IMG/VR virus record: IMGVR_UViG_3300035703_002996
Span: 1 to 24,543 of that record
DNA length: 24,543 bases
Direction: 5' to 3' (one strand)
Origin: a virus
Shown here: positions 1 to 24,543 of the stretch, piece after piece
How positions within the stretch are numbered: the stretch's first letter is position 1
How the letters are laid out: each line of letters starts with the position of its first letter
Program-made: the position numbers and the translations under genes
The notes under the pieces: model-generated
Databases searched by the model: none
What the model was told of the DNA's origin: nothing
What the model saw: the letters and a program-made list of their open reading frames with translations, nothing else

Positions 1-4
1 CCTG

Positions 5-41
5 AAATGAGAAACGCCCGGAAGCTGGAAAACCCCGGGCG
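5..41 (-). terminator. Probable leftward terminator of the replication operon
   Basis: A 7-bp perfect inverted repeat (CGCCCGG at 15-21, CCGGGCG at 35-41) with a 13-nt loop is followed, reading leftward, by TTTCTCATTT. It lies about 120 bp downstream of the last gene of the leftward operon. The T-run is interrupted, so termination may be weak. Its place after the last gene supports the call. Confidence 0.5.
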
Positions 42-162
42 CAACTCGCATCTCTACATTTCGGAAATATCTATACCAAAGCAATGACCTCGTCAATGCG
101 TTTGTTGCTAATTATCGTTCAATCACAGTTTGTTATTTCAAATGGTAGGCGGACGGTACTGA

Positions 163-744
163 CTACGAACTGTCCTTCTTGATGTGGAACAGGGAAACCA
201 GCGCCTCGAGACCATGCCCCAGATTCCGGATATCAGCATCACTCCATGCCGATGCGTCGACCTCGTAACAGACCACAGCATGAACCAGGACACTCGGGCG
301 CCGACCCGTCGCAGCAACGGCATCGCTGTCGGCAGTTCGAAGCATAAGGATCGCCGCGGCGGTCCTCTTACGGATCTTGGCCACATAGTCCGGGTCGTAT
401 TCCGTGATGCTGCGCCCGAAGATCCCTTCATCCAGGAGCAGACCTCCCGCTGAATGCGGGTGGAGTGGCGGCAAGCCCATAACCGCGCGGTTGCGGGCCA
501 TGAGGTCACCATAGAGCTCGGCAGCCGCCAGCTGCTCCGGAGTGATCTTACCGGCGAATGCCAGCCGCCCAATTGCGGAACCGAGGCGCTCGTCCTTCGC
601 CTGCCGCGCGCTCACACCATACTGGCGCTGACGTGCCTCAAGCACGGTCGCGGTCGCTTCGCGCTGGGTCTCGGCCTTACCTGGCTGGACCAGCTTGCCG
701 CAGGGGTGGCGGCGGCCCGCCTTGCGCTTACGACCGCGTGCCAC
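163..744 (-). CDS. Hypothetical basic phage-type protein
   Basis: Last gene of the leftward operon, 193 aa. I do not recognise a domain. The first 40 residues are very rich in Arg and Lys (it opens VARGRKRKAGRR), which suggests nucleic-acid contact. The rest is a mixed alpha-helical protein without a signal peptide or membrane segment. I chose the GTG start at 742-744 because a strong ribosome site (CCGGAGA) lies about 6 nt upstream; an in-frame ATG at 769-771 has no comparable site. With this start it overlaps the end of the preceding gene by 17 bp, matching the compact overlaps throughout the operon. Genes of this kind sit near replication or packaging genes in alphaproteobacterial phages, but nothing in the sequence fixes a function. 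Confidence 0.7.
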   Translation of the reverse strand: MARGRKRKAGRRHPCGKLVQPGKAETQREATATVLEARQRQYGVSARQAKDERLGSAIGRLAFAGKITPEQLAAAELYGDLMARNRAVMGLPPLHPHSAGGLLLDEGIFGRSITEYDPDYVAKIRKRTAAAILMLRTADSDAVAATGRRPSVLVHAVVCYEVDASAWSDADIRNLGHGLEALVSLFHIKKDSS

Positions 745-997
745 GGACAATCTCCGGAATGAGCGCCGCATAGCCGATCACGTCGATCGGTCCGTCGGCA
801 TAGTTGGGATCGTGGGCGATCCGCGCGAGCTTCAGGTCGATCATGCACAGCGCAACCTGCTGTGCGGTGACGGGTATTCCCAGGGTGATCGACCAGCGCT
901 GAGCGATGGCCTCCATCTGGGTCTTGGGATCGCCGTAGGCAGCGCCGCGATCTTCGAGCACCTGCGCCACGCGTTTCAGGAAACCGACCGCGCTCAT
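728..997 (-). CDS. DUF6378-type phage protein
   Basis: An 89-aa protein that fits the small phage family DUF6378. It has an N-terminal helix, then VLEDRGAAYGDP, a central QRWSITLG segment and a C-terminal block with DLKLARIAHDPNYADG followed by DVIGYAAL. The Y-G-D near the start and the conserved N-D-Y-A-D-G-x-D-x-x-G-Y-A pattern resemble the all-alpha, MazG-like fold that phages keep in nucleotide-metabolism regions; catalytic activity is not shown. The ATG overlaps the TGA of the upstream RuvC-like gene (ATGA at 994-997), indicating translational coupling. The assignment rests on recalled family pattern and not on a search. Confidence 0.75.
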   Translation of the reverse strand: MSAVGFLKRVAQVLEDRGAAYGDPKTQMEAIAQRWSITLGIPVTAQQVALCMIDLKLARIAHDPNYADGPIDVIGYAALIPEIVRGTRS

Positions 998-1584
998 CGC
1001 ACACCTCCGCGGGTCTCGATGGCCCAGAGCAGGATGGCGATGGCGTCGGCCTCGTTATCGTCGGCGGGAGCAAATCCCTTGGCCTGAACGGCCGCGATGA
1101 CTGCCGCCTTGTCGGCATTGCCCTTGCCGGCGATGAACCGCTTGATCGTGCCGACGGGCACACCCTGGTAGGCTACCAGATGCTCTTCGCACCACGAGGT
1201 CAGCATTCCCAGCAGCCCACCGTAGACGTGGGCGGCATCGGTGCCGGCGTGACGACGGACCTCTTCGAAGTAGATCGCCTCGATCGGGCCGGCATCAAGG
1301 TCGAGCTGTTCAAGCCAGCGGCGGAAGCGAAGGTAGCGCATGCCGCCACCGTCGTAGCGGGTGTGCTTCAGCGACACTGTCCCGGTGCTGATGTGTCCGT
1401 CGGGCGACCGCAGGGCCCAACCGGCACTGGTGCCGAGGTCGAGTGCAAGGACAGCGCCGTGACGGATGGTGACGGATGTGACGGGTTCCCCATTATCATT
1501 CCCAGAGGCGCGCGCGTGTGCGCGTGTAACGCCTATAAGGGGACGATCCGTCACATCCGTCACCGACGTTGATTTTGCTGACAT
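994..1584 (-). CDS. RuvC-like Holliday junction resolvase
   Basis: A 196-aa RNase H-fold protein, probably a crossover-junction endonuclease that resolves branched DNA during phage-type replication. The acidic active-site pattern is complete: LALDLGTSAGW (D49) on the first strand, YFEEV (E107/E108) on the fourth, and DDNEADAIAILLW (D175/D176 and D180) in the last helix. The 40 residues before the domain are Thr/Ser/Ala-rich and may be disordered, so a later start cannot be excluded. I kept the ATG at 1584 because GGAG lies about 9 nt upstream. It starts 3 nt after the primase-helicase stop and overlaps the DUF6378 gene by 4 nt. Chromosomal RuvC is usually shorter at the N terminus, so this is the phage/plasmid type. 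Confidence 0.85.
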   Translation of the reverse strand: MSAKSTSVTDVTDRPLIGVTRAHARASGNDNGEPVTSVTIRHGAVLALDLGTSAGWALRSPDGHISTGTVSLKHTRYDGGGMRYLRFRRWLEQLDLDAGPIEAIYFEEVRRHAGTDAAHVYGGLLGMLTSWCEEHLVAYQGVPVGTIKRFIAGKGNADKAAVIAAVQAKGFAPADDNEADAIAILLWAIETRGGVR

Positions 1585-1587
1585 TTT

Positions 1588-3957
1588 TCAAAACTCCATC
1601 GGGCTGGTCTGGGGTTGGGCCTGACGCAGGGCGACGCCCCGGAACCCCCGGGCTTTGTTGGTGTTGGCGCGCTGAAATCCGCGGTTGGTGAGGGTCTCGG
1701 AGAACCGCTTGTTCGAGCCCGCGAATTCGCCGTTCGCATCCGCCCAGCTCTTCCAGTCAGCGTAGAGCCGCTGGGAGGTGTCCTGCAGATGCGGAGCTTG
1801 GTCGCAGCGCTCCTCGAGCCACCGCCCCAGAGCATCCTCGGCCTCGAAGTATTCCTCGGTGGCAGCGAGGACAGACGCCGGCGGCTTCAGACCTGTCCGC
1901 TGCCATTCCAGACAGCCCTGCAGCGCCCAGGCGAGAATGCCGTCGCGTTCCGCCAGCAGCCGATCCGGCAGACGCTTGTCGCGCTTGTGGGCCGGGATGG
2001 TGACCGTGAACGGGATCATGTGCAGACGGCGACGCATCGCCTCGTCGACATTGCGGATCGAGGGTTTGTGGTTGCCTACCACCAGCAGCTTGAACTGGGG
2101 CATGAACTCGAAGAAGTCCTGGCGCATGAACCGGGCGGTGATCTTGTCGCCACCGGTCAGCGCCTTGAGCTTGCTCTCGGCCCAGCGGCTGCCTTGTTCG
2201 GTCTCGATCGCGGATACGACACGGGCGCCCCGCAGCCCGGCCATATCGGTCGGGTGCCGGTCTCCATGGCTCGCCATGAACATGTCCATGGCTGCCACCG
2301 TCGCGTAGTCGCCGATGATGGCGGTCAGCGTATTGGCGAACACCGACTTGCCGTTCGCGCCGGTGCCGTAGAGGAAGAACAGCGCGTGCTCGGTCGTGAC
2401 CCCGGTTAGGCAATAGCCCGCCATGCGCTGAAGGTATCGCTGCAGTTCGACATCGCCGCCGGTGACCGTGTCCAGAAACTCGAGCCAGGTGGGACAATTC
2501 CCTTCTGGCGAAGCCGCTGTGATCTTCGTCATGTAGGCCGGGCGATCGTGGGGTCCGATGGCAGCTGACTGTAGATCCACGATCCCGCCAGGCGTATTCA
2601 GCAACCAGGGGTTGCGATCCCAGACCTCGGTGGTTTCCGCGTGGCGGCGGTCCGCCCGGGCGATCCGTTCGACAGCCGCGATTGTTGATGCCGACGACAG
2701 CTTCGCCTTGAGCTTTGCGCTTGCGGCTTTGCGCGCCGCTGACCGGCAGATCTGGCGCGAGAGGTCATAGGCCTGAAGCGTCTCTTCCTTTCGCCAGACT
2801 GCACCCGTCCAGGTGAGCCATTGGCCCCAAGCTGCGACATAGCGCCAGTCCTCGGAATGCTGGTCGGTGAACGCTTCGGCCAGGGCGTCTTCGGTCAGTT
2901 GGACAGGCGCTGAAATGCCCCCGCTCTGGCCTCCACCAGCAGGTGGGCCGCCGCCAGTAGCGGCGTCGAGATAGTCGTCGCCGTAGCGCGCGGCATCGAG
3001 TTTCCAGATCTTCTCGGCTTCTGACCGGAGCCGGGCCTTCTCCCACGGAGGGTCGATGCGGGCGTTATTGTAATCGACGATTTCCTGCCATGCTTGCTGT
3101 GCAGTGACATGACCCTCGCGGCACCGACGGATCCAGTAGCCGATGATCCGGGTCAGGGCCTCGAAGCGGGTGGTGCCGTCGACGCCGCCTTCTCGGACAA
3201 CCCGCCCGAACAATTCGGTTACTGCACCATGCCCGGAACCCGCATCGTTGAAGTCGAGAGCATTGGGGGCCTCACCCTCCATCGGGGGCATGGCCATCAC
3301 AGCCTCGACCAGATCGCCGAGGTCATGATCCTTTTCGCGGTGCTGGAGGATTTCGACCAGTCGCCGTTGGCCTGATTTTGCGTGAACAGACCCTGCAACA
3401 CGGATCGGCTGGTGCGCCGAGCGGAAGGACGTGTCGCCGCCAACCTTGCAGGCGATCATATACCGTGCCCGGCAGACGGTTGTGATGTCATCTCCCTCGG
3501 CAGGCTCAGACAGGCGCCAGTACAGGTGCAGCTTGCGCTGCCCCTCAGCGGTCACGCCGCCGGACGCCACTTCCATCGTAGGCTCGCCAAGATGCGCAAC
3601 TAGGTGGTCGCGCTTGGCTCCGATGTCCCCGTGATCGAGATCAACCAGAACCACCTGTGTCTGCAGGATCTGGTCAGCCTTGGCCTCACCAGAGATGGCG
3701 ACCGTTCCGGGCACCACGAAAAGTGCCATGCCATTGTCAGCTGCCCATCCGGCCTGCACCGCGAGCTTGGCGGCGAAGTCCGCGTCGTTATCCATGAACG
3801 GCGTATGCGGGATCTGGTCGACGCCGCCTTTTTCAGCGAGCGCACGGACCGGGACCAGATGATCGCAATAGCCGAACACGGCGTCGGCGAAGGTCGCGAT
3901 CATCGCTGGATCGGGAGTGACCGGAGCGGCGGAAGCGCCTTGATCTGTCGCCATCAT
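1588..3957 (-). CDS. P4/D5-type primase-helicase (SF3)
   Basis: A 789-aa replication protein expected to open the origin and prime synthesis. The N-terminal third looks like a RepB/AEP-type primase domain: VVLVDLDHGD near residues 103-111 carries the metal-binding acids, followed by a conserved KLHLYWRL and RSAHQPIRVAGSVH. The C-terminal half is a D5/P4-alpha SF3 helicase: Walker A GTGANGKS near residue 530, a long conserved block with RFMRQDFFEF, then the sensor-like LLVVGNHKP and MRRRLHMIPF, typical of DUF5906 proteins. A Gly-rich linker near residues 330-345 separates the halves. Start: ATGA at 3954-3957 overlaps the stop of the nuclease gene and AGAGGTG lies just upstream. A longer in-frame start at 3993 is less likely. 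It has no partner loader gene here, as expected for self-sufficient P4-like replication. Confidence 0.92.
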   Translation of the reverse strand: MMATDQGASAAPVTPDPAMIATFADAVFGYCDHLVPVRALAEKGGVDQIPHTPFMDNDADFAAKLAVQAGWAADNGMALFVVPGTVAISGEAKADQILQTQVVLVDLDHGDIGAKRDHLVAHLGEPTMEVASGGVTAEGQRKLHLYWRLSEPAEGDDITTVCRARYMIACKVGGDTSFRSAHQPIRVAGSVHAKSGQRRLVEILQHREKDHDLGDLVEAVMAMPPMEGEAPNALDFNDAGSGHGAVTELFGRVVREGGVDGTTRFEALTRIIGYWIRRCREGHVTAQQAWQEIVDYNNARIDPPWEKARLRSEAEKIWKLDAARYGDDYLDAATGGGPPAGGGQSGGISAPVQLTEDALAEAFTDQHSEDWRYVAAWGQWLTWTGAVWRKEETLQAYDLSRQICRSAARKAASAKLKAKLSSASTIAAVERIARADRRHAETTEVWDRNPWLLNTPGGIVDLQSAAIGPHDRPAYMTKITAASPEGNCPTWLEFLDTVTGGDVELQRYLQRMAGYCLTGVTTEHALFFLYGTGANGKSVFANTLTAIIGDYATVAAMDMFMASHGDRHPTDMAGLRGARVVSAIETEQGSRWAESKLKALTGGDKITARFMRQDFFEFMPQFKLLVVGNHKPSIRNVDEAMRRRLHMIPFTVTIPAHKRDKRLPDRLLAERDGILAWALQGCLEWQRTGLKPPASVLAATEEYFEAEDALGRWLEERCDQAPHLQDTSQRLYADWKSWADANGEFAGSNKRFSETLTNRGFQRANTNKARGFRGVALRQAQPQTSPMEF

Positions 3958-4700
3958 GCCCAACACCTCTGTTTCCAGGGGCACCAGGCGCATTCGAAAT
4001 GCTCGGGATCAGACGCGACGCGCGGCAGCCACTCGTCGGCATCGCATGCCTGCAGGATCCGCACGGCCTTGTCGCTGCAGGCCTGGGCCAGGGCCCCGTT
4101 GAACGGGACGAGTTCGTGCCAGAGCTCGCAGGTATCCTTGTTGATGGCAGTGAAGACGGCCGGATGCTCAGTAAGGCCGAGATAGGCTTGGTAGAGCGCG
4201 ATCTGCGCCGCATAGACGGGCTTCGACACTGCCACGCCGCGCTTGGTGATATCACGCCAGTTCTTGGCGTTCGCGGACTTGCACTCCCACAGCGCCGGAA
4301 CAGCGAGTCCATCGGGCGCCGCTACAATGACGCCGTCGATGTGCCCGCGCACTCGGTCGTTTGCGACCGAGAAGCCGAACTGGTCACCATCACGATTACG
4401 GGTGCGCAGATCGTATCCGGCCTGGATCAGCCAATCGACAGCCAGGTCTTCGAAGATGTGGCCAACCGCGAAAATGCGCAGCGTCTTGCCGGAGAAATCT
4501 TCACCGGGGTCGCGCGGGACCTTCAGGAACTCATACTGCAGCTTGCGGGAGCAGCTTTCGCCCAAGCGACTGCCGCCCAGATAGGCGCGGGGTTCGCGCT
4601 CGCCATTTGCCTTGGTGAGAGCATCGTCGATCCGGGCATTCACCAGATCCACGAAGGGGGCCGGCTTTTCCCGGTGATTGAAGTCGAGCGGGCCGTGCAT
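3954..4700 (-). CDS. PD-(D/E)XK nuclease, Cas4/AddB-like with Fe-S cysteines
   Basis: A 248-aa nuclease of the RecB/Cas4 type. Visible motifs: GHIFED (H81, E84), RGHIDGVI (D122), LWECKS (E139, K141) and the Q-x-x-x-Y helix AAQIALYQAY (Q166, Y170). One cysteine before the domain (C50) and three at the end (C237, C240, C246) match the four-cysteine iron-sulfur clamp of AddB, Dna2 and Cas4. It probably processes DNA ends or ssDNA during element replication or recombination. No cas1/cas2 is nearby, so it is not a CRISPR adaptation gene. Start: TGATG at 4698-4702 joins it to the preceding small gene, and GGAGGTG sits 8 nt upstream. An in-frame ATG at 4730 has no such signal. Confidence 0.88.
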   Translation of the reverse strand: MHGPLDFNHREKPAPFVDLVNARIDDALTKANGEREPRAYLGGSRLGESCSRKLQYEFLKVPRDPGEDFSGKTLRIFAVGHIFEDLAVDWLIQAGYDLRTRNRDGDQFGFSVANDRVRGHIDGVIVAAPDGLAVPALWECKSANAKNWRDITKRGVAVSKPVYAAQIALYQAYLGLTEHPAVFTAINKDTCELWHELVPFNGALAQACSDKAVRILQACDADEWLPRVASDPEHFECAWCPWKQRCWA

Positions 4701-4894
4701 CAGAACGGCACCTCCGGTGCGCTTTCCCACATCGACTTCTGGAAGCCGGCAACAGCAGCCTCCGCGATTGCTGCTGCCTGCTGGTCGGTGAGTTCGTTGA
4801 AGCGCCGGTGCCAGCCGATCTGGCCAAGCACGGAAGCCATGGATTTGAGCGCAGCCACCTTGGCCGCGCGTTCGCGTTCGGCGGTATTATCCAT
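4700..4894 (-). CDS. Small helical hypothetical protein
   Basis: A 64-aa protein rich in Ala and charged residues, probably two or three helices, with no cysteines, signal peptide or membrane segment. I do not recognise it. Its stop overlaps the start of the nuclease gene as TGATG, so it is translated in the same operon. Its start overlaps the end of the next upstream small ORF by 8 bp. Such small proteins are usual at the promoter-proximal end of phage early operons, but no function can be read from the sequence. Confidence 0.7.
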   Translation of the reverse strand: MDNTAERERAAKVAALKSMASVLGQIGWHRRFNELTDQQAAAIAEAAVAGFQKSMWESAPEVPF

Positions 4895-5072
4895 GACCGG
4901 CGACTCCGGTCAGGACGACCAGCGTCAGTGCCGGCAGGTGATTCGCTGCCGCTACGGTCCCGACCACGATGATGGTGGGGTCTGTGGATCGATTTATGTG
5001 GATTGCGAGACGGTAGCCTGCGACCCGGGTACGGGCCCGCAGCTTGCTGAAAAGCTCGGAAAAGTGGGGCAT
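4887..5072 (-). CDS. Small hypothetical protein, first ORF of leftward operon
   Basis: A possible 61-aa protein with a basic N terminus (MPHFSELFSKLRARTR) and a C-terminal half rich in Val, Ala, Leu and Thr that could be weakly membrane-associated. No family is recognised. GGAG lies about 9 nt before the ATG, and the ORF overlaps the next gene by 8 bp, fitting the operon's style. The perfect inverted repeat at 5074-5099 covers its ribosome-binding region. It could be spurious, with the operon truly starting at 4894. Confidence 0.45.
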   Translation of the reverse strand: MPHFSELFSKLRARTRVAGYRLAIHINRSTDPTIIVVGTVAAANHLPALTLVVLTGVAGHG

Positions 5073-5073
5073 T

Positions 5074-5099
5074 TGACAGGACTCCAGATGGTCCTGTCA
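5074..5099. promoter_or_regulatory. Putative operator: 9-bp perfect inverted repeat
   Basis: TGACAGGAC (5074-5082) and GTCCTGTCA (5091-5099) are perfect inverted copies with an 8-bp spacer, the geometry of a dimeric repressor site. It sits directly in front of the leftward operon in the intergenic region between divergent genes. No repressor gene is adjacent, so the binding protein is unknown. Confidence 0.5.
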
Positions 5100-5173
5100 C
5101 TTACCGGCGAGGTCTCCAGACTGTCGGGAGAACAGAAAAGGAACTTACCCTCTTGGCAAGTCCATTAGGGGCG

Positions 5174-5188
5174 ATAGGCTGAGCCTAT
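5174..5188. promoter_or_regulatory. Putative operator: 15-bp palindrome before the two-gene cassette
   Basis: ATAGGCT (5174-5180), one central G, then AGCCTAT (5182-5188) form a perfect palindrome 29 bp upstream of the ATG at 5217. The position would overlap a promoter or 5' untranslated region of the rightward cassette. No clear -35/-10 pair can be assigned, so the role is inferred from symmetry and position. Confidence 0.4.
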
Positions 5189-5216
5189 TGTTCGTCGATC
5201 CCGGGGGCACTCCAGT

Positions 5217-6398
5217 ATGTCTACTTTCAATCCTCGTACCTTTCTCAACCCAGATCGGCTTAGCACGATTTCTCCAACCCTATTGTTCAATTTCCTGAAC
5301 AATTGGAAACCGTTCTTTGATGCCAAGTCCTTCGATCTGACTCCGCTCAATTCCAGTAAGCCGCACTATGGCGAGGTGGCCAATATCCTCTTGGCATCCG
5401 ACGGCACCATGCCTTCAGACATGGTAGACGCCCTCCATTACATTGATGAAATGGCTCGTGACGACGCGATCGACGCACTGCTTGAGCGCGCTGAGGATGA
5501 TGGGCACAAAATCACCGTCACCGGGGATAGTTCTTCAGCCGACGCCGCCATCCAGGTCTGGCAAGTGAACCCCGAGCTTCTGATTGAGGTCCATGCAGAA
5601 ACACTGGCGCTGAAACAGCAGAGCTTCATGCACTACGCTGGCAAAAAGACGAACCGTCGCGACTTGATGAAGCACACCCCTCAAGAGGATGCAGCCATCC
5701 AATCGAAGGTTGATGACTGGTTCGCCGAAAAGCGTCGCGGACGGGGTAGCAGGGTATTCTTCTTCAAGAACGATAAGAAGGTCTGGATCGTTATCCGGCA
5801 TGGGAAGCCGATGCAACGCGAGGGTAGCCATAACGAAGATGGCTCCACCGGGATCACCTTCTATAGGCCACAGGAACACGATGTTCTGGTGTATGATCGG
5901 AAGCACGACGAGATGGGGGTGAACTGCAGCTCACGGCCCCTTCGTGAACATTACATCGAGGTGCTCGGAGAGGTCCTGTTCGGAGACCGGCACTATTTCA
6001 ATACAGCCACCAAATACACGCTTGCCCCATTGGCTACTTTGGGCGCGAACGCGCTGGCATGCCACGATGTTGATGGCATCGATTCAGTGCGTCTTGGGGA
6101 AGTCAAGATCCCACACGGAGGAGGCCTTTTGACCTTCCAACACAACGACGTGTTCGCAACTGATTCTGCTTTCATAAAGATGGTCTTGCTGGGATCGATT
6201 TCCCGGGCCAGCTTCAAGGTGAAGTTCACGAATTCCAAGAACCCGCTGACTGTCAATATCCTGCCCGCCAATGTGGCTCGATATAGTCAGAAGGGGGACA
6301 GTAGAGCTGTCGAGGAATGGCTGAAAAAGCGTGGGTTCGATATTTCCGAAGCGGTCGGCGGGGATGATGATGGCGACGAAGATCTGGGCCGCGATTGA
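5217..6398 (+). CDS. Hypothetical protein, first gene of a two-gene cassette
   Basis: A 393-aa soluble protein that I do not recognise. It has no signal peptide, membrane segment or obvious nucleotide-binding loop. An N-terminal part of about 90 residues is followed by a mixed alpha/beta centre containing VFFFKNDKKVWIVIRHGKP (around residues 181-199) and a C-terminal half with many short beta-like stretches. It ends in a very acidic tail (GGDDDGDEDLG). Only a weak G-run lies 10-14 nt before the ATG. The next gene begins inside its last codons, so the two are translationally coupled and probably form a complex. It lies between the divergent arms of a phage-like element, has lower GC than the replication genes by eye, and ends at its own terminator, as expected for cargo such as an anti-phage or exclusion module. 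That role is inference. Confidence 0.8.
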   Translation: MSTFNPRTFLNPDRLSTISPTLLFNFLNNWKPFFDAKSFDLTPLNSSKPHYGEVANILLASDGTMPSDMVDALHYIDEMARDDAIDALLERAEDDGHKITVTGDSSSADAAIQVWQVNPELLIEVHAETLALKQQSFMHYAGKKTNRRDLMKHTPQEDAAIQSKVDDWFAEKRRGRGSRVFFFKNDKKVWIVIRHGKPMQREGSHNEDGSTGITFYRPQEHDVLVYDRKHDEMGVNCSSRPLREHYIEVLGEVLFGDRHYFNTATKYTLAPLATLGANALACHDVDGIDSVRLGEVKIPHGGGLLTFQHNDVFATDSAFIKMVLLGSISRASFKVKFTNSKNPLTVNILPANVARYSQKGDSRAVEEWLKKRGFDISEAVGGDDDGDEDLGRD

Positions 6399-7452
6399 GG
6401 CGATTCCCTGCGCTGGGGCAACGCGGAAGCACTGGGAGGTCATCTCAGGCTCTGAGTGGTCAGCGCTGTCGCCACTGCTCCGGGCAACGGGCCTCGAAGC
6501 GGAGACCATCCCATGCTTCGAGGTTCAACCAGGTGGTTGTATTCGTCGGATTGTCAGGCATTCGGCCGACAACATCCGCGCCGCATGCGGGGAACCCGGG
6601 GGGCTCTGCAAAAGTGAGAAGCTGACGGCAACGGAGGCTGCGTCACTGGCTCTTGATCGGATAAAGCTGGCTAATGGTCTTGAGCGCGCTCTTCAACTGA
6701 CCAATGGCAAGATGCCTCTGGCATCTCAGAACCTGATCAATCTTGGCCATCACTATGTTCACGCGGGCCTCGGCTTCCCTGTGTTTCTGTGGCTAGGTGG
6801 GAACAGCTTCATGGACGCACACATGGCCTTCGCGGACGTGGAGGCGTCTAAGGGGGGCAAGCTGGTTCTTGCCCCGACGGATTCGGGTCTGGGAGCTTCC
6901 GCAAAGGCTTATCTTACCAAGATCGGTGCGACCGTTATGTCGCTAGACAACCTCGTTGGCATTGACGCTAACGGTATGATCCCACTTGCCCCAGTCGAAC
7001 AGATGCTCGCTACGTTGCGAGCCGAATTTGATGCTTTTGATGACGATAAAAAATGGCGACTGCCCGCTGACGCTACTTGGGCCAAGGTCACTATAGAGTT
7101 TCGTGAGCTACATGAAATAGAGCTGCAGTATAAAGGCGTGAAACCTAAAAGGCTTGCACCTCAGGATCTACAGCTATGGGATTTTGAATCAAATCGTCCG
7201 AAAGCAGGCTGGGAAGTTTTGAAAAACATCCCAGACAACGGCGGAATCCTGAAACCCTTGAAAGTCAAAGCCCGCACGCAAACCCATGAAGCGTTTAAGC
7301 AAATCAAGAAACAGCTGAAGGAGGCGCTTGAAAAGGTCGTCCCGATCCCCGGCGATCCTTTCCAGTACGACTATCGCGAAAAGGTCTACCGGCCACACTT
7401 TATCGTCCGCTCGGAAGCTCTTCGTTCGGGCAAAGAGGGGCAGAACTGGTGA
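6364..7452 (+). CDS. Hypothetical protein, second gene of a two-gene cassette
   Basis: A protein of about 362 aa without a family I can name. Three ATG codons in a row (6364, 6367, 6370) give the likely start; all lie inside the end of the upstream gene, an overlap of about 30 bp that implies coupled translation. The N-terminal part carries several cysteines (IPCAG, IPCFE, GGCIRR, AACGEPGGLC), so metal binding is conceivable but no canonical zinc pattern is clear. The middle contains an alpha/beta stretch from about residue 130 to 190 (GHHYVHAGLGFPVFLWLGG, then GGKLVLAPTDSGLG), which suggests a Rossmann-like fold. The C terminus is Lys-rich. Neither it nor its partner has visible transposase, methylase or toxin motifs. 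The stop codon lies within the first GTGAAATTTCAC palindrome. Confidence 0.8.
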   Translation: MMMATKIWAAIEAIPCAGATRKHWEVISGSEWSALSPLLRATGLEAETIPCFEVQPGGCIRRIVRHSADNIRAACGEPGGLCKSEKLTATEAASLALDRIKLANGLERALQLTNGKMPLASQNLINLGHHYVHAGLGFPVFLWLGGNSFMDAHMAFADVEASKGGKLVLAPTDSGLGASAKAYLTKIGATVMSLDNLVGIDANGMIPLAPVEQMLATLRAEFDAFDDDKKWRLPADATWAKVTIEFRELHEIELQYKGVKPKRLAPQDLQLWDFESNRPKAGWEVLKNIPDNGGILKPLKVKARTQTHEAFKQIKKQLKEALEKVVPIPGDPFQYDYREKVYRPHFIVRSEALRSGKEGQNW

Positions 7453-7460
7453 AATTTCAC
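7449..7460. repeat. 12-bp palindrome GTGAAATTTCAC, copy 1
   Basis: A perfect 12-bp palindrome that overlaps the stop codon of the second cassette gene. An identical copy lies 119 bp downstream on the other side of the terminator. I found no further copy in the window. Confidence 0.75.
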
Positions 7461-7500
7461 GCTTAGAAAAGCACCAAGCTGAAAATATTTTTTCATTCCG

Positions 7501-7536
7501 AAGCCCCCGGAAACAGACGTTTTCCGGGGGCTTTTT
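7501..7536 (+). terminator. Strong intrinsic terminator after the two-gene cassette
   Basis: A 13-bp perfect stem (AAGCCCCCGGAAA at 7501-7513 with TTTCCGGGGGCTT at 7521-7533) closes a 7-nt loop and runs into a T5 tract at 7532-7536. It lies 48 bp after the stop of the second cassette gene, so it separates the cassette from the next rightward operon. Confidence 0.92.
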
Positions 7537-7567
7537 GTCGCCCTCTGAAGCCGCCGGGGGCCGTCCC

Positions 7568-7579
7568 GTGAAATTTCAC
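7568..7579. promoter_or_regulatory. 12-bp palindrome GTGAAATTTCAC, copy 2
   Basis: Identical to the copy at 7449-7460. It lies 53 bp before the sigma-like gene start at 7633 and after the cassette terminator, where an operator of the rightward operon would be expected. No convincing sigma-70 promoter is visible beside it. Confidence 0.5.
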
Positions 7580-7632
7580 CCCCCGCCATGTCCGGGCCTC
7601 CGTGCCCGCCAACATGGACTGGGCGAAATCAC

Positions 7633-8232
7633 ATGGAGTTCGAGAACCGTTACACAGGAATGCCGTCGCGCGTCGTGCGCAACATCAAATATAAAGCCGC
7701 CAAGCTGGCGCGCAGTGGCGCGCTTCCGGGCATGGACAAGGCAGACATTGAGCAAGAGCTTATGCTCGATTTGCTCAGGCGGAAGGGCCGGTTCGACCCC
7801 GAGCGCGCATCCTTCGACACCTTCGCTGACCGCGTCACCACCAACCGCGTGGCCAGCCTCACCGCTTCGACCCACAAGCTGCGCGCCGAACGCATCACCA
7901 TCTCCCTCGACTTCGTTGTCGCCAATGACGACGAAGACGACGGCGCCAGCCTGACCGACAAGCTGGACGACCTGGAAAATCCCTGTGCCCTCGACGAACT
8001 GAAGATCGGTCTTGCCCGCGATGTCGCGCGCTTCATCGGCGACCTTCCACCGGTGTTGCAGCGCTACGTCGCGATCCTCGCCGCTGACAACGTCTGCGAA
8101 GCCGCGCGTGAGGCGGGCCTGCACCGGTCGACCATCTATGAACGCAAGGAGCAGATCCGCCGCGCCGCCGAGGACTGGGGGCTCGAGGAATATCTCGGGC
8201 GCATCCCGACAGTTCGAAAGCCCCACCGGTAA
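7633..8232 (+). CDS. Sigma-70-like RNA polymerase sigma factor, phage type
   Basis: A 199-aa protein with the layout of a small sigma-70 factor. The N-terminal half is region-2-like: a helix with DIEQELMLDLLRRKGRFDPE followed by FDTFADRVTTNRVASL, which resembles the core-binding and -10 segments. The C-terminal part is region-4-like: LPPVLQRYVAIL, then AAREAGLHRSTIYERKEQIRRAA, a helix-turn-helix. An acidic linker (NDDEDDG) lies between them. It begins the rightward operon, so it may direct polymerase to element promoters, or act only as a DNA-binding regulator. I chose ATG 7633; an in-frame ATG at 7588 adds 15 Pro-rich residues, and neither has a good Shine-Dalgarno site. Confidence 0.75.
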   Translation: MEFENRYTGMPSRVVRNIKYKAAKLARSGALPGMDKADIEQELMLDLLRRKGRFDPERASFDTFADRVTTNRVASLTASTHKLRAERITISLDFVVANDDEDDGASLTDKLDDLENPCALDELKIGLARDVARFIGDLPPVLQRYVAILAADNVCEAAREAGLHRSTIYERKEQIRRAAEDWGLEEYLGRIPTVRKPHR

Positions 8233-8414
8233 GTGACCAAGAGAGGACGACGGCAACGCCGCTCGAAACCTCGCGAAATCATGCCGGGCCTTCGGGCGAA
8301 TAGAACACCCTTTGTGGGGAACAACCCGACCGCGTGCTCCAGGGCGGCGTCGGGCCCGGCAGATGTTTGCCTGACGAACCCTGGTCCCATCGACGAAACG
8401 AGGAGACCCTCGAA

Positions 8415-8708
8415 ATGATTACGACTCCGCCTCTCAAGCGCCTCCGCAAGTCCCTGTGGCTGCACGATGTGCCCGATATCCTGAACGTGCCGGCAATGGG
8501 CGAGGACCCCGCTGCCTATGTCCCGACCGAAGAGGCCACGCTCGACGAAGTGGCTTTCGCGGAAGTAGCGGTGGCGCGCCAGGCGTCCGCTCTCAACCGT
8601 GTCTCCGCCGCGCTGAGCGAGATCATCAAGCTTGCCCGCCGTCAGGGCGCTCACGGCTATGACAATGCTGTCGCCGCCGCGCTGCGCGAACTGGAGAGCG
8701 GCAAGTGA
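8415..8708 (+). CDS. Small hypothetical phage protein
   Basis: A 97-aa protein, mostly helical, with a basic start (MITTPPLKRLRKSLW), an acidic middle and a C-terminal helix ending ALRELESGK. I recognise no family. GAGGAG lies about 9 nt before ATG 8415, which decides the start over an upstream in-frame ATG at 8334. Its stop overlaps the GTG of the ATPase gene (GTGA at 8705-8708), so it belongs to the recombination operon. About 180 bp without a convincing gene separate it from the sigma-like gene. Confidence 0.72.
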   Translation: MITTPPLKRLRKSLWLHDVPDILNVPAMGEDPAAYVPTEEATLDEVAFAEVAVARQASALNRVSAALSEIIKLARRQGAHGYDNAVAAALRELESGK

Positions 8709-9592
8709 GCGCGCCCTTCAGCAGCGGGCCGCTGCAGATCATCACGGCCGACGAACGCCTCAAGGAACGTCGCGGTATCAAGGGGGTGCTTACGGGCATC
8801 TCCGGTATCGGCAAGACCTCGCAGCTCTGGACCCTCAACCCGGACAAGACGCTCTTCCTGAACCTCGAGGCGGGCGAACTTGCCGTCCAGGGGTGGCCGG
8901 GCGACGAAATCCGTATCCGCGACTGGGACCGCGCACGCGACCTGGCCTGCTGGATCGGCGGCCCCAATCCCGCCATGCGCGATGACCAGAGCTACAGCCG
9001 CGCCGACTACGCGCGGGTGTGCAACGCCTTCGGTCCGCCGAACATCCTCGAGAAGTACGACACGATTTTCGTGGACTCGATTACCGTAGCGTCGCGCCTT
9101 TGCCTGCAGTGGGCGAAGGGCCAGCCGCAGGCGACTTCCGATCGCAGCGGCAAGGCCGACATGCGCGGGGCCTATGGCCTGCTCGGTCAGGAGATGATCG
9201 GCTGGCTGACCCACATGCAGCACACCCCGGACAAAAACGTGTGGCTGGTCGGGCTGCTCGACAAGCGGCTGGACGACTTCAACCGTCCGTTCTTCTCGCT
9301 GCAGATCGAGGGCAGCAAGACCGGTCTCGAACTCCCCGGCATCGTCGATGAGATCGTGACCCTTGCCGACATCCGCCCGGCCGAAGGGGCTCCGTACCGC
9401 GCCTTTGTCTGCACGACCCTCAACGAGTTCGGTTTCCCCGCCAAGGACCGGTCCGGTCGTCTCACCACCATCGAACCCGCCCACCTGGGGCGCCTGATGG
9501 ACAAGATCCGTGGCCCGCTCTCCGCGCCGCCGGCGGCCCGCCTCGACTTCGAACTCCCCACCAATTCCGACAACACGCAGCCCGGAGCCTGA
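8705..9592 (+). CDS. AAA ATPase of phage recombination type (Sak4-like)
   Basis: A 295-aa RecA-fold ATPase of the AAA_24/Sak4 kind, thought to help single-strand annealing or strand exchange in phage recombination. Walker A is GISGIGKT (residues 31-38) and Walker B TIFVDS (120-125). A conserved tail block includes GLLDKRLDDFNRPFF and TGLELPGIVDEI. The GTG start overlaps the preceding stop and has GGAG about 8 nt upstream. The next gene begins 4 nt after its stop and encodes an SSB-like protein; Sak4-type recombinases are commonly encoded beside an SSB, which supports the call. It is shorter than bacterial RecA and lacks that protein's C-terminal domain. Confidence 0.82.
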   Translation: MSAPFSSGPLQIITADERLKERRGIKGVLTGISGIGKTSQLWTLNPDKTLFLNLEAGELAVQGWPGDEIRIRDWDRARDLACWIGGPNPAMRDDQSYSRADYARVCNAFGPPNILEKYDTIFVDSITVASRLCLQWAKGQPQATSDRSGKADMRGAYGLLGQEMIGWLTHMQHTPDKNVWLVGLLDKRLDDFNRPFFSLQIEGSKTGLELPGIVDEIVTLADIRPAEGAPYRAFVCTTLNEFGFPAKDRSGRLTTIEPAHLGRLMDKIRGPLSAPPAARLDFELPTNSDNTQPGA

Positions 9593-9596
9593 CGCC

Positions 9597-10187
9597 ATGA
9601 CCGATATGGATTTCAACACCGCCGACACCCAGGACTCGGCCTTCGCCCTTATTCCCGCCAACACGCTGGTCCGCCTTCACATGACCATTCGCCCCGGTGG
9701 CGCTGGCCCCGAAGGCTGGCTCACGCAGAGCAAGAGCAGCTCCGCCCTCTATCTCAACACCGAGAGCGTGATCGAAGAAGGCCCGCATGCGCGCCGCCGT
9801 ATCTATACGCGCATCGGCTTCCGCGGCCGCAACGCAGATACCGGTGCGGAGGATACCTACGCGAACCGCGGGCGGGCCCTGCTGCGCGGCATCCTTGAGT
9901 CCGCTCATGGCGTCCGCGCCGATGATACCTCGGACCAGGCCCGGGCAAAGCGCACGATCCGCAGCTTCGGCGATATGAGCGGCCTGACCTTCATCGCCAA
10001 GATCGGGATCGAGCGCGACAAGAACGATCCCAGCGACCAGGGCCGCAACGTTATCGTCGCCGCCATCGGCCCCCAGCATCCTGAATACGCCGCCCTGATG
10101 GGCACCACGCCCGTCGCATACACGCCCACCGCCAGCGCACCGGCCATGGCTCCCACGAACGGCGGCGCGCCGTTCTGGGCCCAGTAA
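9597..10187 (+). CDS. Probable phage single-stranded DNA-binding protein (DUF669-like)
   Basis: A 196-aa protein. It has an N-terminal beta-rich domain (AFALIPANTLVRLHMTIRPGG), a central helical part and a second beta segment LTFIAKIGIERDKNDPSDQG. The tail is Pro/Ala/Thr-rich and low complexity, ending in FWAQ. The order of recombinase ATPase, then a protein with a central beta domain and a disordered tail, then a helicase is typical of phage modules where this position encodes an SSB or DUF669 protein. The fold is inferred from pattern and context and was not aligned. ATG 9597 was chosen because it follows the previous stop by 4 nt; earlier in-frame starts overlap the ATPase gene. Confidence 0.6.
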   Translation: MTDMDFNTADTQDSAFALIPANTLVRLHMTIRPGGAGPEGWLTQSKSSSALYLNTESVIEEGPHARRRIYTRIGFRGRNADTGAEDTYANRGRALLRGILESAHGVRADDTSDQARAKRTIRSFGDMSGLTFIAKIGIERDKNDPSDQGRNVIVAAIGPQHPEYAALMGTTPVAYTPTASAPAMAPTNGGAPFWAQ

Positions 10188-10202
10188 GCGAAAGGCACCA
10201 CC

Positions 10203-11885
10203 ATGATCCCTCGGGACTACCAGCGGGCGGCAGTCGATGCCGCCCGAGCGAAGACGGCTGCCCACGGCAACACGATCCTCATGCTTCCGACCGGGGCCGG
10301 CAAGACGGCCGTGGCCGGGTTCTACATCGGCGAGGAGGCGGAAGCGCAAAGCAACGCCCGCATTCTGATGCTCCAGCATACGGATGAACTGGTCCAGCAG
10401 AACCTCGCCGCGATCAGCGGTATCACGGGACTGCGTTCCTCGATCGTCAAGGCGTCGCAGAACGACTGGACCGGAAAGCTGGTGTTCGGCAGCGTCCAGA
10501 CCCTCGCTCGTGCCAATCGCCGGGCTGACATCGGCCACATCTCCCATCTCGTCATCGACGAGTGCCACCGCGCGGCTGCGACCGGCTACATGGACATCGT
10601 CGCTGATGTCCGCCGCATCAATCCGAAGGTGAAGATCCTCGGGCTGTCTGCGACCCCTAGCCGGGGAGATGGCCGCTCCCTGCGGCAGACCTTCAGCAAC
10701 ATCGGTTATCAGCTGAAGATTGGGACCCTGATCGCCCGGGGCATCCTTGTGCCACCCCGGACCTACACGATGGATCTTGGGGTAAGCGACGAGCTTGCCG
10801 ATATCGATGCCACGGCAGGCGACTTCGACATGCGCCAGGCGGACAAGGTCCTGAACCGGGCAGTGCTCAATGACGCGGTCGTGCGGCACTGGAAAGAAAA
10901 GGCCGGCGACCGCCGGACCATCTTCTTCTGCTCGACCGTCGACCATGCAGATGCTGTGGCTGCTGCCTTCCGGTCCGCCGGGGTGACGGCCGAGACGATT
11001 TCCGGCGATATGGCAGGTGCTGACCGTGCGGATCTCATAGCCCGCTTCGACCGGGGCGACGTCCAGGTCCTCACCAACTGCATGGTGCTCACCGAAGGCT
11101 TCGACAGCCAGCCGGTGGGCTGCATCGGCATCCTGCGCCCGATGCTTCACAAGGGCACCTTCATTCAGGCGGTGGGTCGTGGGCTGCGCAAGGTTGATCC
11201 CCAACGTTATCCCGGCATCATCAAGACCGACTGTGTCATTCTTGACTTCGCGGGCGCAGCCATTCGCCATGGCTGCCTCGAGCAGGAAATCTCGCTCGAC
11301 GACGAGGACACGGATCCCAGCGCGGCGCCTTACAAAACCTGCCCGGACTGTGAAGCCGAGATCCCTCTCGGGACGGGTGAATGCCCGTTCTGTGGCCATG
11401 TCTTCACCCGCCAGGTTGGCGAGAAGCACGTCCTGACCGACTTCGAGCTGTTGGAGATCGACCTGCTGAACCAGTCGCCCTTCCAATGGTGCGACGTCAG
11501 CAGGGACGGCTTGTCGCTAATCGCCAGTGGCTTCGACGCCTGGGCGGGCGTGTTTTATGACGGCACCCTCTGGCATGCACTGGGTGGACCCAAGACCGGT
11601 GCCCCGCGCAAGATCGCGATCGGGACCAAGGTGCAGGCCCTGGCTGAGGCCGATGATTTTCTCCGTTCGGCCGAAAACAGTCTGGCTGCCGCCAAGAGCA
11701 AGCGCTGGCTCAAGGAGCCCGCGTCCACCAAGCAGCTCAACTGCTTGCGCCGTGCCGGTGCCTCGGTGTCGCCGATGAACTTCGGCTTCTCCAAGTACGA
11801 TGCCAATTGCCAGCTGCGCTACTACTGGAATCGCCATGCGATCACCTCGGCGGTCTTCGGGCAAGCGCACCGGAGCGCCGCATGA
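10203..11885 (+). CDS. DEAD/DEAH-box superfamily 2 helicase
   Basis: A 560-aa SF2 helicase. Motif I is LPTGAGKT (residues 28-35), motif II DECH (119-122), motif III GLSATPSRGDG, and the second RecA domain carries FFCSTVDHADAV and QAVGRGLRKVD (motif VI). A zinc ribbon follows (CPDC and CPFC near residues 380-398) and then a C-terminal region of about 150 residues with no known domain. It would unwind or remodel DNA during element replication or recombination. It starts 15 nt after the SSB-like gene with AAAGG upstream. Its stop overlaps the next ATG (ATGA at 11882-11885). No nuclease or methylase subunit is fused or adjacent, so it is not a restriction-enzyme R subunit. Confidence 0.9.
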   Translation: MIPRDYQRAAVDAARAKTAAHGNTILMLPTGAGKTAVAGFYIGEEAEAQSNARILMLQHTDELVQQNLAAISGITGLRSSIVKASQNDWTGKLVFGSVQTLARANRRADIGHISHLVIDECHRAAATGYMDIVADVRRINPKVKILGLSATPSRGDGRSLRQTFSNIGYQLKIGTLIARGILVPPRTYTMDLGVSDELADIDATAGDFDMRQADKVLNRAVLNDAVVRHWKEKAGDRRTIFFCSTVDHADAVAAAFRSAGVTAETISGDMAGADRADLIARFDRGDVQVLTNCMVLTEGFDSQPVGCIGILRPMLHKGTFIQAVGRGLRKVDPQRYPGIIKTDCVILDFAGAAIRHGCLEQEISLDDEDTDPSAAPYKTCPDCEAEIPLGTGECPFCGHVFTRQVGEKHVLTDFELLEIDLLNQSPFQWCDVSRDGLSLIASGFDAWAGVFYDGTLWHALGGPKTGAPRKIAIGTKVQALAEADDFLRSAENSLAAAKSKRWLKEPASTKQLNCLRRAGASVSPMNFGFSKYDANCQLRYYWNRHAITSAVFGQAHRSAA

Positions 11886-12088
11886 AACGCCCCAATCCGC
11901 ATCCACCAGGCGAAATGACGCCCGCCCAGCGGCGGACCGAGCTGTGCGCTATCCTCGGGCTTGGCCTCGCCCGCCTGCACCTTCGGAATGGCGGTCAACT
12001 ATCTGAAGAAGATGGAGACTTTCCGCTACACTTCGCGCCTGAACAGAGCGGTAGTGCACCTCCAACTCACTGGAGCAACGCACAATGA
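11882..12088 (+). CDS. Small conserved protein of the DUF2924-recombinase cassette
   Basis: A 68-aa protein opening MKRPNPHPPGEMTPAQRR with a following helix LCAILGLGLARL and a polar tail. From memory, small proteins with this beginning sit directly upstream of DUF2924 and recombinase genes in many alphaproteobacteria. The function is unknown. GGAG is 7 nt before ATG 11882. The start overlaps the helicase stop (ATGA) and the stop overlaps the next ATG (ATGA at 12085-12088), so it is coupled on both sides. Confidence 0.78.
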   Translation: MKRPNPHPPGEMTPAQRRTELCAILGLGLARLHLRNGGQLSEEDGDFPLHFAPEQSGSAPPTHWSNAQ

Positions 12089-12534
12089 AACCCGATCCCG
12101 TACTTGCCCGCCTGGCCGCCATGAAGGCGGCCCCGGTGGCCGAGTTGAAGAAGCAGTGGCGCGATCTTTTCAATGAGGAGCCGCCGGCCTTCAACCGGCG
12201 CTACCTCGAAAGCCGCCTTGCCTACCGCATCCAGGAACTGGCCTACGGAGGCCTCAAGCAGGAAACGGTCAGGCGCCTGCAACAGATGGGCGAACAGCTC
12301 GACGGCGGCAACATCACCACCCGCCGCGTGCGGGCTGACCTGAAGCCGATCGTCGGGACCCGTCTGATCCGGGAGTGGCAGGGTGTCGAGCACACCGTGA
12401 CCGTCACCCAGGACGGTTTCGAATGGCAGGGGCGCTCCTACCAGTCACTGTCCGCAATCGCCCGCGCCATTACCGGGTCGCGCTGGAACGGCTGGATATT
12501 CTTCGGCCTCAAGGATCATCGGAGGGCCGCATGA
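12085..12534 (+). CDS. DUF2924 family protein
   Basis: A 149-aa protein with the DUF2924 pattern: ELKKQWRDLFNEEPPAFNRRYLESRLAYRIQEL split over the first 55 residues, a basic helix, then GTRLIREWQG and QDGFEWQGRSYQSLSAIARAITG with SRWNGWIFFGL near the end. The C-terminal module resembles small DNA-associated domains. The family almost always precedes a large serine recombinase, as here, and is thought to assist recombination, though its role is not proven. The ATG overlaps the previous stop and its own stop overlaps the recombinase ATG (ATGA at 12531-12534). Confidence 0.9.
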   Translation: MKPDPVLARLAAMKAAPVAELKKQWRDLFNEEPPAFNRRYLESRLAYRIQELAYGGLKQETVRRLQQMGEQLDGGNITTRRVRADLKPIVGTRLIREWQGVEHTVTVTQDGFEWQGRSYQSLSAIARAITGSRWNGWIFFGLKDHRRAA

Positions 12535-13841
12535 ACACGCCTATCACGCGCAAACTGCGCTGCGCGGTCTACACGCGTAAATCATCGGAGGAAGGGCTCG
12601 AGCAGGAGTTCAACTCGCTGCATGCCCAGCGGGAGGCCTGTGAGGCTTACATCACCAGCCAGCGCGCCGAAGGGTGGGTGCTGGTCCGCGACCAGTATGA
12701 CGACGGCGGCATTTCCGGCGGCACCCTTGATCGTCCGGGACTGAAGCGCTTGCTCTCGGATATCGAGGACGGGCTGGTCGACGTGGTTGTGGTCTACAAA
12801 ATCGACCGCCTCTCGCGATCCCTGATGGACTTTGCCAAGCTGGTCGAGGTCTTCGACCGGAACGACGTGACATTCGTGTCCGTCACTCAGTCGTTCAATA
12901 CAACCACCAGCATGGGCAGGCTGACCCTTAACGTCCTGCTGTCCTTCGCCCAGTTCGAGCGCGAGGTGACCGCTGAACGCATCCGCGACAAGTTCGCCGC
13001 TTCCCGGGCCAAGGGGATCTGGATGGGCGGCGTCCCCCCGCTGGGCTATGATGTTCAGGCGCGCAAGCTGGTGGTGAATGAAAAGGCGGCCGCCAATGTC
13101 CGCTACATTTTCCAGCGGTTCCGCGATGTCGGCTCGGCCACACTTCTGCTGCGGGAATTGCGGGAGCGAGGCATCACGACCCGCCAAGGCAAGACGATCA
13201 CCAAGGGTTACTTGTATCGCCTGCTCGCCAACAAGGCCTACATCGGGGAGGCCGTCCACAAGGGCAACAGCTATCCCGGCGAACATGACGCGATCATTGA
13301 GCAGGAGCTCTGGGATGCTGTGCGCGCCATCACGAAGGAAAGCCCTCGGACCCGGGCGAATCGTGCGCGCGCCAATACGCCTGCCTTGCTGAAGGGACTG
13401 CTCTGGGGTTCGGATGGCGGGGCGTTTTCACCGACCCACTCCTGCAAGAACGGCAAGCTCTACCGCTACTATGTCAGCCAGACGCTGCTCCGCCATGGAG
13501 CAGGTTCCACCACGGTGGGGCGCGTGCCTGCCGCCGAAATCGAGGGCGCGGTCGTCAACCTGCTGCGGGCCGTGTTCCGGCAACCGGAAATCATCATCGG
13601 CGCATGGAAGGAGGCCGTCAAACACGCCCCCGGAATGACCGAAGCTCAAGCGCGGGAGGCCCTTATCAATCTGGACCCAATGTGGGATGAACTGTTCCCA
13701 GCCGAGCAGGCCCGGATCGTGCAGCTATTGGTCGACCGGGTCATTGTTGGAAGCGCCGGATTGGAACTGAAGCTGCGGGTGGACGGGCTCGATGCGCTGG
13801 TCCGCGAACTGCAGGTGCCGGAACTGGAGGAGGCAGCGTGA
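12531..13841 (+). CDS. Large serine recombinase (resolvase/integrase family)
   Basis: A 436-aa site-specific recombinase. The catalytic domain covers roughly residues 8-150: YTRKSSEEGL with the probable nucleophile Ser18, QREACEAYI, VVVYKIDRLSRS with active-site arginines, and the helix LSFAQFEREVTAERIRDK. A recombinase (PF07508-type) domain follows with PPLGYD and YLYRLLANKAYIGEAVHKG, then a zinc-ribbon-like segment in which several of the usual cysteines are missing; only SPTHSCKNGK is visible. It probably integrates and excises the element. The ATG at 12531 has GGAGG upstream and overlaps the DUF2924 stop. An upstream in-frame start would lie inside DUF2924 and is rejected. Confidence 0.93.
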   Translation: MNTPITRKLRCAVYTRKSSEEGLEQEFNSLHAQREACEAYITSQRAEGWVLVRDQYDDGGISGGTLDRPGLKRLLSDIEDGLVDVVVVYKIDRLSRSLMDFAKLVEVFDRNDVTFVSVTQSFNTTTSMGRLTLNVLLSFAQFEREVTAERIRDKFAASRAKGIWMGGVPPLGYDVQARKLVVNEKAAANVRYIFQRFRDVGSATLLLRELRERGITTRQGKTITKGYLYRLLANKAYIGEAVHKGNSYPGEHDAIIEQELWDAVRAITKESPRTRANRARANTPALLKGLLWGSDGGAFSPTHSCKNGKLYRYYVSQTLLRHGAGSTTVGRVPAAEIEGAVVNLLRAVFRQPEIIIGAWKEAVKHAPGMTEAQAREALINLDPMWDELFPAEQARIVQLLVDRVIVGSAGLELKLRVDGLDALVRELQVPELEEAA

Positions 13842-14233
13842 GCAAGGTCATGACAATGCCCCAGACAGTGTCGATTCACATTCCGTTCCAGATCACCAAA
13901 CGCGGCGGCCGCAAGGAGATGGTTCTGCCAGCCGGGGCCCAGCTTCAGCGCCCCCGCACCGACAACACCGTGGTCAAGGCGCTGGCGCGGGCATTTCGCT
14001 GGAAACGCTTGCTGGAAACCGGAGCCTACACATCGGTGTCGGACCTCGCCGAGAAGGAAAGGATCGGCCTGAGCTATCTGACCCGGGTCCTGCGCATGAC
14101 GCTGCTGGCCCCTGACATCGTCGATGCCATTCTCGATGGCCGGCAGGGCGACGGGATCGATCTTGCCACGCTGGCCGCGCCTTTCCCCAACGAATGGGGG
14201 GCGCAGCGGCGACATTTTGGAATCGGCGCCTGA
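13838..14233 (+). CDS. Helix-turn-helix protein of the recombinase cassette
   Basis: A 131-aa protein that ends the recombinase operon. After a beta-like start (VSIHIPFQITKRGGRKEMVLP), residues 45-100 form helices with a likely HTH: YTSVSDLAEKERIGLSYLTR followed by LRMTLLAPDIVDAI. This could be a recombination directionality factor or another DNA-binding accessory. GGAGGAGG lies upstream of the GTG at 13838, which overlaps the recombinase stop (GTGA). Proteins of this type follow recombinases in the same cassette elsewhere, from memory. It is the last gene of the phage-like block. Confidence 0.78.
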   Translation: MSKVMTMPQTVSIHIPFQITKRGGRKEMVLPAGAQLQRPRTDNTVVKALARAFRWKRLLETGAYTSVSDLAEKERIGLSYLTRVLRMTLLAPDIVDAILDGRQGDGIDLATLAAPFPNEWGAQRRHFGIGA

Positions 14234-14329
14234 TGGGGTGCATCTCGGTCAAAATCACGGACGCTTTTTACTGACGGCGGCGGCCCTGGCTTGCGACGGC
14301 GTGTTGTGTGATCTGGGTTCCCGGGGCGT

Positions 14330-14638
14330 TTAGGGCGCGGCTCCGGAAACGGGCTCGCAAGCGTAAACTCCGGGCAGGCGGGCATCGAAGGTGCCGTCAT
14401 TATAGGATTTCACGATTTCCTGGCAGGCTTCAAGATCGTTGAAATGTCCATGTGCGGTTTCAAACCTAGTTTTGCCTTCGCGGGCCTTCAGGAAAACACC
14501 GTAGACTTGGTTTGCCTTGCTTGCAGGCTCAGCCAAAGTGTTTTTGGGGGGAGCTTCGCTGTGGCTAGCCGCATCCCAATCGCCGCAGCCTGTAACTAGC
14601 AACGCTGAAGCAATAATAGCCGAAATATTGGGCTTCAT
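14330..14638 (-). CDS. Small putative lipoprotein
   Basis: A 102-aa protein with a short signal peptide and lipobox: MKPNISAIIASALLVTGC, with the lipidated Cys at residue 18. The mature part is polar, carries two further cysteines (EACQ and VYACEP) that could form a periplasmic disulfide, and ends PVSGAAP. ATG 14638 is chosen because GGAAGG precedes it by 9 nt and the signal peptide follows at once; the frame is open further upstream but without a signal. It points toward the recombinase operon and has no operon partner. The family is not recognised. Confidence 0.72.
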   Translation of the reverse strand: MKPNISAIIASALLVTGCGDWDAASHSEAPPKNTLAEPASKANQVYGVFLKAREGKTRFETAHGHFNDLEACQEIVKSYNDGTFDARLPGVYACEPVSGAAP

Positions 14639-14927
14639 GCCATTCACCTTCCAAGACCCGACGACTTGATGCACCCTCAAAGCAATGCCGGATTGGATGA
14701 AGGCGGCATATGGCTTGGCGATCACACAACAAGGCTGATTGATAACACAGCGGGGTTTCGGATTGACAGCCAGACCCGCATGGGAACGAGAGATCGTGCA
14801 TCCGGAGAGTTTGGCAAAATACATCCATGAGCAGGCATTGGCATGATCTTGCCGGGTTTCTTGGCCTGCATCGCTCACGAATAACCGCGCCGGCGAATCG
14901 CATCCGTTGACGAATCACTACAACAAT

Positions 14928-14942
14928 GTTCTTTTTATGTTC
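14928..14942 (+). promoter_or_regulatory. Alphaproteobacterial SOS box (LexA site) before umuDC
   Basis: GTTC at 14928-14931, seven bases, then GTTC at 14939-14942: an exact GTTC-N7-GTTC LexA site as defined in Alphaproteobacteria. It ends 22 bp before the umuD start. A further GTTC at 14944-14947 makes an imperfect extension with GAAC at 14954-14957. Confidence 0.88.
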
Positions 14943-14964
14943 CGTTCATTTTGGAACCTGAAAA

Positions 14965-15384
14965 GTGCTGCGTCTTGTCGATTATCCCACAACGCTCGAA
15001 TTGCCGTTGTTCGGTTCGCCTGTTGAGGCTGGCTTCCCCAGCCCGGCTGATGACCACATCGAGGGCAAGCTCGATCTCAACGAGCATCTGGTTCGGCGGC
15101 CGGCCGCAACCTTCTTTGTGCGGGCGGCCGGGGAATCCATGCGTGGCGCCGGGATTTTCGCCGGTGACCTGCTCGTCATCGACCGAGGAATCACCCCGCA
15201 GCCCGACGATATCGTCATCGCCGTCGTTCATGGCGAACTGACTGTCAAACGGCTCCAGAAGGTCGACGGCGCATGGCAGCTGGCAGCCGAAAACCCAAAG
15301 TTCCCGACCTTGCCAATCCGTGATGATGGCTGTGAAATCTGGGGCGTCGTCACCCACAGCATCCGGCGTCATTGTGGACGCTGA
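14965..15384 (+). CDS. umuD: DNA polymerase V autoproteolytic subunit UmuD
   Basis: A 139-aa LexA/UmuD-family S24 peptidase, the same length as E. coli UmuD. RecA filaments are expected to trigger self-cleavage, giving the active UmuD' that joins UmuC in translesion synthesis. The cleavage site is A22-G23 (PVEAGFPSP), the nucleophile Ser58 lies in GESMRGAGI and the general base Lys95 in LTVKRL. There is no N-terminal DNA-binding domain, so it is not LexA. The GTG start follows a GGAAC-like site and an SOS box. The stop overlaps the umuC ATG (TGATG), indicating coupled translation. Confidence 0.93.
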   Translation: MLRLVDYPTTLELPLFGSPVEAGFPSPADDHIEGKLDLNEHLVRRPAATFFVRAAGESMRGAGIFAGDLLVIDRGITPQPDDIVIAVVHGELTVKRLQKVDGAWQLAAENPKFPTLPIRDDGCEIWGVVTHSIRRHCGR

Positions 15385-16652
15385 TGCCCACCTTCGCACT
15401 GGTCGACTGCAACAACTTCTATGCATCCTGTGAGCGGCTGTTCCAGCCGGGCTTGCGGGAGCGGCCCGTCGTGGTCTTGTCCAATAACGATGGTTGCGTG
15501 ATTGCCCGCTCCAATGAGGCAAAGGCGCTGGGCATCGCGATGGGCGCACCGCTGTTTAAGATCCGCACGCTGGTCGACGAGCATGGCGTCATCGTCCGTT
15601 CCTCGAATTACGCCCTTTATGGGGACATCTCTGAGCGCGTGATGAGCGTGCTGGGTTCACAGGCGCCTGCCCATGAGATCTACAGCATCGACGAATGCTT
15701 CCTCGACCTCGACCGGATGGCGGTCGACGATCTCACCGACTGGTGTCGGAACCTGAGGCGCCGCACACACCAGTGGACCGGAATCCCGGTATCGATCGGC
15801 GTCGGGCCAACCAAGACCCTGGCCAAAGTTGCCAATCGGCTGGCGAAGAAATCAGCCAAGGCGGGCGGCGTCCTTGATCTCAGCCACAACCCGCAATGGA
15901 CGGAGGCGGCACTGCGCAAGACTGCCGTGGGCGATGTCTGGGGGATTGGGCGGCGCTGGACCGCAATGCTGGAGGAGCGCGGTATCCATACGGCCCATGA
16001 TCTCGCTAGTGCCCAGGACGGTTGGGTGCGGCAGCGCATGGGCATCGTCGGACTAAGAACGGTTCATGAGCTGCGCGGGATTGCCTGTCATGCGCTCGAC
16101 GACCAGCCAGCACCGCGCCAGACGACATGCTGCTCACGCACCTTCGGGGAAGCGATCCGCGACAAGGGCCAGGTCCACGATGCGGTCATGAGCTTCGCCG
16201 AGCGGGTGGCCGAGAAGGTTAGGCATGCCAGACAGGTGGCGGGCGCGGTCCAATTGTTCATCCGGACCGACCCATTCGACCAGAACGCCGCGCAGAAGTC
16301 AGTGTCGGGTTCCGCTTCATTCCAGCGCCCTACCAGTGATACCCGCGTCATTACCGATGCCGTCCTGCGCATCTTCGATCGCATTTGGCGGGATGGGTAT
16401 GGCTGGAGGAAGGCCGGAGTGCTGCTTCTCGACCTCGGTGATCCTGCCTCGGTGCCTGCGTCGCTGTTTGACTTGATGGATCAGCCTGACGGCCTGATGG
16501 CGGCGCTGGACGAGATCAACTCCCGTTTCGGTAGCGGCAAGGTCCGCCTGGGGCTGGCCCGCAAGGGCGGCGAATGGCGAATGCGGCAAGAAAACCTGTC
16601 GCCCAGCTTCACGACCCGGTGGGGGGATATCCCTGCCGCGAAGATGGGCTGA
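15384..16652 (+). CDS. umuC: DNA polymerase V catalytic subunit UmuC
   Basis: A 422-aa Y-family translesion polymerase, the same length as E. coli UmuC. The palm carries FALVDCNNFYASCERLF (first catalytic Asp) and YSIDECFLDLD (second acidic pair). VVVLSNNDGCVIARS and MGAPLF are the fingers region, followed by GVGPTKTLAKVANRLAK. The little-finger domain and a C-terminal DUF4113 segment (QENLSPSFTTRWGDIP) complete the protein. It starts 4 nt past the UmuD frame (TGATG) and is SOS-controlled with umuD. The last 33 codons recur, diverged and frameshifted, at 23676-23776, so the 3' end of this gene marks an island junction. Confidence 0.95.
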   Translation: MPTFALVDCNNFYASCERLFQPGLRERPVVVLSNNDGCVIARSNEAKALGIAMGAPLFKIRTLVDEHGVIVRSSNYALYGDISERVMSVLGSQAPAHEIYSIDECFLDLDRMAVDDLTDWCRNLRRRTHQWTGIPVSIGVGPTKTLAKVANRLAKKSAKAGGVLDLSHNPQWTEAALRKTAVGDVWGIGRRWTAMLEERGIHTAHDLASAQDGWVRQRMGIVGLRTVHELRGIACHALDDQPAPRQTTCCSRTFGEAIRDKGQVHDAVMSFAERVAEKVRHARQVAGAVQLFIRTDPFDQNAAQKSVSGSASFQRPTSDTRVITDAVLRIFDRIWRDGYGWRKAGVLLLDLGDPASVPASLFDLMDQPDGLMAALDEINSRFGSGKVRLGLARKGGEWRMRQENLSPSFTTRWGDIPAAKMG

Positions 16653-16917
16653 TAACGGCCGCCTTTGATTTCCGTTTTGACGATTCAGCGACAAACTACC
16701 CAGCTCGGTTTTAGGCTAGGACACTCGATCTCATATCACCGCACCGCCATAATTCGGAATCTAGAAAGCCGCCCCCTTGATGTGCGAAATCCGCAGAGAG
16801 TGCTGCCAATTTTTGCGATTGATGAATTCAATGGCCGAAAATCTCTTGCCACAACGAACCCGAATCGGTATGAACGGCCCATCGCGGATGCGAATGGCAA
16901 ATTTGGAGTGCCCCGAA

Positions 16918-17565
16918 ATGAGTGATTTTGAAAAATCCTTCGATTATTATTCGAGTCTCGCAAAGTTGCCTCAGTTCGCGAGCTTCCTTGACGAACAGAT
17001 GGATGCGGCTGCGGTGCTAAGATATCTCCAGGAGGAGAATTCAGGCTTTTCGGGACGCAAAGAGTTTTGTGAGATCCTTGGCATCGGGGAATCTACACTC
17101 TCTGGTTGGCTCAAGGGCGACCGAATTCCCAAGATGGCCAAGCTAGTCATTGGTCTTTTGAAGGCTCGCGGCCTGGACCGCACGGCGCTGGAGCAGGAAG
17201 AAAAGCGGGTCGAGGAGCTGAAAATTCGAGATCGCATCGTGAAGGATGGCGATCGCTATATGATCGTAGAGTTCGCATCCAATGATGGCATCGGCCGCGT
17301 CGTTGCGCGAGACATTCCGGACGAAGCATCGGCCAGAAAACTTAATTCACGTTACCAGTATATCGACCTTCTCGATACGTGCCGCAGCCTATGGCCACTC
17401 ATTAGAGCCGGGGAGGAAGAGGAGATTGAATTTCTGGATGAGCAGATCGAGGAGGCTCTGTTGTCAGCGGGGGTCAAGCTGAAGCCGCTATATTCCAACG
17501 AGAAGTTTAGCTTCGACACAGATGCCAATGCGGCAGAGGGCGAGGAGGTCAATTCAGATGCGTGA
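16918..17565 (+). CDS. Helix-turn-helix transcriptional regulator
   Basis: A 215-aa cytoplasmic protein. Residues 46-85 form a Cro/XRE-like HTH (RKEFCEILGIGESTLSGWLKGD with the recognition helix around STLSGWL), and residues 100-170 a compact second domain. The C terminus is very acidic (GEEEEIEFLDEQIEEALL). I chose ATG 16918 because GGAG precedes it; the frame is open to ATG 16777, but the extra 47 residues look non-coding. Its stop overlaps the start of the next gene. Standing first in the accessory block, it is a candidate regulator or antitoxin-like control protein for the genes downstream. Confidence 0.78.
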   Translation: MSDFEKSFDYYSSLAKLPQFASFLDEQMDAAAVLRYLQEENSGFSGRKEFCEILGIGESTLSGWLKGDRIPKMAKLVIGLLKARGLDRTALEQEEKRVEELKIRDRIVKDGDRYMIVEFASNDGIGRVVARDIPDEASARKLNSRYQYIDLLDTCRSLWPLIRAGEEEEIEFLDEQIEEALLSAGVKLKPLYSNEKFSFDTDANAAEGEEVNSDA

Positions 17566-17863
17566 TCATCGCGACCAAAACGCCGAGCGGTTGTCAGCAG
17601 GCATCCCCACCAAGATGACAGCTCATGCGCAGCGACGAAGCCGTGAACGGATTATTCCCCAGCTGATTATCGACGCTTTGCAGGACTATGGCGACACTCG
17701 CCCTGCAGGCAATGGCAGCGAGGAATTCTACTTCACCCGAAAGAGCTGGAAACGCTTTGCATCCTATGTCGGGCCTCAAGCTGACCAGCTTGAGAAGTAC
17801 CGGAACACCTACGCAATCATTGCGTCTGATGGTTTCGTTGTGACCGTTGCATGGCGTCATTGA
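17558..17863 (+). CDS. DUF4258-like small protein, possible toxin
   Basis: A 101-aa protein. TAHAQRRSRERIIPQLIIDAL followed by a Gly-containing segment, YFTRKSWKRF and a final beta strand GFVVTVAWR match the layout of DUF4258/BrnT-like small proteins, which share the RelE-type fold. The HAxxRxxxR helix is the recognisable part. Activity is not shown. ATG 17558 has GAGGAGG about 10 nt upstream and overlaps the HTH gene by 8 bp, so the pair is co-translated, which would suit a toxin-regulator pair. A simple accessory protein is equally possible. Confidence 0.68.
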   Translation: MRDHRDQNAERLSAGIPTKMTAHAQRRSRERIIPQLIIDALQDYGDTRPAGNGSEEFYFTRKSWKRFASYVGPQADQLEKYRNTYAIIASDGFVVTVAWRH

Positions 17864-17895
17864 CCAACATTTTCAGTGAAGTGAGAGACGTGAAC

Positions 17896-18144
17896 ATGAA
17901 AAAGCTGTTCATGATCCGTGAGCGCAGGAAGGGGCCTATCGTTCGAGCGCAAGATGGAGAGATCATCTATTTCTCGAACAAGATGGAAGCTAAGCTGTTT
18001 CTGGCACCGACCCTACGACACAGGTTGCTGGCCCAACGCGTGTCGCCCGCCGTGTCGATCAAGGATTTGGCTACGTCGGTGGAGTTGCCTCGGGTCGAAC
18101 AGAATGTGGCGGTGTTTGGTTATGCGCGCCCCTCTTCGACCTAG
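17896..18144 (+). CDS. Small hypothetical protein
   Basis: An 82-aa protein beginning MKKLFMIRERRKGPIVRAQDGE, basic at the N terminus with a beta-like centre and a disordered end. No family is recognised. The frame also has an ATG at 17851 that overlaps the preceding gene; I prefer 17896 because the sequence from MKKLF looks like a normal start, but neither has a strong ribosome site. It is the last gene of the three-gene regulatory unit before the ZorAB-like operon. Confidence 0.5.
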   Translation: MKKLFMIRERRKGPIVRAQDGEIIYFSNKMEAKLFLAPTLRHRLLAQRVSPAVSIKDLATSVELPRVEQNVAVFGYARPSST

Positions 18145-18181
18145 TGTAAGCGGCCGAACTGCAAGCCTCTGCACATCGCGC

Positions 18182-18210
18182 TTGCGCTTGCGCTAATCTG
18201 AAACGATACC
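18182..18210 (+). promoter_or_regulatory. Tentative promoter for the ZorAB-like operon
   Basis: TTGCGC at 18182-18187 and GATACC at 18205-18210 are separated by 17 bp and lie 46 bp upstream of the small leader ORF. Matches to the consensus are weak, and the -35 element lies in a GCGCTT-repeating stretch. The location after the regulator unit is the main support. Confidence 0.25.
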
Positions 18211-18255
18211 AAGGCGACGTCCTGTTTGACGAGCTGGAATTTGCAAGGAGGGGGC

Positions 18256-18333
18256 ATGCAGGAAGGAAAAATCTACAATCTGTTAGATCTGGCCGTCGAA
18301 CGCGCGTTCTTTCCTTGTTGCATGTGGTATTAA
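18256..18333 (+). CDS. 25-codon leader-type ORF coupled to the ZorAB-like operon
   Basis: A very short ORF with the best ribosome-binding site in the region: AAGGAGGGGG ends one base before ATG 18256. It encodes 25 residues beginning MQEGKIYNLLDLAVERAF and ending with two cysteines, Met, Trp and Tyr. Its TAA (18331-18333) stands one base before the GTG at 18335 of the first large gene, which has no Shine-Dalgarno site of its own. This arrangement suggests translation by termination-reinitiation, so the ORF may set the expression level of the operon. It could also be a real micropeptide. Confidence 0.5.
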   Translation: MQEGKIYNLLDLAVERAFFPCCMWY

Positions 18334-18334
18334 A

Positions 18335-19747
18335 GTGGCCGCGTTCGACGCTCTCAGGAAGTTTTTTAAACCGAGCGATGTAACTATTGCTCTGCCAACA
18401 GACCCATTCATTGCTCTCGATCGCGAAAAGGCCATCGAGAAGTTGAAGCTCGATCAGCGTGCGAAGGAGAATGGCAGCAGGAATTACCCGCCGCCAGACT
18501 CCGAGATGCTCGATGATGTCGAACTTGAGATTACCACCGAGATTGGTGAGCACGCCGCACGCGCCCAAATCGACGCTGCAACTAATCACCGCGTTTATGG
18601 CGAGCGCCTCTCAGAGCTTGCGCTATTGCGTGAACTCTCAACAATTTCTGGTGCGAGTGAGCAGGCCCTTGGCGACTATCGAACGATTGTCATTAATCGC
18701 GAAGGCCGTCTGGCCCTTGCAAAGGATGCGATCAAAGAATCCTATCAGGAGCTGGCTGCATTCAAGCAGGAGCATGGTCTAAACCGTCCTGCACACCGCG
18801 GCCTGCATCCGGCCTATGCGTGGTCAACGATTGGGATTTCCTGGTTCGTTGAAAGTGGGTTTAATACAGCATTCCTCCGAGTAGGCGATGATCTCGGGAT
18901 TCTCGGCGGATTTGTCGCGGCCGCGGTTGTAGCCGCGGTGAACGTCTTCTTGTCCGCATTGGTTGGGCGCTTCTGGTGGCCGTACCTCTTCCACAAGAAC
19001 CCGTTCCAAAAACGCTTTGCACTTGTTGGATGTGCAACCTGGCTTCTGGGGCTAATCGTTTGGAATCTCCTCGCCGGCCATTTTCGTGATGCCAAGGCCG
19101 CAGGTCTGGACAGTCCTGAAACGTCTGCGTTGAGCCTGTTCCTGAATGGCCCTCTCCAGTTCGATAGCATTTATTCGTATGGCCTGCTGCTTGCAGGCAT
19201 AGCCTTTGCCCTCTTGTCCGCAACAGCCGCATACAAGATGGATGATCCATACCCTGGCTATGGAGCGATCTACCGTCGGCACGAGGACCGGTGCGAAGAA
19301 TATGCCGACGAAATTGAGCTTGCCATGGACGAACTCAAGGATACCAGGGACGAGGCCATCGCGCTGGCAAACGAAATACGCGATGAATTAGGGGTTCAGT
19401 TCAGAGAGCGAGGTCAAATCCTCGCTGCACGCGAAACCCATCGCACCCGATATCGCGAGCATCAGGACTATCTGGAAATGATCGCGGGCGCGCTCTTGGG
19501 CCACTATCGGGCTGCTAATACCAAGGCTAGATCAGATGGGCTGGTGCCGGCCCACTTCAATACGAAGTGGGCACTGAAAAGGGCCGAACTACCGATGGAT
19601 GCGGACGAGCCCACTATCGATGATGAGGTAGTGCGCGCACAGGAAGCCCTCGAGAACTCCATCAAGACAATAGCTTCCGCCTACCGCGAGGCGATCGAGA
19701 GCTTTGAGCATCTCGACAAGATCAAGAGGTCGCTTGGAGATGGCTAG
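18335..19747 (+). CDS. Four-TM coiled-coil membrane protein of ZorAB-like system
   Basis: A 470-aa membrane protein. A hydrophilic N-terminal part of about 160 residues is followed by four hydrophobic segments near residues 161-181, 186-212, 227-248 and 279-299. A long charged helical C-terminal part (about 311-365 and 425-470) is likely coiled coil. With four segments both ends should be cytoplasmic. I recognise no named family. It is not the MotA-like component, because that gene stands third in the operon. Gene order and the 8-bp overlap with the next gene point to a structural or regulatory subunit of the envelope machine. GTG 18335 is the only usable in-frame start after the stop at 18284, and its translation is probably coupled to the preceding 25-codon ORF. 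Confidence 0.8.
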   Translation: MAAFDALRKFFKPSDVTIALPTDPFIALDREKAIEKLKLDQRAKENGSRNYPPPDSEMLDDVELEITTEIGEHAARAQIDAATNHRVYGERLSELALLRELSTISGASEQALGDYRTIVINREGRLALAKDAIKESYQELAAFKQEHGLNRPAHRGLHPAYAWSTIGISWFVESGFNTAFLRVGDDLGILGGFVAAAVVAAVNVFLSALVGRFWWPYLFHKNPFQKRFALVGCATWLLGLIVWNLLAGHFRDAKAAGLDSPETSALSLFLNGPLQFDSIYSYGLLLAGIAFALLSATAAYKMDDPYPGYGAIYRRHEDRCEEYADEIELAMDELKDTRDEAIALANEIRDELGVQFRERGQILAARETHRTRYREHQDYLEMIAGALLGHYRAANTKARSDGLVPAHFNTKWALKRAELPMDADEPTIDDEVVRAQEALENSIKTIASAYREAIESFEHLDKIKRSLGDG

Positions 19748-20558
19748 GAAGCTGACAGCTGCGCAAAAACGTCGCAAAGGCGACGCGTTCAAGGCCTATC
19801 GAAATATCGGCATCGTGGTTGCCCTCTTGGGTATCATCGCGTTCTTCTATTATAATTCTGTCCTAGCCCACCGAAACTTGGATGCGGAAACCTTGTGTCC
19901 TTCGCAACCGGACAGCCTCACAGTACTTCTGGTCGACGTGACTGATCCGATGAATTTGCCGCAACGCCAGGATTTCCTCAATAAGCTCGACCGGTTGACG
20001 GATCAAATACCTCGCTATGGCAAGCTCGTCATTGCAAAGGTTGATCCGGTTTCGGATCGCTTGCTGGTGCCCATCATAACTCGGTGCAACCCGGGATCGG
20101 CCAAGGATGTAACCGAGGTCGACGGCAATCCCCAAAAGCTCGAAAAGATGCACCAGGAGCGGTATCTTGCGCCGCTCAGGCGCGCGTTTGAAGGGCTCAC
20201 TTTGGCATCTGGAGCCAATCGCTCACCTATCCTTGAATCAATTCAGTCGGTAAACCTGACTGAGCTGCAGAAGAAAACGAATGAGGCGACCGACAAGAGG
20301 CTGATCGTCGCTTCAGACCTGCTGCAAAACACCGATGAAATCAGCTTTTATGGCCGCTTGCCAGAACCACAGGATTTGCTTCGGAGCCAGCCATTTAGCC
20401 GTGTTCGCACTGACTTGCGCGGGGTCGATGTGGAGCTGTGGATGTTGCAGCGCAGTGACTCAACGGACACGCAGCCAAGAGCGCTTCCAAATCTTTGGGA
20501 GAAGATTATCGATGAACAAGGTGGCCGTCTGGCTAGAGTTTACACGGTGAGTGGATAA
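19740..20558 (+). CDS. Single-TM protein with vWA-like domain
   Basis: A 272-aa protein. Its very basic N terminus (MARKLTAAQKRRKGD) and one hydrophobic segment at 22-43 predict N-in, C-out topology, placing the rest in the periplasm. The soluble domain has a von Willebrand A-like pattern: VLLVDVTDPM at 62-71 in the position of the metal-site D-x-S-x-S, RSPILESI near 161-168 where a Thr/Ser is expected, and KRLIVASDLLQNTD at 187-199 with the usual Asp. The site is only partly canonical (D-x-T-D), so metal binding is uncertain. The ATG overlaps the previous gene by 8 bp and the next gene begins right after its stop (TAAATG). A sensor or adaptor role in the machine is inference. Confidence 0.75.
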   Translation: MARKLTAAQKRRKGDAFKAYRNIGIVVALLGIIAFFYYNSVLAHRNLDAETLCPSQPDSLTVLLVDVTDPMNLPQRQDFLNKLDRLTDQIPRYGKLVIAKVDPVSDRLLVPIITRCNPGSAKDVTEVDGNPQKLEKMHQERYLAPLRRAFEGLTLASGANRSPILESIQSVNLTELQKKTNEATDKRLIVASDLLQNTDEISFYGRLPEPQDLLRSQPFSRVRTDLRGVDVELWMLQRSDSTDTQPRALPNLWEKIIDEQGGRLARVYTVSG

Positions 20559-21803
20559 ATGAGTGATAGAATTCCCCTAGTTGACCGGCTGAAAGACCGC
20601 GGCTTTATTGATCAATGGGGCTTCATCGCATTTGCGGTCGTGGGCTTTGCGGGAATTGTCTCGGCAAAATGGTTTGAGGCGGAGACCCTCTGGGTCGCAG
20701 TTGGCGCCATCGTGGCAATGTTCGGCTATGCGATTATCATTGGCCGAGCAGGGACTGGCCGGTTGAGAGCCGACCAGGCGGGGGACAATTGCTATTATCT
20801 TGGGCTGATCTACACCTTAGCGAGCTTGTCATACGCGATCGCCACTTTCGATCCGAACAACACTGCGACCACGATTGTGCAAGGCTTCGGTATCGCCTTG
20901 GCGACAACCATCTTCGGATTGATCTTGCGTGTGTTTTTCAATCAGGGTCGGCCAGATCTTGAGAATGTCGAGGAGCAGGCCCGCCTAGAACTGACCGAAG
21001 CTGCCAGTCGATTGAAGGGCGAACTTAATGGCGTGGTTCGCACCATGAACGATTTCAGCCGACAGATTCAACAATCGATCCAGGAAGTGCACGACGCCTC
21101 AAAAGCCGTGATCGAGGAGTTTACGGTAAGCTCGGTCGAGGGCCTGAAGATCGTTGTTGATTCTGCAAATGACGCTATTCGTGGCCAAGCCAATGACTTT
21201 GCTACTCGTTCGAAGCGGTACTCGACGACCTTCGACACGCTGCTGAATAAGCTCGAGCAGCATGGTTCGTCGGTAGAAAAAATCGCCAATAACTACGATG
21301 CCCTTGGCGCCGCCGCTGAGGCGGTCAAGCTTACAGCCGAGAGCTCTAATTTGTCGGTCCAGGCATTAGCGAGTAGCGGCGAGTCAGCCAAAGAGTCGGC
21401 ATCACAGGCAGCCCTTGCCTCCCAAGCAGCGCAAGCCATAGCAAAAGAACTTTCGTCGACCGTTTCGACACTTGAGCTCGGCCTGAAGGCAATACGTGAG
21501 GAGACCGACCGGCAGCTCGCACAACTGCAGGTTGGCCCTGCCGATGCCGTTGCGCAGGCCGTGACGACCCTTAAGGGCGCAGCGGTCGCGCTTGAAGAGC
21601 ACATCGCCGAGGTGGGCAAACTGCATGCAAATGTGCAGGCTGACCTCGCGGCTCAGAATGAGGCGGCGATCGCGACCACAAAACAGCACAATGTTGCGCT
21701 CGAAGAGCAACTGAGCCGGTCGAGGCAGCTGGTCGGCCAGGTTCACTCGGCGCTTGTTGACATGACCGAGGGCCTCGCCAGGTCCGTCGAAGGAACAGCT
21801 TGA
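20559..21803 (+). CDS. MotA/TolQ/ZorA-like channel protein with coiled-coil tail
   Basis: A 414-aa protein with four membrane segments near residues 21-37, 43-62, 79-97 and 105-127, then about 280 residues of mostly Ala/Glu/Ser-rich helix to the end. The last two segments (CYYLGLIYTLASL and GFGIALATTIFGLILR) have the look of the conserved MotA/TolQ/ExbB pair, in which Ala-Leu-Ala-Thr-Thr precedes a Gly in the fourth helix. MotA itself has a compact loop domain; ZorA instead carries a long cytoplasmic helical tail, as here. It is followed by an OmpA-domain partner, as in ZorA-ZorB. It would form a proton-driven pentamer, by analogy. It starts directly after the previous TAA. Confidence 0.78.
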   Translation: MSDRIPLVDRLKDRGFIDQWGFIAFAVVGFAGIVSAKWFEAETLWVAVGAIVAMFGYAIIIGRAGTGRLRADQAGDNCYYLGLIYTLASLSYAIATFDPNNTATTIVQGFGIALATTIFGLILRVFFNQGRPDLENVEEQARLELTEAASRLKGELNGVVRTMNDFSRQIQQSIQEVHDASKAVIEEFTVSSVEGLKIVVDSANDAIRGQANDFATRSKRYSTTFDTLLNKLEQHGSSVEKIANNYDALGAAAEAVKLTAESSNLSVQALASSGESAKESASQAALASQAAQAIAKELSSTVSTLELGLKAIREETDRQLAQLQVGPADAVAQAVTTLKGAAVALEEHIAEVGKLHANVQADLAAQNEAAIATTKQHNVALEEQLSRSRQLVGQVHSALVDMTEGLARSVEGTA

Positions 21804-22717
21804 TGGCGGGGTTCGATATCCGTCAGGACAAGTCTTATCGACGCGGGCTAATTCTCGGCCTGACCATCGCCGAGATCATGATACTCCTGATCTTTGTGTT
21901 GTTGATGGCGCTTGCCGCCGCACTCGCGAACCGCGAGAAGCGTTTGGAGGCGGTCGAAGATGGTACAGGAAGCCGGCTCGTGGAAGCGATTCAGGCCGCC
22001 TACCCTGAAGCCAATTCCCCCGACGATTATTACAAGGAACTCGTTCGTGCCATTGATGCCAGGAAGGCTGTTGAAAGGTACGGTGACAAGGCGGCTGGCG
22101 AGAGGCTAGCAGAAGACGCGGAGATTGGGCGCCAAGCCCGAGAAGCAGCAGCAAGGGCCGGTGTCACTAATCCCTCCGAATTCGCCGAACGCGCGATTTC
22201 GCGTGCCAGTGCCGGAAAGAGGGGGGAATGGCCTCCATTCTTCAGCCTGAGCGAAGCAGGTGGCTATTACTTCGAAAGCGGAAAGGCGACGTTGCGCCCT
22301 GATTTTGAACAGAAGCTTCGCACAACCATCATACCGCTGCTGAAGCGCAACATTGATGACTATGGGGTCGATGTTGTCGAAGTGATTGGTCACACCGATG
22401 AAGTACCCATGGTCGGTGCCAGTAACCTCGATCAACTCCTGATCTCGGCATCGGCCAGCCGCACGCCGATTGAAGCACTGCATTCCACCGACAATGCTGG
22501 GTTGGCAATGGCGCGAGCCGTGGCAGTCGTACGTATCCTGCGTGCTGATCCCAGGCTCGCCGGAGTGACTATTTTGCCTCTTTCAGGCGCCCAAATGATC
22601 GTACCAATCGATCGGGTAGCAGACGGTTCATCGAGCCGAAGCGATCAGTCGCGGCGCAGGATCGAAATGAGATTGCGGCGTTCAACAGAGCAGGTAGCCC
22701 CTGCCGAGGGGCGCTAA
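21803..22717 (+). CDS. MotB/ZorB-like protein with OmpA domain
   Basis: A 304-aa protein. A basic start (MAGFDIRQDKSYRRG) leads into one membrane helix, 17-40, containing Glu24 near its cytoplasmic end (LTIAEIMILLIFVLLMALA). MotB and ZorB normally carry an essential Asp in this helix; here the acid is Glu. A helical linker and then a periplasmic OmpA-like peptidoglycan-binding domain follow: GYYFESGKATL (154-164), VIGHTDEVP (194-202), NAGLAMARAVAVVRIL (231-246) and DQSRRRIEMRLR (281-292). TGATG at 21801-21805 couples it to the channel gene. It should anchor the motor to the cell wall. The domain order fits ZorB more than OmpA porins, which have a beta-barrel. Confidence 0.82.
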   Translation: MAGFDIRQDKSYRRGLILGLTIAEIMILLIFVLLMALAAALANREKRLEAVEDGTGSRLVEAIQAAYPEANSPDDYYKELVRAIDARKAVERYGDKAAGERLAEDAEIGRQAREAAARAGVTNPSEFAERAISRASAGKRGEWPPFFSLSEAGGYYFESGKATLRPDFEQKLRTTIIPLLKRNIDDYGVDVVEVIGHTDEVPMVGASNLDQLLISASASRTPIEALHSTDNAGLAMARAVAVVRILRADPRLAGVTILPLSGAQMIVPIDRVADGSSSRSDQSRRRIEMRLRRSTEQVAPAEGR

Positions 22718-22989
22718 TGGACCAAATTGATCGAAACCTGGATCGGATCAGAGTGGCGTTAGAGCGGCGATCTTCCGCCGCTGAAGGCACTGAGATTGAC
22801 GTTCATGGCGACACTGACACAAAATTGTTCTTTGGCAGCGCCTCTACACGCGGCGTCGTCAAGCGAGACGACCTTGTCGTCCCTTCGAAGCCTGCAGAAG
22901 TGGAAATTGGCGAAACCACGAACTCCGGTGAACCTGGCGGCCGGGATGTCTGGAGCCTAATTAGGCGCAGGCTCGGACTAGATTTCTAG
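22717..22989 (+). CDS. Small acidic cytoplasmic protein of the operon
   Basis: A 90-aa soluble protein starting MDQIDRNLDRIRVALERRSS, a probable amphipathic helix, followed by a low-complexity centre and a C-terminal basic patch (WSLIRRRLGLDF). No domain is recognised. TAATG at 22715-22719 links it to the OmpA-domain gene, and the nuclease gene begins 4 nt after its stop, so it is part of the same transcript. It could bind one of the membrane subunits, but nothing in the sequence says which. Confidence 0.7.
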   Translation: MDQIDRNLDRIRVALERRSSAAEGTEIDVHGDTDTKLFFGSASTRGVVKRDDLVVPSKPAEVEIGETTNSGEPGGRDVWSLIRRRLGLDF

Positions 22990-22993
22990 TCTG

Positions 22994-23653
22994 ATGGGCT
23001 GGGGTGTGCGCAAGTCTCGTCCTTCGCGTCTGGAACGGTATCGGCGGCGGCCGACGAAAGCGCCTCCTCGTTCGCTGACGGGGACAATGCTCGGCCTAGC
23101 TTCCTTCACGGCATTGTTTATCATTGCGATTGTAGTCGCGTTTCAGACACGAACGTCGCCCAGTGCCGATCACAAAAATCAGATGGAGCTGTTAGCGACA
23201 ACTCAGAACCGATCGCCGGGGACGCCTCATTTCACTGAAGCGCGTGGTTCTGACTCTCAGCGCGATGAGGCAAGCGCTTCAACAGAGCAACTGCCGACCG
23301 AGAATGTAGATGCCCGGTTCGAAACCTGTGGGGCCATTCGGATTACCTGCGTGGTCGATGGCGACACGTTTTGGCTCAACCGGCAGAAAATCCGGATCGC
23401 CGATATCGACACTCCTGAGATCAGCCAGCCGCAATGCAAAGGAGAGTATGACCTTGGCATGGCGGCCAAGGCTCGCCTCATCACCCTACTTAATGAAGGT
23501 CCATTCGAACTGCGAAGTGCAGGAAGCAGGGACATAGACAAGTATGGGCGGTTGTTGCGATTGGTCATCCGAAACGAGGTGTCGATCGGGGAGCAGTTGG
23601 TTAAAGAAGGATTGGCCCACCGCTGGGTCGGGTACAAACAATCCTGGTGCTGA
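22994..23653 (+). CDS. Membrane-anchored SNase-family nuclease
   Basis: A 219-aa protein. A strongly basic N terminus and one hydrophobic segment at 31-50 predict an anchor with the catalytic part in the periplasm. After a polar linker, residues 113-219 form a thermonuclease (SNase) domain with every key residue: VVDGDT (D122), KIRIADIDTPE (R134, D139, T140, E142), DKYGRLLR (R186) and LVKEGLAHRW. The active-site spacing matches staphylococcal nuclease, so it should degrade DNA or RNA with calcium. It starts 4 nt after the small gene and closes the operon, which makes it the likely effector. SNase genes also occur alone in island regions, so co-function with the motor genes is inferred from the tight spacing. 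Confidence 0.88.
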   Translation: MGWGVRKSRPSRLERYRRRPTKAPPRSLTGTMLGLASFTALFIIAIVVAFQTRTSPSADHKNQMELLATTQNRSPGTPHFTEARGSDSQRDEASASTEQLPTENVDARFETCGAIRITCVVDGDTFWLNRQKIRIADIDTPEISQPQCKGEYDLGMAAKARLITLLNEGPFELRSAGSRDIDKYGRLLRLVIRNEVSIGEQLVKEGLAHRWVGYKQSWC

Positions 23654-23655
23654 CT

Positions 23656-23676
23656 GCGATAGGCGATAGGCGATAG
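23656..23676 (+). repeat. Three tandem copies of GCGATAG
   Basis: Three exact 7-bp units run from 23656 to 23676, directly after the nuclease stop and at the left edge of the umuC remnant. Such a short tandem array probably arose by slippage at the junction. Confidence 0.7.
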
Positions 23677-23776
23677 GCCTTGCGCAGAAGGACATCGAAT
23701 GGCGCATGCGGCGAGAGAACCTGTCGCCCAGTTTCACCATCCGATGGGGGATATCCCTTCAGCGAAGATGGGGTAA
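23676..23776 (+). pseudogene. umuC: Remnant of a second umuC 3' end
   Basis: About 100 bp match the last 33 codons of the intact umuC. The conceptual protein GLAQKDIEWRMRRENLSP then SFTIRWG is followed by a one-base deletion in a G-run (five Gs where umuC has six). Past the deletion the frame continues IPSAKMG and ends in TAA at the same point as UmuC. By eye 27 of 33 residues agree. Nothing upstream of this matches umuC, so only the C terminus survives. It marks the far edge of the 7-kb accessory block that begins at the intact umuC stop. Confidence 0.85.
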
Positions 23777-23785
23777 AAGCGACCC

Positions 23786-24154
23786 ATGGACGCTACCGAT
23801 CCAGACCTGCCAGATGCTGCTGTCGAACACATCAGCCAGATGCTGACGTTGGCCAAGCGCAAGCATCAAGAGGCGATGGCCATGCTCGGCACGCCTGATC
23901 CGAGCGCAGTTCCCAGACTGCGGGAGGTGCTTCGATTGTTGGAGGAGGTCGAGCTGTTGGCCGATGACGCCTCGACCTACGTCGAGACTGACATGATGAA
24001 AGCGGCCCTCAAGGACCTGCACTTTCAGCAGGCCAGCGTTCAGATGGCGATTGCCCAGCTTGAGCAGATGAAGGCGCGGTCACCTTGGGCGACGCCCTGG
24101 CCGTGGATCACGATCATGGCCCTGGCGCTTATCATTGCCCAAGCTTTGAGGTGA
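23786..24154 (+). CDS. Small tail-anchored hypothetical protein
   Basis: A 122-aa protein. The first 100 residues are helical and acidic (DPDLPDAAVEHISQML, then RLREVLRLLEEVELL), and the final hydrophobic segment at about 104-121 (PWPWITIMALALIIAQAL) predicts a C-terminal membrane anchor with the bulk in the cytoplasm. No family is recognised. It begins 10 bp after the umuC remnant and has only a weak ribosome site, so it may be the original chromosomal neighbour of the lost umuC. It is followed by about 270 bp with no gene. Confidence 0.68.
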   Translation: MDATDPDLPDAAVEHISQMLTLAKRKHQEAMAMLGTPDPSAVPRLREVLRLLEEVELLADDASTYVETDMMKAALKDLHFQQASVQMAIAQLEQMKARSPWATPWPWITIMALALIIAQALR

Positions 24155-24420
24155 TGCGGCGGTTAGAGTCGGGACGGATTTTGAGATAAATCTCGGTTCT
24201 GCCCCCCAATGGGCAGCCAAAATATATGCATTTTTTCAATGCCATAAAGCTCTACACTGAAACTGGCGTAGTCGAGAGCTTTGGAGAATATCGGCCGAGA
24301 GAGAGCATGGCAGGGGCATATCTGGCTGAACCCGGTGGAGAGCCCTCGACCTATAACCCTTGAAACACACGGGATTTTTCAGGCTCAACCCAAGGAATAG
24401 AATGATTCCAATGGGTTAAA
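24155..24420. other. Intergenic stretch without a gene before tRNA-Ser
   Basis: I see no convincing coding sequence here. It holds a hairpin CTGCCC/GGGCAG at 24199-24216 that may end the preceding gene, though its T-run is 15 nt away. A second inverted repeat (AAAGCTCT at 24246-24253, AGAGCTTT at 24275-24282, with inner CTAC/GTAG) could form a structured RNA or a site bound by the element's recombinase. No copy of the tRNA 3' end was found in it. Confidence 0.4.
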
Positions 24421-24511
24421 TGGCGGAGCAGGAGGGATTCGAACCCTCGATACGCTTTTGACGTATACACACTTTCCAGGCGTGCGCCTTCGACCACTCG
24501 GCCACTGCTCC
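24421..24511 (-). tRNA. tRNA-Ser (anticodon GGA)
   Basis: A 91-nt serine tRNA on the minus strand with the CCA encoded. The 7-bp acceptor stem is GGAGCAG (24505-24511) paired with CTGCTCC, followed by GCCA. The anticodon loop CTGGAAA gives GGA (UCC/UCU codons). The long variable arm (TATACGTCAAAAGCGTAT) is class II, as expected for serine, and the T loop reads GGTTCGAATCC. Its 3' end faces the element, a common target for integration. Confidence 0.95.
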
Positions 24512-24543
24512 ATGCTCCTTGGTGCGCTACCGCTTCGCTGCTT

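Follow-up and report, generated by a model that had tools for sequence, protein, structure and literature searches.

The window analysed here is a stretch of 24,543 nucleotides from a virus record (IMGVR_UViG_3300035703_002996, positions 1 to 24,543), and its plus strand carries four tightly packed genes, termed A to D, that are preceded by a short open reading frame (the leader ORF) and followed at some distance by a nuclease-like gene (Table 1). The ATG of gene B at 19740 overlaps the end of gene A by 8 nt (ATGGCTAG), gene C follows directly on the stop of gene B (TAAATG), and genes C and D share one base (TGATG), with TTG 21800 as an alternative start of gene D.

Table 1. Features of the leader region and of the genes downstream of it
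Feature	Coordinates	Strand	Basis or remarks
Leader Shine-Dalgarno (SD) site, AAGGAGGGGG	18245..18254	+	Sequence; duplex energy -11.7 kcal/mol
Leader ORF, 25 sense codons, ATG...TAA	18256..18333	+	Sequence; chance rates
5' arm of exact 11-nt inverted repeat, CGTCGAACGCG, within leader ORF	18294..18304	+	Sequence
3' arm of inverted repeat, CGCGTTCGACG, within first codons of gene A	18340..18350	+	Sequence
Gene A, 470 aa, GTG start	18335..19747	+	Start supported by homologues; three hydrophobic stretches, long helices
Gene B, hydrophobic helix and von Willebrand A (vWA) fold	19740..20558	+	Predicted structure, fold search
Gene C, MotA/ZorA-like subunit with coiled coil	20559..21803	+	Weak matches
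Gene D, MotB/ZorB-like OmpA-domain protein	21803..22717	+	ZorB/MotB/OmpA-like matches
Staphylococcal-nuclease-like protein	22994..23653	+	Close to the operon in some homologous loci

From its sequence matches the operon A-D looks like an ion-driven motor operon that is partly related to Zorya, without the known partners of that system. Gene C matched the PADLOC model ZorA2 at 0.0027 and gave weak MotA/TolQ/ExbB-like matches (among the 60 PDB matches listed for it, many were unrelated coiled coils), and gene D matched ZorB1 at 6.8e-6. Genes A and B matched no PADLOC model at E <= 0.01, no ZorC/ZorD, ZorE or type III partners of Zorya were found, and the nuclease matched C3a212 (SNc+LTD, 4.1e-8), which is not a Zorya model. 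Genes C and D thus weakly resemble the MotA/ZorA-like and MotB/ZorB-like subunits of Zorya, whereas their partners here appear to be a coiled-coil membrane protein and a membrane vWA protein instead of ZorC/ZorD or ZorE, as far as these are described in the available part of the Zorya report (PMC11890865). Neither gene A nor gene B hit a family model in the libraries searched. For gene A, whose three hydrophobic stretches lie between residues 183 and 302, these were Pfam, NCBIfam, PHROGs and PADLOC, at the thresholds applied, and its predicted model had no match in the PDB at E <= 0.001. The model of gene B (mean pLDDT 84) was closest to integrin I domains and Rpn10, with a TM-score of about 0.4 of the query; weak matches of gene B to a ricin domain (E 0.39 and up) were taken as chance, the fold search having pointed to vWA domains. 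The operon is a candidate defence or envelope motor system, and no description of the four-gene set was found among the literature titles and abstract openings searched (context: PMC11890865, PMC12204202, PMC12505986).

The operon recurs on plasmids and in genomes of Alphaproteobacteria, sometimes with the nuclease gene nearby. By tblastn against 26 other loci, gene B was detected in 25, gene C in 21, gene D in 15 (one of these matches, in L025, spanning 27 residues) and the nuclease in nine, and OmpA-family or thermonuclease genes are annotated in further plasmid records (L032, L033, L049). No relatives of gene A were found in phage records or by direct scan of viral contigs. A viral contig retrieved by means of gene C (IMGVR_UViG_3300017658_000211, L037:3711-4904) holds relatives of both gene A (27% identity) and gene C, so that the operon travels on another element classed as viral. 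The operon is more interesting than its leader.

The leader ORF stands out by the arrangement of its signals, which run in the order AAGGAGGGGG (18245-18254), a single C, ATG 18256, the 25 codons, TAA (18331-18333), a single A (18334) and the GTG of gene A at 18335, leaving a gap of 1 nt between the two reading frames. An earlier note on this DNA had described a 25-codon ORF with a strong SD site and a stop one base before the GTG, and this layout is borne out. Pairing with the 3' end of 16S RNA has a duplex energy of -11.7 kcal/mol at the leader vs -2.9 at gene A, -7.0 at B, -6.0 at C and -6.2 at D, which makes the leader site the strongest of the operon. A core of AAGGAG, AGGAGG or GGAGGG followed by an ATG 2-8 nt later occurs at four distinct places on the plus strand of the window and at one on the minus strand.

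For the chance occurrence of such a layout, positions were scored in a broad form (ATG ORF of 8-60 codons, SD energy <= -9, stop within -25..+5 of the position) and in a strict form (SD energy <= -11, gap within 4 nt), the strict thresholds having been set after the case was seen. With the case left out, 60,000 random positions in the 26 other loci gave the broad layout 160 times and the strict layout 9 times, and of 48,515 other positions of the window 168 showed the broad layout and none the strict one; when the case was included, the rates were 68/20,000 (broad) and 2/20,000 (strict). Among 233 long ORFs from the window and the 26 loci, two had a broad-type ORF at their 5'-most start, the second being in L033 with a gap of 25, and the strict layout was seen at the leader of gene A alone. 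By simple arithmetic the broad form is expected by chance in about 5-7% of windows with some twenty genes; the strict form is rarer, but its thresholds are post hoc. The layout at gene A goes beyond what chance would be expected to give.

The assignment of the gene A start bears directly on this layout. The frame of gene A is open for 16 codons 5' of the GTG, up to a stop, with no ATG, GTG or TTG among them, and the next in-frame start after GTG 18335 is TTG 18443. The closest homologues are G755 in L018 (64% identity) and G001 in L044 and G893 in L041 (about 45% each), and in all three an ATG is aligned to the GTG residue of gene A. Alternatives near this ATG are a TTG two codons upstream in L018 and, in L044, an ATG in the same frame 19 codons upstream that has no ribosome site and another six codons downstream whose site is better; no alternative start lies beside it in L041. 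For more distant homologues a script took whichever start lay closest to the position expected, so the gene A start is tested by the three close homologues only. Homology supports GTG 18335 as the true start of gene A, and the refuting case named in the earlier note, a start of the large gene at a different codon from an independent site, did not arise in these three homologues. A frameshifted start of gene A was also considered and was rejected in view of the aligned ATG in the closest homologues.

Despite the recurrence of the operon, the leader appears to be confined to the present locus among those compared. A flush ATG ORF with a strong site was found at gene A in none of 23 homologous loci, and it was also missing from four further loci (L029, L037, L042, L043). 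The 23 loci were drawn from the 18 genomes (13 used) and 24 plasmid records (10 used) that match gene A, include some near relatives (L023/L024, L033/L048, L034/L049) and exclude three distant loci (L029, L042, L043) and the two weakest matches, which had no usable start (L014, L017). The closest locus compared has 64% identity, so a leader confined to closer relatives would escape this comparison, for which three homologues are near enough to give a fair test. No exact DNA match to the leader start was found in viral contigs and no DNA match to 17860-18420 in plasmids, and a search of plasmid records with the leader peptide gave a single match at E=8, taken as chance. Homologues without the ORF had been named in the earlier note as a refuting result, and this result was obtained; the leader is therefore at most a lineage-specific feature on the sequences compared and not a conserved control point; the possible control function proposed in the earlier note was not upheld in this respect by the comparison across homologous operons.

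The strength of the ribosome site at gene A itself varies among the homologues. A site of -6 kcal/mol or stronger lies at the chosen start in 10 of the 23 loci (L018, L019, L022, L023, L025, L026, L027, L032, L041, L045), and the other 13 are above -6 at the homology-chosen start, three of them at -5.9 (L028, L030, L047); in L028 a site of -10.5 is present at an ATG four codons upstream of the chosen start. Many homologues therefore combine a weak gene A site with the lack of a leader, and a weak site alone does not demand one. The earlier statement that gene A is without a site of its own holds insofar as the site is weak, but as evidence it counts for less than the wording suggests, 13 of the 23 homologues being equally above -6 without a flush strong-site ORF.

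Under loose criteria (at least 6 codons, SD energy <= -5, stop within -30..+20, any start codon) upstream ORFs were seen near the gene A start in several homologues. They include ORFs of 24/27 codons in L025 (SD -10.3/-9.7) that extend about 50 nt into gene A, a 25-codon ORF in L033 (SD -6.0, 14-nt overlap with gene A), ORFs in L032, L046 and L047 that overlap gene A by 7, 8 and 4 nt, and a 12-codon ORF in L026 (SD -5.6) that overlaps an alternative GTG by 4 nt. As possible equivalents of the leader these were set aside and treated as background, none of them resembling the 25-codon ORF. L018 also has, near 6957-6987, an ATG frame of nine codons that falls outside the SD <= -5 list; its TGA stop shares bases with the gene A start codon ATG (ATGA), which may be due to chance.

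A second unusual feature of the junction is an inverted repeat whose arms, CGTCGAACGCG and CGCGTTCGACG, are exact reverse complements with GTG 18335 lying between them. Exact enclosing repeats of at least 11 nt were found at 50 of 24,080 other positions of the window, at 42 of 20,000 positions taken from other loci and, when the local sequence was dinucleotide-shuffled, in 2 of 5,000 shuffles, and none longer than 7 nt encloses the gene A start at the 23 homologous loci. A stem enclosing the GTG is plausible. Overall folding energies are ordinary against shuffles both for 18240-18380 (z -0.61, 50 of 200 shuffles as stable) and for 18285-18360 (z -1.72, 13 of 200 shuffles as stable). In the predicted minimum-energy structure of the free RNA the ribosome site of the leader is itself paired (unpaired 0.00-0.16), and the start-enclosing stem is not part of this structure, being less stable by 0.9, 3.3 or 6.2 kcal/mol depending on the stretch folded; for 18200-18430 the two structures are mutually exclusive at -60.9 vs -60.0 kcal/mol. 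When a 30S subunit was placed on the leader site in the model, pairing of the 5' arm was 98-99% in the two stretches computed, and the mean accessibility of the GTG region was barely altered (0.37 to 0.33 and 0.41 to 0.33). When 18314-18334 was blocked, as a crude representation of a terminating ribosome, the 3' arm was still paired (unpaired 0.01).

The arm sequence CGTCGAACGCG, allowing at most one mismatch, has five occurrences in the window (4873, 5465, 18294, 18340, 22183) vs 1.27 expected, a number reached in none of 100 shuffles; the arms account for two of the five. It is possibly a binding motif.

Translational coupling of gene A via the leader ORF is the best-supported reading of this sequence and is favoured with moderate confidence. 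The leader would act in cis to bring ribosomes onto the mRNA of the operon: after binding the strong site and translating the 25 codons, a ribosome would terminate at the TAA, and either it or a follower would initiate gene A at the GTG, one base further on. Direct initiation would be impeded by the 11-bp stem that can enclose the GTG, until a ribosome translating the leader opened it, and the chained junctions would hand translation on to genes B, C and D. We infer that the leader is transcribed and translated, that gene A depends on it and that the stem forms in the cell; the sequence of the leader peptide itself is probably unimportant. No promoter-like site by the sigma-70 consensus was found in 17850-18500. 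The suggestion of the earlier note that the leader drives translation of the operon is consistent with the homology-supported GTG start, the weak gene A site, the strong site of the flush ORF, the enclosing repeat and the chained junctions; against it stand the lack of the ORF in all 23 homologues, the weak gene A sites that many of these have without a leader, the ordinary folding energies, the predicted pairing of the leader's own site in the free RNA and the barely altered accessibility of the GTG region in the model. Reinitiation is usually aided by a ribosome site near the restart codon, according to the available part of a review (PMC5972666), and as the site of gene A is weak, this counts against a high efficiency of the restart. 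Another study tested 14 overlapping gene pairs and found strict coupling in 13, the site of the second gene being required to varying degrees (PMC6728339). If true, coupling at this locus would add another candidate to the uORF-driven cases, in an apparent island of Alphaproteobacteria; it would suggest that an operon can exchange a direct start, apparently the state in some homologues, for coupled initiation, and it would offer a single handle for switching a whole uncharacterised motor-like operon on or off.

The main rival is that the ORF is a chance by-product, that gene A is initiated directly at the GTG and that the purine-rich stretch is incidental or serves as a ribosome standby site. 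This is possible, if rather unlikely. It accords with the lack of an equivalent ORF at the 23 homologous loci and with the 13 homologues whose gene A site is above -6 kcal/mol; among the 233 long ORFs, too, a site of -6 or stronger at any candidate start is present in 53% and lacking in 47%, and the folding of the leader region is not unusual compared with shuffles. However, the flush strong-site ORF and the enclosing repeat are each rare and yet coincide here, and a ribosome bound at the strong site must in any case translate as far as the flush stop. A +1 frameshift at TAT TAA A, which would join leader and gene A into one protein, is suggested by the frame of gene A, which lies at +1 to the leader and is open for 16 codons upstream of the GTG, and it has a precedent in Mycobacterium, where the accessible text reports a uPPE2-PPE2 fusion alongside reinitiation (PMC11260477). 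We consider it most unlikely, since an ATG stands at the position of the GTG in the closest homologues, with only a TTG two codons upstream in L018 and no other start in L041.

Readings in which the leader senses a signal, or its peptide acts, are further removed from coupling. As a sensor, the leader would toggle by ribosome stalling between the structure that pairs its own site and the one that encloses the start, and the operon would respond to translation stress. The two exclusive structures of similar energy in 18200-18430 fit this, as does a uORF upstream of a toxin-antitoxin transcript that senses ribosome-targeting antibiotics, according to the part of that report available (PMC12121999); yet two shorter stretches disfavour the stem by 3.3 and 6.2 kcal/mol, the folding energies are ordinary against shuffles and the leader is not conserved, which makes a sensor improbable. 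In its fuller form, a translation-sensing switch of a Zorya-like motor operon in which stalling, for example upon phage takeover, exchanges the structures and gates the coupled operon, the idea is very improbable. The earlier note had also proposed that the peptide may itself act. A function of the peptide in trans has a precedent in the Sinorhizobium leader peptide peTrpL, as described in the accessible part of the source (PMC7298713); with no equivalent in the 23 homologous loci and a sole plasmid-record match at E=8, the proposal gained no support and is given very little probability here. Transcription attenuation was rejected, there being no terminator between leader and gene A, which are 1 nt apart, and no run of codons for a single residue: the longest same-residue runs in the leader peptide are pairs (LL, FF, CC), and the one terminator-like site in 17850-18500 is on the minus strand. 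A riboswitch was likewise rejected, as Rfam at gathering scores yielded only a tRNA in the window.

For the coupling reading, several systems offer parallels. On plasmid R1, translation of tap is coupled to repA, and there, as proposed here, a leader peptide gene is tied to the translation of the next gene; R1 uses antisense RNA. The term leader peptide is applied to R1 tap in the text available (PMC5883639). Mutational support for coupling is described, in the accessible portions of the respective articles, for the short ORF of ORF27-iraD (PMC5574718), the leader of S004-repA of SGI1 (PMC7826253) and the uORF of uPPE2-ppe2 of M. tuberculosis (PMC11260477). The E. coli pair ORF27-iraD is similar in having a short ORF (there 27 aa) with its own SD and a stop that meets the main start, in a structure that can block the main start, and loss of the ORF27 start lowers iraD expression; unlike gene A, with its weak site, iraD has its own, sequestered SD, and CsrA represses ORF27 (PMC5574718). 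On SGI1, a mobile island, repA needs translation of the S004 leader in cis and an inverted repeat likewise lies near the start, but S004 overlaps repA and repA has an SD, whereas the present leader ends one base before gene A (PMC7826253). The tight junction is shared with uPPE2-ppe2, where the uORF is needed and termination-reinitiation operates, while a B12 riboswitch and an AUGA junction belong to uPPE2-ppe2 and not to the present locus (PMC11260477). By analogy, the layout of leader and gene A fits this known kind of uORF coupling and differs from it by the weak site of gene A.

Other parts of the window were also noted. Control of the leader by LexA was considered and rejected: GTTCTTTCCTTGTTG at 18306-18320 is one mismatch off GTTC-N7-GTTC, which we take to be the LexA box, and 17 such matches occur in the window vs 18.5 expected. 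An exact GTTC-N7-GTTC box at 14928-14942 lies just 5' of genes for a UmuD-like S24 peptidase (14965-15384) and a UmuC-like polymerase (15372-16652), and this umuDC pair (14965-16652) is likely controlled by LexA, judging from the position of the box. A large serine recombinase (12375-13841), a DUF2924 protein (12085-12534) and a tRNA-Ser (24421-24511, minus strand) together suggest an integrated island or the edge of a prophage. On the minus strand, 1588-3993 encodes a protein with a D5_N domain and DUF5906, as in phage and plasmid primase-helicases.
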